Source: Longimicrobiales bacterium | Lineage (GTDB): Bacteria; Gemmatimonadota; Gemmatimonadetes; Longimicrobiales; Gaopeijiaceae | Length of the DNA: 64,000 nucleotides | Direction: 5' to 3' | Assembly: GCA_028278645.1 (NCBI GenBank) | Contig: JANQDZ010000016.1 | Location: forward strand, 62,001-126,000 | Position numbers and translations under genes: made by a program | Shown: positions 1 to 64,000 of the stretch, piece after piece | How positions within the stretch are numbered: the first letter of the stretch is position 1 | Layout of the letters: each line of letters opens with the position of its first letter | The notes under the pieces: model-generated | The model's database searches: none | What the model saw: the letters and a program-made list of their open reading frames with translations, nothing else | Told to the model about the DNA's origin: nothing

Positions 1-25
1 TCCGGCAGCTCGCGAGGTGTTAGGC
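1..25 (+). repeat. attC-like site A, right half only
   Basis: The window opens inside the right arm. The end GTTAGGC (19-25) matches the integron core-site consensus GTTRRRY exactly and follows GGCAGCTCGCGAGGT. It is the best-preserved core of the series and would mark the left boundary of the acetyltransferase cassette. Confidence 0.6.
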
Positions 26-89
26 GGCCAGGTGGAGGATTCAAGATACGAAATTCAGAGCGTAATACTTAAGGAGGAGGTCACCGCTG

Positions 90-590
90 ATGGTGATACG
101 TGGATACAAATCGTCTGATCTTGAAGCGTGCAGAAACCTCTGGGCGGAGATGACTCAGCGCCACCGAGAGATCTACGACGATTCAAGCATCGGGGGCGAT
201 GATCCAGGATTGGAGTTCGACGGCCATCTATCCCAGGTTGGTCCGGCCTTAATCTGGGTAGCAGAAGCCGATCAAGAAGTTGTCGGATTCGTGTCCCTAA
301 TCCATAAAGGGGAGGAAGCTGAGATTGAGCCAATCGTCGTCAGATCCGACGTTCGCGGCGGTGGGATTGGCTATCAGCTAGTTGATCACGCCGTGGACGA
401 AGCCGGAAAGCTCGGTGTGCTTTGCCTTAGCGTAAATCCTGTCGCCAGGAACGAGGCGGCAATCTCGTTTTTCTACGACGCCGGGTTTCGCAAAATGGGA
501 CACATTCAGCTCTTTAAATGGCTTGGGGATTCCTTTCCTGGCCAATGGAAAGAGGGCCTCGAGATGTATGGCAAGAGCTTCGAATATTGA
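90..590 (+). CDS. GNAT family N-acetyltransferase
   Basis: A 166-residue single-domain acetyltransferase of the GNAT fold, predicted to move an acetyl group from acetyl-CoA to an amine. The acetyl-CoA loop is visible as VVRSDVRGGGIGYQLVDHAV (R-G-G-G-I-G, around residue 90), followed by the usual NPVARNEAAISFFYDAGF segment, where AISFFYDAGF is the family's late helix and strand. The ATG at 90 follows AAGGAGGAGG with about 10 nt spacing. The gene sits alone between attC-like sites A and B, which is a normal cassette layout; acetyltransferases are common integron cargo. The substrate cannot be told from sequence. Confidence 0.85.
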   Translation: MVIRGYKSSDLEACRNLWAEMTQRHREIYDDSSIGGDDPGLEFDGHLSQVGPALIWVAEADQEVVGFVSLIHKGEEAEIEPIVVRSDVRGGGIGYQLVDHAVDEAGKLGVLCLSVNPVARNEAAISFFYDAGFRKMGHIQLFKWLGDSFPGQWKEGLEMYGKSFEY

Positions 591-637
591 CCGGGACGGT
601 CTTACCGTGGGTGACCGCCCAAGACACCTGGCCGACA

Positions 638-767
638 GCATAACAGCGGGTTTGCTGCGGTTCGCCTTTGGCTCGCGCCTTACGGGCCATTCACCTGCGG
701 TCACGTCGTTTGTATGAGGTAAACGGCGCGCCCTCGGCGACTGCCGGCAGCCCGCGAGGCGTTATGA
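638..767 (+). repeat. attC-like site B (130 bp)
   Basis: The left end GCATAACAGCGGG (638-650) pairs with the right end CCCGCGAGGCGTTATGA (751-767): the outer CATAAC/GTTATG and inner GCGGG/CCCGC boxes are separated by an unpaired spacer on one side, as in R and L boxes of attC. The GTT triplet (761-763) is intact. The interior resembles sites D and G. It separates the acetyltransferase from tatC. Confidence 0.65.
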
Positions 768-803
768 GAATGGTCTTAGAACACTTCACCGAGGGAGTAG
801 GCT

Positions 804-1706
804 GTGGAGAATAGAGGGAAGAAGGACCAATCCGGTGAAATGCCGTTCTTGGATCATCTGGAAGAACTTCGGTGGCGCATCATTTGGTCGCTGGTTGCGA
901 TCGTCGGCGGGTTTGGGGTTGGTATCTGGTTGGTCATTCAATTCGGCATCATCGACCTCCTCAATGCTCCACTCTACTCTGCCCTCGCCGCCGCCAAAGA
1001 GGTGAACCCTGACTTCGGCTTTGGCTTGGCTTCTGACCGACTCTTCTTCTCCAACCTGACCGAACCTTTCTTCTTCGTCCTGAAGCTGGGGCTCCTGACC
1101 GGGCTCGTCCTTTCTTCTCCTGTGATCGGGTATCAGGCCTGGGCTTTCCTCTCTCCTGCTCTCGAACCGAAAGAGCGACGGGTTATCATCCCCAGCCTTT
1201 CGTTCGGCGTGATCCTGTTCTTTCTGGGCGCTTGCTTCGCCTACTTCCTGGCCCTGCCCGGAACCGTCCGGTTCCTACTTCTGTTCGGTGCGGAGTGGTT
1301 CAGCCCCATGATCACGGGCGGGCCCTATTTGGCTCTGACGATCCGCCTTCTGTTCGCTTTTGGTTTGGTGTTCGAACTCCCCATCGTAGTGTTAATCCTC
1401 TCCGTACTGGGCCTGGTGACCCCGGAATTCCTGCGAGAGAAGAGACGTCACGCCATCGTCGGGATCACGATCCTGGCGAGTGTGCTGACCCCCACCGACG
1501 TGGTGACGATCACCCTCATGCTGATGGTGCCGCTGATAGTGCTCTACGAAATCAGCATCGCTCTGTCCGCGGTCGTAACGCGGCGGCGGAAAGAAAGCTC
1601 AGGAAAAGACGTGGAAGGAATGGACCAATCGGTGCCGGTGGTTCTCGCCTTCTTGATACCTGTTGCACGCTGGCGTGCGCGGGCCATCGCCAGCCCCGGT
1701 GGCTAG
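804..1706 (+). CDS. tatC: Sec-independent protein translocase subunit TatC
   Basis: The polytopic inner-membrane receptor of the twin-arginine translocase, which binds RR signal peptides and exports folded proteins together with TatA/TatB. The 300-residue product covers the whole family: FLDHLEELRWRI at residues 15-26 (the N-terminal E-L-R signature), then SPVIGYQAWAFLSPALEPKE, and six hydrophobic segments ending near residue 250. The last 45 or so residues are a basic, non-conserved tail. The GTG start has GAGGGAG just upstream. It begins 37 bp after the core of site B and is followed by site C, so it occupies a cassette position. No tatA or tatB gene is present in the window. The family call is secure; the claim that it is cassette cargo rests on the flanking repeats. 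Confidence 0.93.
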   Translation: MENRGKKDQSGEMPFLDHLEELRWRIIWSLVAIVGGFGVGIWLVIQFGIIDLLNAPLYSALAAAKEVNPDFGFGLASDRLFFSNLTEPFFFVLKLGLLTGLVLSSPVIGYQAWAFLSPALEPKERRVIIPSLSFGVILFFLGACFAYFLALPGTVRFLLLFGAEWFSPMITGGPYLALTIRLLFAFGLVFELPIVVLILSVLGLVTPEFLREKRRHAIVGITILASVLTPTDVVTITLMLMVPLIVLYEISIALSAVVTRRRKESSGKDVEGMDQSVPVVLAFLIPVARWRARAIASPGG

Positions 1707-1771
1707 TGGGCATGATCCTCACACGATCACCCGAGTATGGCTATCGGATAGGCCAAGGGGATACGCCATTC

Positions 1772-1949
1772 TTCTAACCGCGGGCCGTACCCCGCGCTCG
1801 TTTCACTCGCGGTCCTTCGCCGGTGACGGTTCATGTGGGAGAAGCATCATACAGGTGGCGGCTCCGGGTCCTTCACCTGCGGTCACGCCGTTTGCTTCGG
1901 CAAACGTCGCGCCTTTCGGCGAATGTCGGCAGCGCGCGAGGCGTAAGCC
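1772..1949 (+). repeat. attC-like site C, hybrid and degenerate (about 178 bp)
   Basis: The left end is TTCTAACCGCGGGCC and the right end GGCAGCGCGCGAGGCGTAAGCC, where the core GTT has become GTA. The left interior (CCTTCGCCGGTGACGGTT) matches site E, and the right interior (CACCTGCGGTCACGCCGTTTG) resembles sites B and G, so it looks like a fusion of two site families. With the flanks it fills the 298 bp between tatC and the next gene. Confidence 0.5.
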
Positions 1950-2004
1950 GAAGCCCAGATGTCACGAAAGGACTGAGAACCCGCCAAACCTCGGAGGGGG
2001 AACG

Positions 2005-3177
2005 ATGATTGGCATCCGCGCATGGAGTCTCAGCATTCTCTTGTCATGCTGGCTCCTCGGTGGCTGCGGCGCCGAAAAAGAGAATCCGGCAGCGCAAACC
2101 CCGTCTGGGACGCCAAAGGCAATTGCTCCGGAGCCGAACCTCAGCCTCGGCGTGGCAGCAGGGGATGCCATCCAAGAGTTTTACGAAGTCAGGACTCCCT
2201 TCGTCATGCCGGGGGGCCGCCTGGCCATCCCTCTGAAGGGGACCGGCGAAGTCCGGGTGTTCGGCGGAGAGGGGGAGATCCTTAAGAGCTTTGGTCGTCG
2301 TGGGGAAGGCCCGGGTGAATTCGCCGCCCTCACCGCGGCATGGGCGCGAGGGGACACCATTGAGGCCCTGGACGGGGATTTGATGAGAATCACTCGCTTC
2401 TTCCCCGATGGCCGCACCCAGGTGATACGACTCGACGCCGATCGCAGGGGAGACACGGCTCCACGGGGTGCCATTCCGGGGGGATGGGTAACCGTTGGAT
2501 TCGAGGGCTTCGCAGAGTCTGGCCGGGATCTGTGGTCTCTTCAACTATTCGAGAAAGACGGGGCCCTGACCGGCGAGCTGGCACAGCTCGAAGGCATAGC
2601 TAGGATCTCCGTACCTGGTTACTCCGGCGCCCACCCTCTTTCACCCCGAGCCGTGCTTCGGGCGGCCCAGGGGCGACTCTACCTAGCCGAGACCCTGACC
2701 CCCCGAATCCAGGTTTTGAGTCTGGCCGGTGGGGTCGAGCGCGAGATCTCGTGGGAGACTGAGGAGTGGTTAACCCCTCGCGAGGCAATGTCGCTGGTTC
2801 GTGAGGCGGCCACGTCTGGGGATACTCCGGATCACGTCGCCGGACAGCTTCTTCGAACCGACGAGATCCCATCCCGAATGTCTGTGTTTTGGGACTTCCT
2901 GGTAGACGAACTCGGGTTCATCTGGATTCGTTCCTACGATCCGGTCAAGCACTCGTTTTCCTTCGTCAGGTTTCTCGGTGGTGGGTACATTTCAGGTACT
3001 TCTGGGGAGGGTGGGGCATGGCGAATCTTCTCTCCTGAAGGCGTGGAGGTAGGGGTGGTTGAGGTCCCGGAGGGCCTCGCCCCGGCGCAGATTACGCGTG
3101 ACGCTTTGGTCGGGATACGGACCGACCCGGCCTTAGGGTTCGAGTCCGTCGAAGTGTACGCATTGACGCGGTATTGA
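2005..3177 (+). CDS. Six-bladed beta-propeller lipoprotein (paralog 1)
   Basis: Function unknown. A 390-residue predicted lipoprotein: the signal peptide ends in LLGGC with Cys21 as the lipidation site, followed by a disordered linker and a repetitive beta-propeller domain with repeats of the NHL/6-bladed type. The family motif FGRRGEGPGEF lies at about residues 96-106 and the closing strand VEVYALTRY is at the C terminus. The ATG at 2005 follows GGAGGGGG; the open frame extends further upstream, but only through attC-like site C. It is one of five related genes between 2.0 and 9.0 kb. Such proteins are frequent in Gemmatimonadota and Bacteroidota and have no settled role. Confidence 0.75.
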   Translation: MIGIRAWSLSILLSCWLLGGCGAEKENPAAQTPSGTPKAIAPEPNLSLGVAAGDAIQEFYEVRTPFVMPGGRLAIPLKGTGEVRVFGGEGEILKSFGRRGEGPGEFAALTAAWARGDTIEALDGDLMRITRFFPDGRTQVIRLDADRRGDTAPRGAIPGGWVTVGFEGFAESGRDLWSLQLFEKDGALTGELAQLEGIARISVPGYSGAHPLSPRAVLRAAQGRLYLAETLTPRIQVLSLAGGVEREISWETEEWLTPREAMSLVREAATSGDTPDHVAGQLLRTDEIPSRMSVFWDFLVDELGFIWIRSYDPVKHSFSFVRFLGGGYISGTSGEGGAWRIFSPEGVEVGVVEVPEGLAPAQITRDALVGIRTDPALGFESVEVYALTRY

Positions 3178-3217
3178 ACGCGGCTGCTCTCCCTTCAAAT
3201 GGAGTTGATTGGACTTC

Positions 3218-3344
3218 AGCAAACAGTGGGCCTGTCGCGGCTCGCCTTTGGCTCACGCCCTACTGGTCATTTTCGGCGGTCACGCCGCTTGCGGGGACAA
3301 ACAGCGCGCTCGTCACGAAGGCTGGAGCCCGCCAGGCGTCACAT
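3218..3344 (+). repeat. attC-like site D (about 127 bp, degenerate core)
   Basis: The left end AGCAAACAGTGGGCC and right end GAGCCCGCCAGGCGTCACAT align with site B along most of its length, including GGCTCGCCTTTGGCTC near the left. The core triplet is GTC instead of GTT, so recombination competence is doubtful. It separates beta-propeller paralogs 1 and 2. Confidence 0.5.
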
Positions 3345-3408
3345 AACCCCTGAAAACGGGTTGGTGCCTGATGCTGGTCTCAGGCGGAACTGGAGAGTCG
3401 AAAACAAC

Positions 3409-4671
3409 GTGATAGGACGATCAACCGGCGCGGCGTGCCTTCGTGACGCAGGGTGGATCTTCCTGGTTCTCCTGGCATCCGGAACTAGTGCATGTTCAAC
3501 CGGAGACTCGTCGGAAACCTTCGTTGTGTGGGACAGTGCTGGGATCGCCATTGTGGAGACGTTCCGACCCAGATGGGAGCGGGAAGCGCCTTGGAGGATT
3601 TCATCGGATCCCATCCTTGAGATAGGCTCCGCCGGCGGAGAAGAGGCTCAACAGCTCTACGGAGTGACTGGGGTCCGGCGGCTCTCCGATGGTAGGATTG
3701 CGGTCCTGAATCAGGGGAGTCTGAGCGTCCGTGTCTTTGGAGTTGATGCACGAATTGAGAGAGAGTTTGGAGGCGAGGGGGATGGCCCCGGTGAATTTCG
3801 CGCATTGACTTCGCTCCAGGTCTTGAGAGGAGATACCCTCTTGGTCTGGGATGTGCGTCAACGCAGACTTTCCTTCCTGTCCTCATTTGGGGGATTCCTG
3901 AGTTCGATCCGGCTAGATTGGGCTGGCGCAGAACAGCTTACCGAGGTCCGACGGATGCCGGATGGACACTTCATCGGGAAGACGTACGCGAGTCCGTTTC
4001 CACGCGGTCCGAGTTCTGGCCTCGGCATCCACCGACGTGTGGCTCCTCTCCTCCGTTTTGATGAATTCGGGTCAGTCTCAGACACCATCGGAGTCTTTCC
4101 GAGCGTTGAAGGAGCCATCGTGCACCTGGACGGACACCCACTGATGATGGATGCTCCCTTCGCGAAGAATTTCTACTTCGATACTCGGAACGAATCGATC
4201 GTGGTTGGAACAGCTGATGGCGTGTCGGTCCAGGTATGGGATGCCACCGACGGCCTGCTGTCCGTGTTCCGATACCCAGGCCTCGACCTGACCGTCACCC
4301 AAAAGGCTCGGGATGCCTTTTGGGGATCGGCGTTGAGAGGCGATCTGAGCCCCGAACAACGGCGGGAGACAACCGAGATTCTCCGAGCTCTGCCTTTCCC
4401 AGAAACTCGAGCCGCCTTCACCGAACTGAAGCTTGATCCCGTCGGGAACGTCTGGCTGAAGACGGGGGGATACTTGGCCAATTCGGAGGCGCCGGACGAG
4501 TGGACGGTATTCTCTCCGAATGGCGAGATGTTGGGGATCCTCTCCCTTCCGAAGGACTTCACGGTTCTCGCGATCAACAACGATGAGATCCTCGGGGTGT
4601 GGGAGGATCGGATGGGCGTCGAATTCGTCCGGGTCTATGAACTATCGAAGGCAGGGGCTCTAGATTCCTGA
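3409..4671 (+). CDS. Six-bladed beta-propeller lipoprotein (paralog 2)
   Basis: Function unknown. From the GTG at 3409 (GGAGAG about 12 nt upstream) the product has 420 residues, with a hydrophobic segment and a lipobox ending SGTSAC (Cys29). Next comes the family opening WDSAGIAIVE, the phrase DPILEIG near residue 70, and the motif FGGEGDGPGEF at residues 120-130; the closing strand is VEFVRVYELSK. The frame is open back to 3199, but that stretch lies in attC-like site D and lacks a signal peptide, so the upstream ATG is rejected. It is closest to paralog 5, which has the same predicted length and the same motif order. Confidence 0.75.
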   Translation: MIGRSTGAACLRDAGWIFLVLLASGTSACSTGDSSETFVVWDSAGIAIVETFRPRWEREAPWRISSDPILEIGSAGGEEAQQLYGVTGVRRLSDGRIAVLNQGSLSVRVFGVDARIEREFGGEGDGPGEFRALTSLQVLRGDTLLVWDVRQRRLSFLSSFGGFLSSIRLDWAGAEQLTEVRRMPDGHFIGKTYASPFPRGPSSGLGIHRRVAPLLRFDEFGSVSDTIGVFPSVEGAIVHLDGHPLMMDAPFAKNFYFDTRNESIVVGTADGVSVQVWDATDGLLSVFRYPGLDLTVTQKARDAFWGSALRGDLSPEQRRETTEILRALPFPETRAAFTELKLDPVGNVWLKTGGYLANSEAPDEWTVFSPNGEMLGILSLPKDFTVLAINNDEILGVWEDRMGVEFVRVYELSKAGALDS

Positions 4672-4683
4672 GAATCACGTGCC

Positions 4684-4822
4684 ATGTAACAGCCGTCATG
4701 CCGCACATTCGCTCCGCTGGGGAGGCCTTCGCCGGTGACGGTTGTGCGTTGAGATGCGTCGTACAGAGGGGCAGCTTTCGGTCCCGGCTTTCGGCCGGTC
4801 CGGCAGCCCGCAGGCGTTTACG
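4684..4822 (+). repeat. attC-like site E (139 bp)
   Basis: The left end is ATGTAACAGCCGTCATGCCG and the right end GGCAGCCCGCAGGCGTTTACG with GTT intact at 4816-4818. The right-hand interior contains CGGCTTTCGGCCGG, which is shared with site H (CGGCCTTCGGCCGG). Sites E and H form a second family distinct from B, D and G. Confidence 0.55.
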
Positions 4823-4833
4823 GAGACCGATCT

Positions 4834-6162
4834 TTGGATGTTGAAAACATGCCGAGGATTGCTGTGAGAGACGAAGAAGGAACCTCCTTCGCCGCTGCTG
4901 AGGCAATCGGCTGCTTCGATAGGCTTTGTACCTTCGCTCACCCGACGTGGAGACATCTTTCCTGCCTGATCCTGTCGATCTGCTTTTCGGCCATCGCCGG
5001 GTGCGGCGGGGGGATTCCCGGCATTCAGGAGTCCCTTCTCGATGGGCTACCAGTCTTGACGGTAACAGAAGACCTGCGGATAGGGAGCGTGGAAGATCCT
5101 GACTATGGGTTCTCACGGATCAGGGGAGTGGAGGTAGACCGAGACGGGAGACTGTTCGTTGGGGAATCCCTCGTGGGGGAGATCCGGGTTTTTGATTCGG
5201 ACGGGACCCTTCTCAGGAGGATCGGGCGGAAGGGGGAGGGCCCGGGTGAGTTCCAGCAGCTGTTTCAGTGGGGCGTGGTGGGCGACACCGTTTGGGTGAC
5301 GGACTTTTTCCTCCGAAGAATCACACTGTTCGAAAGAGCGGGGACCTTGTTGTCCACGGGAATCTGGGAGGGGGTCACCGTGCCACACGGAACCTCGGGA
5401 AGCGCTAGCTCGGTAGGCCCCTACTCCATGAGGGTCGACGGTCTTTTCCGGGGCGAGATCACGGAGGTCGCCCAAAGGATGGGCGGCGCTCCCTCCGAAG
5501 ATTCGCTTCGTGTGCCCGAAGTCCTGTTTGATGCTTCCGGTGTTGTGGTCGATACCGTGGGATGGGATGTCTTTCCCCCGCCGGCAGAATCCCGAGCGAC
5601 GCGGGTGAGTGTCGGGTCAAGGAACTACCCGGTGCCTCGGCCACCCACGGGGACCGTGCCACGGTTGGGGTTCCCAGCCGGAGAGTGGATCGTCGACCGG
5701 CACCCGGCGCAGGCCGACTCCCTCTCCAACCTCAAGATCACGCGCCTAGGGTTGATGGGCGACACCATCGTTTCCCGGGAGTACAGGTATCAGCCAAGGC
5801 GGTATCCGGATGTGATTCTCGATTCCATTGCAATGCGGTACGTTTCGGCCCGGCCCTCCGCCCGAGGTACCGATCCTGACCGTGTGCGCCAGGCCATCCG
5901 CGATGCCATGGATTTCCCGGATTTCCAGCCTCCGGTTCTGGAGGGTGTCGCAGGTTCCGACGGAACTCTCTGGCTGCGGCGGGAAGACTTGGGAGGGCGT
6001 TTGTCTCGCTGGCTCGTCATTGGGCCCGACGGCACCCCACGAGGCCATGTGGAAATACCCCGTCATTCCACGGTTTCCTGGGTGGGGGAGGGGGTGTTCG
6101 TAGTGGTTGAGAAAGATGAGTTCGATGTGCCGTGGGTGGTGCGGTTCAGGATTGGGGACTGA
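4834..6162 (+). CDS. Six-bladed beta-propeller lipoprotein (paralog 3)
   Basis: Function unknown. The 442-residue product has an unusually long N-terminal region before a hydrophobic segment ending FSAIAGC (Cys57), which I take as the lipobox. The motif IGRKGEGPGEF follows at about residues 127-137, and the end VVRFRIGD resembles the closing strand of the family. In-frame starts are ATG 4834 and ATG 4849; neither has a strong ribosome site, and I see no later start before the hydrophobic segment. The start lies 12 bp after site E, so translation signals are compressed against the recombination site. Confidence 0.7.
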   Translation: MDVENMPRIAVRDEEGTSFAAAEAIGCFDRLCTFAHPTWRHLSCLILSICFSAIAGCGGGIPGIQESLLDGLPVLTVTEDLRIGSVEDPDYGFSRIRGVEVDRDGRLFVGESLVGEIRVFDSDGTLLRRIGRKGEGPGEFQQLFQWGVVGDTVWVTDFFLRRITLFERAGTLLSTGIWEGVTVPHGTSGSASSVGPYSMRVDGLFRGEITEVAQRMGGAPSEDSLRVPEVLFDASGVVVDTVGWDVFPPPAESRATRVSVGSRNYPVPRPPTGTVPRLGFPAGEWIVDRHPAQADSLSNLKITRLGLMGDTIVSREYRYQPRRYPDVILDSIAMRYVSARPSARGTDPDRVRQAIRDAMDFPDFQPPVLEGVAGSDGTLWLRREDLGGRLSRWLVIGPDGTPRGHVEIPRHSTVSWVGEGVFVVVEKDEFDVPWVVRFRIGD

Positions 6163-6220
6163 GGTTCCCCGAAGAGCGACTCTCCCGCGAAAAGCAGAAC
6201 CTTGAATGAACGTCGATCTC

Positions 6221-6278
6221 GGTTAACAACGAGCCTGCAGCGCACTCGGCTTCGCCGCTAGCCCGCGAGGCGTTAACT
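6221..6278 (+). repeat. attC-like site F, short form (58 bp)
   Basis: The left end GGTTAACAACGAGC pairs with the right end AGCCCGCGAGGCGTTAACT; GTTAAC occurs on both sides and the core triplet GTT (6272-6274) is intact. The interior is a small hairpin, CGGCTTCGCCG. At 58 bp it matches the length of the shortest classical attC sites, which are about 57-60 bp. Confidence 0.65.
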
Positions 6279-6366
6279 GAAACCACCAAAGAGATTTATG
6301 GAAGCCCATTCAGCAGGGGTCCTCCGGCGTTGGAATTCCTGAAGTGAAGGAGAGGAGGAACAGAGG

Positions 6367-7509
6367 ATGAGCGGAGTCCCATTCGGCAAGTTTCTCTGGC
6401 TTTTCCTTTCGCAGTCTGTATTGGGGGTGGGAGGGTCTTTTCAGGAGGCCGCACTATCTGACTCTTGTACGCTCGTCGTTGAGCACCTCGCTGACTTGGG
6501 TGCTCTGGATGATCCTGCATCGGTGGTAATCCCGATGAACGTGGATCTCGCCGGTGTGCCGTGGGGTGGATGGTTGGTGACGGAGGATGGAAAAGAAATC
6601 CTGGAGTATGCTGACGACGGTGCCTTCCGACGTTTTTTCGGAAACCGCGGCGAAGGCCCGGGTGAGCTTAGCCATCCCAATGCTGTTGAAGTGGACCCTT
6701 CCGACTCCGTGTGGATTTCCAACAGGCGAGGCCGGTCAGTAGTCTTCGCCCCGGATGGAACGGCGAGCCGGACCATTGTCGATCCCGGACTCCGGCAGAT
6801 CACTAGCTTCACCCCTTCGGGGCTTCCTATGACACTATTGCTGAAGGTAGCAGCGAAAGCCCAGCCATCTCCCTCAGAGTTATGGCCGTTCGTGCAGGTG
6901 TGGAATCGTGACTTGGAACCGATTCACCTCATCGGTCCTGGGGCTTTGGTTTCCGAGGGACCTGAGATCATGGTGTTGGGTGTAGGAAACCCGCCCCAGT
7001 GCGCCGTCTCCAATGATTCCACCCTGTTCTTCCCGCTGGGTGGGGAGAACTCATTCGTGAAGTGGACCCCAACCACTGTAGATACCGTACCTTTTCCAGA
7101 TTCTCCGTGGACTAAACTCGGCCTGCAGGCGGACCGAAAGCCAGAACCGGGAGACCGTTTGGTGGCTCTGATTCCGGATGGAGCAAGTGGATTCTGGGGG
7201 CTGGGAGCGATCCGGCGATTGTCGGAGGAGGACGAGGAGGAACTTGTGCGAAACGCCCCTCAGCCGGGGATCCAGACTATGGATTCCTTCAAGCGCGCTT
7301 CAGCGGCCGTCCGAAACGCCGTCTACGATGGTTGGCTAGGTCATCTGACGGCGGGAGGGAAGGTCACCGAGGCGGTGGTGTTTGAGGAGTACCCGTGGGG
7401 TTTCTCACGGCCGGGGGAGTTTTTCACCTTTGACGAAAACGAGAACGGCCTTGTCCGCGTGAGGGTCTGGAAGTTCACGAGGTCCTGTCCCATGGTCGGA
7501 CGATCCTAG
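6367..7509 (+). CDS. Six-bladed beta-propeller secreted protein (paralog 4)
   Basis: Function unknown. A 380-residue product that begins with a hydrophobic signal sequence but, unlike its relatives, shows no lipobox cysteine at the expected place, so it may be periplasmic or secreted rather than lipid-anchored. The family motif is FGNRGEGPGEL near residue 95, with NAVEVDPSDSVWISN as a following blade. The ATG has an AGGAGAGGAGGA-type ribosome site. It is the most divergent of the five paralogs: the usual DPVLEIG phrase is missing and the C terminus is VRVWKFTRSC. It lies between sites F and G. Confidence 0.68.
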   Translation: MSGVPFGKFLWLFLSQSVLGVGGSFQEAALSDSCTLVVEHLADLGALDDPASVVIPMNVDLAGVPWGGWLVTEDGKEILEYADDGAFRRFFGNRGEGPGELSHPNAVEVDPSDSVWISNRRGRSVVFAPDGTASRTIVDPGLRQITSFTPSGLPMTLLLKVAAKAQPSPSELWPFVQVWNRDLEPIHLIGPGALVSEGPEIMVLGVGNPPQCAVSNDSTLFFPLGGENSFVKWTPTTVDTVPFPDSPWTKLGLQADRKPEPGDRLVALIPDGASGFWGLGAIRRLSEEDEEELVRNAPQPGIQTMDSFKRASAAVRNAVYDGWLGHLTAGGKVTEAVVFEEYPWGFSRPGEFFTFDENENGLVRVRVWKFTRSCPMVGRS

Positions 7510-7529
7510 GGCAGGGTGTTCGTGGTTTC

Positions 7530-7658
7530 AGTTCACAGCGGGCCTGCCTAGGCTCGCCCAAAGGCTCGCGCTCTGAGGGTCATTCGCGGCGGTCACGCCG
7601 CTTGCAGGGGCGGGCGCCGTGCCCTTGGCAAATGTCGGCAACCCACGAGGCGGTATCA
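7530..7658 (+). repeat. attC-like site G (about 129 bp, degenerate core)
   Basis: The left end is AGTTCACAGCGGGCC and the right end GGCAACCCACGAGGCGGTAT; the core triplet reads GGT instead of GTT and the left AAC has become CAC. The interior has CGGCGGTCACGCCGCTTGC, shared with sites B and D. It separates paralogs 4 and 5. Confidence 0.5.
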
Positions 7659-7705
7659 GGCGAGCGGCCCAAGGTTCGAGGAGCCAAGAAATGGAGGGAA
7701 ACCCA

Positions 7706-8968
7706 ATGCGCCGGATCACCCTAGTCTCCCTTACGTTTGTCTATTCGTCCTTCGCTTGCACGGAGTCCGTCTCGATCCCACCGGGCGTGTCTGTGCGGGA
7801 CAGCGCGGGTATCCAAATCGTTCATTCCTCACAATCAGTCTGGGAGTCCACCGGCCGGGGTTGGGTTGTTTCCCCCGATCCGGTCTTGGAAATCGGTGTC
7901 TTGGAAGGGCCGGACGAGTACCTCTTCTCCTCGCTGGTAGATGTCCAGCTCGGGCGGGGAAATCAGGTTTGGATAGCCGACAGAGGGATCAACTCCATCA
8001 GAATCTTCGAAGCAGACGGCACGCATCTTCGATCGACTGGGGGAGAAGGGGAGGGGCCCGGGGAGTTCCAGGCCCTGGAGGGATTCCTCCGAGTTCCTGA
8101 CGGTCTGATTGGGTATCAGGGCGCCCATGGACCCGCGAGCCTCTTTGACCTCTCTGGCTCGTTCCAGCGGACGATAAGCTTCGATGCCAGGCCGGAAGTG
8201 CGTGCGCCTTTTGTGGTGGGGACAGTCGAAGAAGAGACGGGTGTCTGGGCAGTGATCTCCCACTACCCTCAAGGCCAACAGGGTCGTACGGGCTTGTACG
8301 AGGATCAGATGCCGGTGTATGCCGATCTGCTGGAAGCGGATTCCGTCAGGGACTTCGGCCTCTTCACCGCCAGTCGGTTTGTGGGCGTTCCGGGACGCAG
8401 AGGCACGCCTCATTGGCAGGAGTATGGGCCATTCTTCACGATGGCAGTCAGTGCAACCCACCTTTTCTTGAGTTGGCCGGTGGAGTACTCCATCTCTCAA
8501 ATCGACACCGGTGGGCAGGTGGTGAGGATCCTCCGCCGTGATTGGGATCCATCACCGGTCGCCGAGGATGACCGACAGAAGTTCGTGGCGTCCCAACTCA
8601 CTTTCCCTGAAGGTAGGCAACCTCCACCGCCAATCCTGGACTTCCGTCGCCAACTGGTTGATGCCATGGTGTACCCGGAGCATCATCCGCCGCTTGACCG
8701 GCTGTTGGCAGACTCGGAAGGGAATCTCTGGGTTCGACAACATGAGCCCCACCGGCGCTTCGTGTCGGCTCAAAGCCCGCGAGTCCCGGCGGAAAGGACC
8801 GTCTGGGATGTGTTCGATCGGTCCGGTAGATGGTATGGCTCGATCTCACTCCCCGAACGTTTCCTGGCCACATGTATCACCAATGACCGCATTGCAGGGA
8901 TCTTCCTCGGGGAGTTCGATGTCGGATATGTGCGTGTGTATGCAATTGAGAAACCTGGTGGCGAGTGA
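7706..8968 (+). CDS. Six-bladed beta-propeller lipoprotein (paralog 5)
   Basis: Function unknown. From ATG 7706 (GGAGGG 6 nt upstream) the product has 420 residues and a short lipoprotein signal ending SSFAC (Cys18). The opening VRDSAGIQIV, the phrase DPVLEIG, the motif TGGEGEGPGEF and the closing VGYVRVYAIEK correspond point by point to paralog 2, so the two are recent paralogs by family standards. An alternative ATG at 7691 adds five residues with a weaker ribosome site. It lies between sites G and H. Confidence 0.76.
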   Translation: MRRITLVSLTFVYSSFACTESVSIPPGVSVRDSAGIQIVHSSQSVWESTGRGWVVSPDPVLEIGVLEGPDEYLFSSLVDVQLGRGNQVWIADRGINSIRIFEADGTHLRSTGGEGEGPGEFQALEGFLRVPDGLIGYQGAHGPASLFDLSGSFQRTISFDARPEVRAPFVVGTVEEETGVWAVISHYPQGQQGRTGLYEDQMPVYADLLEADSVRDFGLFTASRFVGVPGRRGTPHWQEYGPFFTMAVSATHLFLSWPVEYSISQIDTGGQVVRILRRDWDPSPVAEDDRQKFVASQLTFPEGRQPPPPILDFRRQLVDAMVYPEHHPPLDRLLADSEGNLWVRQHEPHRRFVSAQSPRVPAERTVWDVFDRSGRWYGSISLPERFLATCITNDRIAGIFLGEFDVGYVRVYAIEKPGGE

Positions 8969-9053
8969 AGGCGGCGACGCTCTCGTCAGGGGTGGGTAAG
9001 GGTGGCACAAGTTTTTCACCCGGGTGTGCTTGATCGGTGCGACCACACCCGCC

Positions 9054-9193
9054 CCATAACAGCGGTCATGCCGCACCCTCGTTGTCGATCGTAGTCCTTT
9101 GCAATGCACGGTTTCGGGCGGAGAAACATCATATTGATGGACGGCTCTGGGCCCCGGCCTTCGGCCGGTCCGGCAGCCCGCGATGCGCTATCC
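9054..9193 (+). repeat. attC-like site H (140 bp, degenerate core)
   Basis: The left end is CCATAACAGCGGTCATGCCG and the right end GGCAGCCCGCGATGCGCTAT; the core triplet is GCT instead of GTT. It aligns with site E over both ends. It sits inside the 383-bp stretch without a gene (8969-9351); the remaining 85 bp before and 158 bp after it show no further gene or clear promoter. Confidence 0.5.
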
Positions 9194-9351
9194 GCCACGA
9201 CGAAACCACCAACACAGGTGACGTGCGAGAAAAAGGGTTCCACGGAACCTCCATCGAAGGAACCCGGACCTTTAAGCCCGGTTAAGAAACTCAGTGAGGA
9301 ATCCGGGACCATACTCGGACCCGTACCATAGGCAAGCCTCAGGACCGACAA

Positions 9352-11892
9352 ATGCACTCACGCAGTTTGGCGCGATCCACTTCGAACAGGGTAACGACGC
9401 AGTTCCCGCTTGCCTCCCTCCTCGCCTTCCTGGCGATTCTTGTGACGGGCGTCTTTGATCCGGGCTCTGCACAGGCCGCCCATGGACAGCTCATCGATGC
9501 TGATACGCGCAACCCAGTAGAGGGCGCGTTGGTGGCTCTCATCGGTGCTGACGGAACGGTCCAGGACCAGCGGCTCACGAACGCCGACGGCCGCTTCCTT
9601 CTCCGGGGCCAGGGAGCCGGTAGGTTTACCCTTCGGGCTGAGCGGATCGGGTTCCGATCAGTGTCTTCCGGTCCTTTCCGTCTCGCAGCTGGCCAGCTCT
9701 TACGCATCGACTTGGAAACGGGGCGGAACGCCATTCAACTGGATGGCATAACTGTGCACGGAGAGCAGCGGTGCGTGGTCCGCCCCGGGGAGGGGCTGGA
9801 GATCGCGCGGGTTTGGGAAGAGGCCCGAAAGGCCCTGGCGATGCAACGTTGGACGGAGCAGGAGGGCAGCTACTGGTTCAAGGTTCAGAACTACTCCCGT
9901 GACCTAGACCGCGATGCCCGCAGGGTCCTGGCAGAATCCCGCAACACCAGGGCCGGCCTCTCTCAGAATCCCATCGGAAGCCTACCGGCAGAAGATCTGA
10001 TGACCGAAGGCTTCATTCAGAGGAATCCCGACGAGTCCCTTCAGTACTATGGCCCCGATGCCTCGACGCTCCTCTCGGACATCTTCCTCGACAGACATTG
10101 TTTCCAGTTAGAAACGAACGAAGACGAGCCCGACCTCCTGGGCCTGGCCTTCGAGCCGGTGGAGCGAAGGGACATCCCGGACATCCAGGGCACCCTTTGG
10201 CTTGAGCGGAGCTCTTCGGCCCTGCAGTTCCTCGAATACCGGTATACCTGGGCCCCGCACCCGGACGCGCGGAGATTAGCCCGGGGGAGAGTGGATTTCG
10301 AGGAGCTCCCCAATGGAGCTTGGATTGTCCGGAAGTGGTGGATCCAAATGCCACAAATCGGGAGAGAGGAAGCCCGGTTCGACCGGAGGGAACGTCCGGG
10401 AATCGGGGTGGTCGGCATTCGGGAGACCGGCGGGGAGATCGTCGGGATCAGGACTCAGGATCAGCAGGAGGTGTCCAGGGCGGAGAGAGGCCTGGTAGCG
10501 GGGTTGGTCTGGGACAGTACCCGGGCCGCTCCCCTGGGAGGGGCGAAGGTCTACCTCTTAGGCACGTCCTACGCTGGCACCAGCAACGCGGAAGGGCAGT
10601 TCCTCATTGACGGTGTTCCCGAAGGTGTTTTCCGAGCCACCTTCACCCACCCACGCCTGGATACTCTGGCGACCCTGGGCACGGGCATGGAGGTCGAGGT
10701 CGCTCCCGGCAAAGCGTCGGAGATCCGGCTCGCGGTCCCTTCCATCGCTAGCATCATCTCCGAAGTGTGTGCCGATAGATCGCGAGAGGACGCCTCGGGC
10801 GTCATCCGGGGGCGGGTTCTGGACACGGAGACCGGCCGGCCCGTTCCGGAAGCGTCGGTGAGCCTCACCTGGCAGGTGGTCTCCCGCCCATCCGGGTGGC
10901 TGAGGGGGGATGACATGATCATCGAAACCACGACGGATGACCACGGTCGCTTCACGGTCTGCAACACTCCGGCCCAGGAACTCATTGAGATCCAGGCGAA
11001 AACCGACGAGGGCAGGAGTGATATCCTGAGGTTTCAGATCGAAAGGGATTCCTACACCACCATCGGCCTCGAGGTAAACCCGGACGCTGGAGTTTCGGTC
11101 TCTGAGCGCGGTGTTGCGGCTCCAGGCGACGTTGGCGTCCGAACCGTGCGTGGACAGGTTCTGGACTCTGTCGCGGGGACTCCGGTGAGCTTTGCGCGAG
11201 TCACGCTTGTCGACGAGGACGAACAGCAAGTCGCGCTGACGGTTTCCGATGTCCAGGGTCGTTTTCGGCTTCAGGCTTCAGAGCCAGGTCGTTACCGGCT
11301 GACGATCCAGGCGGAGTTCTACGAGGAAGGGTCCCATGGGCCCATCACTCTGACCGACGAAGAAGGGCTTGCCCTTACCGTCGAACTCAACCCTCTCCCC
11401 GTCGAGTTACGAGGGTTTGTTGTAGACGTCGAGCGGCAGTCCCCCCGTCTGGCCTTGGAGGGGGTCTACGATCGGATGACCCACGGTTTTGGCAACTACT
11501 TCGACCGGGAGAAGATCGATGCCCGACCGGGGAGGCCGGTGATCGACCTCATCGCTCAGCTGCCTATGGTGGGGTTCTTCCCCGACACCCTGGGTGGGGG
11601 CGAGGGAGTTTTCTTCAGACACAGACAGTTCCAGAGGCTGATCATTCCTCAAGAGAAGGTTCCTATCTGCTTCCCCCAGGTGTACCTCAATGGCGCCCTG
11701 TTCGCACCGGGAGGAGAGTTCCCTTCAAGGCTGGACCGTGTGTTCCTCGACGATCTCGAGGCCATCGAGGTCTACGAGTCGCCGGCCTTCCTTCCCGGGC
11801 GGTTCAACGGGATCAATTCCAAGTGCGGCACCATCGTGCTCTGGACTCGCGGGGAAGAAGAGGCTTGGTCGCAGGAAGTGCCAAGCGAATGA
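9352..11892 (+). CDS. Carboxypeptidase-regulatory-like and TonB-plug-like secreted protein
   Basis: Function unknown. An 846-residue exported protein with a signal sequence ending near GSAQAAHG. At least three carboxypeptidase regulatory-like (transthyretin-like) beta-sandwich units are visible: GQLIDADTRNPVEGALVAL near residue 44, GVIRGRVLDTETGRPVPEAS near 483, and TVRGQVLDSVAGTPVSFARV near 600. The last 170 residues look like a TonB-receptor plug (LDDLEAIEVYESPAF, then CGTIVLWTRG), but no beta-barrel follows. The middle segment, about residues 130-370, is the type often seen in Gemmatimonadota proteins of this kind. It may be a surface or periplasmic binding component; this is inference. 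It lies between sites H and I. Confidence 0.7.
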   Translation: MHSRSLARSTSNRVTTQFPLASLLAFLAILVTGVFDPGSAQAAHGQLIDADTRNPVEGALVALIGADGTVQDQRLTNADGRFLLRGQGAGRFTLRAERIGFRSVSSGPFRLAAGQLLRIDLETGRNAIQLDGITVHGEQRCVVRPGEGLEIARVWEEARKALAMQRWTEQEGSYWFKVQNYSRDLDRDARRVLAESRNTRAGLSQNPIGSLPAEDLMTEGFIQRNPDESLQYYGPDASTLLSDIFLDRHCFQLETNEDEPDLLGLAFEPVERRDIPDIQGTLWLERSSSALQFLEYRYTWAPHPDARRLARGRVDFEELPNGAWIVRKWWIQMPQIGREEARFDRRERPGIGVVGIRETGGEIVGIRTQDQQEVSRAERGLVAGLVWDSTRAAPLGGAKVYLLGTSYAGTSNAEGQFLIDGVPEGVFRATFTHPRLDTLATLGTGMEVEVAPGKASEIRLAVPSIASIISEVCADRSREDASGVIRGRVLDTETGRPVPEASVSLTWQVVSRPSGWLRGDDMIIETTTDDHGRFTVCNTPAQELIEIQAKTDEGRSDILRFQIERDSYTTIGLEVNPDAGVSVSERGVAAPGDVGVRTVRGQVLDSVAGTPVSFARVTLVDEDEQQVALTVSDVQGRFRLQASEPGRYRLTIQAEFYEEGSHGPITLTDEEGLALTVELNPLPVELRGFVVDVERQSPRLALEGVYDRMTHGFGNYFDREKIDARPGRPVIDLIAQLPMVGFFPDTLGGGEGVFFRHRQFQRLIIPQEKVPICFPQVYLNGALFAPGGEFPSRLDRVFLDDLEAIEVYESPAFLPGRFNGINSKCGTIVLWTRGEEEAWSQEVPSE

Positions 11893-11923
11893 GTGGGCGT
11901 GCCAGACGGCTGATCCTCGTGGC

Positions 11924-11997
11924 TCATAACAGCGGGCTGTGCCGCCAAGGCGAGTGCTCTTCGGCCCAGCTCTCGAACTCCCCAGAAAGGCTTAGAA
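11924..11997 (+). repeat. attC-like site I, strongly degenerate
   Basis: The left end TCATAACAGCGGGCTGTGCC is a near-perfect left arm, but the right end (CCCAGAAAGGCTTAGAA) has lost most of the consensus and the core reads CTT. It ends 2 bp before the start codon of the RCC1 gene. It is probably a fossil or truncated site. Confidence 0.4.
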
Positions 11998-11998
11998 A

Positions 11999-13087
11999 AT
12001 GTACCGAATGCCGCGCGTTGGATTGAACCTACTGGTGATTCTAGGCCTGACCGCTTGCGACAGTGACGCGACGGGCCCGGAGTTGATTCCTTTGTCTTTC
12101 ATCTCCGTGGACGTCGGCTACGACCACACCTGCGGTGTGGCTACCAATGGTGAAGCCTACTGCTGGGGCCTGGGCCAAGCCGTTCCGACGCTGGTTTCCA
12201 CGGACCTGGTCTTTTCGAGCCTGAGCGCTGGTACGGACCTCACCTGTGGCGTGACCCCAGTGGGAGAAACCTACTGTTGGTCCGGGTTCAGTCCGGATCC
12301 CGAGTTGGTTCCGGGAGGCTTTCGTTTCGACCAGGTGAGCGTGGGCCTACTCCACCGATGTGGGGTGACCACAACCGGCGAGGCCTACTGCTGGGGGCTG
12401 GGGTACGCCGGCCAAATCGGGGACGGGTCGACGGAGGAGAGAACTGAGCCGACCCTGGTTTCGGGCGATATCACCTTCTCGACCGTCAGCGCTGGGCATG
12501 AACATACCTGTGGGGTAGCTACCGACGGGAAGGCGTACTGTTGGGGCCAGGGTTTCTTTGGCCAGCTCGGGAACGGGTCAAAAGAAGACAAGCTGGTTCC
12601 GACCTTGGTGTCAGGCGGCTTCATTTTCACGGAGGTGAGCGTCGACCAACGCCATAAGACCGCAAACCACACCTGCGGGGTAACGACGGACAGCGAAGCA
12701 TACTGCTGGGGAGGGAGCGATCACGGCGAGCTCGGGATTGGGGTAGGACAAGCCTACGAGGCGACACCTGCCTTGGTGCTAGGTGGCCACGATTTCGCCT
12801 CCGTGAGTACCGCCGCTGACCACACGTGCGGAGTAACCACGGGCGGGGAAGCCCTTTGTTGGGGAATGGGCGGGCTCCTGGGGAACGGGTTGGAGGAACA
12901 GAGTTTGGTTCCTACGCCGGTTTCGGGTGGCCTAAACTTCGAATCCCTAAGTACTGGCTGGCAGCACACCTGTGGAGTGACGACAGGAGGAGAGGCTTAC
13001 TGCTGGGGAGCCGGCGGGGGACGACTCGGGAACGGGACGGGGGACTCTAAGCTTGTGCCCACGAAAGTGTCTGATGGTATGGGATGA
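11999..13087 (+). CDS. RCC1-repeat lipoprotein
   Basis: Function unknown. A 362-residue lipoprotein with a short signal ending LGLTAC (Cys18). The rest is seven RCC1-type repeats of about 45-50 residues, each with a core like HTCGVTTGGEAYCWG. Seven repeats would close a seven-bladed propeller. Each repeat carries a Cys pair (CGV and YCWG), which suggests disulphides outside the cytoplasm. Bacterial RCC1 proteins occur in Gemmatimonadota and Myxococcota; their ligands are unknown. A GAAAGG ribosome site lies within degenerate site I. The stop overlaps the next gene's start (ATGA), implying joint translation. Confidence 0.82.
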   Translation: MYRMPRVGLNLLVILGLTACDSDATGPELIPLSFISVDVGYDHTCGVATNGEAYCWGLGQAVPTLVSTDLVFSSLSAGTDLTCGVTPVGETYCWSGFSPDPELVPGGFRFDQVSVGLLHRCGVTTTGEAYCWGLGYAGQIGDGSTEERTEPTLVSGDITFSTVSAGHEHTCGVATDGKAYCWGQGFFGQLGNGSKEDKLVPTLVSGGFIFTEVSVDQRHKTANHTCGVTTDSEAYCWGGSDHGELGIGVGQAYEATPALVLGGHDFASVSTAADHTCGVTTGGEALCWGMGGLLGNGLEEQSLVPTPVSGGLNFESLSTGWQHTCGVTTGGEAYCWGAGGGRLGNGTGDSKLVPTKVSDGMG

Positions 13088-14022
13088 ACGGGGTGACGGG
13101 AGCTGGGCCCGAATCTGCGGATAGGAGATTCCAGCAACCCACTTCGGAGGTTTCGTTGTTCATCGAATTCAACGGATTTCCACGATACCTGAGAGGTCGG
13201 CTTCCCGGGGTCGGCGCCTTCGTGCTCCCATTCCTGGCTTGCGCTCTCCTCCGGCCGACGGCTACGGAATCTCAGACCGTTTCCGGTCGCCTCATCGACA
13301 ATGAAACCCGCCGAGGCGTGGTGAATGGAACGGTGGCCCTGGTAGACACGATGGGAATTCCCGTGGCACGCGTCCTTTCGGGTTCCGACGGGGAGTATGT
13401 GGTCAGGGCGCCCAAGCCTGGGCGCTACACCCTGAGGGGGTCCGGAATGGGATATCGGGGGGGGCTTTTGTCCCAATTGGATCTGGCTGAGGGAGATGAG
13501 GTGCATCTCGATCTCTACCTGGCACCGGCCCCAATCGCATTGGAGCCCATATCTATCACCGGTAGCCGGGTCCGACAGGAGCTAGAGCGACAGGGGTTCT
13601 GGCGGCGAAGAGAGGCTGGGACCGGGTTCCATCTGACTCCGGGTCAGCTTGCCTTCAGGCCCCCGGTGACCGAAGCCGAGCTCATCGGTCGAGCCCCCTT
13701 CGTGTACCTTGACCGGGTCACAAGATGGGACGGAACGATTCCCAAGATGCGGTCATTCGGCGAGGAGTGTGTACCGGCGGTCCTGGTGGACGACATCCCA
13801 GTGCCGGTGGGCCGACCGATCGGGATCAATGAGCCACCGCCGACCCTGGAGGAATACGTGAACTTCGCCGACATCACCGCTCTTGAGGTCTATAGGGGTT
13901 TCGGCGAGATACCTCACGAGCTGACGCTCCCGTTCGAGAGGTGCGGGGTGATCATGATCTGGACTGTTTGGAGCGAAGGCCGGAACAGGATTCGAAGGCC
14001 GCCACGGGATGATCCGCGGTAG
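13084..14022 (+). CDS. Carboxypeptidase-regulatory-like and TonB-plug-like protein, short form
   Basis: Function unknown. A 312-residue protein with an N-terminal hydrophobic segment (about residues 39-62), one carboxypeptidase regulatory-like domain (SGRLIDNETRRGVVNGTVAL to YTLRGSGMGYRGG) and a plug-like tail. The tail contains VLVDDIPVPVG, ADITALEVYRG and CGVIMIWT, matching the tail of the 846-residue protein at 9352, but there is no outer-membrane barrel. The ATG overlaps the stop of the RCC1 gene by 4 bp, so the two are likely co-translated and may work together. No attC-like element follows. It is the last gene of the accessory region. Confidence 0.7.
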   Translation: MNGVTGAGPESADRRFQQPTSEVSLFIEFNGFPRYLRGRLPGVGAFVLPFLACALLRPTATESQTVSGRLIDNETRRGVVNGTVALVDTMGIPVARVLSGSDGEYVVRAPKPGRYTLRGSGMGYRGGLLSQLDLAEGDEVHLDLYLAPAPIALEPISITGSRVRQELERQGFWRRREAGTGFHLTPGQLAFRPPVTEAELIGRAPFVYLDRVTRWDGTIPKMRSFGEECVPAVLVDDIPVPVGRPIGINEPPPTLEEYVNFADITALEVYRGFGEIPHELTLPFERCGVIMIWTVWSEGRNRIRRPPRDDPR

Positions 14023-14026
14023 TTCA

Positions 14027-14055
14027 TTGACCCCCCTAAGGCCCTGATCTACGTT
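14027..14055 (+). promoter_or_regulatory. Candidate sigma-70-type promoter for the phosphomannomutase operon
   Basis: TTGACC (14027-14032), a 17-bp spacer and TACGTT (14050-14055). It lies in the short gap between the accessory array and the first backbone gene, where a promoter would be needed. Confidence 0.35.
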
Positions 14056-14108
14056 CGATATCTCGCCCCGGAATGGGGATCAACTCCAAAACTGACACGC
14101 GGAATCAA

Positions 14109-15479
14109 ATGGACCTTGTTACGCATATTTTCAGGGAGTACGACATCCGGGGGATCGTCGATCGTGACCTGGATGAATCCGTTACTCGGCTGGTCGGCCG
14201 CGCATACGGTACGGTGATGGTGGAAACCCTCGGCGGCGGCCCGGCCCGGGTTGCGGTGGGCCAGGACAACCGGCCCCACTCCCCTCGCTTGGCCCAGGGC
14301 CTGATGGACGGACTCATGAGCGCGGGTGTTGATGTGGTGAGCCTTGGTACGGTCCCGACTCCCCTGGCCCTCTGGGCCGAGGACAGGCTCGAGACCGACG
14401 GGGCCATCCAGATCACGGGATCCCACAACCCCCCTGACTATAACGGGATCAAGATGACCCTCCAGAAGAAGTCCTTCTTCGGAGCGGCCATCCAGGACCT
14501 CCTCGATCGGATCCAATCCGGGCGCCTCGCGGAGGGTAATGGTTCCCTGGTCCACCAGGACGTGATTGCCGACTACGTCACCGAGGTGGCCGAAGGTTTC
14601 CAACTCCCGCGGGCAGTCAAAGTGGTGGTCGACTGTGGGAACGGAGCCGGGTCACTGGTGGCAACCGATCTTCTATCCGCCATCGGGGCTGAGGTCATAC
14701 CCCTCTACTGCGAGTCGGACGGCACTTTCCCCAACCACCACCCCGATCCCACGGTTGATGAGTATCTGGTGGACATGATCGACCTGGTGCGAGAGCGGGA
14801 GGCTGATCTCGGGATCGCTTTCGATGGTGATGCGGACCGGATTGGCGCCGTGGACGAGAGCGGGACCGTAGTCAGGGGGGACATTCTCCTTCTCCTGTTC
14901 GGATTGGACATCCTCGACACTCTTGGCCCGGGCCAGAAGTTGGTGTTTGATGTGAAATGCTCTCAAGTCCTGCCCGAGGTGTTCGAAGCCGCCGGCGGGG
15001 AGCCAGTGATGTGGAGGACCGGACACTCCCATATCAAAGCCAGGATGAAAGAGTTGGGGGCTCCACTAGGAGGTGAGTTGTCGGGCCATATCTGCTTTGC
15101 CGACAACTACATCGGGATTGACGATGCGCCGTATGATGCCTGCCGGTTGGTCGATCTCTTGGCCCGGAAGAACCGACCCCTCTCGGAGTTGGTGGCCGAG
15201 CTGCCCCAATACGTGGCCACCCCGGAGATCCGGATCGAGGTGGACGAGGAGAAGAAGTGGGAGGTGGTGGACCGGGCTTTGGACCACTTCCGCCAGAGCC
15301 ATGACGTCATTGACGTGGATGGGGCGAGGGTCCTCTTTGGCGACGGGTGGGGTTTGCTCCGGACTTCAAACACTCAGCCCGTGATCGTAGCCCGGTTCGA
15401 AGCTCGGACCCCGGAGCGACTGGCTGAAATCCAGGGCCTGATGGAGGACTGGCTCGCTACCCAGGGAATCCATGTCTGA
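14109..15479 (+). CDS. manB: Phosphomannomutase/phosphoglucomutase
   Basis: An alpha-D-phosphohexomutase of the AlgC/ManB type that interconverts hexose 6-phosphate and 1-phosphate, feeding nucleotide-sugar synthesis for LPS and other glycans. The phosphoserine loop ITGSHNPPDYNG, the metal loop FDGDADRIG, the sugar-binding GGELSGH and the phosphate-binding RTSNTQP are all present in the right order. From ATG 14109 the product is 456 residues, a normal length; ATG 14073 is a possible alternative adding 12 residues, and neither has a strong ribosome site. The next gene starts inside its 3' end. Whether it prefers mannose or glucose phosphates cannot be told from sequence. Confidence 0.9.
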   Translation: MDLVTHIFREYDIRGIVDRDLDESVTRLVGRAYGTVMVETLGGGPARVAVGQDNRPHSPRLAQGLMDGLMSAGVDVVSLGTVPTPLALWAEDRLETDGAIQITGSHNPPDYNGIKMTLQKKSFFGAAIQDLLDRIQSGRLAEGNGSLVHQDVIADYVTEVAEGFQLPRAVKVVVDCGNGAGSLVATDLLSAIGAEVIPLYCESDGTFPNHHPDPTVDEYLVDMIDLVREREADLGIAFDGDADRIGAVDESGTVVRGDILLLLFGLDILDTLGPGQKLVFDVKCSQVLPEVFEAAGGEPVMWRTGHSHIKARMKELGAPLGGELSGHICFADNYIGIDDAPYDACRLVDLLARKNRPLSELVAELPQYVATPEIRIEVDEEKKWEVVDRALDHFRQSHDVIDVDGARVLFGDGWGLLRTSNTQPVIVARFEARTPERLAEIQGLMEDWLATQGIHV

Positions 15480-18243
15480 CCAAGCCCCAAAACTCCGCAA
15501 GGGGACCGGGACCCTTCTTATTCTGGCCGTTTCCCTCGTCCTTGTCTTTTTGATCGGGCGGTGGGCGGCCGATTTCTACACAGAGGTCCTCTGGTACCGG
15601 TCGGTCGGGTATTCTTCGGTCTTCTGGACCCGGACCCTGGCCGATCTGGGAATGAGGGTTGTGGCCGGGTTGGGGACAGCCGTCCTGGCTTTCCTCAGCT
15701 TCCGGGTGGTGGGGAGGACCCTCAGCGGGGTCCAGATCAAACGGCGGTTCGGAAACCTGGAGATCGCCGAGAGAGTCCCCCCGCGGATCATCACTATTGG
15801 ACTGGTGATTGTCTCCGGCCTCATGGGACTCTGGCTCGCGGCGGTTTTCCCCAGAACCGCCGGTCTAAGGTTGTTGCTGGCCCTCCGGGCTCCGGAGTGG
15901 GGGTTGGCCGTGCCGCAGTTCGGGACGGACGTGTCCTTTTTTGTCTTCTCCCTTCCGATCCTCGGAGGGGGGTTGGTTCTCGGGCTCTCCCTCGTCTTCC
16001 TGCTCCTTTGTTTTTCCGCGGCCGGTTACGCCGCCACCGGATCTCTTTCCTTCCGACGGGGCCAAATGAAGCTGGCCCCCCTGCCCAGGAAGCACCTGGC
16101 CATTCTCGGCGCTCTTTTCCTCCTCTTCTTGGCCGGAAGGTTCTGGTTGGCGCCGTCCTTCCTCATGTTGGACGGGAATTCCCAAGTCCAAGGGATCTTT
16201 GGCTTTACAGATGCTTCGGCCAGGTTCAGGGGATACAAGGCCCTCTCGGTCATCACCTTGGTCGCCGCCGGGAGCATGGCGTGGTCCGGTTTTAAGTTGA
16301 GGGTGATGCCCCTCCTTGCTTCGGGCTTGGCGGTGGTTTTGGGGGGGTTGGCCCTAGTTCAGCTCTATCCGGAGTTGGTACAGCGGTTCCAGGTAGAACC
16401 AAACGAGCTGGTTCGGGAGACACCCTACATCGAAGCAAACCTCGACTTCACGAAGGTCGGGTTCGGTTTGGACGGCCTCCAGCGGCGGGCCTTCGACCAC
16501 TCCACGGAGGCGCTACCCGATTGGGGCCTCGCTGCCCGGCAGTTCGAGGGCCTCCCGGTTTGGACCCCTGATGCTCTTCTCACGACCTTCCACGAACTGG
16601 AAGCCCGCCAGCCTTACTACGACTTCCCGGACGTCGTGATCGATAGGTACCCCTCTGAGGACGGTGTCACTCCCGTGGCCGTGTCGGTTCGGGAAATCGA
16701 TCCAGGTGGGATCCTGGACCCCAACTGGCAGAACCAGCACCTCCGGACACTGTACCAGTCCGGTATGGGGGCGGTGGCCAGCGCGGTGAACACCCGGACT
16801 CCGGAAGGCAGGCCAAGGATGTTCATCTCGGGAATCCCGCCGGTGTCGGTCGAGACACCCGGTGGTCCCCAGGCGATGGGGCCAGAGGGCCCGGAGCCAT
16901 TGGCTCTTTCCGATCCTTCCGTGTATTTCGGCGCCCGAGGGCAGTACTACGCGATTGTGAACCCGGACTCTGTTTTGGCAGCAGGCGGAGACCTCACGGA
17001 TCTCCCCAGCGGCATCCGGATGGGTGGCCTCATCCGGAAACTTGCTCTGGCATGGCGTTTTGGTGATGCCAGCCTGCTTTTCTCCTCCGAGGTTTCCTCA
17101 GAAAGCCAATTCGTGTTTTGGAGGAGCGTGCAGGAAAGGGTACAGGCTATCGCACCCTTCCTTCGCTTCTTCGAAGCTCCCTATCCGGTTATTCACCACG
17201 GGCGGATCGTCTGGATCATGGACGGGTTCACGACGACTCGAAGCTTTCCCCTCTCCACCGTCCAAGAGGTCCCCCTGGCTGGGCCGGTCACCTATGTCCG
17301 AAACAGCGTGAAGGTGACCGTGGACGCCGTCACGGGAGAGACCAACTTCTACCGCATCGATGCGAATGACCCTCTGTTGGAGGCCTGGTCCCGGGTTTTC
17401 CCGGAGCTACTCCTCCCCTTCGACCAGATGCCGGAAGAACTCCAGACACACATCCGGTATCCCAGGGAGCTCCTGCGGATCCAAGCCCGTGTATTGCTCC
17501 GGTACCATCAGGAGACGGCAGCGCTTTTTCACGGGCAGCAAGCCGTTTGGGCGCTCCCGCAGGAGCTTGCCCAGGGGACCCGGCAGGTCCCGTATATCCC
17601 CGAATACGGACTTTATCGCCTGCCGGGAGAGGAAGATCCCGAGTTCCTCCTGACCACGGTTTTTGTCCCTGCGGAGAGACAGAACCTCACCGCCATCCTG
17701 GCGGCTCGATGCGACCCTGAAGGGTATGGGGAGCTCCTGCTCTATGATATCGCCGTGGAGGAACAGGTGCCGGGGCCCAGACAGGTGGAGGCCTTGGTGG
17801 AGCAGGACCCGGAGATCTCCCAGCAGTTCTCCCTCTGGCGGCAGGGTGGAAGCCAGGTCTGGTCCGGGCACCTACACGTTGTGCCGGTGGGTCAGAGCCT
17901 CCTGTACATGGAGCCGATCTTCCTGGCTGCGGAGGCAGACGCCATACCGGAGCTCCGCCGGTTCGTGGTGAGCGATGGGCGGCGTGTGGCCATGGAGGAG
18001 ACGTTGGCCGGAGCCATTTCCGCTCTGGCCGTGGCCGGGGGCGGGCAGATGCCTCTCTCGCAGGTCTCCGGAGACCCCCAGGAAGGGCCCCCAGCCGCCG
18101 GCCAGTGGCCCAAAGAAGCGCTGGACCTTCTGGACCAGGCAGAGACCCGGCTGAGAGACGGGGATTGGACCGGATTCGGAGAGGCTTTGGAGGAGCTTCG
18201 AACCCTCCTGAGGACCCTCTCGGAAGGGTCTGGCGGAGGGTAG
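15472..18243 (+). CDS. UPF0182 family integral membrane protein
   Basis: Function unknown. A 923-residue protein of the UPF0182 (COG1615) family, found in Actinobacteria, cyanobacteria and some other phyla. The first 320 residues carry about seven hydrophobic segments, starting with LLILAVSLVLVFLIG. A large extracytoplasmic domain follows, with family phrases such as ETPYIEANLDFTKVGF, NQHLRTLYQSG and PGPRQVEALVEQDPEISQQF. The C terminus is a helical, glutamate-rich segment. It overlaps the mutase gene by 8 bp, so the two are likely co-transcribed. Confidence 0.88.
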   Translation: MSDQAPKLRKGTGTLLILAVSLVLVFLIGRWAADFYTEVLWYRSVGYSSVFWTRTLADLGMRVVAGLGTAVLAFLSFRVVGRTLSGVQIKRRFGNLEIAERVPPRIITIGLVIVSGLMGLWLAAVFPRTAGLRLLLALRAPEWGLAVPQFGTDVSFFVFSLPILGGGLVLGLSLVFLLLCFSAAGYAATGSLSFRRGQMKLAPLPRKHLAILGALFLLFLAGRFWLAPSFLMLDGNSQVQGIFGFTDASARFRGYKALSVITLVAAGSMAWSGFKLRVMPLLASGLAVVLGGLALVQLYPELVQRFQVEPNELVRETPYIEANLDFTKVGFGLDGLQRRAFDHSTEALPDWGLAARQFEGLPVWTPDALLTTFHELEARQPYYDFPDVVIDRYPSEDGVTPVAVSVREIDPGGILDPNWQNQHLRTLYQSGMGAVASAVNTRTPEGRPRMFISGIPPVSVETPGGPQAMGPEGPEPLALSDPSVYFGARGQYYAIVNPDSVLAAGGDLTDLPSGIRMGGLIRKLALAWRFGDASLLFSSEVSSESQFVFWRSVQERVQAIAPFLRFFEAPYPVIHHGRIVWIMDGFTTTRSFPLSTVQEVPLAGPVTYVRNSVKVTVDAVTGETNFYRIDANDPLLEAWSRVFPELLLPFDQMPEELQTHIRYPRELLRIQARVLLRYHQETAALFHGQQAVWALPQELAQGTRQVPYIPEYGLYRLPGEEDPEFLLTTVFVPAERQNLTAILAARCDPEGYGELLLYDIAVEEQVPGPRQVEALVEQDPEISQQFSLWRQGGSQVWSGHLHVVPVGQSLLYMEPIFLAAEADAIPELRRFVVSDGRRVAMEETLAGAISALAVAGGGQMPLSQVSGDPQEGPPAAGQWPKEALDLLDQAETRLRDGDWTGFGEALEELRTLLRTLSEGSGGG

Positions 18244-18275
18244 CCAACCCCCCATTCCGTACCTACCTTTTTAGG

Positions 18276-18291
18276 TCCCTGGGGCCAGGGA
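18276..18291 (+). terminator. Short GC hairpin between the UPF0182 gene and sucC
   Basis: TCCCTGG and CCAGGGA are perfect arms around a 2-nt centre, 33 bp after the UPF0182 stop. There is no T-run after it, so it is only a weak candidate for termination. Confidence 0.2.
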
Positions 18292-18355
18292 GCCATCGGG
18301 TTCCTACCGGTCTACCCAGGGTCCGACACGTATGCGAACCGTACGAGGATTTGCG

Positions 18356-19492
18356 ATGAATATCCACGAATTTCAGGCCAAGGAGGTCTTCCGGGCCGCC
18401 GGAATCCCTGTTCCGCCAGGGGAGGTGGCCGAGACCCCCGATGCAGCCGAAGCCATAGCCCATGAGCTGGGCGGCCGGGTGGTCGTGAAGGCCCAGGTTC
18501 ACTCCGGAGGCCGAGGGAAGGCCGGCGGCGTGAAACTGGCAGCCGACGCTGCTGAAGCCAGACAGCATGCCGAGGCCATCCTCGGGATGGATATCAAGGG
18601 GCTGACGGTGGAGAAGGTGCTCATCACCCCTGCTGAAGACATCGACACCGAGGCCTACGTGGGTTGCCTGGTGGATCGGGCGGCCCAATCCGTCACGTTC
18701 ATGGTCTCCTCCGAGGGTGGGGTGGACATCGAAGAGGTAGCCCACACCAACCCCGATGCCATCAAGAAGCTGACCATCGATCCCCGGTACGGCCTTCTTC
18801 CCCACGAAGCCTACTGGCTCGCCGCTTCGCTCTATGATGACCCTTCCTTGGTGAAGCAGGCGGCCAAGATCATTGGACAACTCCACAAGGCATTCTCCGC
18901 TGCCGGTGCTTCCATGGCGGAGATCAATCCTCTGATCACCACGCCGGCTGGAGAGGTCAAAGCCATCGACGCCAAGATGAGTGTCGATGACAACGAGCTG
19001 TTCCGGAAGCCCGACATCGCAGACTACCGAGACTTGTCCGCGGAACCCGAGTCTGAAACGAAGGCCCGGGATGCAGACTTGAGCTACGTCAAGCTGGACG
19101 GGAACGTGGGCTGCTGTGTGAACGGTGCGGGCCTGGCCATGGCTACCATGGACCTGGTGAAGTACTACGGTGGGGAGCCGGCGAACTTCCTGGATATCGG
19201 CGGATCATCAAATCCCGACAAAGTCGTCGCCGCGCTGGAGATCATCACCTCCGATCCGAACGTGAAGGTCATCCTGTTCAATATCTTCGGGGGGATCACC
19301 CGGTGCGACGATGTGGCCAATGGGATCGTGGAAGCCACGAAACGCATTGATATCAATGTCCCGCTCGTCATCCGCCTCACTGGGACCAACGAGGAGGAGG
19401 GGGTGGCCATTCTGGAGGGCGCGGGGATGTCGGCCGCGACATCCATGGATGAAGTCGTAGAGCGGGCGGTGGCTTTGGCCAACCCGGCGTGA
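18356..19492 (+). CDS. sucC: Succinyl-CoA synthetase (ADP-forming) beta subunit
   Basis: The beta subunit of succinate-CoA ligase in the TCA cycle, forming succinate and a nucleoside triphosphate from succinyl-CoA with SucD. It has an N-terminal ATP-grasp domain ([42 protein letters not shown]) and a C-terminal CoA-ligase domain with [13 protein letters not shown] and [11 protein letters not shown]. The 378-residue length is near the usual 385-390. ATG 18356 is chosen over 18332 because it begins the conserved NIHEFQAKE segment and has GAGGA upstream. sucD follows 34 bp later. Confidence 0.96.
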
Positions 19493-19526
19493 CCCAATAG
19501 AACACGAGAAAAGAGAGTCCATAGCT

Positions 19527-20408
19527 ATGGCTATCTTCGTAGACGAAAACACACGACTCGTGGTCCAGGGGATCACGGGACGAGATGGTTCTTTTCACAC
19601 ATATCAGATGATGGAGTACGGGACCGAGGTGGTGGCCGGTGTCACCCCGGGGAAGGGAGGACAGTCCTTCGAGGGCCCCGATGGGAAGAACGTGCCGATC
19701 TTCAACACCGTTGAGGATGCGGTCAACGAGGCCGGTGCGAACACGTCGGCAATCTACGTGCCGCCGGCATTCGCCTCCGGAGCGGTCCTGGAAGCCGCCG
19801 GTGCCGGGATCGATTTCATCGTTTGTATCACCGAGGGTGTCCCGGTTCAGGACATGACCAGGGCCCTCCGCTACGTTAGGGACCGAGGAGCCCGCCTCCT
19901 GGGGCCCAACTGCCCTGGAATCATCTCACCGGGGAAGGCAAAGGTAGGGATCCTACCGGCTCAGATCGTCGCTCCCGGACCCGTTGGCGTGATCTCCCGT
20001 TCGGGCACCCTCACGTATGAGGCGGTCATTCAGTTGACCAATGGTGGAATCGGGCAGACGACCTGTGTGGGCATCGGTGGGGACCCCCTTATCGGGACAA
20101 ACTTCATCGACGCCCTCTCCGCCTTCAAGGAGGACGGAGACACCGAAGCCATCGTCATGATCGGCGAGATCGGCGGCACGGATGAGCAGGAAGCCGCGGC
20201 CTGGGTGAGCGAGAATCTGGATATTCCGGTGGTGGGCTTCATCGCCGGCCAAACGGCACCTCCGGGGCGCCGTATGGGTCACGCTGGGGCCATCATCAGC
20301 GGCTCGGCAGGGACCGCCGAGGAGAAGATCAAGACCTTCGAGGAGAACGGGATCGCCGTTGCCGCCCGGCCTTTGGATATTTCCCGTCTCATCAAGGACG
20401 CCCTCTAA
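19527..20408 (+). CDS. sucD: Succinyl-CoA synthetase alpha subunit
   Basis: The alpha subunit of succinate-CoA ligase, carrying the CoA site and the phosphohistidine. The CoA-binding Rossmann domain begins at [28 protein letters not shown] and [13 protein letters not shown] follow, and the active histidine is in [13 protein letters not shown] near residue 250. The 293-residue length is normal. A 14-bp hairpin downstream may end the sucCD transcript. Confidence 0.96.
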
Positions 20409-20464
20409 GAGCTAGGCTCCGGAGTCGACCTCCGGTTCTTGAGCGTTCTGTGTGAAATCGGGGG

Positions 20465-20504
20465 TCTCCCCAGGATCCGTCTAGGCAGGAGGATCCTGGG
20501 GAGA
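20465..20504 (+). terminator. Long perfect hairpin downstream of sucD
   Basis: TCTCCCCAGGATCC (20465-20478) and GGATCCTGGGGAGA (20491-20504) form a 14-bp perfect stem with a 12-nt loop. It begins 57 bp after the sucD stop and ends 26 bp before the next gene. No T-run follows, so it could act as a Rho-independent-like barrier, an mRNA 3'-end stabiliser or an operator. Confidence 0.45.
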
Positions 20505-20530
20505 CTCCTGGAGGGGGATTCGGCAAAGGA

Positions 20531-21454
20531 ATGATATTCTCCGAAATCGTCTCTCGGGATCGCATTGTGGTCCCCATGGAGACGGAGACTCTTGAAGAAG
20601 CCGTAGGGCTCCTGTTCCACCAGCTCGAATCCTCCCGGACGCTCGAGCAAGGTGTGGGGCCCCGTCTCGCCGGAGAGTTTTTTTCGGCCGCCCGCGGTGA
20701 AGTCGTCAGGGTGAACGAGTGGGTTGTCCTGATGGCGGCCCAAACCAACCAAGTCGACACGCTGGTGGGGTGCCTCGGATCCTCGTCTGGGACTTTTGAC
20801 CTGGGGGATCGGGGAGAAGGCGGCACTGCCTCCACGCTCCTACTCCTTTTGTCCCCCCGCCGCGTGTCCCCGCTGAAGATCCAAGCCATTCCGGCGTTAT
20901 CGCGTTTCTTGAGAGACAAGGAGAACGCCGCACGCCTCCGGGAAGCGGCCTCTCCAGAGGAGCTTCTCTCCTTTTCGGCCCTCATGACCTTGGACGTTCA
21001 GGATCAACTCCTCGTGGCTGACGGCCTCAACCCGCTGAAATACCGAGTCTACCCTGAAACTCCCCTCGCGGAGGTCGTGGGTCTGATGGTCCGGCAAGGT
21101 ATCAGCGCAGTCCCCGTGGTTGGTGAGAAGCTCGAGTTTTTGGGTCTGATAACCTCCGGGGATGCAATCCGGTACCTGGTTCCGGAGCGCCTCACCGGGG
21201 CGACCGGGAGAAGGGAAATGCGGACGCTCATGGCTCGGGAGATCATGACACGGTCCGTCATGTGCATTTCTGAAGATCAAAGCCTCGTCGAGGCGGCGAA
21301 TCTCATGGTTAACAAGGGGGTAAGCCAGGTGCCGGTGGTTCGCGGCGGAGAGTTGATCGGGTTCCTGACTGCAGAGACCGCACTTCAACTCCTCTATGAA
21401 CCGAACGGCGATGTCGTCGCCGTGAATGACGAAACCCAAGCTAAAGGCCGTTAG
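20531..21454 (+). CDS. CBS-domain pair protein with degenerate PTS IIA-like N-terminus
   Basis: A 307-residue cytosolic protein. The C-terminal half has two CBS motifs (residues about 165-220 and 235-290: TPLAEVVGLMVRQGISAVPVV and the similar SLVEAANLMVNKGVSQVPVV), which usually bind adenine nucleotides and sense energy state. The N-terminal 150 residues have the pattern of a type-2 PTS IIA fold (EEAVGLLFHQL, LLLLSPRRVSPLKIQAIPALSRFLRD), but I see no phosphorylatable His at the usual site, so it is probably regulatory rather than a phosphocarrier. It lies between sucCD and ndk; a role in energy-linked control is only an inference. Confidence 0.65.
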   Translation: MIFSEIVSRDRIVVPMETETLEEAVGLLFHQLESSRTLEQGVGPRLAGEFFSAARGEVVRVNEWVVLMAAQTNQVDTLVGCLGSSSGTFDLGDRGEGGTASTLLLLLSPRRVSPLKIQAIPALSRFLRDKENAARLREAASPEELLSFSALMTLDVQDQLLVADGLNPLKYRVYPETPLAEVVGLMVRQGISAVPVVGEKLEFLGLITSGDAIRYLVPERLTGATGRREMRTLMAREIMTRSVMCISEDQSLVEAANLMVNKGVSQVPVVRGGELIGFLTAETALQLLYEPNGDVVAVNDETQAKGR

Positions 21455-21552
21455 GGACCCTGACGACACCGGCTGGCCCAAGCCAAGAGGCGGGTCAGAC
21501 ACAGATACGAAGTAGATCTCACCGCAAACGGGAGAAGGAGTGATCAGGGGAG

Positions 21553-21978
21553 ATGAATCGCACCCTCGCCATTATAAAACCCGACGCCGTCGGCTCGGGG
21601 AAAGCAGGGAAGGTCCTGGCCCATTTGGAGGGAGCCGGCTTCACCGTTCGGGCTCTCAAAATGACGTACCTCAAGGCGGTGGAAGCCGGCCAGTTCTATG
21701 CTGTTCACAGAGAACGTCCCTTCTACCAGGACCTGGTGGCCTTCATGACCTCCGGTCCCTGCATCCCCATGATTCTCGAGCGAGAGGACGCAGTCTCACA
21801 CCTCCGCGAGACCATCGGCGCTACGGATCCGGCCGAGGCCGCGCCGGGGACGGTGCGGGCCCTCTACGCAGAAAACAAAGAGAGGAACGCAATCCACGCC
21901 TCTGATTCGGATGAAAACGCCGAGCTGGAAACGGGCTTTTTCTTCTCCGATCAAGAGGTCCTTGGTCTCCAGGGGTAG
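21553..21978 (+). CDS. ndk: Nucleoside diphosphate kinase
   Basis: Transfers the gamma phosphate from ATP to NDPs through a phosphohistidine. The 141-residue protein has the start [11 protein letters not shown], the lysine and tyrosine segment [13 protein letters not shown], and the active-site region [13 protein letters not shown] with the catalytic His in NAIHASDS. The length is typical. It lies downstream of the CBS protein, with a GAAGGAG ribosome site about 12 nt upstream. Confidence 0.96.
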
Positions 21979-22085
21979 CCTGTTTCAGCCCCAGGGTAGG
22001 GAAGGGCCGTAGGGGCCTTGGGAGAGGGTCCTATCACCGACCCTCGATAATCCCGGAAGACCTTGTGGTTTCTGGTTTTTTCGCG

Positions 22086-22115
22086 TTGACATCAGACCTC
22101 AATTTCGGCTATCTT
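22086..22115 (+). promoter_or_regulatory. Sigma-70-type promoter giving a leaderless transcript
   Basis: TTGACA (22086-22091, perfect -35), an 18-bp spacer and TATCTT (22110-22115). The expected transcription start, about 22122, is 2 nt before the ATG at 22124, and there is no ribosome-binding site between. This drives the DUF177-rpmF-plsX-fab operon. Confidence 0.6.
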
Positions 22116-22123
22116 TGCCAGCT

Positions 22124-22642
22124 ATGCTAACGATCCCCTTGGTTCGCTTGGAGCGAGAGGGGAGCCTAGAGATCCGGGCGGAGATCCCGTCGGACGATCC
22201 GAGCTGGGAGGGGACGGAGCTTCGGTTTTCAACCCCTCTTTCTGTTTTTGGTCAGGTACAGTGGATCCCGAGCGGGGAGGTTTTGGCCCGGCTGAGGCTC
22301 CAAGGTCTTTTAGCCCAGGAGTGCCGGCGGTGTCTTAAGCCGGTCGGCGTCGAGGTGGACGAGGAGTTGGATTTGTTCTTCGCCCCGGTCGACGAGTCGG
22401 AAGACCCGGACGAGGAGCGTGTACGCCCGCTGCCTGACGGTGAGGTGGATTTGGAGCTGGCCGATGCGATTCGGGAGGAGATAGTCCTCTCCCAATCCCT
22501 CCTGGCTCTATGTAAAGCCGACTGCGCGGGGCTCTGCCCCCAGTGCGGGATTGATTTGAACGAGAAGAGTTGCGAGTGCTCACGAGAGGAAACCGATCCC
22601 CGGTGGGATGCCCTCCGAGCACTCAACGAAGAGCGAGAGTAG
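22124..22642 (+). CDS. DUF177 (YceD-like) protein
   Basis: A 172-residue cytosolic protein of the YceD/DUF177 family, almost always found just upstream of rpmF and linked to 23S rRNA accumulation in E. coli and plants. The two Cys pairs are visible in ECRRCLKP and GLCPQCGIDLNEKSCECS, followed by the conserved DPRWDALRAL. The ATG at 22124 is chosen over the in-frame TTG at 22115 because the predicted transcription start lies between them, making the mRNA leaderless. rpmF begins 3 bp after the stop. Confidence 0.88.
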   Translation: MLTIPLVRLEREGSLEIRAEIPSDDPSWEGTELRFSTPLSVFGQVQWIPSGEVLARLRLQGLLAQECRRCLKPVGVEVDEELDLFFAPVDESEDPDEERVRPLPDGEVDLELADAIREEIVLSQSLLALCKADCAGLCPQCGIDLNEKSCECSREETDPRWDALRALNEERE

Positions 22643-22645
22643 AAC

Positions 22646-22828
22646 ATGGCTGTGCCGAAGAGAAGGACTTCCAAACAGAGGAAGCGGAAGCGTAGGACCC
22701 ACTTCAAGGCCGAAGAGGTTTCCACCCAGGCCTGTCCACGCTGCGGCGACCCGAAGTTGCCCCACAGGGTTTGTCCTACCTGTGGTTTCTATCGGGATGA
22801 GGCAGTGGTCGAAGTCGATCTAGACTGA
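22646..22828 (+). CDS. rpmF: 50S ribosomal protein L32
   Basis: A small 60-residue ribosomal protein of the large subunit. The [17 protein letters not shown] opening is diagnostic, and four cysteines in CPRCG and CPTCG form a zinc-binding C+ form of L32. It sits in the conserved order DUF177-rpmF-plsX. Confidence 0.97.
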
Positions 22829-22842
22829 TCGGAGTCGGATCT

Positions 22843-23829
22843 TTGCGTATTGCCCTCGATGCCATGGGGACCGATTCGGCACCCTTCAACGAGATTGAAG
22901 GGGCCATAGCGGCACTCAGTTGCTTTGAGCGGGAATGCGAGATTCTCCTGGTCGGGGACGAGGGGAAGATCGAAGCGGAGCTCGCACGACATCCTGAGGC
23001 CCCGCTGGGTCGGGTTTCGGTGGTCCACGCTCCGGATCGGATCGTCCCGGGCGAGGCCCCTGCGGTGGCCGTCCGCAAGAAGCCCAACTCGTCCATTGTG
23101 ATTGGAGTCAAACTCCTGAAAGAGGGAAGGGCGGACGCTTTTGTGAGCGCCGGGTCCACTGGGGCCGTCATGGCCTCATCTCTCCTTTTCCTGAGGCCCC
23201 TGCCGGGTGTGGACAGACCAGCTGTCGGTACGGTCGTTCCGACCTCCCACAACCCGACACTCCTTCTGGACGCCGGTGCAAACATCGATTGCAAGCCTCA
23301 GCATCTCCTCCAATTCGGGCACCTGGGCCACATCTATGCCCAAGACCTTCTGGGTGTCGAAAACCCCAGGATCGGCTTGTTGAACATCGGCGAGGAGCCC
23401 GAAAAGGGGACCGAGCTTTTGGTGGAAGCCTACAAACTCCTGGCCGCCTCCGGGTTGAACTTCATCGGAAACATCGAAGGCCGGGAGATCATCCGGGGCG
23501 GTTGTGATGTTTTGGTTTGTGACGGATTCAACGGGAACCTGATCCTGAAGTTCTATGAATCCGTTGCCGAGTTCATTATTGGGATCCTGAAGAAGGAGCT
23601 GGAAGCCCATCACGCCGATGGCCTCGACCTGAATGAGATCTTCCGTTTTCTGGACTATGAGGAGGAAGGCGGCGCGCCACTGCTCGGGGTGAACGGGGTC
23701 TCCATCATCATGCACGGGTCTTCTTCCCCGAAGGCCATTTCCAACGCCTTGGAGGTTGCGGCACGAGCTGTCGAATCCTCAATGGTGACACACATGGCCG
23801 GCGAGCTGGCCAAAGGGACGGAGAACTAG
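22843..23829 (+). CDS. plsX: Phosphate acyltransferase PlsX
   Basis: Converts acyl-ACP and phosphate to acyl-phosphate, the donor for PlsY in phospholipid synthesis; a peripheral membrane enzyme. The 328-residue protein has IALDAMGTDSAPFNEIEGA at the N terminus, FVSAGSTGAVMA near residue 100, and GNIEGREIIRGGCDVLVCDG near 210. The start is a TTG at 22843, since no ATG precedes the conserved RIALDAMG. fabH follows after 8 bp. Confidence 0.95.
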   Translation: MRIALDAMGTDSAPFNEIEGAIAALSCFERECEILLVGDEGKIEAELARHPEAPLGRVSVVHAPDRIVPGEAPAVAVRKKPNSSIVIGVKLLKEGRADAFVSAGSTGAVMASSLLFLRPLPGVDRPAVGTVVPTSHNPTLLLDAGANIDCKPQHLLQFGHLGHIYAQDLLGVENPRIGLLNIGEEPEKGTELLVEAYKLLAASGLNFIGNIEGREIIRGGCDVLVCDGFNGNLILKFYESVAEFIIGILKKELEAHHADGLDLNEIFRFLDYEEEGGAPLLGVNGVSIIMHGSSSPKAISNALEVAARAVESSMVTHMAGELAKGTEN

Positions 23830-23837
23830 AACGCCGT

Positions 23838-24833
23838 ATGGTCAAACACCCCAAACCCCTGGTGGAAATCGTCGGAACGGGTCGGTACGTGCCTGAGCGG
23901 GTCCTCACCAATGAGGACCTGGAGAAGATGGTCGAGACCAACGACGAGTGGATCCGCGAGCGGACCGGGATCCGTGAACGCCGCATTGCCCGGGACGATG
24001 AGGGCGCTGCCCAGATGGGTGAGGTGGCTGCGCGAAGGGCCATGGAGGAAGCCGGCGTCGAGCCGGGCGAAGTTGATATCCTCATCGTTTCCACGGCCAC
24101 GCCCGATCGGTGGCTGCCATCGACGGCCTGTGACCTCCAAGCCCTTTTGGGGGCTGGAAACGCCATGGCGTTCGACATCATGGCAGCGTGCTCGGGTTGG
24201 TTGTATGCCCTGACGATGGCAGAGGGTTTTATCGCCTCCGGCCGGGGAGAGATAGCATTGGTGGTGGCCGCCGAGAAGATGAGCTCCATCACCGATTGGG
24301 AAGACCGAGCCACTTGTGTGCTTTTCGGCGATGCGTCCGGGGCAGCCGTCCTGAAGAAAGCCACGGGCGACCGCGGGATCCTGTCGGCACACCATAAGTC
24401 CGATGGATCCTTGGCCGATCTCCTGTACCGCCCAGGTGGCGGGGCGGCGATCCCCATGTCGGACGATGTACTGCTCGACAAAGGCCATCTGGTGAAGATG
24501 TCGGGACGGGAGGTCTTCAAGAACGCGGTCCGTTCCATGGCCGATGCTTCCGGAACTGCCCTGGAGAAGGCCGGGCTGACGGGAGAGGATATCGACCTGC
24601 TGATCCCACACCAGGCGAATATCCGCATCATCAATGCCACGGCGAAATACGCTGGCATTCCGATGGAGAAGGTCTACGTCAACGTGGACCGCTTTGGAAA
24701 CACGAGCTCCGCCGCCATTCCGGTTGCTTTGGACGAGGCCAAGGAAGCAGGGATCGTGGGGCCGGGGACTTTGATCCTTACGGCAGCGTTCGGCGCCGGC
24801 TTCACCTGGTCCGGCATGACCATTCGGCTCTGA
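23838..24833 (+). CDS. fabH: Beta-ketoacyl-ACP synthase III
   Basis: Starts fatty-acid chains by condensing acyl-CoA with malonyl-ACP. The 331-residue protein has the Cys of the triad in AFDIMAACSGWLYAL (about residue 119), the His in LLIPHQANIRI and the Asn in FGNTSSAAIPVAL. This order and spacing are complete. It lies inside the fab operon between plsX and fabD. Confidence 0.96.
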   Translation: MVKHPKPLVEIVGTGRYVPERVLTNEDLEKMVETNDEWIRERTGIRERRIARDDEGAAQMGEVAARRAMEEAGVEPGEVDILIVSTATPDRWLPSTACDLQALLGAGNAMAFDIMAACSGWLYALTMAEGFIASGRGEIALVVAAEKMSSITDWEDRATCVLFGDASGAAVLKKATGDRGILSAHHKSDGSLADLLYRPGGGAAIPMSDDVLLDKGHLVKMSGREVFKNAVRSMADASGTALEKAGLTGEDIDLLIPHQANIRIINATAKYAGIPMEKVYVNVDRFGNTSSAAIPVALDEAKEAGIVGPGTLILTAAFGAGFTWSGMTIRL

Positions 24834-24851
24834 TACTCGACACGTGGCACA

Positions 24852-25775
24852 ATGTCAGTAGCTCTCCTTTTCCCTGGACAAGGGTCCCAGGCGGTCGGAA
24901 TGGGCCGGGAACTATCCCGAGCCTTTGCGCCGGCCAGGGAGCTCTTCGAAGAGGCGGACGATATTCTCGGGTTCTCCCTTTCCCGTTTGGCCTGGGAAGG
25001 GCCTGTGGAGGATCTGACGCTCACAAAAAACGCTCAGCCGGCCTTGTTGGTTCACTCCGTAGCAGTTCATCGTGTAGCCCAAGGGGAGTTGGGAAAGGTC
25101 TCGGTAGCTGGCGGTCACTCCCTTGGTGAGTTCTCGGCCCATGTGGCAGCTGGGACCATCTCTTTCCGGGACGCGCTGGAAGCGGTGAGGGTTCGGGGGG
25201 AGCTCATGTTCGCTTCCGGAACGGAACGGCCCGGTACCATGGCGGCTGTTCTTGGTCTGGACGATGGGGGTGTGGAAGCCGTTTGCGAAGCCGTCGGAGC
25301 CGAAGGGAACGTGTGCGTTCCGGCGAACTTCAACAGCAAAGGCCAGGTGGTCATCAGTGGGGATCTCCGAGGCGTTGAACGGGGGATGGTTCTCGCGAAG
25401 GATGCCGGGGCAAAAAAGGCCGTTCCCCTTACCGTTTCGGGGGCTTTTCACTCGCCGCTGATGGAGCCTGCGGCCGAGGGATTGCGGGAAAAGCTAGAGA
25501 AAATAAACTTCTCGGATCCCGATTACCCGGTGATCTCGAACGTGACCGCAGAGCCGGTTCATTCCGGCCCCTCGGCTAGGGATCTGTTGGTTCAACAGCT
25601 CACCTCTCCGGTCCGGTGGAGGGCATCGGTGGAGAAGATGGTGGAGTTGGGCGTGGAACGTTTTCTGGAGTTGGGGACGGGTACGGTTTTGGCTGGCCTC
25701 AATAAACGGAATGCTCGCGGAATCCCCTGTCTTTCAATGGGGAATCCGGAAGATTTCGACGCCCTGGAAGGGTGA
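24852..25775 (+). CDS. fabD: Malonyl-CoA:ACP transacylase
   Basis: Loads malonyl groups onto acyl carrier protein. The 307-residue protein has the start LLFPGQGSQAVGMG, the nucleophile elbow AGGHSLGEFSAHVA with Ser near residue 94, the arginine loop VRVRGELM, and the active His in VSGAFHSPLM near residue 200. The length is typical. Confidence 0.96.
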   Translation: MSVALLFPGQGSQAVGMGRELSRAFAPARELFEEADDILGFSLSRLAWEGPVEDLTLTKNAQPALLVHSVAVHRVAQGELGKVSVAGGHSLGEFSAHVAAGTISFRDALEAVRVRGELMFASGTERPGTMAAVLGLDDGGVEAVCEAVGAEGNVCVPANFNSKGQVVISGDLRGVERGMVLAKDAGAKKAVPLTVSGAFHSPLMEPAAEGLREKLEKINFSDPDYPVISNVTAEPVHSGPSARDLLVQQLTSPVRWRASVEKMVELGVERFLELGTGTVLAGLNKRNARGIPCLSMGNPEDFDALEG

Positions 25776-25800
25776 TCAAATGACTGGGACAGGAGACGGG

Positions 25801-26535
25801 ATGGAGCTTGAGGGGCAGGTCGCTGTCGTGACTGGGGCCGCGCGGGGAATCGGCCTCGCCGTAGCCGAGGCCCTGGCGGACGCCGGGGCGAAGGTGGCGG
25901 TGGTCGACGTAGATGAGGAAGAGTCGAAGACTGCGGCAGCCGGGTTGCCCGGAACCGGCCATCAGGGTTATCTGGGGAACGTGACGGACGGGGGTGGGCT
26001 CCAATCGGTTCTGAAGCGGATCGAGGAGGATCTCGGGCCGGTGGACGTCCTGGTGAACAATGCCGGGATCACAAGGGATAACCTGATCCTCCGGATGTCG
26101 GAGGAAGAGTGGGACCAGGTCCTGGCCGTGAATCTGAAGGGGGCGTTCAACGCCACGAAGGCAGTGGCCCGCGGAATGATGAAGAGGCGGGCCGGAGCCA
26201 TCATCAGTATCGCTTCCGTGATTGGGCTGATGGGGAACGCGGGGCAGGCCAATTATGCCGCATCCAAAGCCGGGTTGATCGGCTTCACGAAGAGTATCGC
26301 CCGTGAGTTCGCGTCGCGGGGCGTTAGGTGTAATGCAATCGCGCCTGGGTTTATACAGACGGCGATGACCGATAAACTGAGTCCCGAGATCGTGGACGGC
26401 CTTAAAGCTCAGATCCCCATGGGGACGCTGGGTGAACCCCGAGATGTGGCCAGGGTGGTTCGTTTCCTGGCCGGACCGGGAGCGGCGTATATCACGGGAC
26501 AGGTAATCGCAGTGGACGGCGGAATGGTCATGTGA
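25801..26535 (+). CDS. fabG: 3-oxoacyl-ACP reductase
   Basis: An NADPH-dependent short-chain dehydrogenase that reduces 3-oxoacyl-ACP. From ATG 25801 the protein is 244 residues, the standard length, with the cofactor loop TGAARGIGLAVAEAL, the NNAG motif, the catalytic Ser in SIASVIG and YAASKAGL with Tyr and Lys. AGGAG lies 5 nt upstream. ATG 25780 would add seven residues. The open frame reaching back into fabD is not coding. Confidence 0.96.
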   Translation: MELEGQVAVVTGAARGIGLAVAEALADAGAKVAVVDVDEEESKTAAAGLPGTGHQGYLGNVTDGGGLQSVLKRIEEDLGPVDVLVNNAGITRDNLILRMSEEEWDQVLAVNLKGAFNATKAVARGMMKRRAGAIISIASVIGLMGNAGQANYAASKAGLIGFTKSIAREFASRGVRCNAIAPGFIQTAMTDKLSPEIVDGLKAQIPMGTLGEPRDVARVVRFLAGPGAAYITGQVIAVDGGMVM

Positions 26536-26615
26536 CCATCCGCCTTGTCGAATACATTCGAGCTTATTAAGCAAGGGGATCGTTGATCCGGTCTTCACTT
26601 CCAAAGGGGGGAATC

Positions 26616-26861
26616 ATGGCGGATAGCGCCGAAGCCAAAGTCAAAGAGATCATCATCAACGAACTGGGTGTGGACCCGGAAAAAGTCACGTCCGAGGCGT
26701 CTTTTGTGGAGGACCTGGGGGCCGACTCGCTGGATACGGTGGAGCTGGTCATGGCATTCGAGGAAGAGTTCGGGGTGGACATTCCCGATGAGGACGCCGA
26801 GCAGATGCGCACCGTGGGTGATGCCATCTCCTACCTGCAGAAGCAGATGGATGAGGGTTGA
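26616..26861 (+). CDS. acpP: Acyl carrier protein
   Basis: An 81-residue acidic carrier of growing acyl chains. The phosphopantetheine attachment Ser is in [15 protein letters not shown] (about residue 39), and the rest is strongly acidic with four helices. The start follows GGGGGG at ATG 26616. The 80-bp gap to fabG is the longest in the fab operon, so an extra promoter is possible although none is clear. Confidence 0.97.
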
Positions 26862-26902
26862 TCCTCCCCTATCTGATGCATTGAACCGGCAAGACGGGCC
26901 AT

Positions 26903-28180
26903 ATGTCGACGGCTAAGAACGGTAGAGAACACCGGGTCGTGGTTACCGGGGTGGGACTTTTAAGTCCGGTCGGGAACGACCTCGAGTCCTCCTGGTCCAG
27001 CCTGCTCTCCGGCACGAGCGGGGCGGGGACCATCACCCAGTTCGATGCGAGTGAAGGCTTTGCGACCCAGATCGCTCATGAGGTGAAAGGGTTCGATCCG
27101 ACCCAGTACCTGGAACGCAAACAGGTGAAGCGGAACGACCGGTTCGTCCAATTCGCCATTGCGGTTGCGGAAGAGGCGATGCTTTCCGCCGGCCTCGGGG
27201 ATTTGGAGGCCCGCAAGGACATTCTGCCCGAACGCTTCGGTGTGATTTTCGGAAGCGGGATCGGGGGCATGTACACCTTCGAGGACCAGACCCGCGTCCT
27301 GGTCACCAAAGGACCCAAGCGGGTGAGTCCCTTCTTCGTGCCGATGTTCATCCCTGATATGGCTTCCGGGATGGTGTCCATCCGGTTTGGCGCAAAGGGT
27401 CCGAACTACGCCACGGTTTCGGCTTGCGCTTCCTCAGGACATGCCCTCGGAGATGCCCTCAGGATTCTCCAGCGAGGGGATGCCGACATCATGCTGGCCG
27501 GGGGGACGGAGGCTGCCGTTACGCCTCTCTGCATCGCCGGCTTCTGCTCGATGAAGGCCATGTCCACCCGAAACGACGATCCCACCAGGGCGAGCCGGCC
27601 TTTCGACGCAGGCCGGGATGGGTTCGTGATTGGTGAGGGCGCAGGGGCGATGGTTCTGGAAACCCTGGAGCATGCCCATGCCCGGGGCGCGACGATTCTG
27701 GCGGAGTTGGCCGGATATGGAGCGTCGGCGGACGCCTATCACATCACCGCTCCCGAACCGTCCGGGGCAGGGGCCCGGTTCGCCATGCAAACCGCCCTGG
27801 AAGACGCCCAGGCCAAGCCCGAAGATGTGGACTACATCAACGCCCACGGGACCTCGACACCCCATAACGACGCCATGGAGACGGCTGCGATCAAGGCGGT
27901 GTTTGGTGACCACGCGTACGAGACGGTGGTAGGTTCGACCAAGTCCATGGTGGGGCACCTTTTGGGGGCGGCAGGAGCTACGGAAGCGATTTTCTGTTAC
28001 CTCGCCATCCGCGATGGCAAGATCCCTCCAACGATCAACTTCTCCGATCCGGATCCGGTTTGTGATCTGGATTATGCTCATAACCGGGTGGTGGAGCGTC
28101 CGGTGTCCTTGGCTATCAGCAATTCCTTTGGCTTCGGCGGGCACAACGTGACGCTGGCAATTCGGCGATGGGAGGAGTGA
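26903..28180 (+). CDS. fabF: Beta-ketoacyl-ACP synthase II
   Basis: The elongating ketosynthase of type II fatty-acid synthesis. The 425-residue protein has the active Cys in VSACASSGHALGDA, His in NAHGTSTPHND and His in STKSMVGHLLGAAGATEA, with the C-terminal SNSFGFGGHNVTLAI. It ends the operon, and a clear terminator follows 46 bp later. Confidence 0.96.
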   Translation: MSTAKNGREHRVVVTGVGLLSPVGNDLESSWSSLLSGTSGAGTITQFDASEGFATQIAHEVKGFDPTQYLERKQVKRNDRFVQFAIAVAEEAMLSAGLGDLEARKDILPERFGVIFGSGIGGMYTFEDQTRVLVTKGPKRVSPFFVPMFIPDMASGMVSIRFGAKGPNYATVSACASSGHALGDALRILQRGDADIMLAGGTEAAVTPLCIAGFCSMKAMSTRNDDPTRASRPFDAGRDGFVIGEGAGAMVLETLEHAHARGATILAELAGYGASADAYHITAPEPSGAGARFAMQTALEDAQAKPEDVDYINAHGTSTPHNDAMETAAIKAVFGDHAYETVVGSTKSMVGHLLGAAGATEAIFCYLAIRDGKIPPTINFSDPDPVCDLDYAHNRVVERPVSLAISNSFGFGGHNVTLAIRRWEE

Positions 28181-28226
28181 GCGTAAGGCACGGCGATGTG
28201 AGGCCAAGGCCATGATTCCGACGGTG

Positions 28227-28258
28227 GGGGGCTCGCGGTCACGCTGAGCCCCCTTTTT
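28227..28258 (+). terminator. Intrinsic terminator after fabF
   Basis: GGGGGCTC and GAGCCCCC form an 8-bp stem around an 11-nt loop, directly followed by TTTTT. It closes the fab operon, 17 bp before the ispF start codon. Confidence 0.85.
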
Positions 28259-28275
28259 CCGTAAAGGGGAGAACG

Positions 28276-28758
28276 ATGATACGCATTGGAGTCGGGTACG
28301 ATTCCCACAGGTTTGATCCCTCGCGGCCCATGGTCCTGGGTGGAATCCGGATCCCTGACTCCCCCGGGTTGTCCGGCCATTCGGATGGGGACGCAGTAGC
28401 CCATGCGGTCATCGATGCCATCCTCGGCGCCGCCTCGGCAGGAAACGTGGGCAGCCACTTCCCACCGGGTGAAGAGGAGTGGAAGGGGGCCGACTCCATG
28501 GATCTCCTGCGCCGGTCCGTAAGCATCCTCCAGGAAGCAGGATACGAGCCGTCCAACATCGACGTAGTGGTGGTTACGGAAGAACCCAAGATCGGACCCG
28601 TTTCCCAGGCCATGGCCTTGGCTCTCTCCGACGCACTTGGAATCCCGGAGGGCGCATGCTCCGTAAAGGGAAAGACAAACGAAGGAATGGGATGGATCGG
28701 GGCCGGTGAGGGCCTGGCCGTCCATGCCGTGGCGCTGGTGGTTTCGAAGGACTTCTGA
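28276..28758 (+). CDS. ispF: 2-C-methyl-D-erythritol 2,4-cyclodiphosphate synthase
   Basis: Makes the cyclodiphosphate intermediate of the MEP isoprenoid pathway. The 160-residue protein has the metal residues in GVGYDSHRF (Asp8, His10) and SGHSDGDAVAHAV, and the substrate loop TTNEGMG-type segment KTNEGMGWIGAGEG. GGGGAG precedes the ATG. It is separate from ispD, which is not in the window. Confidence 0.95.
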   Translation: MIRIGVGYDSHRFDPSRPMVLGGIRIPDSPGLSGHSDGDAVAHAVIDAILGAASAGNVGSHFPPGEEEWKGADSMDLLRRSVSILQEAGYEPSNIDVVVVTEEPKIGPVSQAMALALSDALGIPEGACSVKGKTNEGMGWIGAGEGLAVHAVALVVSKDF

Positions 28759-28761
28759 AGT

Positions 28762-29463
28762 TTGGACGCGATCCTATCGTTTCTCGGGGCCCAAGGCCCG
28801 ATCCTCCTCTACACTCTTCTAGGGGCTGGATCGGCCCTGGAGAATCTCTTCCCGCCCATTCCCGCCGATACCTTCGTCCTGATCGGGGCCTTTCTGGCTG
28901 CAGGGGGCCGAGCCGACGCACGGACCGTCTTCCTCGTGACCTGGCTTGCGAACGCCAGCGCAGCTCTCCTGGTCTACTGGGCAGGGCGCCGCTTTGGCCG
29001 CCCGTTTTTCCAGGCCGGGCTCGGTCGGTTTCTCCTGAACCCGGCCCAACTCCGACGGTTGGGTGGCTTCTATGACCGGTGGGGCCTGCCGGCAATCTTC
29101 TTTGCACGGTTCCTTCCCGGTCTCCGTGCCATGGTTCCGGTGTTCGCCGGGGTGACTCATCAATCCTTCCCGATAGTGGCTTTTCCGGTTCTGGTCGCTT
29201 CCGGGATCTGGTACGGAGGGTTGGTTTGGTTGGGTGCCACCGCAGGCAGGAACCTCGCGGGGTTGGGCGAGCAGGTGGCTGGGGTAAATCGGGTGTTGAT
29301 GGGGCTGGCCGTTGTGGTCTTTGGGGTCATCCTCTTTTGGTGGCTGAGGACCAGGCGCTCGGTGAAACCGCGGGACGTCGAGCAAGGCATCGGCCAGGAT
29401 GTCGACCTGGACATCGACCAGGGCCCGGATCCGGACGGCGATGGAGGTTGGGGGGACGAATGA
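28762..29463 (+). CDS. DedA family membrane protein
   Basis: A 233-residue inner-membrane protein of the DedA (SNARE-associated) family; members act in undecaprenyl-phosphate or phospholipid translocation and membrane homeostasis. The family signatures are NLFPPIPADTFVLIGAFLAA (re-entrant acidic loop), YWAGRRFGRPFF and FFARFLPGLRAMVPVFAG. The start is a TTG 3 bp after ispF. The C-terminal 35 residues are a strongly acidic tail (DVDLDIDQGPDPDGDGG), which is unusual for the family. Confidence 0.86.
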   Translation: MDAILSFLGAQGPILLYTLLGAGSALENLFPPIPADTFVLIGAFLAAGGRADARTVFLVTWLANASAALLVYWAGRRFGRPFFQAGLGRFLLNPAQLRRLGGFYDRWGLPAIFFARFLPGLRAMVPVFAGVTHQSFPIVAFPVLVASGIWYGGLVWLGATAGRNLAGLGEQVAGVNRVLMGLAVVVFGVILFWWLRTRRSVKPRDVEQGIGQDVDLDIDQGPDPDGDGGWGDE

Positions 29464-30359
29464 AGGAGGCCTCAGCTTTCCGCCTGGAACCGTTCGTCGA
29501 CTACCTCTCATTCGAACGGGGGTTATCCGATCGGACCCTCGCGGCGTACCAACGGGATCTGGAGAAGCTCCTCGCCTACCTGGAGACCAAAGAACGGCGG
29601 GATCCGGGGGCCATCACATCTCAGGACCTGAGGGAGTTCGTCTTCCACCTGAAAGAGTCGGGTTTGGCGCCGAGCTCAATCCGACGGACCCTCTCCTCCC
29701 TTCGTGGATACTTCGCCTTCCTCTTGGAGGAGGGCGTGCTGGATACGGATCCAAGTGAGCGACTCGAATCCCCCCGCTCCGGGAGGAAGCTCCCCGAGAT
29801 CCTCTCTGTGGAGGAAATCCAGGCCATCATCGAGGCTCCGGACCCGAATCATGCCATGTACTGGCGGGATCGAGGGATTCTGGAGGTCCTTTACGCTACC
29901 GGCATGCGGGTGTCGGAGTTGGTGAACCTCCGGGTGGGAGATCTGGACCTGAATGGGGCGATTTGCACGGTGTTCGGGAAGGGCTCGAAAGAGCGACTAG
30001 TGCCTCTGGGAGGTCCCGCTCGGACGTCCCTGGAGCGATACCTCAGGCAGGTCAGGACCCGGCTGGACGAAGGGAAGGGGGAAGGGAAGGTTTTCCTGAA
30101 CCATCGAGGTCACCCCCTTTCCCGGGCAGCAGTATGGGAGATGGTGAAGAAGTACACAAAAAGAGCCGGGGTCCAGGGAAAGGTTTCCCCCCATACCTTC
30201 CGGCACTCCTTCGCCACCCATCTCCTCGAGGGTGGGGCCGACCTGGCCGCGGTCCAAGAGCTCTTAGGTCATGCCGACATCTCCACCACTCAGATCTATA
30301 CCCATATCGACCGGGAATACCTCACCGAGGTCCACCGGACCTTCCACCCCAGGGGGTGA
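29460..30359 (+). CDS. xerD: Site-specific tyrosine recombinase XerD
   Basis: A tyrosine recombinase that resolves chromosome dimers at dif with XerC. The 299-residue protein has a SAM-like N-terminal domain (YLSFERGLSDRTLAAYQRDL) and the catalytic set: Arg in ATGMRVSELVNL, Lys in GKGSKERLVP, HTFRHSFATHLL and LGHADISTTQIYTH with the nucleophilic Tyr. The ATG overlaps the dedA stop (ATGA). The standard Xer length and absence of the insertion expected in integron integrases argue that it does not drive the cassette array. Confidence 0.9.
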   Translation: MKEASAFRLEPFVDYLSFERGLSDRTLAAYQRDLEKLLAYLETKERRDPGAITSQDLREFVFHLKESGLAPSSIRRTLSSLRGYFAFLLEEGVLDTDPSERLESPRSGRKLPEILSVEEIQAIIEAPDPNHAMYWRDRGILEVLYATGMRVSELVNLRVGDLDLNGAICTVFGKGSKERLVPLGGPARTSLERYLRQVRTRLDEGKGEGKVFLNHRGHPLSRAAVWEMVKKYTKRAGVQGKVSPHTFRHSFATHLLEGGADLAAVQELLGHADISTTQIYTHIDREYLTEVHRTFHPRG

Positions 30360-30424
30360 TGGAGAGTTGAAAGGCGGGTGATTGGACCCGCTGGGGTGGA
30401 TGGTCCCGGCCCCCTGCCTGCTGA

Positions 30425-32065
30425 TTAGCGGTGGCCGGAGGGCAGCTCTCCCGCCGTTTCCGCCCGCCTGGCACGGTCGGCTTCAGAATCCACCGCCGCG
30501 AAGAGGTCGGCTTGGGAGTTGGACGTTTCCAGGAACTGGAGAGCCCGAGCCAGAACCCTGTCCCGCTCGGCTTGGAACTCCAACGCGTGATGGAAGTGCT
30601 CCGCCCTTTGGGCGAAAGCCATTCGGACACGCCAGCCCAGGTAGTCCCTCGCCTCGGCGTCGAGCACGATCTCATCCGCAAGGCCCTCCTGCTCAAGACC
30701 TGCGATGAAAGTCTGGATGCTCACGGGGTCCAGCTCCTCAGGCCCTGTTCCGTCTTTGGCCCTTTTCGCGTGCTCGAAGGCGAACTCGGTGATACGGAGC
30801 GTCAGGGGAATCTCGGCCCTGACTGATTCGATCAGGAGGTTCTGTTCCACGCTTGTGAGCGTATCGTCCTGAATCACCAGGTCAGGGAACACACCCCCGT
30901 CCGCCCGAAGCACCCGGCCCCCCGGCGTGGAGACGGTGGGGAAGGAATCGGAAACTTCCTGGGTTGGACGACCCTGGAGGTCCCTCGGGATGTGGAGTGA
31001 CCGGCCCAAGGGGGTCATCCAGTCGCCTGTCGTGATCCGGAGTCGCCGATCTCCCGGAAGAGGGAGGACCGTCTGGACCACGCCCTTCCCGAAGGTTCGT
31101 TCTCCTAGGACCACGGCTCTGTCGTGATCCTGGAGGGATCCCGCGACGATCTCGGCGGCTGAGGCCGTGAACCGATCCACCAGCACCACCAAGGTCTTGT
31201 CCGGAATCCGGGCAGGAAGACGTGAGTCCCAAGACTCTTCGTCGGTCTCGTTGGGCTGCCCCGGCCTTCTGCTCACGGTCCTCGCCAGGGTCTTCCCCCT
31301 ATCCAGGAACAGGTCGGCCATGGACAGGGATTCGGCCAGGTACCCTCCCGGATTCCGCCGGAGGTCGAGAATGATTCCCTTCGCGTCGGCCAGGACCGAA
31401 AAGGCTGAGTCCACCTCTTGCGCGGATCCCCGGGCCACCTGGTCCACCAGGATGTATCCCAGGGAGTCACGGACCATACTTGCCGTCACGGCCGAGACGT
31501 GGACCTGATCCCGTCGAATGGGGAAAGCGAGCGGTTCCGACACGCCCTCCCGGTGGACTTTGATGTCCACCACCGTGCCCACGGGCCCACGGATGGAATC
31601 CCGGGCCATATCCACGGTCCAGTCCCTGGCGTCGACCCCCTTCACTTCGACGATCTGGTCTCCCACCACCAAACCGACCTCGTTGGCAGGGGTTTGCCGG
31701 AAGACGGCCGTAATGGTCACCCGTCCGTTGAGTTGGGTGATCTGCACACCTATCCCAGCATAGTCTCCGGTGTTGTCCTCCTCGAACACTCCGTACTCCT
31801 CCGGCGTGAAAACGGTGGCGTACGGGTCGTCAAGGCCCTCGATGAGGCCTTCCAGAGCCTGTTCCCAGAGCGTGGAATCGTTGAAGGTCGTCTGGTGATA
31901 GTCGAGGATATTTTGAAAAGCCCCCAGAAAAACCTGGCTCTCGGGTACCGGGGTCACCCGACCCCCAGCGTCCACATAGCGGCTGGTGTCGGGGACCTGG
32001 CCCTCACCGGCCTGGAATGAGGTGGCCACAAAGACCAGGAGGGCCGGAAAAACGCGTCGGAACAT
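30425..32065 (-). CDS. S41 family C-terminal processing peptidase
   Basis: A 546-residue exported serine protease of the CtpA/Prc type. A signal peptide (about residues 1-22) is followed by an N-terminal helical domain, a PDZ domain (YAGIGVQITQLNGRVTITAV to VGDQIVEVKG) and the protease core. The catalytic Ser is in DRFTASAAEIVAGSLQD and Lys in GERTFGKGVVQ. The last 130 residues, rich in Glu and Ala, are an added C-terminal helical region. It is convergent with xerD and divergent from nadE. Substrates are not known from the sequence. Confidence 0.92.
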   Translation of the reverse strand: MFRRVFPALLVFVATSFQAGEGQVPDTSRYVDAGGRVTPVPESQVFLGAFQNILDYHQTTFNDSTLWEQALEGLIEGLDDPYATVFTPEEYGVFEEDNTGDYAGIGVQITQLNGRVTITAVFRQTPANEVGLVVGDQIVEVKGVDARDWTVDMARDSIRGPVGTVVDIKVHREGVSEPLAFPIRRDQVHVSAVTASMVRDSLGYILVDQVARGSAQEVDSAFSVLADAKGIILDLRRNPGGYLAESLSMADLFLDRGKTLARTVSRRPGQPNETDEESWDSRLPARIPDKTLVVLVDRFTASAAEIVAGSLQDHDRAVVLGERTFGKGVVQTVLPLPGDRRLRITTGDWMTPLGRSLHIPRDLQGRPTQEVSDSFPTVSTPGGRVLRADGGVFPDLVIQDDTLTSVEQNLLIESVRAEIPLTLRITEFAFEHAKRAKDGTGPEELDPVSIQTFIAGLEQEGLADEIVLDAEARDYLGWRVRMAFAQRAEHFHHALEFQAERDRVLARALQFLETSNSQADLFAAVDSEADRARRAETAGELPSGHR

Positions 32066-32250
32066 GTCTCGTCCGTGGAAAATGAGTGATGATCTGACAG
32101 ACCCTTAAAATAACACCGTTTCCTGTTCCGGCGTTCCCTCAGTCGCATGGCTATCGCGGACCTCCGGCTCTCCGTGGTCCTGCGGCCCTCATGTCGATCA
32201 CTTACGTTTGTCAGAAGCTGAGAACCAGACCTCACTCTATGAAGGAAGCC

Positions 32251-34026
32251 ATGGAAGCCTCCGGAACCTCCACACCCCCGCCCCTCAGGGTGGCCCTGGT
32301 TCAGTCAAAACCGAAGAAGGCCGACGTGGCGGGGAACCTCGCCGAGATCAGGGATCGGTGGATAAAAGAAGCACCTGAATCCGATATCCTTGTCTTCCCC
32401 GAAGCATCCCTCACCGGGTACTTCTTGGAGGGTGGGGTCGCCGACGTAGCGGTATCGGTCGAGGAAGTAGCGGTTGGACTGGGAACGCCCGGGCCGAATG
32501 CGCCAAACGTCATCCTGGGCTTCTACGAGCGCTGGCAGCGTGGGATCTATAACAGCGTGGCATGCTTTGAACCCGAGGGGGACGAGTACCAGGCCATCCA
32601 TGTCCACCGGAAGATGTTTCTCCCCACCTACGGAGTCTTCGAGGAAGCCCGGTTCGCCGATCCAGGGACGGAGCTTGCGGCGTTCGATAGCCGCTTCGGG
32701 CGTATGGGTCTGCTTGTCTGCGAGGAGATGTGGCACTCGCTGCCGGCCACGATCCTGGCCTTGGATGGCGCGGAGCTGATCCTGGTGGTGAGCGCGTCAC
32801 CGGCCCGGGAATTCCTGGAAGGGTTGGGGCGGTCGGAAAACCTGGCTCGATGGGATGCCTTGGCCCAGGGCACGGCCCAGGAGCATGGGGTTTTTGTCGG
32901 GGTTTCCCAACTGGTTGGGTCCGAGGGAGGGAAGGTGTTTCTGGGAGGTTCCATGGCCGTGGGTCCGGACGGGGCAATCCTGGGCCGGGGCCCCCTCATG
33001 GAGGAGGCCCTCGTCTCTGTCGATATGAGCGGAAAGTCCATCGAAAGAGCTCGGTTCGACTCGCCCCTTCTCGCCGACCTCCGCCAAATGCTGCCCCACC
33101 TCCAGCGGTCTCTCGGTCGTGCCGGTACGGGTGAGAAGACCCAGGTGGAAACCGAGCTGAGCGGAGGAGGTCCGGTTCGCCCCACAGCCCAATCCCCGAA
33201 ACCTGGGGTCCCGGTCCCGGCTCTGGACATGGACCTGGTTCGGAAGATCCTCGTCGAGTTCATCCGGGAGGAAGTCGTACGACGGCGAGGGTTCGAGGGG
33301 GTGGTCCTGGGGGTGTCTGGAGGCGTGGACTCGGCCGTGGCCCTGTACCTGGCCGTGGAGGCCCTCGGGCCGGAAAACGTCACCGGTTTTCGTCTTCCGT
33401 ACTCGACGTCCAGCCCAGAGAGCCTGGAGCACGCCGGAATGGTCTTGGCGGAAACAGGAGCCTGCAGCGAAACGATAGAGATCACGCCTGCCGTCGATGC
33501 CTATATACGAGATGTGGACCCGGAGCTCTCCGATCTCCGCCGGGGGAACCTGGCCGCCAGGATTCGAGGGGTAACACTCTTCGACCAATCGGCAAAATTG
33601 GGACGTCTCCCCCTGGGAACCGGAAACAAAAGCGAACGGCTCCTGGGTTATTTTACTTGGCACGCCGACGACTCTCCCCCCATCAATCCTTTAGGGGACC
33701 TGTTCAAGACTCAGGTCTGGACCCTTGCCCGTCACTTGGGTGTTCCGGAGGCCATCGTCGAGAAACCCGCGTCAGCCGACCTGGTGCGGGGAATCCACGA
33801 CGAAGACGAGCTGGGCGTATCCTATTCAGAGGCCGATCCGATCCTTCACTGGCTCCTTTCGGGCTACAGGCCGAAGGAGCTGGTGTCCTTGGGCTTCGAT
33901 GAGAAGGCGGTGGACGCGGTGTGGGGCCGTTTCAACGGGACCCATTGGAAACGAGAATTGCCCACCGTGGCGGTCCTATCCGATACGGCGATAGGGGAAT
34001 TTTTCCTGCGACCAGTGGATTATTGA
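32251..34026 (+). CDS. nadE: Glutamine-dependent NAD+ synthetase
   Basis: Amidates nicotinic acid adenine dinucleotide to NAD+ using glutamine. The N-terminal nitrilase-type glutaminase domain has the Glu in VFPEASLTGYF, Lys in HRKMFLPTYGVFEE and Cys in GLLVCEEMWH. The C-terminal ATP pyrophosphatase domain has LGVSGGVDSAVALYL and LPLGTGNKSERLLGYF. From ATG 32251, preceded by GAAGGAAG, the product is 591 residues; ATG 32239 and 32191 are upstream alternatives. It is divergent from the S41 gene. Confidence 0.93.
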   Translation: MEASGTSTPPPLRVALVQSKPKKADVAGNLAEIRDRWIKEAPESDILVFPEASLTGYFLEGGVADVAVSVEEVAVGLGTPGPNAPNVILGFYERWQRGIYNSVACFEPEGDEYQAIHVHRKMFLPTYGVFEEARFADPGTELAAFDSRFGRMGLLVCEEMWHSLPATILALDGAELILVVSASPAREFLEGLGRSENLARWDALAQGTAQEHGVFVGVSQLVGSEGGKVFLGGSMAVGPDGAILGRGPLMEEALVSVDMSGKSIERARFDSPLLADLRQMLPHLQRSLGRAGTGEKTQVETELSGGGPVRPTAQSPKPGVPVPALDMDLVRKILVEFIREEVVRRRGFEGVVLGVSGGVDSAVALYLAVEALGPENVTGFRLPYSTSSPESLEHAGMVLAETGACSETIEITPAVDAYIRDVDPELSDLRRGNLAARIRGVTLFDQSAKLGRLPLGTGNKSERLLGYFTWHADDSPPINPLGDLFKTQVWTLARHLGVPEAIVEKPASADLVRGIHDEDELGVSYSEADPILHWLLSGYRPKELVSLGFDEKAVDAVWGRFNGTHWKRELPTVAVLSDTAIGEFFLRPVDY

Positions 34027-34034
34027 GGTGAGTC

Positions 34035-34844
34035 TCAGTGTCGCGACCGGATGGTGCTGAAGAGGTAACTGGCGAAGAACAGAACGGCCGCGAAGAGGAC
34101 CACGGAGGCTCCCGATGGGAGACTCCATAGCCAGGACAGCCACAATCCCGCCCCAACGGACGCCAACGCAGATATCACGGACAATACAACCATGGCTCTG
34201 ACGGAGGACGCCAGAGCCTGGCCCGTAGCCGCCGGGATTACCAGGAAGGCCGAAACCAGGACAATTCCCACCAACTTCATTGCGGCGACGATGGTGACGG
34301 CCAGGATGCTGAGGAGGAGGTAGTTGAGGAAGGCGGCAGGGAGTCCGGCGGCCTTGGCCCCTTCCTCGTCGACGCCGAGGAAGAGGAACTCCTTGAACAG
34401 CAGGGTCAGTACTCCCAAGGAGGTACCGGTAAGGAGAACAAGACCCCAGAGGTCTCCCCGCCCAACCGAAAGGATGTCCCCGAAAAGGTATCCCATGAGG
34501 CCTTGTCGGTAGGTCGGGGAGATGCTGATGAGGGCTACCCCCAGGGCCATGGCTGTAGGGAAAAAGATCCCGATGGCCGTGTCCTCCGAGACTTCGCCCT
34601 TGCGGGTAATCCAACCGATGACCCAGGCAACTAGAACCGAGAACACCCCGGCCGCTGCTAGGGGCGGGAAGCCGAGGACGAGGCCGAGGGCCACCCCGCC
34701 GAGGGCGGCGTGAGAGATCCCGACCCCGATAAAAGCCATCCGCTTCAGCACTACGAAGACCCCAAGGACCGCGCAGGTTGCACCCAGGAGGGACCCGGTC
34801 AGGAGGGCTCGCTGGATGAAGCCCTCGGATAGGAACTGAATCAT
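34035..34844 (-). CDS. znuB: Metal ABC transporter permease, ZnuB-like
   Basis: A 269-residue integral membrane subunit of a Mn/Zn-type (cluster A-1) ABC importer. About eight hydrophobic segments are visible; LLGATCAVLGVFVVLKRMAF and GISHAALGGVALG are family signatures. Its start overlaps the stop of the ATPase gene by 4 bp, so all three transporter genes are translationally coupled in the order A-C-B. It ends 9 bp from the nadE stop, convergently. Confidence 0.9.
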   Translation of the reverse strand: MIQFLSEGFIQRALLTGSLLGATCAVLGVFVVLKRMAFIGVGISHAALGGVALGLVLGFPPLAAAGVFSVLVAWVIGWITRKGEVSEDTAIGIFFPTAMALGVALISISPTYRQGLMGYLFGDILSVGRGDLWGLVLLTGTSLGVLTLLFKEFLFLGVDEEGAKAAGLPAAFLNYLLLSILAVTIVAAMKLVGIVLVSAFLVIPAATGQALASSVRAMVVLSVISALASVGAGLWLSWLWSLPSGASVVLFAAVLFFASYLFSTIRSRH

Positions 34845-35653
34845 GGAGCGGTCCCCCCTTTGTCTGCTTCCGGTGGGGGCGCCGTTTCCAGATGGGGATC
34901 GGCCTCTTGGTGATCGTGGGGGGGCGGAAAGTGGTACACCTCCCGGACTGCCTGGCTTCTCAGGACCTCCTGAGGCGGCCCTGACGCCCGGACGGTTTGA
35001 TCCAGGAGGATCAACTGCTGAGCGTGTTGAGCCACGTCCTCTACGTCATGGGAGGCGCAGAACAAGGTGAGCCCCTTCGCTCTCTGGAGATCGCAGACCT
35101 GTCCGTAGAACCTCGCTCGTGCCGCCGGGTCAAGGCCCGAAGTGGGCTCGTCCAGGATCAGGAGACAGGGATCGGAGACAAGAGCCCTGGCGATGAGAAC
35201 CCGCTGCTGCTGACCACCCGAGAGATCCTCGAATCGTCGGCGGGCCAGGTGAGCCATCCGGACCTGGTCCAAAGACTGGTTTACACGAACCCGATCCTCC
35301 CGTGAGGGCCTCTTGATGGGCCCCAGCGTCCCATACCTCCCCATCAGGACCACGTCTTCTACCGAGAGCGGGAAGCCCTTCGGAAGTCGGATCCCCTGCG
35401 GGACATACCCGATGGGCTCCCCGTGTTTTCCGGGCGGTTGGTCGAAGAGAGAGACCGTGCCTTTGTTGGGTTTCAAGATTCCCAGCAGAAGACGAAGGAG
35501 GGTGGACTTCCCGGCTCCGTTGGGCCCGATGAGGGCAGCGAAGGATCCGGCGGGCACTTCGAGGGAAACGCCCTCCAGGGCAGTCCGCCGGCCGTAGGAG
35601 AACCAGACGTCCCTCAACTCCAAGACCGATCCCTCACAGCGGGGGCAGGTCAC
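34841..35653 (-). CDS. znuC: Metal ABC transporter ATP-binding protein, ZnuC-like
   Basis: A 270-residue cytosolic ATPase. Walker A is GPNGAGKSTLLRLL, the signature LSGGQQQRVLIARAL and Walker B LLILDEPTSGLDP. A Cys pair in CPRCEGS at the extreme N terminus and a proline- and acid-rich C-terminal tail with HFPPPHDHQEADPH are additions that could bind metal. It overlaps both neighbours by 4 bp. Confidence 0.9.
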   Translation of the reverse strand: MTCPRCEGSVLELRDVWFSYGRRTALEGVSLEVPAGSFAALIGPNGAGKSTLLRLLLGILKPNKGTVSLFDQPPGKHGEPIGYVPQGIRLPKGFPLSVEDVVLMGRYGTLGPIKRPSREDRVRVNQSLDQVRMAHLARRRFEDLSGGQQQRVLIARALVSDPCLLILDEPTSGLDPAARARFYGQVCDLQRAKGLTLFCASHDVEDVAQHAQQLILLDQTVRASGPPQEVLRSQAVREVYHFPPPHDHQEADPHLETAPPPEADKGGTAP

Positions 35654-36597
35654 GCTCCGGTTCCCCCCAATCCTCTCACCAGCTGGTTCGCGTTATAGCG
35701 GAGGAGCTCGAAATACCCCTCCCGGCCCTCCTCTTCTGGCCCCCCGAGGGGGTCGAGAAGGAAAGTCGGAAGGGAAAGGTCGGTGGAGATGGCTCTGACG
35801 GCTGTCGCGCCGAGCTGGGGTTCGGAGAAAACACAGGGGATTCCGTGGTCCCTGGCGACTTCGATGAGGGCGGCCAGGTCCCTGCTGGAGGGCTCCTGCC
35901 CGGGGTGGGCATGAATCACCCCTGCCTCTTCCATGTCATAGCGGGCCGCGAAGTACGTCCACGCTGAATGGGTGGCGATGAAGGCCCTCTGTTCCAGGGG
36001 GGCGAGGATGGCCCGTATCTCCCCATCGAGAGCCGCGAGGGAATCGGCCAAGGCCGAAGCCCGACTTCCGATGGCATCGGAGTCCTCAGGAAAAGCGGCG
36101 GTCAACCCGTCCACCAACCTCGGCAGGATCCGGTCTCTGACCAGGATGGGATCCAACCAGATATGAGGATTTCCCGACCCGTGGGAGTGGCCGTGGCCGT
36201 GGTCGTGGGCCTCTTCCTCCAGGTCCTCTTCCTCAGCGAGGAGCTCGATTCCGTCCGAGAGACGCACGATGCGAGCGTCGGCTTCGGACGCCTCGGGCAA
36301 GGCCGTGAGCCATTCGTCCAACCCTCCGCCGATCATAAAGAAGACGGAGGCGTCCCGGAGGTCCCTCAGCTGCTGGGGCGTTACGTGGAATGTGGCCGGG
36401 GAGGCACCTGGGGGAAGGGCCACCTCGACTCTTACTTCATCCCCCACGAGAGTTTTTACCAGATCCGCCACGGGGAAAATCGAAACGCCTACGATAGGCT
36501 TCTGGTCCGCGTCGCCCTCTTCGTTGGGGCCGGCGCATCCACTCATGAGGGCAAGGACCAAACCGAAGGCTCCAAAAGCCAGGTGTCTGGGTTGCAT
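35650..36597 (-). CDS. znuA: Metal ABC transporter substrate-binding lipoprotein, ZnuA-like
   Basis: A 315-residue metal-binding lipoprotein: the signal ends in LMSGC (Cys21). Metal ligands are suggested in FHVTPQQLRDL, NPHIWLDP and THSAWTYFAARYD. A His- and acid-rich loop (EAHDHGHGHSHGSG) precedes the second ligand; such loops are typical of zinc-binding ZnuA rather than manganese-type proteins. The gene is first in the minus-strand znuA-znuC-znuB operon. Confidence 0.88.
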   Translation of the reverse strand: MQPRHLAFGAFGLVLALMSGCAGPNEEGDADQKPIVGVSIFPVADLVKTLVGDEVRVEVALPPGASPATFHVTPQQLRDLRDASVFFMIGGGLDEWLTALPEASEADARIVRLSDGIELLAEEEDLEEEAHDHGHGHSHGSGNPHIWLDPILVRDRILPRLVDGLTAAFPEDSDAIGSRASALADSLAALDGEIRAILAPLEQRAFIATHSAWTYFAARYDMEEAGVIHAHPGQEPSSRDLAALIEVARDHGIPCVFSEPQLGATAVRAISTDLSLPTFLLDPLGGPEEEGREGYFELLRYNANQLVRGLGGTGA

Positions 36598-36637
36598 AGC
36601 GATGTTTCCCGCCTGAAGAATCTCAGGATAGGAGGGG

Positions 36638-36671
36638 GGCTCCCTCGGGAGCCTCAGGGCCGTTTTTTTTT
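36638..36671. promoter_or_regulatory. Palindrome and T9/A9 tract upstream of znuA
   Basis: GGCTCCC (36638-36644) and GGGAGCC (36647-36653) are perfect arms around a 2-nt centre, 41 bp from the znuA start. A run of nine T on the + strand lies at 36663-36671. As a terminator it would act on rightward transcripts, but no rightward gene ends here. It may be an operator plus an A-tract for the leftward znu promoter. Confidence 0.3.
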
Positions 36672-36753
36672 CAACTGGTAGTCTAACCCGACGGGGAGGA
36701 ATGCGGGAGCAGGCACGGGAAACTCGGGCCGGCCTGGAAGGCCGATCGGCCTT

Positions 36754-37782
36754 CTAGACTTGGCCGGCTACTCTCCTGCGGATGGATTCCAGGAGGGGAA
36801 GGGGAGTGAGCTCGCCGTCGATGATGGCCGCCAGTTCCTCTTCCTGTTCCCAGTGGGCTTCCAGCTCGTTGAGCTCCATCTCCAGCAAGCGCTGCTCGGA
36901 GTTTTCGTTGGCCGCGATCTCCAGGGCGATTCCCCCGGTTCGGCCCAGGTCCCCCAAGCGTTTTCCGTCTTTCAACAGGATCCGGGAGAGCTCGGAAGGA
37001 GAACCGGCCTCCTGTATCAGCCGGGTGGCGCTCGTGACCGTTCGCTCCGAGGCTCCTTCGAAGTGGTGGTACGCCAGGACCCGTCGTACGGTGTGTTCGG
37101 CTTGGCGACCCTGGAGGTGGAGGCCGCCTTCCCGGTGATCCCCGCAGGTGGGGCAGCGCAACGAGACCTCTGCGGGCTCCGCCTCTCCGGCGTGGCTCAA
37201 GATGATGCCGCCCCGGCGGCGGTAGGGGATTCGCCGGAACCGATGGCCGCAGCGGGGGCAATGGGCACGGCCCCTCCAGACGTCCCCACCGAACCGAAAC
37301 CAACGGGCTGCGTCGGGGATGGCGCCAGGCAGCTTGTCCCAGAGGATCCAGGCCCCGATGAAGCCAAGGCCCGCCATGGTCATCCCACCCCAAATGGCCG
37401 CACCGGCTCCGATGGCACCCGCCGTTGAGAGTTTTTTGTAATTCTGCCGACGCCTCGCCAATTCCTTGCCGTACCTCCACCAGGACTGCTCGGCCAGGTT
37501 GGCTCGGCCGACGCGAACGATCTCGAGGGGCTCGGCCCTGAGCAGGGCGATGTTGTCGGTCTGGGAGAGGAGTTTGGCCCGATCCCGAGTAATCTTCTCC
37601 AGCTCGTCCAATGCCTCCCACCGTTCCTCGATGGGAGCAAGGCTCCAGCGCTTACATTCCTTACAGACGGCCCAGAGCCGACCCTTTCCAGGATCGAAGG
37701 CCACCCGAATGCCCGTGGGAAAATGCTCCAGGCTCTCGTTTGGTGGAAAAGGAGTGTGGCAAACCAGACATCGTTGATACAT
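36754..37782 (-). CDS. Unknown zinc-ribbon membrane protein
   Basis: I do not recognise the family. The 342-residue protein has an N-terminal Cys4 module (CLVCHTPF and CKECKRW), a long basic helix (about residues 53-115), and a hydrophobic stretch (AGAIGAGAAIWGGMTMAGLGF, about 121-148) that could span the membrane once or form a hairpin. A second Cys4 module follows (CPRCGHRF and CPTCGDHR), then a helical, Glu-rich C terminus. AGGAGG precedes the ATG. It is divergent from the amidotransferase gene at 37870. A scaffold or regulatory role is possible but not shown. Confidence 0.7.
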   Translation of the reverse strand: MYQRCLVCHTPFPPNESLEHFPTGIRVAFDPGKGRLWAVCKECKRWSLAPIEERWEALDELEKITRDRAKLLSQTDNIALLRAEPLEIVRVGRANLAEQSWWRYGKELARRRQNYKKLSTAGAIGAGAAIWGGMTMAGLGFIGAWILWDKLPGAIPDAARWFRFGGDVWRGRAHCPRCGHRFRRIPYRRRGGIILSHAGEAEPAEVSLRCPTCGDHREGGLHLQGRQAEHTVRRVLAYHHFEGASERTVTSATRLIQEAGSPSELSRILLKDGKRLGDLGRTGGIALEIAANENSEQRLLEMELNELEAHWEQEEELAAIIDGELTPLPLLESIRRRVAGQV

Positions 37783-37869
37783 GTGATCCTCCTACACCCC
37801 TTACGCCCCAGCCTTCCCCATTCTTTTCAATCCCCTTGTGCCGGTAGGCCGGAAGATTGATCCTTCCGC

Positions 37870-38445
37870 ATGATTCTGGTCTTGGATAACTACGACTCCT
37901 TCACCTGGAACCTCGTTCAGTTCCTGGGTGAGCTCGGCGCCGACCCAATGGTGGTGCGGAACGACCAGCTCTCTCTCTCGGAGATTCGGAACCTCGCTCC
38001 CGGGAAGATCGTCGTTTCACCCGGTCCTTGCACCCCCAAAGAGGCAGGAATCAGTGTCAATTTGGTCCGAGCCCTGGGCCCCACGACGCCGATTCTCGGC
38101 GTCTGCCTGGGTCATCAGGCCATCGGCGAAGCCTTCGGAGGACGCACGGTGGTGGCGGGCCGGCTCATGCATGGAAAAACGGCGGCGGTCTTCCACACCG
38201 GAGAGGGGATCTTCGAAGGTCTCCCGGATCCAGTGGAAGTAGCTCGATACCACTCACTGGTGACGGACCCCGCTGCCCTCCCACCCGAGTTGAAAGTCGT
38301 GGCTTGGTCCGACCCGGAACAGTTCGGTCAGGAGATCCAGGGCATGCGACACGTGGCCTTTCCGGTGTGGGGCGTCCAGTTCCACCCCGAATCCCTTTTT
38401 TCGGATGGAGGACCCCACCTGCTTCGGAAGTTCCTGGAGCTTTAG
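37870..38445 (+). CDS. Anthranilate/para-aminobenzoate synthase glutamine amidotransferase
   Basis: A class I glutamine amidotransferase subunit (TrpG/PabA type) that supplies ammonia to a chorismate-using partner for tryptophan or folate synthesis. The 191-residue protein has the opening ILVLDNYDSFTWNL, the oxyanion and nucleophile loops SPGPCTPKEAG and GVCLGHQAIGEAFGG with active Cys, and GVQFHPESLFSDGG with His and Glu. No TrpE/PabB partner is next to it, so TrpG or PabA cannot be chosen from context. The ribosome site is weak. Confidence 0.92.
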   Translation: MILVLDNYDSFTWNLVQFLGELGADPMVVRNDQLSLSEIRNLAPGKIVVSPGPCTPKEAGISVNLVRALGPTTPILGVCLGHQAIGEAFGGRTVVAGRLMHGKTAAVFHTGEGIFEGLPDPVEVARYHSLVTDPAALPPELKVVAWSDPEQFGQEIQGMRHVAFPVWGVQFHPESLFSDGGPHLLRKFLEL

Positions 38446-38447
38446 AA

Positions 38448-38474
38448 GGGTGCGGGGAGAATGGGGCCGCACCC
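38448..38474 (+). terminator. Hairpin after the amidotransferase gene
   Basis: GGGTGCGG and CCGCACCC form an 8-bp stem around an 11-nt loop, immediately after the stop codon. Only CCGTTT follows, so it is a moderate terminator candidate. Confidence 0.45.
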
Positions 38475-38558
38475 CCGTTTCCCGACACCCTTCTGGGGAT
38501 CAGGGTCGGAAACGGATGTTCCCGGGCTTTTCAGGCAGTTTTCCCCATTCGAACCACA

Positions 38559-38574
38559 AAAAGACATGTCTTTT
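38559..38574. promoter_or_regulatory. 16-bp perfect palindrome upstream of kdsB
   Basis: AAAAGACATGTCTTTT is perfectly symmetric and AT-rich in a GC-rich region. It lies 12 bp upstream of the -35-like element at 38586, a suitable place for a transcription-factor operator controlling the LPS operon. Confidence 0.4.
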
Positions 38575-38585
38575 ACCGGAATTCC

Positions 38586-38614
38586 TTGCCCGGTGATACG
38601 GCCTTTTCTACCTT
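38586..38614 (+). promoter_or_regulatory. Candidate promoter of the kdsB-rpoN operon
   Basis: TTGCCC, a 17-bp spacer, then TACCTT (38609-38614). It is a weak match on its own, but it is in the only sizeable gap (about 214 bp) before an uninterrupted run of nine coupled genes. Confidence 0.35.
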
Positions 38615-38659
38615 TACTGGCGTGAAAATTGCATCGCCGGACCCGATTCCCGGCGCCGG

Positions 38660-39457
38660 ATGGCGCCTATGAGTGGCCGCGTACTGGGCATTGTCCCAGC
38701 CCGGCTCGCCTCCACCCGCCTCCCCAACAAGCCCCTTTACCCCCTCCTCGGCCGCCCCCTCATCGAGTGGGTATGGCGTAGGGTGGAGGGTATGAAGGTG
38801 TTGGATGAGGCAGTCGTGGCCACCGACGCGGAGGAAGTGGCCGAGGTATGCCGTGCCCTAGGCGCCCCCGTGGAGTTGACCTCGCCGGATCACCCTTCGG
38901 GCACCGACCGTGTCGCAGAGGTCGCCCGCCTCGAGAAATACTCGGATTTTCAGGTCATCGCTAACATCCAGGGAGATGAGCCCCTCCTCAAGGAGGCACA
39001 CCTGGCTGCCGCCATCGAGCTCGTCCGTGAGGGCGGCTGGGAGATCGGTACCTGCGCCACGCCCCTGATGCACATGGAAATCCGGAAGGACCCGTCTGTC
39101 GTGAAGGTCGTTCGAGCCCGAACCGGGAGGGCTCTCTACTTCTCCAGGTCTCCCATCCCCTACAAACGGGACGACAAACCCTCGCCGGAGGAGCTGGGAC
39201 GGGAACCCTTCCTTCGGCACATCGGGCTCTACGCTTACACCCCTGAAGCGCTGGAGAACTGGGTGGCCCAGGCGCCGTCTCCCTTAGAGGAGTTGGAGAT
39301 GCTCGAGCAACTCCGGCCGCTGGCGTCGGGAGCCAGGATCGGGGTGGCGGTTGTGGGAGCGGCGGACCCGGGTGTGGATACGCCGGCCGACGCGGCAAGG
39401 ATGGAAGAAAGACTTCAGGAACTCAGCTTTCCAAAGGAATCCAAAGGGAATCGATGA
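38660..39457 (+). CDS. kdsB: 3-deoxy-manno-octulosonate cytidylyltransferase (CMP-Kdo synthetase)
   Basis: Activates Kdo with CTP before its transfer to lipid A. The 265-residue protein has the nucleotide motif [15 protein letters not shown], the phrase [15 protein letters not shown], and NIQGDEPLL, all typical of KdsB; FSRSPIPY and HIGLYAYT are further family marks. The start is ATG 38660 or 38669. Its stop overlaps the start of pyrG (ATGA), coupling CTP use to CTP supply. Confidence 0.95.
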
Positions 39458-41124
39458 CCGAATCGACCGGAACTCCCACGAAATACATCTTCGTCACCGG
39501 AGGGGTGGTTTCAGCCCTGGGAAAGGGCATCGCCGCGGCCTCCTTGGCCCGGCTTCTGAAGCAACGTGGCCTGAGGGTGACCCTGCAGAAGTTCGATCCG
39601 TATATCAACGTGGATCCTGGGACCATGTCCCCCTTCCAGCATGGTGAGGTCTACGTCACCGATGACGGCGCCGAGACAGACCTGGACCTGGGCCACTACG
39701 AACGCTTTCTGGATTCCTCCCTCAGCCAAGCCAACAACCTGACCTCCGGTAGGGTTTATCAGAACGTCATCGACAAGGAACGACGAGGCGATTATCTGGG
39801 GTCCACCGTTCAGGTGATCCCCCACGTTACAGACGAGATCAAGGAGAGCATAAGCCGCCTAGCCCCGGACATGGACGTGGTCATTACAGAGATCGGGGGA
39901 ACCGTCGGTGACATTGAAAGCCTCCCTTTCCTCGAAGCCATCCGTCAGTTCAAACAGGACGTAGGCCACGGAAACTCCCTCTTCATCCACCTCACCCTGG
40001 TCCCGTTCATCGCTGCTGCGGGTGAGCTCAAGACCAAACCCACACAGCATTCCGTTCGCGAGCTCATGCAGATCGGAATCCAGCCCGACGTGGTGATCTG
40101 TCGAACCGAGCATCCCATGGACGAGGGGTTGAGAAAAAAGATTGCCCTTTTCACGAACGTGGACCTAAACGGCGTCATCCAGGCCTTGGATGTAGATACC
40201 ATTTACGCGGTGCCCCTGGAATTGAAGCGACAAAAGCTGGACGACTTCGTCGTGAAAAAACTGGGGCTGGAGACTCCCCCCCCTGACATGAGTGAGTGGC
40301 GGGGGATGGTGGAGAGACTCCGCTCTCCATCGGGGGGCCCTGTCCGGATCGCCGTGGTGGGAAAATACACGGAGTTGGTGGACTCCTATAAGTCCATCCA
40401 GCAGGCCCTGATCCATGGTGGGGTCGCAAATGACGTGGGGGTAGAGATCGATTGGCTTTCGAGCGAGCGGTACGAGTCCGACCACTCGGTATCCGAGCTG
40501 GATGCCTATGACGGCATTCTTGTGCCCGGTGGGTTCGGCCAGCGGGGGATCCAAGGGATGGTGGATGCCATCCAGTGGGCACGGGAAGCCGGCGTCCCCT
40601 TCTTTGGCATCTGCCTCGGTCTCCAGTGTGCGGTGATCGATTTTGCCAGGAATGTGGCGGGTATGGAGTACTCCCACTCCTTTGAGTTTGATAAGGATTC
40701 ACCCCACCCGGTTATCTGTCTCATGGACTCCCAGCTGCAGGTTACGACCAAGGGTGGAACCATGCGGCTCGGAGCCTACCCAGCCAAGCTGGTGGAAGGG
40801 TCCCGTGTAGCGGAGATCTACGGAACCGACGAGATCAGCGAACGGCACCGGCATCGATACGAGTTCAACAATGAATACCGGGCGGCCTTCGAAGAATCCG
40901 GCATGGTGTTCAGCGCGGTCTCACCGGATGGCCAGCTCGTAGAGATGATCGAGGTCCCCGATCATCCCTGGTTTATCGGGTGCCAGTTCCATCCCGAGCT
41001 GAAGAGCCGGCCTACCCGGCCCCATCCTTTGTTCGCGTCGTTTGTGGAGGCTGCGGCCCGCCGCGGTGGCCACCTTCCAACTGAACCGATCCAGGCCTCC
41101 CAAGGGGCCGGGACCGGCGGGTAG
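39454..41124 (+). CDS. pyrG: CTP synthase
   Basis: Converts UTP to CTP using ATP and glutamine. The 556-residue protein has the synthetase opening [20 protein letters not shown] and CTP/UTP loop ([19 protein letters not shown]), and a C-terminal glutaminase with Cys in [12 protein letters not shown] and the His-Glu pair in [12 protein letters not shown]. The location between kdsB and kdsA links CTP supply to Kdo activation. Confidence 0.97.
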
Positions 41125-41173
41125 TGTCTGCCCCGGGCGGCCTCATTCAGGCACGCCTCGGCAGGAGGACCTG

Positions 41174-41974
41174 ATGTTCGAAGAATTCACGATTATCGCC
41201 GGACCCTGTGCTCTGGAGGACGACGAGTTGAACCTGGAGATCGGACGGGCGTTGGCCCAGATCTCCTCGAACCTGTCGATCCCCATCGTCTTTAAGGCGT
41301 CCTACGACAAGGCGAACCGTTCCAAGGTCGATTCGCCTCGGGGGCCGGGCTTGGAAGAGGGCTTGACCCGGCTGGCCAGGGTGAAAGAGACGACCGGGCT
41401 CCCTGTAATCACCGATATCCACGAGCCCTTTCATGCCGGGAAGGCCGCCACGGTCGTGGACGTTCTGCAGATTCCTGCGTTCCTCTGCAGACAAACGGAT
41501 CTTTTGGTGGCTGCCGGGGAGACGGGGAAGGTCGTTTCCATCAAGAAGGGTCAATGGATGGCCCCCGAAGAGATGGCGAACGCCGTGGAGAAGGCCCGGC
41601 AGGCCGGATCACCGGAGGTGGTCGTGACCGAGCGGGGGACCTTCTTCGGGTATGGGAATCTGGTGGTGGACATGCGGTCATTTCAGCGTATCAGGGAAGC
41701 CACCGGGGTGAGAGCAATCTTCGACGGGACCCATTCCGTTCAAAGGCCCGGCTTGGCGGCGGGCTCAAGCGGTGGTGACCCGGAGCACATCCCGTCTTTA
41801 GTTCTGGCCGCGTCGGCCGCCGGATGTGACGGCCTCTTCCTGGAGACCCATCCTCGCCCGGAAACGGCGCCCTCAGACAGCACAAACATGCTTCCGCTTA
41901 CTCGACTGGAACCGCTTCTGGAAAGGGTTGCGGCTGTCCGTGCCGCCCTTCAAGAAGGAGGCCAAGCCAGGTGA
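41174..41974 (+). CDS. kdsA: 3-deoxy-8-phosphooctulonate synthase (Kdo-8-P synthase)
   Basis: Condenses arabinose 5-phosphate with phosphoenolpyruvate. The 266-residue protein begins FTIIAGPCALEDDELN and has FKASYDKANRSKVDSPRGPG, VTERGTFFGYGNLVVDMRS and FDGTHSVQRPG. ATG 41174 is preceded by AGGAGG, so the longer open frame back to 41042 is not used. The metal type (class I or II) is not assigned. Confidence 0.96.
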   Translation: MFEEFTIIAGPCALEDDELNLEIGRALAQISSNLSIPIVFKASYDKANRSKVDSPRGPGLEEGLTRLARVKETTGLPVITDIHEPFHAGKAATVVDVLQIPAFLCRQTDLLVAAGETGKVVSIKKGQWMAPEEMANAVEKARQAGSPEVVVTERGTFFGYGNLVVDMRSFQRIREATGVRAIFDGTHSVQRPGLAAGSSGGDPEHIPSLVLAASAAGCDGLFLETHPRPETAPSDSTNMLPLTRLEPLLERVAAVRAALQEGGQAR

Positions 41975-42579
41975 ACCAGCCACACGGCGATAACAACCGC
42001 GGGGGGCCACCCTCGACCCTTCCCCAAGACGTGGCGGCCAGGATCAAGCTGGTGGTCCTGGATGTGGATGGTGTCCTGACCGACGGCGGGGTGTACATGG
42101 GTGCCCTTCCGGGTGGGGAGAACCTGGAGATGAAGAGGTTCGACATTCAGGACGGCCTCGGGATCCGACTCCTTCAGTGGGCTGGGATCGAAGTAGCCAT
42201 CGTTTCCGGCCGGGTTTCGGAAGCCACGTCCATACGGGCTCGGGAGCTGGATATCGTGGAGTGCCACCAGGATGGTGGAGCCCAGAAGATCCGGGCGATA
42301 AAGGGAATCCTCGGACGCCTGAGCCTGGAGTGGGGTCAGGTGGCGATGTTGGGTGACGATCTTCCGGATTTGGCCGTCCTCAGGAAAGTGGGAGTTCCGG
42401 CTGTGGTCGCGAATGCCACCGAAGAAGTTCGCAGAGAAGCGGTCTGGCAGGGGAAGAAGCGCGGCGGCCAAGGGGCGGTTCGGGAGTTTTGCGAGGCGAT
42501 CCTGAAGGGAAGAGGAGATTGGGAAGCCCAGGTGGAGGCGTATGCCGCCGCAAGGACCGATGCCAAGGAGGAAGGTTAG
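41971..42579 (+). CDS. kdsC: Kdo-8-phosphate phosphatase (HAD superfamily)
   Basis: Removes phosphate from Kdo-8-P. The 202-residue HAD protein has VVLDVDGVLTDGGVYMG with the catalytic Asp pair, and GDDLPDLAVLRKVGVPAVV as the last motif; it lacks a large cap, as in KdsC. The start is a GTG overlapping the kdsA stop by 4 bp. The proline-rich first 20 residues are variable. Confidence 0.92.
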   Translation: MNQPHGDNNRGGPPSTLPQDVAARIKLVVLDVDGVLTDGGVYMGALPGGENLEMKRFDIQDGLGIRLLQWAGIEVAIVSGRVSEATSIRARELDIVECHQDGGAQKIRAIKGILGRLSLEWGQVAMLGDDLPDLAVLRKVGVPAVVANATEEVRREAVWQGKKRGGQGAVREFCEAILKGRGDWEAQVEAYAAARTDAKEEG

Positions 42580-42585
42580 GTCCCC

Positions 42586-43560
42586 ATGAATGCCCATGAC
42601 AAAACCGACCTTCTGAACGAAGCCAGGCGCGTGCTGAAGGCTGAAGGAAGGGCCATCGAGGGCCTGATCGACCGTCTTGGCGACAATTTTGTCCGAGCGG
42701 TGGAGACGCTCGCCGGTACGAAGGGTCGGGTCATCGTCTCCGGAATCGGGAAGAGTGGCATCGTCGGGCGGAAGATCGCCGCTACCTTCACCTCCACTGG
42801 GACTCCAGCCACCTACCTCCATCCCGTGGAGGGGCTTCATGGTGACCTGGGCATCGTAGGCCGGGATGACACGGCCATCCTCATCTCAAAGAGTGGGATC
42901 ACGTCGGAATTGGCGGGCTTGTTGGACTACCTGATCAGGTTGGGCGTTCCCATCGTCGCTCTGACCGGGGATACCGACTCACCTCTCGGGAAGGCCTCGA
43001 CGGTTGCTTTGAATTGCTCCGTGGAGGAAGAAGCCTGCCCCCTGGATCTGGCCCCCACGACCTCCACCACCGCCACCATGGCTATGGGGGACGCCCTGGC
43101 GGTGGTCCTCCTCCAGAGGAAGGGTTTCCAGGCAGAGGATTTCGCTCAACTACATCCCGGAGGATCCCTCGGACGGAAACTCACGCTTCGGGTAGAGGAA
43201 GTGATGTTGGAAGAGGGGTATCCCTCCTTGGGAGAGGATGCCTTGATGAGGGACTGTATCGTACCGCTGGCCAAAATGCGGGGTACTGTTCCCATAGTGG
43301 ATAAAGGTGAGAAAGTGGTGGGGGTTGTTACGGCTGGGGACCTTACCCGCTTGATGGAACGAGAGGAGGGGTTCCTGGACGTCCCGGTCCGGGAGGTCAT
43401 GACTCGCACCCCTAAACTCGCTCGCATTGGCGACCTGGCCTCCGCTGCCGTCCACCTCATGGAAAAGCATCGGATCATGGCCCTTCCCGTGGTCGACGCC
43501 GACAGTCGTCTGAAGGGAATAGTGCACCTCCATGATCTGATGAGATCAGGGGTTGTATGA
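42586..43560 (+). CDS. kdsD: Arabinose-5-phosphate isomerase
   Basis: Makes arabinose 5-phosphate from ribulose 5-phosphate, the first step towards Kdo. The 324-residue protein has an N-terminal SIS domain (GKSGIVGRKIAATFTSTGTP, YLHPVEGLHGDLG, TSTTATMAMGDALAVVLL) and two C-terminal CBS domains. It follows kdsC by 6 bp and overlaps the lptC start by 4 bp. Confidence 0.94.
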   Translation: MNAHDKTDLLNEARRVLKAEGRAIEGLIDRLGDNFVRAVETLAGTKGRVIVSGIGKSGIVGRKIAATFTSTGTPATYLHPVEGLHGDLGIVGRDDTAILISKSGITSELAGLLDYLIRLGVPIVALTGDTDSPLGKASTVALNCSVEEEACPLDLAPTTSTTATMAMGDALAVVLLQRKGFQAEDFAQLHPGGSLGRKLTLRVEEVMLEEGYPSLGEDALMRDCIVPLAKMRGTVPIVDKGEKVVGVVTAGDLTRLMEREEGFLDVPVREVMTRTPKLARIGDLASAAVHLMEKHRIMALPVVDADSRLKGIVHLHDLMRSGVV

Positions 43561-44312
43561 TGAGTATGATCAACAGAGTCAAACCATCGAAGTGGGTGCT
43601 TCGAAAACTGCGGGCCGCCTGCAGAACTCGTTACACCCGGGGGGCGCCCATCACGATCCTCACCCTCGTCACGCTCGCTACGGCCTGTGCGGAGGAGGAG
43701 TTGACTCCCACCGCTTCCCCCCCCCTGTTGGAAACGGGTGCGGACATGGTGATAACCGACATCAAGCTCAACATCACCAGGGAAAACATAAGGGAGGCTG
43801 AGTTATTCGCCGACACGGCGTTCCAATTCCGGGATTCCACTGTCTACCATCTGCGAAATCCCGAACTGGTTCTGTTCACGCGGAACGAGGGCGCTGAACG
43901 GGCCCGAGTCACTGCCGAACGCGGTCGTTTTAACCCCAATACTCAGGGCATGCTTGCCACCGGAAACGTGATCCTGGTCATCGCCGAGGGGAACAAACGG
44001 GTGGAAAGCCAGGCGTTGAACTACGACCCCAACGGGGACCGGATCTGGAGCGACTCTCTCACCACCATGGTTGAACCAGGGCGAATTTCCGAGGGAATGG
44101 GATTCGAATCGGACCTGGACTTCCACAGGACCGTGGTTGGCCCCGGGAGCATCCGGAATACCGGTGGGGGTGCGGAGCCGGGCGGAGGGGTTGGGGGAGC
44201 AGTCGCCCCGGCTGCCCCGGACACGATCGGGGGAGACACGATCGGGGGAGACACGGTCGGCGGTGCCCCGGTCACTCGTGAGCCCGCAGAGGCCGGAGGC
44301 CCAGGGGTCTGA
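43557..44312 (+). CDS. lptC: LPS export periplasmic protein LptC-like
   Basis: A 251-residue bitopic or lipid-anchored periplasmic protein thought to relay LPS from LptBFG to LptA. After an N-terminal basic region, a hydrophobic segment ends in TLATACAEE, where Cys44 could be a lipobox; classical LptC instead has a transmembrane anchor. The beta-jellyroll body runs to about residue 195 (VTAERGRFNPNTQGMLATGNV). The C-terminal tail is low-complexity and contains three GDTIGG-type repeats. The position just before lptA and lptB supports the call. Confidence 0.75.
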   Translation: MMSMINRVKPSKWVLRKLRAACRTRYTRGAPITILTLVTLATACAEEELTPTASPPLLETGADMVITDIKLNITRENIREAELFADTAFQFRDSTVYHLRNPELVLFTRNEGAERARVTAERGRFNPNTQGMLATGNVILVIAEGNKRVESQALNYDPNGDRIWSDSLTTMVEPGRISEGMGFESDLDFHRTVVGPGSIRNTGGGAEPGGGVGGAVAPAAPDTIGGDTIGGDTVGGAPVTREPAEAGGPGV

Positions 44313-46276
44313 TGCGCGGTCCCTCGTCAAAGGGAGCCTTCCGGTTCTCTTCGGTCGGCCTTCTCTGCCTGATCCCAGGGCTGCTTTTGGTGGCGCCAAC
44401 CCCCGGTGACGCCCAGGCGGGTACCGAGGTATCGGGCGATGGAGAATGCGACGTACCGTCTCATCAGGGACTTGTCATGACGACGTTCTCCTCCACCGGC
44501 GGGGAGAATCGGATGTTGGACTTCAAGTACCCTGTGATCCGGTGTCCGGGAGGTGTCCAGATCCGCGCCGATAGTGCCCTGATGTATGAGTCCACGAATT
44601 ACACCCAGCTTTTCGGGAACGTGGTGTTTTCGGATCAGGACTCACGGCTAGCGGCCGACCGGGCCCAATATTTCTCGGATCAGCGACGCCTGGTTGCCCA
44701 GGAGAACGCAGTCCTCACCGATCTGGCGGAAGGGTCGGTCATCCGGGGCGACAACATTACGCTGATCCGGGCCGGACCCCAACAGGCCGAAGATTTCCTC
44801 TTGGTCAGGGGGCGAAGACCCCACGCAACCCTTTATCCCTCAATTCGACCAGATACGACGGCTGCAGTGCCGGACACGCTGGCCGCTGTGCCGGATACGC
44901 TAGCCGCCGTGCCGGATACGCTTGCGGCGGTGCAGGATTCGGCGGCGGTACCCGACTCTGTGACCGTGCCCCCGGACACCGTGGCGGGACCTCCCGAAGC
45001 CTTGGTCACAGACACCACCGCAGTCCAGCCTGACTCGGCCCAGATCGAGTTGGTCAGGATCCCGCCCCCTGAGGAGGACCTTCCGGAGGTAATCGGGCCC
45101 CAACCCGAACCCCAGGTGGAAAGGGTGCCGTACGAGATCGATGCTTCCCAATTCACGCTGGAGGGATCGAGGTTCTTTCGGGCTATCGGGTCGGTGGTCG
45201 TCACCAGGGACTCCCTTCGGGCTGAAGCCGACTCCCTGGAATACGATCACGACGAGGCCTTCCTGTTCCTGAGCCAAAACGCCACGGTCGAGAACGCCGG
45301 GACGGATTTGGCCGCTCAGAACATTCGTCTGGCCATCCCACAGGACGAGATCCGAGAAGCCCTGGCCACAGGCGAGGCCGTGCTCCTCGGGGAAGATCTC
45401 CGCTTACTGGCCCCCATCATCACCATGTTCTTCACCGAGGGGCAGATGGAGCGACTTGTGGCGGTCCGGGATGCCGTGGCCGATTCGGCCTACGCCGAAA
45501 TGGACGAGGAGGCCAAGGAGCGGCAGCGAATGCAACGGGGCCCTCCGCCGATGGCAGCCCAAGAACTGGGTTTTTCGGAATTTCCCCGAAGGCCTTATGC
45601 CTTGGCCCAGGACTTTGTACTGGAAGGGGACTCGGTGGAGGTGATAGCTCCGAGCGAGGTCCTGGAGGAAGTCAGGGCCATGGGTGGTGCCCGGGGCGAA
45701 TCGGCGGGGCGGGATACCCTGAACTCAGAGGAAACTCCGGAGTTGATCTCCAAGGACTGGCTGGAAGGGAATACCATCGTCGCCTTTTTTTCCTCCGGAG
45801 GTGATACGCTGGTGGCCGTGGACCCGGAGTCGCCAGAGGAAGAGGTCGCGCCGGTTGTTGAGCCGCCCCCAGTCGCCGACCCGGCCGGGGGGACCCCGGC
45901 GGACACTACCGGTACCGATTACGTCATGGAGCGCCTCCTGGCCCAGGGAAACGCCAGGAGCATGTATAGGATGGCTCCTTCAGATTCCACGCTGGCGGCC
46001 GAGGGTGGGCATTTTGCCATCCACTATGTAGTTGGGGATGAGATCACGATCCTGCTCAACGCTGCGGGGGAGGCCGAGAAGATGGAGGTCACCGGGCAGA
46101 CGAGAGGAATCCACTTGGAGCCCACCGGGGTGGAGCCTCCGGTGGCGGACTCCCTCTCGCTTCCCGACACGGTCGTAGTTCCTGATACCTTAGTGGTTCC
46201 CGATACGATGGTGGTTCCGGACACCTCCGGAGTCGCTCGAGGAGGGAGAAGAGTGATCGGAGGTCGGAAGGGATGA
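44312..46276 (+). CDS. lptA: LptA/OstA-like LPS transport protein, enlarged
   Basis: A 654-residue exported protein with OstA-like beta-jellyroll segments; the usual LptA is about 185 residues. The signal peptide ends near DAQAG. The first jellyroll (residues about 45-170: [34 protein letters not shown]) is followed by a repeat linker of AVPDTLA units. A second jellyroll (about 270-390) and further segments follow, and near the end are VVPDT repeats (46160-46228). It may bridge the periplasm with several LPS-binding modules in one chain. Start overlaps the lptC stop by 1 bp. Confidence 0.72.
44864..44941 (+). repeat. 21-bp tandem repeat in the LptA-like gene
   Basis: Three 21-bp units encoding AVPDTLA and a partial fourth (AVQDS). 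They form a flexible linker between the first and second jellyroll segments and could vary in number between strains. Confidence 0.8.
46160..46228 (+). repeat. 18-bp tandem repeat near the 3' end of the LptA-like gene
   Basis: Four units of VVPDT plus one residue (the first begins LPDTV). Similar to the VPDT linker upstream in the same gene. Confidence 0.75.
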
Positions 46277-47043
46277 CCATGGAAAGCCGGCTGCACGCAG
46301 AAGGTCTCACGAAGATCTACCGGAAGCGAAAAGTGGTAGATGACGTGGCCATCAGCGTCGACCAGGGCGAGATTGTCGGCCTGCTGGGCCCGAACGGTGC
46401 GGGGAAAACCACTACCTTCTACATGATTGTCGGCTTGATCCCGCCCAACGCGGGACGGGTTTATCTGGACGACCGGGAACTGACCGAGGTCCCCATGTAT
46501 CAACGGGCTCGGTCGGGGGTAGGGTACCTGGCCCAGGAACCTTCGGTGTTCCGAAAGCTGACGGTCGAAGAGAACGTCATGGCCATCCTGGAGACCTTGG
46601 GGCTCTCCAAGACCGAAAGGAAGGCACGGTTGGAAGAGCTTCTCAATGAGCTCTCCATAGCCCATCTTCGAACCAACAAGGCCTATTCCCTTTCTGGTGG
46701 GGAGCGGAGGAGGTTGGAGATCACCCGGGCCTTGGTTCAGCAGCCCAAGTTCATGCTTCTGGACGAGCCCTTTGCCGGAATCGATCCCATCGCGGTGAAC
46801 GATATCCAGCAGATCGTCCACGGATTGAAGGATCGCCGGATCGGAACTGTAATCTCCGATCACAACGTAGAGCAAACGCTGGAGATCGTGGACAGAGCCT
46901 ACATTATGTACGAGGGCAGGATCCGTGTGAGCGGGACCGTGTCCGAGTTGGTTTGGAACGATGAAGTAGCGGATATCTACTTCGGACCGACCCTGACCAC
47001 ACGAATGCGAGCCCGCTACCCCCGGCCCCAAGCAACGGTATGA
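46273..47043 (+). CDS. lptB: LPS export ABC transporter ATPase LptB
   Basis: The cytosolic ATPase that powers LPS extraction with LptF and LptG. The 256-residue protein has Walker [17 protein letters not shown]-loop [16 protein letters not shown], signature [15 protein letters not shown] and Walker [17 protein letters not shown], which match LptB closely. The start overlaps the lptA stop; rpoN follows with a 4-bp overlap. lptF and lptG are not in the window. Confidence 0.95.
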
Positions 47044-48548
47044 GTGGCTTTAATACTCGCCTGATCCAGAGCGCCCATCTCCGACAGGAGATGAAGATCA
47101 ACCCTCGCCTCTACCAGGCGATGGAGTTGCTCTATATGCCTCTCTTGGATCTCCAACAACACCTCAAACAGGAGCTGGCGGAGAACCCCTTCCTGGAGAT
47201 GGCCGAGGCCGATGTCCAGGAAGAGGTGGAACTCGACGAGGAGGGGAAAGACGATCCTGCCGACGACATCGATTGGGAGGAGATCCTTCTCGACGGATTT
47301 GACGCCGGCGGTCGAAAACAACAGTTCGAACAAAAAGAGTATTTCCAGCCCACGGCAGTGGAAACCAAAGACCTCGAGGACTTCCTCCTCGAGCAGCTCC
47401 ACTACCTGGACCTATCGGAACGGGAGATTCGCCTAGGGGAGGAGATCATCGGGAATGTGAACGACGATGGTTCTCTTTCCTGTGCTCTGGAGGCGGTTCT
47501 GTACGGTGTAAATACGTGGTTGGCCGAGGTGCGGGCGGTTGCTCTCGAAAGACTGGAGACCACCGAGTTCGAGGACGAAGCAGAGCGGATCGAGGAAGTG
47601 AAGGAGTTCGAAGCTCTCTTCAAAGCCTACGAACTGGTGGAGGCGGAGGAGATGCTGGGTACCATCCAGACCTTCGATCCTCCCGGCGTGGCCGCCCGGG
47701 ACCTCCGGGAATCCATCCTTATCCAGCTTGAACGGAAGGACATGGTGGATTCTCTTCCGGCGGCGTTGGTGGAGGAACATTTCAACGACCTCATCAACCA
47801 CCGGTGGGCGGAGATCGCCAAAGCCAGGGGAATCACGCCCCTGGAAGTTCAGGATGCGGCCGACGAGATCGCCAAGCTTGATCCAAAGCCGGGCCTCCGG
47901 TATGCCTCCGATCCCGAACGTTATGTGATCCCGGACCTTATCGTCGAAAAGATAGACGGCGAGTACCTGGTATTTGCCAACGACACAAGCTTGCCGAGGC
48001 TCCGCCTGTCGAGAGCATACCGGGAGGTGGCCAGGGAAAAAGGGAAGTTCACCGGAGAGAACAAAGACTTCATCTCTTCGAAGCTGAACTCCGCGAATTG
48101 GATGATCCAGGCCATCGAGCAACGCCGGCAGACCATGCTGAAAGTCATGAGCTTCATTGTGGACCGGCAGCGGGCGTTCTTCGAGAAGGGGGTCCAGCAC
48201 CTGAGGCCCCTGACCCTGCGGGAAGTCGCCGAACATATCGAAATGCACGAGTCCACCGTATCCCGGGTGACCAACGACAAATACGTGCAAACGCCCAGGG
48301 GAGTGTTCTCTCTGAAGTTTTTCTTCTCCAGCGGGCTGTCCACGACCTCTGGGGAAGACATCTCGGCCAGGGGTGTGAAAGCGAAGATCCAAACCCTGGT
48401 GGACGAGGAGGACCAGAAACGCCCGCTCACGGACCAGGCCATCGTGAACCTCCTGAAGGCAGAGGGAGTGAACATCGCACGGAGGACCGTGGCCAAATAC
48501 CGAGATCAACTGGGGATCCTTCCAGCCCGTATGCGGAAACGGGTGTAG
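47040..48548 (+). CDS. rpoN: RNA polymerase sigma-54 factor
   Basis: An alternative sigma factor that needs enhancer-binding activators. The 502-residue protein has the Gln/Leu-rich region I ([20 protein letters not shown]), an acidic region II, the core-binding segment, and the C-terminal RpoN box [17 protein letters not shown] that reads the -24 element. The linkage with lptB is widely conserved in diderms. The ATG overlaps the lptB stop. Confidence 0.97.
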
Positions 48549-48647
48549 GATCCTCTGAGCCAGGGCTGAATAGCAAAAGCAGACCCGAGGGGAGCGCCTT
48601 AGGAGGGCTCCCGATCCGATGACTCTTCGGTGGAGGCGTCCGAGACG

Positions 48648-49598
48648 ATGAACGCCCTGGAGGCTGCTGGACTTCTTTCTCCCGAGATGCGGCGCGACTT
48701 CGCCGTCATCGTTCCCGCCTTTAATGAAGCCCCGGTCGTTCCCGCGCTGGTAGAAGAGCTCAGGGCCGCCTTCAAGGAGTACAGCCTCGACGGAGAAGTC
48801 ATCCTGGTGGATGATGGCTCCGACGACGGGACCGCGGACCTCGCCGAGAGGGAAGGGGAGGGGTGGGAGAACTTCAAGGTCCTTCGCCATCGGATGAACC
48901 TCGGGAAGACGGAAGCCCTCGTTACGGCGGCGGAGGCCACCGAGCGCTCCTTCCTTGTCCTGTTCGATGCAGACCTACAACACACGCCGGACGAGATTCC
49001 TCGTTTTCTTGCCAAGCTCCAGCAAGGTTGGGACGTGGTCACCGGCCAGAAGCTCGGCGCTTATCAGAAGCCCGTTGTCTCCAGCGTATACAACTGGCTG
49101 AGTCGAAAGATCTTCAGCGTCCCGGTCTCGGATCTGAACTCAATGAAGGCCTTCCGGCGGGAGATCGTGGAAGAGTTGCCCATGCGCCACGATTGGCACC
49201 GGTTTTTTGTGGTGCTGGCCCACAGCCGGGGCTTCTCCGTTTCGGAGATCGACATCCAGCTCCATCCCAGGAGAGCGGGAACTTCGAAGTATACGGGAAG
49301 GTTCCGGATCTTCTCCGGCCTCATGGACCTCCTCTCCGTTTGGTTCCTCCTCCTCTTCTCCCGGAAACCCATGATTCTCTTCGGGTTTTCGGGTTTCAGT
49401 CTGATCGTGCTGGGCATCGGGGTGGGGGCGGTTGCGTTCTACCTGCGATTTGTGGAAGGGATGGGATTCAGACCGCTGCTATACCTCGTGATCCTCCTGG
49501 AGACTGTCGGGTTCGTCCTCCTAGGGATCGGTCTGATGGCAGAAATGGTGGCTCAGCTCCATCATGAGATCGATTCCGTCCGCCGACGCCTGAGATAA
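48648..49598 (+). CDS. GT2 family glycosyltransferase, membrane-anchored
   Basis: A 316-residue enzyme related to dolichyl-phosphate sugar synthases. The GT-A domain has VIVPAFNEAPVVPALVEEL, LVDDGSDDGT and the metal motif FDADLQHTPDEIP. Two or three C-terminal hydrophobic segments (MILFGFSGFSLIVLGIG, LLYLVILLETVGFVLLGIG) anchor it in the inner membrane. ATG 48648 has GGAGG upstream; the GTG at 48630 has none. It probably moves a sugar to a lipid carrier for envelope glycans; donor and acceptor are unknown. Confidence 0.85.
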   Translation: MNALEAAGLLSPEMRRDFAVIVPAFNEAPVVPALVEELRAAFKEYSLDGEVILVDDGSDDGTADLAEREGEGWENFKVLRHRMNLGKTEALVTAAEATERSFLVLFDADLQHTPDEIPRFLAKLQQGWDVVTGQKLGAYQKPVVSSVYNWLSRKIFSVPVSDLNSMKAFRREIVEELPMRHDWHRFFVVLAHSRGFSVSEIDIQLHPRRAGTSKYTGRFRIFSGLMDLLSVWFLLLFSRKPMILFGFSGFSLIVLGIGVGAVAFYLRFVEGMGFRPLLYLVILLETVGFVLLGIGLMAEMVAQLHHEIDSVRRRLR

Positions 49599-49606
49599 AG
49601 GACGCC

Positions 49607-50797
49607 ATGAGGAATCTCCGTTCCTCCTTTGACCTCCCACGGGTCCTGGTTGTAGTCGGGACCCGCCCAGAAGCCATCAAAATGGCGCCCGTGGTCCGAG
49701 CCCTCGGTGCCCGGGCCGATCGGGTCGAGGCCCGCTTGGCACTCACCGGCCAGCACGACGAGCTGGTTGACCAGGTGCTGAATGCCTTCGCTATGACCCC
49801 GGATTATGACCTGGAAATCATGCGTCCGGGCCAGAGCCTCTACAACGTGGCCCACACATGTCTGGACGGGATGAGGGAGGTGATTCAGGACTTCGGGCCT
49901 GACCTGGTCCTGGTGCAAGGCGACACGGCCAGCGTCTTTTTCGGGTCTCTCGCTTCCTTCTTCGAGGAGGTCGGCGTGGGGCATGTTGAGGCCGGACTGC
50001 GGAGTCGGCACAAAGGCCTGCCTTACCCTGATCCTTTCCCGGAGGAGATCTTCAGGAGGCTCACGGGAGTTCTTACCCTTCATCACTTCGCTCCCACGAG
50101 CGAAGCGAGAGACAACCTGCTAGGGGAAGGGGTCCCGTCGGATCGAATCTACGTAACCGGGAACACCGTCGTAGACGCCCTGCAGTGGGCCGCAGATGTA
50201 CCCCACGAGCCCAGGAACGAGGACCTCCGAAGGGCCCTGGGGAGCGGGAATGGTCTTGTCCTCCTCACCGCCCACCGTAGGGAGTCGTTCGGAGGTCCCT
50301 TGCGGGAGGTCTTCTCCGCGGTCAAGGAGCTGGCTGATCAGTTTCAGGACCTGGAGGTTCTCTATCCGGTCCACCCCAACCCTGAGGTTCTGGAACCGGC
50401 TCACGAGCTCCTGGCTGACCATCCCAGGATCAGGCTTACCGATCCTTTGGGCTATCTGGATCTGGTGTCGGCCCTGAAACATTCCCGGCTGGTCCTGACC
50501 GACTCCGGAGGAATCCAGGAGGAAGCTCCGACCTTCGGCGTTCCCGTCCTGGTTCTGCGGGAGGCCACAGAGCGGCCCGAAGGGATCGCCGCCGGCGTGG
50601 CTCGCCTCGTGGGTACCCGTTGGGATCGGATCTTGGAGGAAGCCCGGGACCTGTTGACTCGGCCGGCAAACGGAGCCGACGGGGGGGCGCGACAGAACCC
50701 GTACGGCGACGGTCTTGCCGGGGAGCGGATCGCTGACATGGTGGTCTCCAGCCTGACCGGCATTGACAGGGAGACCGAAGATTGGGACGGCGCGTGA
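49607..50797 (+). CDS. wecB: UDP-N-acetylglucosamine 2-epimerase (non-hydrolysing)
   Basis: Interconverts UDP-GlcNAc and UDP-ManNAc, used in surface polysaccharides. The 396-residue protein has VVVGTRPEAIKMAPVVRAL, VQGDTASVFFGSLASFF, HVEAGLRS and LTDSGGIQEEAPTFGVPVLVLR, all diagnostic. It lies in the glycan cluster and overlaps the next gene by 4 bp. Confidence 0.94.
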   Translation: MRNLRSSFDLPRVLVVVGTRPEAIKMAPVVRALGARADRVEARLALTGQHDELVDQVLNAFAMTPDYDLEIMRPGQSLYNVAHTCLDGMREVIQDFGPDLVLVQGDTASVFFGSLASFFEEVGVGHVEAGLRSRHKGLPYPDPFPEEIFRRLTGVLTLHHFAPTSEARDNLLGEGVPSDRIYVTGNTVVDALQWAADVPHEPRNEDLRRALGSGNGLVLLTAHRRESFGGPLREVFSAVKELADQFQDLEVLYPVHPNPEVLEPAHELLADHPRIRLTDPLGYLDLVSALKHSRLVLTDSGGIQEEAPTFGVPVLVLREATERPEGIAAGVARLVGTRWDRILEEARDLLTRPANGADGGARQNPYGDGLAGERIADMVVSSLTGIDRETEDWDGA

Positions 50798-51900
50798 GAA
50801 TCCTTTTCCACTGCGTCTACTTTCCGCCAGAGGTGGGAGGGCTGGAAAGCCACGTCTATTTCCTTGCAAGAGCCCTGGTGGAGCGGGGCCACGAAGTCAA
50901 CGTCGTGACATCCCGGTCCCAACCGGGAATCCCGAAGCAGGAAGAGATGGACGGGGTCGTTGTGTGGAGGACGTGGTTCCCCAGCAGGAACCCTGTCGGA
51001 TGGATCGCTCACTCCTTGGGGTCGGTTCCGAGAACCCGAGCCCTGGCCCAGGCGGCGGACGTCATCCACGCCCAGGCCTTCGCCTCGGTCCTACCTGCCG
51101 TCGCGGGTCGGCGGCGTTCGGGTGCGCCCCTGGTTGCGACGTTTCATACCTCTCATTTCCTGACCAGGGCGGAACACGGAGTCTGGCGCCCCATCCTCGG
51201 GAGGCTGGTCCGGGCCCCGGACTACTCGTTGGCCGCAAGCGCCGAGATCGCCGAAGTGGCCATGGCCTTGGCCCCCGGTACCCGAGTAGAACCCCTGGCG
51301 AACGGTGTCGAGACGAGCTTTTTTCGACCCGTGGCTCCACTGATTCCAAAGGGGAATCGGCCACGGATCGTCGTGCCGCGGCGGCTTTTCGAGAAAAACG
51401 GGGTAGAGTTCTTTGTACGGGCCCTTCCCCTCATCCTCGAGGAGTTGGATGTGGAGGCGGTGGTCATCGGGGACGGGCCGGAACGGGGGCGTTTAGAGGC
51501 CCTGGCCGACGAACTCGGGGTGAAGGAACGGGTGGATTTCCTCGGAAAGCGGCGCCACGAGGAGATGCCGGGATTGCTTTCCTCCTGTGATCTCGCGGTG
51601 ATTCCCTCCCTCATGGAGGCCACCTCGGTGGCGGCTTTGGAGGCGATGGCTTGTGAGCTCCCGGTGGTGGCTTCCAACGTGGGCGGCCTTCCGGAGATCG
51701 TGGACGGGGATGTCGGTAGCCTTTCTGAACCGGGGAAGCCGAAAGAGCTGGCCAGGACCGTTTCCGATCTCTTGGCCGGGGAGGATTTGGAAGGAAAAGG
51801 GAAAGCGGCCCGGACCAGGGTGAAGGAGCGCTGGAGTAACGATCGGCTGGTGGATAGGCATCTCGAGGTTTACTCGGACCTTCTCGGCGGGAGAGTTTGA
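50794..51900 (+). CDS. GT4 family glycosyltransferase
   Basis: A 368-residue GT-B retaining glycosyltransferase. N-terminal acceptor half: FHCVYFPPEVGGLESHVYFLA. C-terminal donor half: GDGPERGRLEALADELGV, PSLMEATSVAALEAMACELPVVASNVGGLPE, with the E-x7-E motif. The start is a GTG overlapping wecB's stop; the in-frame TTG at 50782 is less likely. It is probably part of surface glycan assembly; the sugar is unknown. Confidence 0.88.
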   Translation: MRILFHCVYFPPEVGGLESHVYFLARALVERGHEVNVVTSRSQPGIPKQEEMDGVVVWRTWFPSRNPVGWIAHSLGSVPRTRALAQAADVIHAQAFASVLPAVAGRRRSGAPLVATFHTSHFLTRAEHGVWRPILGRLVRAPDYSLAASAEIAEVAMALAPGTRVEPLANGVETSFFRPVAPLIPKGNRPRIVVPRRLFEKNGVEFFVRALPLILEELDVEAVVIGDGPERGRLEALADELGVKERVDFLGKRRHEEMPGLLSSCDLAVIPSLMEATSVAALEAMACELPVVASNVGGLPEIVDGDVGSLSEPGKPKELARTVSDLLAGEDLEGKGKAARTRVKERWSNDRLVDRHLEVYSDLLGGRV

Positions 51901-51905
51901 GCGTT

Positions 51906-54515
51906 ATGGGGAAGAGGGAATCGGGAAAAAAGAAGACAGCGGGTGACGCTACGCCGAAAAACACAGGTGGGGCGGGGGAGCAAAGGGAGGGAACGAGCTT
52001 CCCGAAGTGGCTTCCGCCGGTCCTCTATGGAGCCGTGACCCTCCTGCTGTTCCGGAAGTTCGTATTCTCCGGAGAGATGTTGGTGGGGCAGGACACCTTA
52101 TCTCTGGGCCTGGTGGCCAGGGACTTCTTCGCACAAGCCCTCAAAAGTGGGAGCTTCCCCCTTTGGAATCCGGTAATCCTGGGCGGTACGCCCTTCCTGG
52201 ATTCTTTGGCCGGAGGGGATTCCATCTACCCGACCTCCATCCTTTTGGTGCTCATGGAGCCGTTCAGGGCCTTGGGGTGGAAGCTGATTCTCCACGTCTT
52301 CGCGGCCGGCCTCTTCACATACGGATGGATTCGCTCCCTCGGGCGGTCTCGTGAGGCGGCTTTCCTGAGCGGGCTGGCCTATCTCCTTGCTCCCTTCATG
52401 GTAACCCTGGTTTTCCCGGGCCACGACGGAAAGCTCTTCGTCACCGCCCTCACGCCACTTCTCTTTTGGGCCACGGAGAGGGCCCTGGCGGTGGGACGGC
52501 TCCGGGCCTTCGGGGGGATGGCTCTGGTCATCGGGCTGATCCTCCTGACAACCCACTTTCAGTACGCCTATTTCCTTTTTGGTTCGGTGGGGACCTATGC
52601 CCTGGTTCGAGTGATCCTTCTTTGGAAGCTTGGGCTTCCCGTGAAGTTCTCGGCTGCCCGGTTTGGGACGTTCCTAGCGTTTTCAGTGGTGGGGGCCGGT
52701 GTGGCGGGGATCCAACTCCTCCCGGCGGTGGGTTATGTGACAGAGTACTCTCGTAGAACGGCTACGACGACCCAAGCTTCCGAGGAATACAGCGTCGCCT
52801 ACTCATCGTCCTGGTCCCTCCACCCGGAGGAGATCGTCTCCCTGGCCGTTCCCGAGTTCGTGGGGAATACGGCAGGAGATGCAGGTTGGGCCGCCGGGAC
52901 CTACTGGGGCAGGAACCCGCTCAAGTTCAACCATGAATATGCGGGGCTGGTAGTTCTCCTCCTGGCGGCCCTTTCCTTCTTTGGGGCGGCCAGTCGCGGC
53001 ATCCGCTGGACCTTTGTGGGGATCGGCGGGGTGGCTCTCCTTTTCGCCCTGGGCCTTCACACGCCCGTCTGGCGTTTGTTTTACGAGCTTTTCTACGGCA
53101 TCTCCCTCTTCCGCGCCCCTTCCAACGCTGCGTTCCTCTTCGGCTTCGGGGCCGTGACCCTCATGGCCTTCGGGGTGGACCGGGTCCTGGGGCTGGGGGA
53201 AAGCGGCCGCCAAGCCGACCGGGTCGGTGGGAGAGACGATCCGAAGGATCCCACCACGAAACAGGATCGAGGAATGATCTGGTTCCTTGGTGGTGCCGTG
53301 GTTGTCTTACTGGTCGGGGCGGCCCTGGCCTCTTCGGGCGTCCTGACATCCATGTGGACCTCGTCCCTTTACCCGGACATCACCTCAGGAAAGGCCCAGG
53401 CCCTGGCCCGGGCTCAGCCGTTTATCGGTCAGGGGTTCTTCATCGCCACTGTGCTCTCTACCGTGACGCTCCTGCTGGTGTTGGGCGCCCAAAAACGGAA
53501 GATCTCACCCCTCTTCTTCATGGTCGGCGTGGGATTGCTGGTGACAGTGGACATGGCCCGGGTGGACGACGCGTTCATTCAGACCGTGGCCTATCAGGAC
53601 TGGGAGAGGCTCGATCCAAATATCCAGTTTCTCCAGGATCAAAAGGAGACCCAAGAGCCGTTCAGGGTCCTGGCCATGGGAGGGAACAACGACGGGCAGG
53701 ATGTGAAGCCTGGCCTGTATGGGTTGGAACTGGCCGCCGGCCACCATCCCAACGACCTGGCCCGCTATCGGGAGCTCATCGGAATGGCGGGGAGTGAGCT
53801 CCCGCAGAACTTCTTTGATGTGGAAACCGGAGGCCTCAACCTCCCTCTCCTATCCACTCTGAACGTCCGGTATGTGATCTGGCCGGTACACCGATTTGGG
53901 GGGCTACCCCAGGGTGAGGTGGTCATGGCCACGACCCTGGGCAACAATCAGGTTTACGAGGCTGTGTATGAAATTCCTACACTGCCCAGGGCTCGATTGG
54001 TCCAGAACACTGTCACCCTAAGTGATTCTGAGGTAGTGCCTTACATGATGTCGGACCAGTACCGTCCTTCCGAAGAAGTAGTACTGACCGAACACCCCGC
54101 GGATCCTCTTCCCGGGGGGGTAGCGGAGGGCGGGGTCCGGTGGTTGGAGAAGGGGACGAACCTCATGCGCCTGGAAGTCCAGGCGGGGGCCCCGGCCCTC
54201 CTGGTTCTGGCGGAAAATTGGTACCCGGCCTGGAAAGCGAGGGTGAACGGGGAGGAGACTCCGGTCCTCAGGGCCAACCACTCCCTCAGGGCCGTTCCCG
54301 TGCCGGCCGGTGGGAGTGAAGTGGAGGTCTACTATGACGCCGGCGCTCTCGGAGGCCCGCTCCTGGTGAGCATTGTCTCTCTCCTTTTGGCCTGTGGCGC
54401 CTTGTTTTTTCGGCCGAATTGGGGAATCGGGCCGCCCGACGCCACCGGACGGCTGGAGAATGCCGGAAACTCGGGGGCCCGGGACGTGCCCGAAGCCGCG
54501 GAGGCGGCCCGGTGA
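51906..54515 (+). CDS. YfhO-like polytopic membrane protein
   Basis: An 869-residue inner-membrane protein with about 12 or more hydrophobic segments and a C-terminal extracytoplasmic domain, matching the bacterial YfhO family, which is implicated in glycosylating lipoteichoic acid or similar polymers in Gram-positives. The motif VGQDTLSLGLVARDFF in the first loop carries the acidic residue seen in GT-C-type enzymes; the tail has LVLAENWYPAWKARVNGEE, a YfhO hallmark. ATG 51906 is chosen over TTG 51897. It sits between a GT4 enzyme and a flippase-like protein, which suggests a role in glycan modification outside the membrane. Confidence 0.8.
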   Translation: MGKRESGKKKTAGDATPKNTGGAGEQREGTSFPKWLPPVLYGAVTLLLFRKFVFSGEMLVGQDTLSLGLVARDFFAQALKSGSFPLWNPVILGGTPFLDSLAGGDSIYPTSILLVLMEPFRALGWKLILHVFAAGLFTYGWIRSLGRSREAAFLSGLAYLLAPFMVTLVFPGHDGKLFVTALTPLLFWATERALAVGRLRAFGGMALVIGLILLTTHFQYAYFLFGSVGTYALVRVILLWKLGLPVKFSAARFGTFLAFSVVGAGVAGIQLLPAVGYVTEYSRRTATTTQASEEYSVAYSSSWSLHPEEIVSLAVPEFVGNTAGDAGWAAGTYWGRNPLKFNHEYAGLVVLLLAALSFFGAASRGIRWTFVGIGGVALLFALGLHTPVWRLFYELFYGISLFRAPSNAAFLFGFGAVTLMAFGVDRVLGLGESGRQADRVGGRDDPKDPTTKQDRGMIWFLGGAVVVLLVGAALASSGVLTSMWTSSLYPDITSGKAQALARAQPFIGQGFFIATVLSTVTLLLVLGAQKRKISPLFFMVGVGLLVTVDMARVDDAFIQTVAYQDWERLDPNIQFLQDQKETQEPFRVLAMGGNNDGQDVKPGLYGLELAAGHHPNDLARYRELIGMAGSELPQNFFDVETGGLNLPLLSTLNVRYVIWPVHRFGGLPQGEVVMATTLGNNQVYEAVYEIPTLPRARLVQNTVTLSDSEVVPYMMSDQYRPSEEVVLTEHPADPLPGGVAEGGVRWLEKGTNLMRLEVQAGAPALLVLAENWYPAWKARVNGEETPVLRANHSLRAVPVPAGGSEVEVYYDAGALGGPLLVSIVSLLLACGALFFRPNWGIGPPDATGRLENAGNSGARDVPEAAEAAR

Positions 54516-55537
54516 CCGGACCCGGAGGGGACGGAGCGGGGGTGGAAGGTCCTGAATCCGGATCCGAACGACTCGGAGAGCCGCCCAGGGCTACCTCAAA
54601 GGGGCTCCGGGGTGTAAATCTGGCCGTCCAGCTCGCCCTGACCGGCGTTGTAACCTGGTTCATTCTCAAATCCGTGGATTTCAGCCTCGAAGAGCTTCGG
54701 GGTTTTGACCTTTCCGGCCTCTCGATGGACTGGGTCCAGCTGGTAGCGTCCGGTTTTCTCCTCCTGGCCGCCTACCTTTTTTCCGCCAGCCTTTGGGGTT
54801 TGATGGTCAGGGAGATGAGCGGCCACGAAGTCGGTTTTTTCCCTTCTTTACGGGTGTTTTTCACCGCCAATCTGGGTCGGTATCTTCCCGGGAAGCTTTG
54901 GCAGATCGCCGGTCTGGCCTATTTGGCGAGGGGCCAGGGCGTGCCGGCCGGAACCGCCACCGGGGCTGCGCTCCTGGGGCAGGCTTTTTCCTTGGCCGGT
55001 GCAACCTTGGTGGGCGGAGGAGTCCTCCTAGGAATGGGGAGGGGGTTTGCCTTGGGCGGGGGGTGGGTCGCCCTGTTTTTATTGGTGATTCTAGTGGCGG
55101 CCACATCTCCCAGCTTGCTGAAACGGCTGGTCCCCCTCTGGTTTCGCCTGGCCCGCCAGGAGGTGCCCAGTTGGTTCCGGCCAGACCAGGCTTTTGGCCT
55201 GAGATGGATGGGATTGTATGCTTTTGCCTGGGCTCTTCAGGGAGTGGCCTTCTGGGTCCTGGCCCGCGGCCTCGGGCTCGATCTCACGCTCCTGGAGGGT
55301 TTCCCGGCCTATCCTGCGGCCTACGTTGCAGGCTACCTGGCCCTCTTCGCTCCGGCGGGGGCCGGGATCAGGGAGGGGCTTCTGGTGGTTCTTTTGGGGC
55401 CCATGCTGGGTGTCGGAGCCGGAGTGTTGGCCATCGCCGCCCGCATCTGGGCCACGGTGGTGGAACTGGTTCCTGCGGTGGTGTTGGCCGGGGGATACCT
55501 GAGGTCATCTGAGAAGGGAGGACAGGAGGTTGGCTGA
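54512..55537 (+). CDS. Lysylphosphatidylglycerol synthase TM-region / AglD-like membrane protein
   Basis: A 341-residue polytopic inner-membrane protein with eight or so hydrophobic segments of the UPF0104/LPG_synthase_TM family. LGRYLPGKLWQIAGLAYLARG and LALFAPAGAGIREGLLVVLLGP are its signatures. Members are flippase-like or flank glycosyltransferases; this one has no cytosolic lysyl-transfer domain. The GTG overlaps the stop of the YfhO gene by 4 bp. The first 30 residues are polar and variable. Confidence 0.8.
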   Translation: MTGPGGDGAGVEGPESGSERLGEPPRATSKGLRGVNLAVQLALTGVVTWFILKSVDFSLEELRGFDLSGLSMDWVQLVASGFLLLAAYLFSASLWGLMVREMSGHEVGFFPSLRVFFTANLGRYLPGKLWQIAGLAYLARGQGVPAGTATGAALLGQAFSLAGATLVGGGVLLGMGRGFALGGGWVALFLLVILVAATSPSLLKRLVPLWFRLARQEVPSWFRPDQAFGLRWMGLYAFAWALQGVAFWVLARGLGLDLTLLEGFPAYPAAYVAGYLALFAPAGAGIREGLLVVLLGPMLGVGAGVLAIAARIWATVVELVPAVVLAGGYLRSSEKGGQEVG

Positions 55538-56255
55538 AGGACGGGTGCTCGTGGTCATTCCGACCTACGATGAGCGGGAAAACCTGCCGCGGGTGATCCC
55601 CCTCGTCCTGGAATCCCACCCTTCTGTGGACATCCTGGTGGTGGACGACAACTCGCCGGACGGCACCGGACTACTGGCAGCCGGCTTCGCCCGGGACAAC
55701 CCCAGGGTCCATGCGTTGCACCGGGAAGGGAAGGGGGGCCTGGGGGGCGCCTATATCGCCGGCTTCGAATGGGGCCTCGAGAGGGACTACGGCCTTTTTT
55801 TCGAGATGGATGCCGATCTTTCCCACCCGCCGGACATGATCCCGGCCATGATCGAGCTGTCGCAAAAGCACCCCGTGGTCGTGGGTTCCCGATATGTGGG
55901 GCGGCGGGTGAACGTGGTGAATTGGCCCCTTCTCCGCCTGATCATCAGCGTTTTTGGGAGTATTTATGCCCGAATCGTAACCCGCGTTCCCGTCATGGAC
56001 GCCACCGGGGGCTTCAATTGTTGGCGCCGAGAGGTCCTGGAAGCCGTCGCCTTGGACCGGGTCGAGAGCAACGGTTACGCCTTCCAAATCGAGTTGAAGC
56101 TTCGGGCCTGGAGAAAGGGGTTCCCACTGGTAGAAGTGCCCATTGTCTTCACCGAACGGGAGACGGGCTCGTCCAAAATGTCCAAGAAAATTGTGGTGGA
56201 GGCGGTGTGGAAGGTCTGGAAACTGAGGCTCCTGGACCTTATTGGCCGTCTTTGA
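55530..56255 (+). CDS. Polyprenol monophosphomannose synthase (DPM1-like)
   Basis: A 241-residue GT2 enzyme that transfers mannose or another hexose from a nucleotide sugar to polyprenyl phosphate. VVIPTYDERENLPRVIPL, VVDDNSPDGTG, MDADLSHPPDMIP and RETGSSKMSKKIVVEA match bacterial Ppm/DPM1 proteins closely; the protein lacks the membrane tail found in some members. The TTG at 55530 has AAGGGAGG about 8 nt upstream; GTG 55545 is an alternative. The lipid-linked sugar could feed the neighbouring YfhO-like protein. Confidence 0.88.
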   Translation: MAEGRVLVVIPTYDERENLPRVIPLVLESHPSVDILVVDDNSPDGTGLLAAGFARDNPRVHALHREGKGGLGGAYIAGFEWGLERDYGLFFEMDADLSHPPDMIPAMIELSQKHPVVVGSRYVGRRVNVVNWPLLRLIISVFGSIYARIVTRVPVMDATGGFNCWRREVLEAVALDRVESNGYAFQIELKLRAWRKGFPLVEVPIVFTERETGSSKMSKKIVVEAVWKVWKLRLLDLIGRL

Positions 56256-56268
56256 GAACCCAACCCCC

Positions 56269-56976
56269 ATGCCCCTGACCTTCCTCCTCTATCGCTGCCC
56301 CAGGTGTGGGTATGATCCCCTCCAGGGCCATAAGGACGAGGCCACATGCCCCTCTTGCGGATTAGCTTTTGCCCGGGGTGGGGAAGGGGGATTGATCTCC
56401 GTTACCGACCCGTCGGGGAAGGCAGAGGAAGTCCCGGGCCACCTTTTGGCGGCCGCCGTTCAGGCATGGACGGAAGAACGTTTGGCCCAGGGCCCATCTG
56501 CCACCGGGATCATCCACTCGGCGTCGGTGATCGTGCGACAGTCCGGTGAAGAAGCCCCGGTCCACTGGGGCGGGCGGCTCCTGGGTTTTGCCGAGGCCAT
56601 GGGGGCGGAGGTGGAAGGTGCTCTCTCCCTCTCTTTTGACGCTCTGAGCTTTGAACCGGATTCCGCGTCGAAGTCAGGCCCGAAGTCAGGCCCGAAGTCC
56701 GGCCCGGAGTCCGGCCCGAAGTCCGGCCACGGAGACCGATCCCACGCAGGGCCGGAAGGCCAAAAACGCTGGCCGCTCTTGGAGATTCGGGCCGTTCAAA
56801 CCAGCTCCAGCACCCTCCAGTTTTCGCCGGCCTCCGGGGGCTTGGTGGAGTTCAGGTTCCCCAACGATTCACCATTCCGGTGGGAAAACCTTCTTCGAGG
56901 CGCCCTGAAAAGGGTATACCACGAGGCCGGAATTGGAACGATCGTGGAGTTCCAACCTCGGATCGTAGCAGAATGA
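56269..56976 (+). CDS. Unknown zinc-ribbon protein with SGPK repeats
   Basis: I do not recognise the family. The 235-residue protein opens with a Cys4 zinc ribbon (CPRCGYD and CPSCGLAF). A middle domain of about 100 residues follows, then a KSGP repeat tract (residues about 135-154) and a C-terminal beta-rich segment (QFSPASGGLVEFRFPNDSPF). There is no signal peptide or membrane segment. Its start lies 13 bp after the DPM1-like gene and has no obvious ribosome site; its stop overlaps plsC. It may be a co-factor of the lipid/glycan enzymes, but this is inference. Confidence 0.68.
   Translation: MPLTFLLYRCPRCGYDPLQGHKDEATCPSCGLAFARGGEGGLISVTDPSGKAEEVPGHLLAAAVQAWTEERLAQGPSATGIIHSASVIVRQSGEEAPVHWGGRLLGFAEAMGAEVEGALSLSFDALSFEPDSASKSGPKSGPKSGPESGPKSGHGDRSHAGPEGQKRWPLLEIRAVQTSSSTLQFSPASGGLVEFRFPNDSPFRWENLLRGALKRVYHEAGIGTIVEFQPRIVAE
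56671..56730 (+). repeat. 12-bp tandem repeat (five units)
   Basis: Five units of AAGTCAGGCCCG and variants, in frame, coding for KSGP four times and once ending KSGH. It is a coding minisatellite that could expand or contract without frameshift. Confidence 0.85.
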
Positions 56977-57647
56977 GCTGGTACAGGGCTTTTCAGCTCC
57001 TCCTGACGCCTTTCGTCCACGCCGCGGCCCGGTTGGAGGTGGTGGGGAGAGAGAATATCCCGACCGCTGGCCCCTTCATTCTTGTGGCGAACCATCAGAG
57101 CTACCTGGATCCTATCATCGTTCAGGTCCTCTGTCCCCGGCCACTCCACACTTTGGCAAAAAGCACCCAGTTCACGGGGAAGGTCATGAGCTGGGTAATG
57201 CCTCGCGTAAATGCTATCCCCACAAGGCGTTACCGCATCGAGCCTCAAGCGGTACGTGTGGTTTTGCGAAGGCTGGCTACCGGGGAAGCCGTGGGCGTCT
57301 ATCCAGAGGGAGAACGGTCCTGGGACGCCGAATTACAGCCTTTCAGGCGGGGGACCATCCGCCTCCTCCTGAAGGCCGGCGTTCCGGTGGTGCCCTGCGG
57401 CCTGGCTGGTGCCTACGACGTTTGGCCTCGGTGGAGCAAGAAGCTCCGGCGGGGAAGGATCAGGGTGGAGTTCGGAAAACCCCTCCAATGGCCGGCCATG
57501 CACGACCGGGCCGAGAGAAACGCCTTCCTGCCTGAAGCCACGAAGCAGTTGAAGGAAACCCTGGACTCCCTCAGCTCCTGGACGGTCCTCGATCTCCCGG
57601 GGCCGGATTTGGCCACAGAACTCCCGGCCTGGATTGAGTCTGACTGA
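56973..57647 (+). CDS. plsC: 1-acyl-sn-glycerol-3-phosphate acyltransferase
   Basis: Acylates lysophosphatidic acid to phosphatidic acid at the inner membrane. The 224-residue protein has the H-x4-D catalytic motif in VANHQSYLDP (about residue 41), the substrate motif VYPEGERSWD and VVPCGLAGAYDVWP. The ATG overlaps the upstream stop (ATGA); the longer open frame to 56880 lies in the zinc-ribbon gene. A short PlsC-like acyltransferase for another acceptor is the alternative. Confidence 0.88.
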   Translation: MSWYRAFQLLLTPFVHAAARLEVVGRENIPTAGPFILVANHQSYLDPIIVQVLCPRPLHTLAKSTQFTGKVMSWVMPRVNAIPTRRYRIEPQAVRVVLRRLATGEAVGVYPEGERSWDAELQPFRRGTIRLLLKAGVPVVPCGLAGAYDVWPRWSKKLRRGRIRVEFGKPLQWPAMHDRAERNAFLPEATKQLKETLDSLSSWTVLDLPGPDLATELPAWIESD

Positions 57648-57758
57648 TGGCGACTCCTCACCACGACCGCTCATTCCTCTAGAACGGCCGCCTGACGCTC
57701 GACGCTGGAAAATCCACCCTGAAGGCCCCAGGGAAGGACAGGCTCCTTTCTAACTTGA

Positions 57759-57774
57759 CATAATATGTATTATG
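57759..57774. promoter_or_regulatory. AT-rich dyad in the intergenic gap 57648-57875
   Basis: CATAATATGTATTATG has perfect 7-nt arms around TG. It may be an operator or an overlapping promoter (CATAAT as a -10). An ATG at 57772 opens a 35-codon frame ending at a TAG within the gap, in frame with no known gene; I do not call it. The remaining 228-bp gap between convergent genes shows nothing else. Confidence 0.3.
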
Positions 57775-57875
57775 CGACGTTTTGGTATTCAGGAGAGGAC
57801 TGGGAAAGTGCAGAAACTAGATGGATTCAGGGGTTCTTGGGGCGCCCTACCCCCTGTTAACACCCGGATTGGGGA

Positions 57876-58574
57876 TTAGGGCCGGATCGACACCTCGGCC
57901 AGGCGCATCATCCAGAAGCCACGCTGGGGGTCGTTCTCTTCCATGGAGTCGATGACTTCCTGGTAGAGCTCGGCTGCCCCGGCCCGATCCCCGGCGTCGG
58001 CCCTGATGCGGGCGGCCCCAGCCAAGGCCTCTCGAATCTGGAAGTTCAACTCGGAGGTGTTTCCGATGCGGAGGAACATGGCCTCGGCTTCGTCGATCCG
58101 CCCTCCTTCTTCGTAAGCGGCTGCCATCAAGAAGGCGGCTTGGACTCCGATGGGTTGGGAATTCATCTCACGGACAGCCGGGGCCAGGACGTCCACCGCT
58201 TCCTCGTAGGCTCCGTCCTCCAGGAGTGCTTGGCCCAGTACCAGCCGGGCCTCCAAGGCGTACACCGTGCCGTCGAATTGCTCCAGGTATTGATAGAGAT
58301 CGACCTTTGCTGTCTCCCGGTCTCCAAAAGCAAAATTCGACTGAACCGCTTCGAGCCGCGTCACCGCCTGCTCTTCCCAGCCGCTCCTGTAGTTCCGGTA
58401 GTAGATCCCTCCTGCCACCAGCACCACCATCACTATCCCGATCAGGACCAACATCTGGCTGTTGTCTTTTGCCCACTGAACCACCTCGAGGGTTTTTTCG
58501 ACGAAGACGTCTTCGGCTTCTTTTTTGCCCTCAGTGGTCGGGCGGCGAGAGGAAGGCTTTTTGCTCGGGTTCAT
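57876..58574 (-). CDS. TPR-like, membrane-anchored periplasmic protein
   Basis: A 232-residue protein with a cytosolic N terminus, a single transmembrane segment (MLVLIGIVMVVLVAGGIYY, about residues 40-58) and a helical-repeat domain of TPR type, resembling YfgM: LEARLVLGQALLEDGAYEEAV, then AAFLMAAAYEEGGRIDEAEAM, and AGAARIRADAGDRAGAAELY. YfgM-like proteins interact with the Sec translocon and periplasmic chaperones; that role is a family-based inference. It has no strong ribosome site and lies about 100 bp from the Crp/Fnr stop. Confidence 0.78.
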   Translation of the reverse strand: MNPSKKPSSRRPTTEGKKEAEDVFVEKTLEVVQWAKDNSQMLVLIGIVMVVLVAGGIYYRNYRSGWEEQAVTRLEAVQSNFAFGDRETAKVDLYQYLEQFDGTVYALEARLVLGQALLEDGAYEEAVDVLAPAVREMNSQPIGVQAAFLMAAAYEEGGRIDEAEAMFLRIGNTSELNFQIREALAGAARIRADAGDRAGAAELYQEVIDSMEENDPQRGFWMMRLAEVSIRP

Positions 58575-58674
58575 TCTATGCTCGTTAGACCAATCGTGAG
58601 ACTCGGAAAATGTTTGAAAAAGCTAGCCTTACGCGGATTTCGGGTCAACGGAGGACCGCCGGCTTCGGGGTTCG

Positions 58675-59328
58675 CTATGAGCGTTCCAGCCCCTTCGGCT
58701 TTTTGATGAGAAGCTGCCCGTGAGTTTGCTGAATTACCCCGTCGTAGATCCAGTCGTTCAAAAGGGTCGTGACGGTGGACCTATGGCACCCTGAGAGGTC
58801 AGCTAAGACCTTATGGGTCAATCGGATAGGGATCTTTGTCCCTTTTTTCTCCTCTGGTCTTCCAAGGCGCCTGGAAAGGTGCAGTATGAGTGCTCCCAAG
58901 CTGGCCGCGGCGCTTCCCTGCCGGCGCGGACCAGCCATGGCTCTGGCCAATGACAACTCTTCCTCTTTCGCCAAAATGAAAGCCCCATAGGTCTTCGACG
59001 CGGTTCGCAGTGCCCGGTTCACGCCCCGCCCGTCCAAGGTGATGAGCCGAGTCGGTTCTCCGGAACGGGCTTCCAGGGTTCGGTTGGTTCCAGGGAACAA
59101 CCCTTCCTCTCCCAGGATCTCCCACGGCCCTACCACCGCCACGACCCTCTCTTCAGGGGTGCCCGGCTCGCTGAAGAGCTGCATGTGCCCTTCCCGGACC
59201 AGGAAAAGGAGATTCCCTCCGTCCCCGGGAGAATAGAGGACTTCGCCCCTCTTGAGCTCGAGGACGTCACCTTTTTTCACGACCCGATTGAGCTTCCGAT
59301 CCCTCCGGGGGACAACTCTCAGAGGCAT
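58675..59328 (-). CDS. Crp/Fnr family transcriptional regulator
   Basis: A 217-residue regulator. The N-terminal cyclic-nucleotide-binding beta-barrel is visible (LELKRGEVLYSPGDGGNLLFL to GPWEILGEEGLFPGTN) and the C-terminal winged helix has IRLTHKVLADLSGCHRSTVT as the recognition segment. Only one Cys is present, so an FNR-type iron-sulphur cluster is excluded. A strong AGAGGAGG site precedes the ATG, and the start is 12 bp after the MFS stop, so the two form an operon. The effector is unknown. Confidence 0.88.
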   Translation of the reverse strand: MPLRVVPRRDRKLNRVVKKGDVLELKRGEVLYSPGDGGNLLFLVREGHMQLFSEPGTPEERVVAVVGPWEILGEEGLFPGTNRTLEARSGEPTRLITLDGRGVNRALRTASKTYGAFILAKEEELSLARAMAGPRRQGSAAASLGALILHLSRRLGRPEEKKGTKIPIRLTHKVLADLSGCHRSTVTTLLNDWIYDGVIQQTHGQLLIKKPKGLERS

Positions 59329-59340
59329 TGTGTACCTCCT

Positions 59341-60651
59341 CTACCCCCTATCGACGTCCTTGAGGGGTCGTTGGAGAGCCAAAATGGTGCCGATCAGGAG
59401 AGCCGGCATGGAGACCATAGCTGCCTCTTTAGGCCCGATCCAGTCCCCCAGGGCTCCGGTAACCAGAACGCCCAAGGATCCTACCCCCCAAGCAAGGCCC
59501 ATCACAATTCCGGATCCGATGGCCGCGCTCTCGGGAAGGAGCTCCTGAGCTTTCACCACAATGGACGGCATCATGGCCATGCCGAAGAACCCCGCGACGG
59601 CGGCCATGAGGAATGCTTGGAAGGTCCCTGGAGAAAGAGAGACGGAGAAATAATGGGCTGGAAAAGCCAGGAACGTAAGCCATGCCAAGAGCTTCCGGCG
59701 ATCGACTCGATCGGCCAGGTATCCGCCGGCCAGGGTACCGAAGGCCTGGGTCCCAAGGTACAGGCTCAGGGCCCAGGCGCCCACCGTCTCGGGTTGCCCG
59801 GCCTCATCGGCGATGATGGGGCCCATGGTGAGGAAAACCCTCTGGGCGAAGGCCCCCACCACGCTGATCCCGAAGAGAAGCCCCAGCGGACCCCTGAGCT
59901 CCCGAAGGACCTTGGCCGGAGACGGCGGCAGCCGGGTTCCGGCGTGGTCTCCGTGTGAGGGAAAAACGGGAAACAGGAGTAGGGCTAACAGAATCCCTGG
60001 GATCATGGCCACCCATAGCCCCTCCAGGCCGACCCAACCAACCAGGCCCACCGCGATCAGTGGACCCAGAGCCCAGCCCAAGCTTCCGCCCAGGGAAAAG
60101 ATGGACATCCGGAACCCACTCCCCTTCCCCTCCGACACTTGGGCGGCCATTGACGCTCCAGGTGGATGGAAAACCGCGCTTCCCAGCCCCCCCACGAGGA
60201 GGAAAAATACGAGTATCCAGAAGGAGGAAGTGGCGCCGATGAGAGACAAAAACACGGCGGAAAGGACGGGCCCCAGGACTACGAAGATTCTTCGCCCCCA
60301 ACGGTCCGAGAGGTATCCCATGAGTGGCTGAAGAAGCGAGGCCCCCAGGGAGAGGGTCATGGCCAATGTGGCCGCGAGGGCGATGGACAGCCCCAGCTTG
60401 TCCATGATCCTCGGCAGGAGGGGTGGAAGGAAAGCCGCATAGGCGTCATTCACGCCGTGGGCAACGGCCACCATGCCGGCGACAAAAACCGCACTCCTGA
60501 CGGGTTTTGGTCGTTCGGGAGGGGATTCTATTCTATCTGAAGGGCCCAAAACGGTCGAATCGGAGAGGAAAAAGGTCCACGGGCGAAGAAGAAAGCTGAC
60601 GGAATCAACGGCCGCCGCAAGGCCCTGGCGGAAACCCTCGACGCGCCCCAT
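59341..60651 (-). CDS. MFS transporter, fosmidomycin-resistance (Fsr) type
   Basis: A 436-residue major facilitator protein with about 12 hydrophobic segments. The first helix has VAVAHGVNDAYAAFLPPLLP, a hallmark of the Fsr branch, followed by the signature SDRWGRR and, in the second half, LADRVDRRKLL. The first 50 residues are poorly conserved and have a weak ribosome site; the true start may lie downstream, which would also widen the 8-bp gap to the divergent DUF423 gene. It is co-transcribed with the Crp/Fnr regulator, which may respond to its substrate. Confidence 0.85.
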   Translation of the reverse strand: MGRVEGFRQGLAAAVDSVSFLLRPWTFFLSDSTVLGPSDRIESPPERPKPVRSAVFVAGMVAVAHGVNDAYAAFLPPLLPRIMDKLGLSIALAATLAMTLSLGASLLQPLMGYLSDRWGRRIFVVLGPVLSAVFLSLIGATSSFWILVFFLLVGGLGSAVFHPPGASMAAQVSEGKGSGFRMSIFSLGGSLGWALGPLIAVGLVGWVGLEGLWVAMIPGILLALLLFPVFPSHGDHAGTRLPPSPAKVLRELRGPLGLLFGISVVGAFAQRVFLTMGPIIADEAGQPETVGAWALSLYLGTQAFGTLAGGYLADRVDRRKLLAWLTFLAFPAHYFSVSLSPGTFQAFLMAAVAGFFGMAMMPSIVVKAQELLPESAAIGSGIVMGLAWGVGSLGVLVTGALGDWIGPKEAAMVSMPALLIGTILALQRPLKDVDRG

Positions 60652-60692
60652 CCTGACAGATGGTGGATCGAATTACGATAGAACTTGATACC

Positions 60693-61103
60693 ATGCCGTC
60701 CAAGTCCATTAACAACAGGCAGATAACGGTGAGATTGTTCGGTGTGTTAGGCGCCATCTTCGGACTGCTTGGAGTGGCGTTTGGCGCTTTTGGAGCCCAC
60801 GGTCTCGAGGGAAGGCTCACAGCGGAGGATCTGGCCATCTTCGAGACCGGGGTGCGGTATCAGATGTATCACGCCCTGGCCCTCTTGTTGGTCACGGCCC
60901 TTTGGGACCGGGCAGAAAGGACCGGGGCTACTCAAGCCGGCTGGGCATTTATTGTCGGAATCGTCGTTTTTGCCGGAAGTCTCCACCTGATGGTTTTGAC
61001 TGGAGCCCAGTGGCTTGGGGCCATAACACCATTGGGGGGTCTGGCTTTCCTCGTGGGCTGGGTAGCCCTGGCCAAGAGCTTATTCCGAGCACGTGGAGGG
61101 TAA
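60693..61103 (+). CDS. DUF423 family membrane protein
   Basis: A small inner-membrane protein with four hydrophobic segments. GLLGVAFGAFGAHGLEGRL and FETGVRYQMYHALALLLV are diagnostic of DUF423 (YgdD/YwdK). Function is unknown. From ATG 60693 the protein is 136 residues; ATG 60660 and GTG 60729 (124 residues, closest to usual length) are alternatives. The sirtuin gene begins 1 bp after its stop. Confidence 0.88.
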   Translation: MPSKSINNRQITVRLFGVLGAIFGLLGVAFGAFGAHGLEGRLTAEDLAIFETGVRYQMYHALALLLVTALWDRAERTGATQAGWAFIVGIVVFAGSLHLMVLTGAQWLGAITPLGGLAFLVGWVALAKSLFRARGG

Positions 61104-61104
61104 G

Positions 61105-61890
61105 ATGGGTCCCACAGATCTGGAGGGATTCCAGGAAGCCAGGGATTTGCTGGCGTCCGCCGACACCGTCAGCGTTTTATCCGGCGCAGGGGTCAGCGCG
61201 GAATCCGGAGTACCCACGTTTCGCGGAGAGGACGGGCTTTGGAAGTCATACCAGCCCGAACAGCTGGCTACCCCTCACGCATTCCGGAGGGATTCACGCC
61301 TGGTCTGGGAGTGGTACGATTGGCGGAGAGGAAAAATCCGGGAATGCCGGCCGAACCCCGGCCATGAGGCGTTGGCCCGGTTCGCTCTGGGGGCCAGGGA
61401 CGTGCGGATCGTGACCCAGAATGTGGATGGGCTGCACGAGGAGGCTGCACGGACCGTGGCGGGTGGCTCCGACGCGGATCCCGCCATGCCCCTGGAGCTC
61501 CACGGATCGATCTTCCGGGTGAAGTGCACGTCCTGTACCTACAGAGTGCCCCACCGAGATCCCATCCCCACCGAGAGTTTCGACGATCTTCCCAAGTGTC
61601 CCGTCTGTGGATCTCTCCTCAGGCCAGACGTGGTATGGTTCGGGGAATCTCTGGATGCGGGTGTCCTTTCGGAGGCATTCCGGGTGGCCCAAAGCGCTCA
61701 GGTCTGCCTGGTGGTCGGGACCAGCGCCCTGGTTCACCCCGCCGCGTCGGTCCCCCTGGCCACCCGAGACGGCGGCGGGGAGATCGTCGAGGTGAACCCA
61801 ACGGAGACTCCCCTTACTCCCTTGGCAAGCGTCTCACTGAGAGGAGCTTCGGGGGAGGTCCTGCCCTCTCTGTTGGATGGGCTGGAATAA
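61105..61890 (+). CDS. cobB: NAD-dependent protein deacylase, sirtuin family
   Basis: Removes acyl groups from lysines using NAD+. The 261-residue protein has the NAD loop SGAGVSAESGVPTFRG, the catalytic segment TQNVDGLHEEA, the active His in LELHGSIF, four zinc cysteines (CTSC and CPVC), and VVGTSALVHPAA. The tyrosine and arginine of WYDWRRG form the Y-x2-R pair typical of class III sirtuins that take succinyl or malonyl lysines. ATG 61105 has GGAGGG upstream. DUF423 precedes it by 1 bp. Confidence 0.93.
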   Translation: MGPTDLEGFQEARDLLASADTVSVLSGAGVSAESGVPTFRGEDGLWKSYQPEQLATPHAFRRDSRLVWEWYDWRRGKIRECRPNPGHEALARFALGARDVRIVTQNVDGLHEEAARTVAGGSDADPAMPLELHGSIFRVKCTSCTYRVPHRDPIPTESFDDLPKCPVCGSLLRPDVVWFGESLDAGVLSEAFRVAQSAQVCLVVGTSALVHPAASVPLATRDGGGEIVEVNPTETPLTPLASVSLRGASGEVLPSLLDGLE

Positions 61891-61966
61891 GCGGGAACCT
61901 GGGGATTTCCTGAGTGTTTTGGAAATGAACAATCCGTTGATTTCTCTGGCACGTAAGGCGCCACTC

Positions 61967-64000
61967 ATGATAAAAAGAACGATGGGCCTCGGGCTCGTCC
62001 TTGCCCTGACTTCGGCGTGCGGGGACTCCACCTCCACGCCGGTCCCGACCCAGATCAGAGTCACCCCGAGCTCCTCTACCCTCACGGCGGTCGGTGAGAC
62101 AGCTCAGTTTTCAGCCACACTCCTCGACAAAAAGGGGAAGACCATCCCGGAGGCGGCCTTTTCCTGGTCGGTGTCCGATCCTCAGGCGGCCTCCGTTTCG
62201 GCCACCGGATTGGCGACCGGGCTGAGCGCCGGTACGAGCTTCATTCGGGCGTCTGCTGAGGGGATAACCGGAAGCGCCACGCTGAACATCGACCCCATCC
62301 CGGATGACCTCCAGAAAGTCGCCGGAGATCTGCAGACCGGGACTCTGAGGCAGATCCTCCCTCAACCCATCACCGTTGAGGTCCGGGACGCCAACGGCCA
62401 CCCGGTGGTGGGGAGGCTGGTGACCTTCGGGGTTGTGGCCGGAGCCGGCAGCGTGTCACCGTCCCAGGCACAGACCGGACAGGACGGGCGGGCGTCCACC
62501 ACCTGGCAGTTGGGGTGCTCCAACGAGAACCCACAGGTCCTGGAGGCTCGGGTAGGAACCCTCACTACATCGTTCCAAGCGACGGTGGATTTGGCGGGCC
62601 TGGCCATTTGCCAGACGTCGGTCCCAGGGGGCCGTGAAACTCTTCCCTATTCCGCTGAACTCGTGGCCGCCGGGGGGGACCAGGGTACCCTGACGTGGTC
62701 GGTGGCGAGTGGAACCCTCCCGCCCGGCTTGATCCTGCAGGGGAACGGACAGATCGACGGGACGCCGACGCTGGCAGGAGACTACCAATTCACGGCTCAG
62801 GTGGTAGACGCCCAAGCGGCGTCGGCATCTGCCCAGTTCGACCTGAAGGTCTGTGACGGTCCGGTCGTCCTGGCCCCAGGCCAAACCCAGGTCTTCTCTC
62901 CCGACGGGCCCGACGGGTGTGGCTTCTTCCTTCCCGCCGGAAACAACGGAGACCGATATCGATTCGGCGTGGTCTACACCAACTCCGAGGTCGACTCTAC
63001 CGATGTTCGGTCTGCGCAGGTCGTGATGAAGAGGGAGGCAGGAGGGGCGGTTTCACCGCCTCATGTGGCCCCCGCCTTTCCGGCGGTAGCACCTACCCTC
63101 AGGCCAGGGGCTTCCCCTGCTCAGACGGCCCAATTGCATGAGGACCTGCATCGTGCCGATGCCACGGCTCGGGCCCACCACGAACTTCGGCAGGCGGCCC
63201 AGCAGCTCATCCAGAGGCTAGGGCCCGGAGCCCGGCCCCTTCCGGATCTCAGGGGGCCTGACCTGGCGCCCGGCCCCAGAAAAGCTTCTCCGGAAAAACG
63301 GTCGTTCGTAAATCCCGAGTCATTCGACGCCCAGGGCGGCTGCACGGTGGGAGAAACCGTCCGGGGCGTCCTGATCGAGGAGAACGACCACCTGGCCATC
63401 TACCAAGACAGCGTCCAGTGGGCCTCGGACCGTATGTCCGACTCTCACGCTCAGGACATCCTGGATTTTTACGCCGCCGGCGGGAAGCAGGCCATCGACG
63501 CCTATTTTGGCGGTGTCAGCGATATCAATGGCGATCAGAGGATCGTGGTCTTCGTGACCCCGGTGGCTGCGGAGTTGGATGTTGTGGCCTTCGTCTGGAC
63601 TCTGGACTTCTTCCCGAAGACGGAGGAGAGCCGGAATGGCGCGTTGTGGGAGGGATGTCCGGCGTCCAATGCCATGGAGATCATGCGCATCGACCATGAG
63701 GTAATCAAAAGGCTCAGCTCTGGTAACTACTATGCCCTTGGCGCCGTGGTTCACGAGGCTAAGCACGTCAGCTCCGTCTATCGAAGCATTCTTCGCCGGG
63801 AGCTCCACCCCCTATGGGTGGAGGAAGGAACCGCCGAAATCGCCCAAGAGGTGGCGGGCCGGATCGCCTGGGCTGCGGCTGGGGGGCCGCCGGTAGGCTC
63901 CATGGCCGACGGGGATGATCTCGACGATTGGACCAAGGAGAACTACTCCTCGGTCACCGCTAACGCCCGCACCGTACGCTACCTCTCTTCTCAACCCAAT
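61967..64000 (+). CDS. Large lipoprotein with Ig-like domains and HEXXH metallopeptidase motif (3'-truncated)
   Basis: The frame from ATG 61967 stays open for all 678 codons to the window edge. The signal peptide ends ALTSAC (Cys18). A BIG2-like Ig domain follows (about residues 25-110), then an Ig-like segment with VTFGVVAGAGSVSPSQAQTG, and a He_PIG-type domain with LPPGLILQGNGQIDGTPTLA. After a Cys- and Pro-rich linker is a peptidase-like domain containing VVHEAKHVSS (HEAKH zinc motif, about residue 605) and WVEEGTAEIAQE, whose Glu would be the third ligand. This resembles M30/gluzincin peptidases. AAGG precedes the start. The C terminus is not in the window. Confidence 0.75.
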   Translation, partial: MIKRTMGLGLVLALTSACGDSTSTPVPTQIRVTPSSSTLTAVGETAQFSATLLDKKGKTIPEAAFSWSVSDPQAASVSATGLATGLSAGTSFIRASAEGITGSATLNIDPIPDDLQKVAGDLQTGTLRQILPQPITVEVRDANGHPVVGRLVTFGVVAGAGSVSPSQAQTGQDGRASTTWQLGCSNENPQVLEARVGTLTTSFQATVDLAGLAICQTSVPGGRETLPYSAELVAAGGDQGTLTWSVASGTLPPGLILQGNGQIDGTPTLAGDYQFTAQVVDAQAASASAQFDLKVCDGPVVLAPGQTQVFSPDGPDGCGFFLPAGNNGDRYRFGVVYTNSEVDSTDVRSAQVVMKREAGGAVSPPHVAPAFPAVAPTLRPGASPAQTAQLHEDLHRADATARAHHELRQAAQQLIQRLGPGARPLPDLRGPDLAPGPRKASPEKRSFVNPESFDAQGGCTVGETVRGVLIEENDHLAIYQDSVQWASDRMSDSHAQDILDFYAAGGKQAIDAYFGGVSDINGDQRIVVFVTPVAAELDVVAFVWTLDFFPKTEESRNGALWEGCPASNAMEIMRIDHEVIKRLSSGNYYALGAVVHEAKHVSSVYRSILRRELHPLWVEEGTAEIAQEVAGRIAWAAAGGPPVGSMADGDDLDDWTKENYSSVTANARTVRYLSSQPN

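Follow-up and report, generated by a model that had tools for sequence, protein, structure and literature searches.

Does the left part of this window hold an integron, and if so, which recombinase would have moved its cassettes? The window, by which we mean the whole 64,000-nucleotide stretch analysed, corresponds to C50:62001-126000 of assembly G000 (4.91-Mb, 103 contigs, 95.6% complete). A preliminary description had proposed an integron-type cassette array at 1-14022, made of nine palindromic elements (A-I) alternating with genes, in a Gemmatimonadota-like host. The phylum guess was right, because a genome of the same genus is named 'Gemmatimonadetes bacterium Site_A17'. All nine elements lie where they had been placed, and the array is larger than was first described.

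Extent of the array

We found 28 attC-like sites on C50:40969-73930, all on one strand. The last nine fall in the window, and the array starts 22 kb to the left of it. The proposed span held for sites A-I; the last half-site lies at ~11930. An array of gene-plus-attC units in a single orientation is a criterion for an integron, and it is met by these 28 sites together with the unit-end complementarity described below. The analysis confirms that a chromosomal integron on C50 has its distal third at window positions 1-11930, and we are nearly certain that the attC sites and units of C50 form an integron array. The features of this distal third are the following.

1..22, +, attC site A (C50:61853-62022), site 20 of the array; only its right end, which carries the core GTTAGGC, is inside the window, and the left part is 5' of it
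90..590, +, GNAT acetyltransferase, cassette gene (Pfam PF00583)
642..764, +, attC site B: R'' TAAC, L'' GCGGG.., L' CGGCAGCCCGC, 5-nt spacer GAGGC, R' GTTA; 97 bits (in the training set)
804..1706, +, second TatC, cassette gene (PF00902; 51% identical to the other tatC at C62)
1776..1946, +, attC site C, 67.8 bits, outside the training set
2005..3177, +, secreted 6-bladed propeller family member, cassette gene (similarity cluster, alignment A2 search)
3222..3341, +, attC site D, 68 bits
3409..4671, +, propeller family member, cassette gene (similarity cluster, alignment A2 search)
4688..4819, +, attC site E, 104 bits
4834..6162, +, propeller family member, cassette gene (PF17170; similarity cluster)
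6225..6275, +, attC site F, short form (51 nt), 44 bits
6367..7509, +, propeller family member, cassette gene (similarity cluster, alignment A2 search)
7534..7655, +, attC site G, 77.5 bits
7706..8968, +, lipoprotein-like propeller family member, cassette gene (PF17170; similarity cluster)
9058..9190, +, attC site H, 109.7 bits
9352..11892, +, 846-aa CarboxypepD_reg / TonB-plug-like protein, cassette gene (PF13620, PF07715)
11928..11990, +, site I, left half only (TAACAGCGGGCTGTGCCG), without a right end, where the array stops; pairing between this end and the H-I cassette start covers 10/14 positions

Beyond the last half-site, window positions 11930-14022 encode an RCC1 protein and a CarboxypepD_reg protein whose cassette status was not shown. 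The two genes at 11999-14022, the first an RCC1-repeat lipoprotein-like gene, could possibly be eroded cassettes.

Sequence and structure of the attC sites

The right ends of eight elements resemble GGCAGCCCGCGAGGCGTTA, with D and E fitting only with an indel, which bears out the shared 19-nt right end of the preliminary description; the GTT core it had placed at the right end of site A was also seen. Across the whole genome, this 19-nt pattern (<=3 mismatches) was found 27 times in forward and 3 times in reverse orientation, compared to once in a backward-read control. The sites met the R''-L''-L'-R' attC architecture, with an extra L'' base in most of them. Because RNAalifold on a MAFFT alignment failed to show the R/L stem, we counted the named structure instead, and found this stem paired in 85% of cells vs 24-46% in slid controls, in line with the proposed R-box and L-box pairing.

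A covariance model, which had been suggested as a check, was built from 18 of the sites. With a threshold of E 0.01, it recovered 36 sites in the genome: 25 on C50, 5 on C38, 2 on C71, 2 on C97, 1 on C9, and 1 on C26. Untrained sites were among them, and the top C38 site, absent from training, reached 132 bits. An Rfam scan of the window gave no matches. The second suggested check, folding the bottom strand as single-stranded DNA, was strong for the first array site (z -5.4) and weak for most others, including most window sites. Folding energy alone is therefore no proof, and we instead take cassette-specific end complementarity as the proof.

Several observations lie outside this argument. 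A second, shorter attC-like family (about 80-100 nt) is common to C38/C71 and the Site_A17 contigs (L014, L016, L038, L039). On C97, two attC-like sites (30.9 and 76.4 bits) lie upstream of a large serine recombinase gene (L036:6417-9682) and share its strand. Absence of the extrahelical base from short-type attC sites was suggestive at several loci, but the C50 sites carry the extra L'' base, and we do not claim it. Occurrences of the same attC 19-mer in Omnitrophica, Streptomyces, and Lentibacillus contigs look like chance.

Cassette units and their turnover

Over ~15 nt, each unit begins, from its GTTA core, with the reverse complement of the stretch that ends at its own AAC. Beyond the core, the two ends of a unit agreed on average at 8.85 of 14 positions; all other pairings gave 4.5, and the two boxes within a single site 5.1. 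None of 20000 permutations reached the own-end value (best permutation, 6.26). The F-G cassette ends agree at 13/14 positions, and those of the tatC cassette at 11 of the first 13 nt. The gene and its downstream site are therefore the unit of recombination, and such complementarity is what a circular cassette with paired R boxes should leave behind. We had considered extended complementarity as a special feature of these arrays and dropped it, since class 1 resistance cassettes also have complementary ends, over 11-13 nt; for the same reason we use it as evidence for cassettes and not as a novelty.

The first unit starts at C50:39650 (GTTAACCGGCACCG) and matches its own end at 14/14 positions. 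This boundary lies 366 nt past the recombinase stop, and we place attI at about C50:39650 because the first unit begins there; attI itself is not recognisable by sequence.

The nuo region is 86% identical between the window genome and the Site_A17 genome. Among the matches listed, those between the array contigs of these two genomes were confined to attC-like elements (about 70-180 nt, 73-90%), and no cassette gene aligned at E 1e-15 in blastn. Shared attC elements without shared cassettes at this level support the reading as a cassette array and, as far as nucleotide alignment can tell, demonstrate cassette turnover between species.

Cassette cargo

The cargo had been described as mainly envelope and secreted proteins, which holds. 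What had not been foreseen is that most of it is one paralogous family: 16 of about 25 cassette genes belong to a diverged secreted 6-bladed propeller family (PF17170 in part) with a median identity of about 27% between paralogues. This family has at least 77 matches genome-wide, about 28 of them on the attC-bearing contigs C50, C38, and C71 and many outside attC contigs. An integron storing mainly one diverged secreted propeller family is unusual in its cargo. The rest of the array includes SnoaL and CarboxypepD_reg proteins. The second cassette (C50:41122-41729; L009:11122-11729) encodes a Doc (Fic) toxin and a MazE-like antitoxin on the opposite strand to the other cassettes. Toxin-antitoxin cassettes are typical of sedentary integrons, and this cassette, together with the presence of other attC contigs, supports the integron reading.

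Two further loci are recorded here as observations. About ten propeller-family gene matches cluster at G000:C75:59420-86297 without attC-like sites at the model threshold. The attC-bearing contig C38 carries a gene with CAP12/Pycsar-type TIR and Cpn60-like chaperonin domains (L014:14918-16987), a possible defence gene.

The recombinase at the array head

A tyrosine recombinase gene lies at C50:38364-39284. It is flanked by the nuoN terminator and the inferred attI and shares the strand of the cassettes. Its product is an IntI/XerA-like tyrosine recombinase without the additional (I2) domain of IntI. It scored 208.4 bits against TIGR02249, under the curated cut-off of 265, and so does not meet this criterion for IntI. 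Its best PDB match was V. cholerae IntI4, of which residues 189-233, which we take to be the stretch holding the I2 domain, are replaced by four residues. The distance from the box I Arg to HxxRH was 92-102 in 34/34 short recombinases vs 133 in 10/10 IntI, and 94-100 in Xer. The integron criterion of an intI with the additional domain is thus not met at the array head. No canonical IntI over the TIGR02249 cut-off was found in the window genome, a 95.6%-complete draft, nor in two other genomes of the genus.

The C50 gene is also 5'-truncated by roughly its first 55-70 codons, and its product is therefore probably dead. The syntenic recombinase of Site_A17 is 82% identical with an intact N-terminus, and its contig ends inside the gene. 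An intact short recombinase is readable across overlapping contigs C54/C29; no array was found beside it. The preliminary description had inferred that an integrase once moved these units and had suggested a search for intI and attI in the genome left of the window. A recombinase beside the inferred attI, 5'-truncated in this genome, fits this inference. That it is not a canonical IntI, and that the genome lacks one, had not been foreseen, and recombination remains an inference.

I2-less recombinases at other arrays

Counting C50, I2-less recombinases stand at the head of attC arrays at no fewer than nine loci, spread over eight genomes and several genera. attC-like elements lie downstream on the same strand at G022:C1, G006:C1, G031:C38, G353:C15, G365:C121, G365:C133, and G339:C213; at G020:C29, only the end pair of the first unit was seen before the contig end. 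Where it could be placed, the first unit starts about 150-760 nt from the short recombinase. End pairs of 11/15 or better numbered 32 (C50 included) vs 6 in a reversed control. In G006, the 5.9 kb that follow the short integrase contain 6 of the genome's 9 attC right ends.

A model of this genus's attC (R1) gave no match to the attC sites of G006 or G022. Judged by sequence, attC families are lineage-specific, so we recognised the G006 and G022 arrays by unit-end complementarity and their own repeats. The first units downstream of the short recombinase in L056, L059, L069, L074, L076, and L081 start with GTTAnnCGAAAC or nearly so, maybe a conserved attI junction. Contig breaks fell within 2 kb downstream of short recombinases at 23 loci vs 6 upstream, but we dropped them as evidence because IS91-linked members were mixed in.

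The recombinases that head arrays belong to two clades (100/99 and 99/99), apart from one further member. In tree tests, monophyly was rejected neither for the non-IS91 short recombinases nor for all I2-less ones (p-AU 0.48 each). These trees do not resolve the order in which IntI, the IS91-linked, and the array-linked recombinases branched, nor whether I2 was gained in IntI or lost elsewhere; 'ancestral' and 'derived' are therefore equally open.

Alternative explanations

The C50 array could be a CALIN, a group of attC sites without an integron integrase (PMC9024848). A canonical IntI, since lost or encoded on an unassembled contig, would then have built it, and the short recombinase would be an unrelated neighbour. 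As in a CALIN, there are many attC sites and further attC-bearing contigs but no canonical IntI in the genome, and the criterion of at least two attC sites without IntI nearby is fulfilled to the letter, provided that the short recombinase does not count as an integrase. Canonical IntI occurs in 20/78 relatives and in 5/8 array-bearing genomes (G020, G022, G031, G339, and G365), so that action in trans or a lost IntI cannot be excluded in those five. The assembly is an incomplete draft, the recombinase is truncated in the window genome, and about eight non-IS91 short recombinase loci with at least 0.7 kb downstream had no array. Against this stand the repeated same-strand placement of attC-like elements downstream of short recombinases across genera, the lack of any IntI over the cut-off in the closed genome G006 and the drafts G353 and G000, and G022, which carries both types of recombinase with disjoint attC families at the short and IntI loci. 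Moreover, unlike in a CALIN, the attI end of C50 has an IntI/XerA-type tyrosine recombinase whose place is conserved in the same-genus genome. We consider the CALIN explanation unlikely, though it cannot be set aside.

The homology of so many cassette genes, and the family's abundance outside attC contigs, could instead suggest tandemly duplicated secreted propeller genes split by REP-like hairpin repeats and never moved by a recombinase. However, the paralogues are strongly diverged while the attC ends are near-identical, unrelated genes (TatC, GNAT, SnoaL, Doc/MazE) are interspersed, and same-genus arrays have attC but, at blastn level, no genes in common. Unit-specific end complementarity, unexpected for REPs and present in class 1 cassettes, strongly disfavours this explanation, which we find barely credible. 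Hardly better placed, and very improbable in our view, is an IS91 origin, in which the short recombinase would be an accessory recombinase of IS91 type and the array would have been assembled within IS91-like rolling-circle elements. The nearest out-of-phylum relatives found are indeed I2-less accessory recombinases, 45% identical, immediately upstream of IS91 transposases (annotated or by tblastn) on Pseudomonadota plasmids. Yet IS91-linked short recombinases form their own clade (99/96) with tnpA directly downstream and no attC arrays found there, and array-headed loci had no IS91 transposase match, so the criterion for an IS91 accessory gene is not met. We also observed I2-less tyrosine recombinases immediately upstream of IS91 transposases within Gemmatimonadota (L063-L068, L080, L087-L090). 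Viral contigs yielded no relative of the short recombinase.

A sedentary integron with a proposed I2-less integrase

We hold with reasonable confidence that C50 carries a sedentary chromosomal integron with the I2-less lineage as its proposed cognate integrase, although no recombination was shown. About 27 cassettes, each a gene with its downstream attC, would have been inserted successively at attI just 3' of the recombinase gene, through recombination of the folded attC hairpin by the resident recombinase, a step that is inferred. As the C50 recombinase has lost its N-terminal part, this integron is probably frozen, or else another recombinase serves it in trans. Its cargo consists mainly of diverged secreted propeller proteins; a spare tatC, an acetyltransferase gene, and a toxin-antitoxin pair are stored with them. 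Like the Vibrio superintegron and the megaplasmid integron of Gemmatirosa kalamazoonensis (PMC9024848), it combines a one-orientation attC array and complementary cassette ends with near-identical attC, diverse genes, and a toxin-antitoxin cassette. Unlike these, its integrase lacks the additional domain and lies on the same strand as the cassettes, its cassettes are long (up to 2.7 kb), and one secreted paralogous family dominates the cargo.

Integrons were already known in Gemmatimonadota (PMC8618304). Both the activity of IntI and its recognition of the folded attC strand are described as depending on the additional domain; IntI1 is inactive once this domain is deleted, and no other protein is said to contain it (PMC7790495). 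Its origin has been called a chicken-and-egg problem (PMC4792948), with intermediates noted as missing (PMC7790495). We found no report of I2-less integron integrases in the open-access literature, and one elsewhere is not excluded.

It is likely, though cassette movement is only inferred, that I2-less recombinases are the cognate integrases of such arrays in this phylum. Whether Gemmatimonadota carry a natural integron class run by I2-less tyrosine recombinases, either a pre-I2 survivor or a lineage that dispensed with I2, we regard as an even chance. If this is true, a part of the surveyed CALINs may be integrons with an unrecognised integrase, and tools that need an IntI-specific profile would presumably call such arrays integrase-less CALINs. 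Natural attC arrays headed by I2-less recombinases, including one in a closed IntI-free genome, make the question of the origin of I2 testable.

Follow-up and report, generated by a model that had tools for sequence, protein, structure and literature searches.

A Longimicrobiales bacterium with a second tatC gene, probably acquired as a cassette of a chromosomal integron-type array

A gene for TatC, a core translocase subunit, that stands between two attC-like sites raises the question of whether it is a true integron cassette, whether it is the genome's own tatC or an acquired one, and which recombinase could have placed it there. The gene lies near the start of the stretch of DNA analysed here (the window, 64,000 nucleotides), which corresponds to bases 62001-126000 of contig C50 of the studied genome (G000; 4.9 Mb in 103 contigs, 95.6% complete). 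We consider it quite probable that a chromosomal integron-type array took up this gene, a tatC xenolog that looks functional, as a cassette, and that the array was run by a family of tyrosine recombinases without the IntI-specific insert, here called patch-less.

The tatC gene and the boundaries of its cassette

The initial annotation had described a full-length TatC with its ELR signature and its own ribosome site. Both descriptions held: the complete open reading frame matches PF00902 with 204 bits against a curated cut-off of 25.1, covering positions 1-206 of the 208 in the profile (Pfam), the ELR signature is located in MPFLDHLEELRWR, and a ribosome-binding-like motif precedes the start codon (Table 1). 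The claimed distance of 37 bp between a core and the start of tatC is correct when the end of that 7-bp core (767) is taken as the starting point. To locate attC sites we used R1, an attC profile made from 15 sites of the array, which acts mainly as a sequence profile because the consensus fold of a mixed attC alignment had only 7 pairs. The gene is indeed flanked by attC-like sites, B and C, and together they give what defines a cassette, one gene with attC R' cores in the same orientation, the core of site C being decayed. Site B spans AAC 642-644 to its GTT, and site A, which closes the cassette preceding the GNAT gene, occupies C50:61851-62023 as a whole. The R' core of site C reads GTA (1943-1945) where GTT is expected, so the site is partly decayed; it is possibly a compound of two sites.

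Table 1. Features of the tatC cassette and the surrounding array; positions are those of the window unless prefixed with C50
Feature	Position	Strand	Remark
Tyrosine recombinase between nuoN and attI	C50:38364-39284	same strand as array	
attC site A, 3' end (R' core GTTAGGC)	1..23	+	R1 match cut by window start
GNAT acetyltransferase cassette gene	90..590	+	PF00583, 56 bits; own head ranks 1 of 20 for tail
attC site B, start of tatC cassette	640..765	+	GTT of R' at 761-763; R1 87.9 bits, not independent of the model (one of the 15 sites that built R1)
Ribosome-binding-like GAGGGAG	791..797	+	read in the sequence; six bases ahead of the tatC GTG
Second, xenologous tatC	804..1706	+	GTG start, 300 aa; PF00902, tree, AU test
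attC site C, belonging to the tatC cassette	1774..1947	+	R1 52.9 bits, E 4.8e-9; outside the model
Next cassette gene	2005..3177	+	no Pfam family at E<=0.001
attC site	3220..3342	+	R1 68.1 bits
attC site	4686..4820	+	R1 102.7 bits
Cassette gene, 6-bladed beta-propeller (DUF5128)	4834..6162	+	Pfam
Degenerate attC site	6223..6276	+	R1 21 bits, E 0.026
attC site	7532..7656	+	R1 73.3 bits
Final attC of the array inside the window	9056..9191	+	R1 112 bits

A further check on cassette boundaries is a head-tail test, in which the head of a cassette is compared with the bases ahead of the same cassette's R''. The head of the tatC cassette ranks 4 of 20 for its own tail and a hand alignment pairs 11/13 bases, a modest signal. 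The view of tatC as an unusual integron cargo stood as far as its cassette status is concerned, but it is not unprecedented, as the available text of two studies (PMC7564866, PMC9277118) places TatC among class 1 cassettes amplified from Chinese farm soils. Those cassettes resemble the present one in having TatC as cargo, as far as that text goes, and differ in that they were obtained by PCR without genome context, whereas here the array is assembled in a chromosome and the native copy is known.

Second copy, separate ancestry and predicted role of the cassette TatC

The initial annotation had supposed that a second tatC might exist and would have fallen back on an ordinary resident gene had this been the only one and syntenic in relatives without flanking repeats; the genome holds two. 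The one further TatC match is a native-looking tatC on contig C62, after an nrdR-like gene (nrdR read from sequence). Exactly one TatC match was found in 57 of the 58 relatives searched, and the congeners G001 (90% complete) and G002 (67% complete) have a single match each. The one exception among the 58 has two adjacent TatC matches (G038; L280, G038:C111:70000-80000). A phylum-wide TatC search covered 395 genomes, 369 of them with a match, and some of these have two or three per genome (e.g., G008, G288, G400). The same search gave, in several genomes of families f4 and f3 (e.g., G156, G185, G054), TatC matches inside open frames of ~1,180-1,390 aa, which may be fusions of TatC with a large protein or else long frames that arose by chance.

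Ancestry was addressed with a tree of 47 TatC, the 46 other rows being picked from loci of the relatives search and the phylum search, with repeats of one genome used once and with L023 (start motif not found), G048, G050 and G388 left out. In this tree the native copies of the genus cluster together, the native copy of the studied genome standing with both congeners, and the cassette TatC clusters with G008 and G390 of another genus (support 96/90). When the cassette copy is forced into the clade of its own genus, the log-likelihood drops by 38, and this union is rejected with a p-AU of 0.0004 for a group that was named after the tree had been seen. Identity agrees with the tree, at 57-60% to the best matches in several other genera vs 52% to the native copy of the same genome. 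The end branch of the cassette TatC measures 0.91 vs a median of 0.22 and is by far the longest in the tree, which may reflect relaxed constraint or misplacement. A long branch is also what an old in-genome duplicate that evolved fast would give, its kinship with the other genus then being a long-branch effect; given the outcome of the AU test and the identities, we find such a duplicate very improbable.

Constraint on the protein is visible at the residue level. The cassette copy kept 37 of the 39 columns that are invariant in the 45 other TatC, and the native copy kept 39/39 in the same kind of test. Compared with G008, the cassette gene has a dN of 0.34 and a dS, near saturation, of 1.53, with a dN/dS of ~0.2. 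From these comparisons we conclude that the cassette TatC appears to be a xenolog under constraint and not a recent duplicate, with its source probably within the family. A plasmid search with the cassette TatC returned 122 records, all at <60% identity (32-35% among the 15 matches listed of the 122), and a search of named genomes with the poorly conserved stretches of the protein as query gave no match.

No tatA/B gene was found in the array, and the two TatA/B matches of the genome are both on other contigs. The likeliest role of the cassette TatC is that of an extra or alternative receptor for the resident Tat system, in which it would insert in the inner membrane and work with the resident TatA/TatB. 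A change in the range of exported substrates, as the initial annotation had suggested, is possible; no Tat-type signal peptide came up when the open reading frames of the C50, C38 and C71 array stretches and of four G001 contigs were scanned with a simple motif. It could also be that the protein is no longer part of a translocase and drifts as a silent passenger in a frozen array. The truncated recombinase described below, the decayed site C, the distance of ~23 kb from attI and the long branch would agree with that, while the complete frame, the ribosome-binding-like site, the retained invariant residues and the dN/dS relative to G008 speak against it, and we regard a silent passenger as rather unlikely. 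Cassette anatomy, the second copy with its separate ancestry and conserved residues, the missing patch and the cross-phylum association of arrays with such recombinases are computed results; we infer from them that the cassette tatC is expressed, that it functions in Tat export and that the recombinase at the array head carried out the recombination.

The array and the recombinase at its head

The array is ~30 kb long, with + strand R' cores from C50:41075 to C50:71174 (window 9174). R1 gave 26 matches across 11 stretches of this genome and its relatives, all of them in C50 and all on the + strand. In whole-genome searches, with 99 candidates scored per genome, it gave 33 matches in the studied genome (C50, C38, C71, C97, C9), 14 in the congener G001 and none in 31 other relatives. 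Summed over the array, head-tail complementarity reached 175.5 vs 124.1 ± 5.9 (maximum 157) in 20,000 shuffled pairings, and since all of these are exceeded the array is no chance pattern. The match is strongest near the array start and erodes with distance from it, the pattern that entry of new cassettes at attI would produce. Because the tail of the first cassette matches 14 bases at C50:39650, G^TTAACCGGCACCG, we took this as an attI-like point; it lies ~370 bp 3' of a tyrosine recombinase gene that comes after nuoN. The array would start at this point and extend into the window. Its cassettes presumably enter as circles; their attC, folded on the bottom strand, would recombine with attI.

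Array cargo comprises many 6-bladed beta-propeller genes, plus a GNAT acetyltransferase, a Fic protein and TatC. Lipoprotein-like genes of the beta-propeller kind (DUF5128) dominate it (window 1663-9190 and C50:39692-62000), which is an unusual cassette theme. The Fic/DOC gene (C50:41122-41511), upstream of the window, is on the minus strand, opposite to the array. Just past the array is a gene for an RCC1-repeat protein (window 11999-13087) with seven repeats of ~114-165 bases.

The recombinase at the array head scores 208 bits on TIGR02249, where the cut-off is 265, and is far under the cut-off of NF011946; no IntI above the TIGR02249 cut-off was found in the genome. It lacks the IntI-specific insert of ~30 residues between GKG and HxxRHS, which is present in 12/12 aligned IntI of relatives. 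In a recombinase tree IntI forms one clade (100/100), and the protein falls outside it, with G022:C1 and G001:C122 (100/99). What a canonical integron has beside attI, an integrase with the IntI-specific domain, is thus absent here, and the array recombinase belongs to a family without that insert. The best or second-best NCBIfam match of patch-less recombinases is NF040815 (recomb_XerA_Arch, 'site-specific tyrosine recombinase/integron integrase'): the proteins of G006, G022 and the studied genome reach 202-212 against its cut-off of 220, which 3/6 named patch-less recombinases pass. The sister protein G001:C122 has a toxin-antitoxin-like pair on its 3' side (read from sequence), with no attC and no head-tail pairs, which counts against a strict rule that every such recombinase has an array.

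The congener G001 (nuoN 93% identical) also has an ortholog 3' of nuoN, and there the N-terminal part that is missing from the studied genome is present; its C-terminal part lies beyond the end of the G001 contig, which falls within the gene. The two are 82% identical over 165 codons, with a dN of 0.11, a dS of 1.06 and a dN/dS of ~0.1. The recombinase is thus kept at nuoN under constraint in the congener, and the platform was therefore maintained in the genus. Truncation in the studied genome looks like a recent loss. With the N-terminal part gone, the array is probably frozen now.

An IS91-type element as the source of the patch-less recombinase was considered and set aside: the recombinases at G022:C2 and G005:C85 branch apart from the C50 clade, and no IS91-type transposase lies between recombinase and attI in the studied genome. 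An IS91-type transposase-like frame, read from sequence, does lie 3' of the patch-less recombinase at these two loci (L060 and L063, respectively), which share the end motif GGAAACAATCCTTRTTYGTTA; it looks like another attI-type point.

Patch-less recombinases and cassette arrays across phyla

A2, a profile of patch-less recombinases, was run on 116 genomes of the family, where its matches score 224-499 bits vs <=189 bits for Xer proteins. Among the 39 recombinase genes listed from the family, a contig end lies within 1 kb on the 3' side in 19 and on the 5' side in 2, an excess that is as expected if repeats follow. Such breaks <1 kb 3' of the gene are frequent in assemblies (G001:C513, G020:C49, G395:C77, G011:C7 and others), and draft genomes therefore probably lack many of the arrays. 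As a measure of chained cassettes we counted links, a link being a head-tail pair (>=12/14 bases) followed by the head of another pair within 45-230 bases. Links occur 3' of the recombinase at 4 of 30 Gemmatimonadota loci with 3' sequence (6 in the studied genome, 4 at G022:C1, 3 at G006:C1 and 1 in G325). The other 26 have none; several of them have little sequence, and G340, G353:C121, G204 and G224 have ~20 kb downstream. No link was seen in the 385 kb of controls, made up of 123 kb from 5' sides and 262 kb from elsewhere.

On contigs of named genomes A2 matched 578 related stretches, and we analysed the best 80. For these best 80 of 578, the downstream sides hold 111 pairs and 41 links in 428,719 bases, and the upstream sides 42 pairs and 0 links in 602,218 bases. 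Of the 49 loci with >=2 kb of downstream sequence 15 had links, and of 71 upstream sides none had; contig ends <1 kb away numbered 20 downstream vs 5 upstream. The 15 linked loci include Brucepastera (complete chromosome), Halanaerobacter, three Paenibacillus, a Treponema and two Nitrospirae. Seven further linked loci we take to be Bacteroidota. The GKG and HxxRHS motifs lie 63-69 residues apart in those 73 recombinases (of 80) whose spacing is measurable, vs 107 in two IntI; the seven others include L271, one of the 15 linked loci. No IntI above cut-off was found in 11 of 13 genomes tested, and both Nitrospirae have one. The Brucepastera parasyntrophica locus (L218, 10808-20807) has near-identical attC-like sites of 155-165 nt behind its patch-less recombinase. 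Its cargo (GmrSD restriction genes, DUF1643, DUF5131, DUF4365) is, as regards GmrSD, in keeping with cassettes that carry defence genes.

The sites of these arrays also have a common anatomy. In 57 linked pairs from named genomes most positions match, positions 1-5 by the search rule. Position 11 differs in 52/57, with A in the head and G in the reversed tail in 50 and the reverse in none. This makes a G-T wobble on the bottom strand vs an A-C mismatch on the top strand, which could help strand choice. Head-tail pairs listed for the studied genome are identical at position 11, without the A/G asymmetry. Folding was assessed on 48 sites drawn from 18 patch-less arrays, with 48 cassette-body stretches of the same arrays as control. 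With the pairing arms removed, the mean z vs shuffles was -3.45 for sites vs -0.40 for cassette body, and z was < -2 in 36/48 sites vs 7/48 body stretches; with arms included it was < -2 in 48/48 sites, but the arms had been selected for complementarity. In 36/48 sites the bottom strand has the more stable fold, so hairpin-folding attC with a favoured bottom strand, as in canonical integrons, are found in the patch-less group. Four sites of the studied genome folded singly gave two z values <= -2.4 and two near 0.

These results bear on whether the array could be an ordinary decayed integron, a CALIN, built by a canonical IntI that was then lost, with the patch-less recombinase an unrelated passenger. 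IntI above the TIGR02249 cut-off is present in 14/59 genomes of the relatives search, G022, G020 and G031 carry both kinds of recombinase, and the array lacks the position-11 signature of other patch-less arrays, all of which would suit that account. It fits poorly with the conservation of the recombinase at the same place in the congener, with the lack of IntI above cut-off in most genomes tested, in the studied genome and in G006, whose genome is a single contig and has an array next to the patch-less recombinase, and with the wholly downstream position of links in the best 80 of 578 named loci. We judge a decayed canonical integron unlikely, and propose instead that integron-type arrays are run by patch-less recombinases, whose activity we infer.

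The array is like a sedentary chromosomal integron in its mostly single-gene cassettes, attC R and L boxes, bottom-strand folding, attI-like point and complementarity past the 7-nt core, and unlike one in its recombinase, which is without the IntI-specific insert and branches outside the IntI clade. Two of these features are no novelty or hallmark. The available part of PMC2727003 already describes pairing that goes beyond the 7-nt core, with 9-11 nt, and extended head-tail complementarity is also present in canonical IntI integrons of the family. The position of the recombinase on the same strand as the array appears likewise at the two canonical IntI loci inspected in the family, L074 and L079, and the accessible sections of PMC9668308 report most Spirochaetota IntI as reversed, as an excerpt of PMC3607928 reports an atypical orientation in Treponema. 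In the same sections of PMC9668308, IntI have an additional domain needed for recombination by which integrases are recognised; judged by that profile rule alone, the array would probably be filed as a CALIN, which it is unlike in having a recombinase at attI, though no IntI by the rule. Gemmatimonadota are among the integron-bearing phyla in the part seen of a review (PMC8618304). Our literature search found no report of cassette arrays with patch-less recombinases; most subscription journals and all preprints were outside it, which makes this weak evidence of novelty.

We lean slightly towards a wider reading, in which a widespread and overlooked class of integrons in Gemmatimonadota, Bacillota, Spirochaetota, Bacteroidota and Nitrospirota uses an Xer-like integrase without the IntI domain and folded attC whose extended core reads GTTANNNGNNA in the cassette head and, opposite it, GTTANNNGNNG in the tail. 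Many CALINs would thus have an integrase, and one such platform would have taken up TatC. If this is true, the rule that integrons have an IntI with the extra domain is too narrow, and arrays filed as integrase-less, in phyla thought to be poor in integrons, have an adjacent integrase. It would also bear on the origin of IntI from Xer-like recombinases and on patch-independent recognition of folded single-stranded sites. A core, normally single-copy translocase subunit in a cassette would mean that even general export machinery is tradable by integrons, to be swapped or doubled in one step. Brucepastera, Halanaerobacter and Paenibacillus offer culturable organisms for both points.
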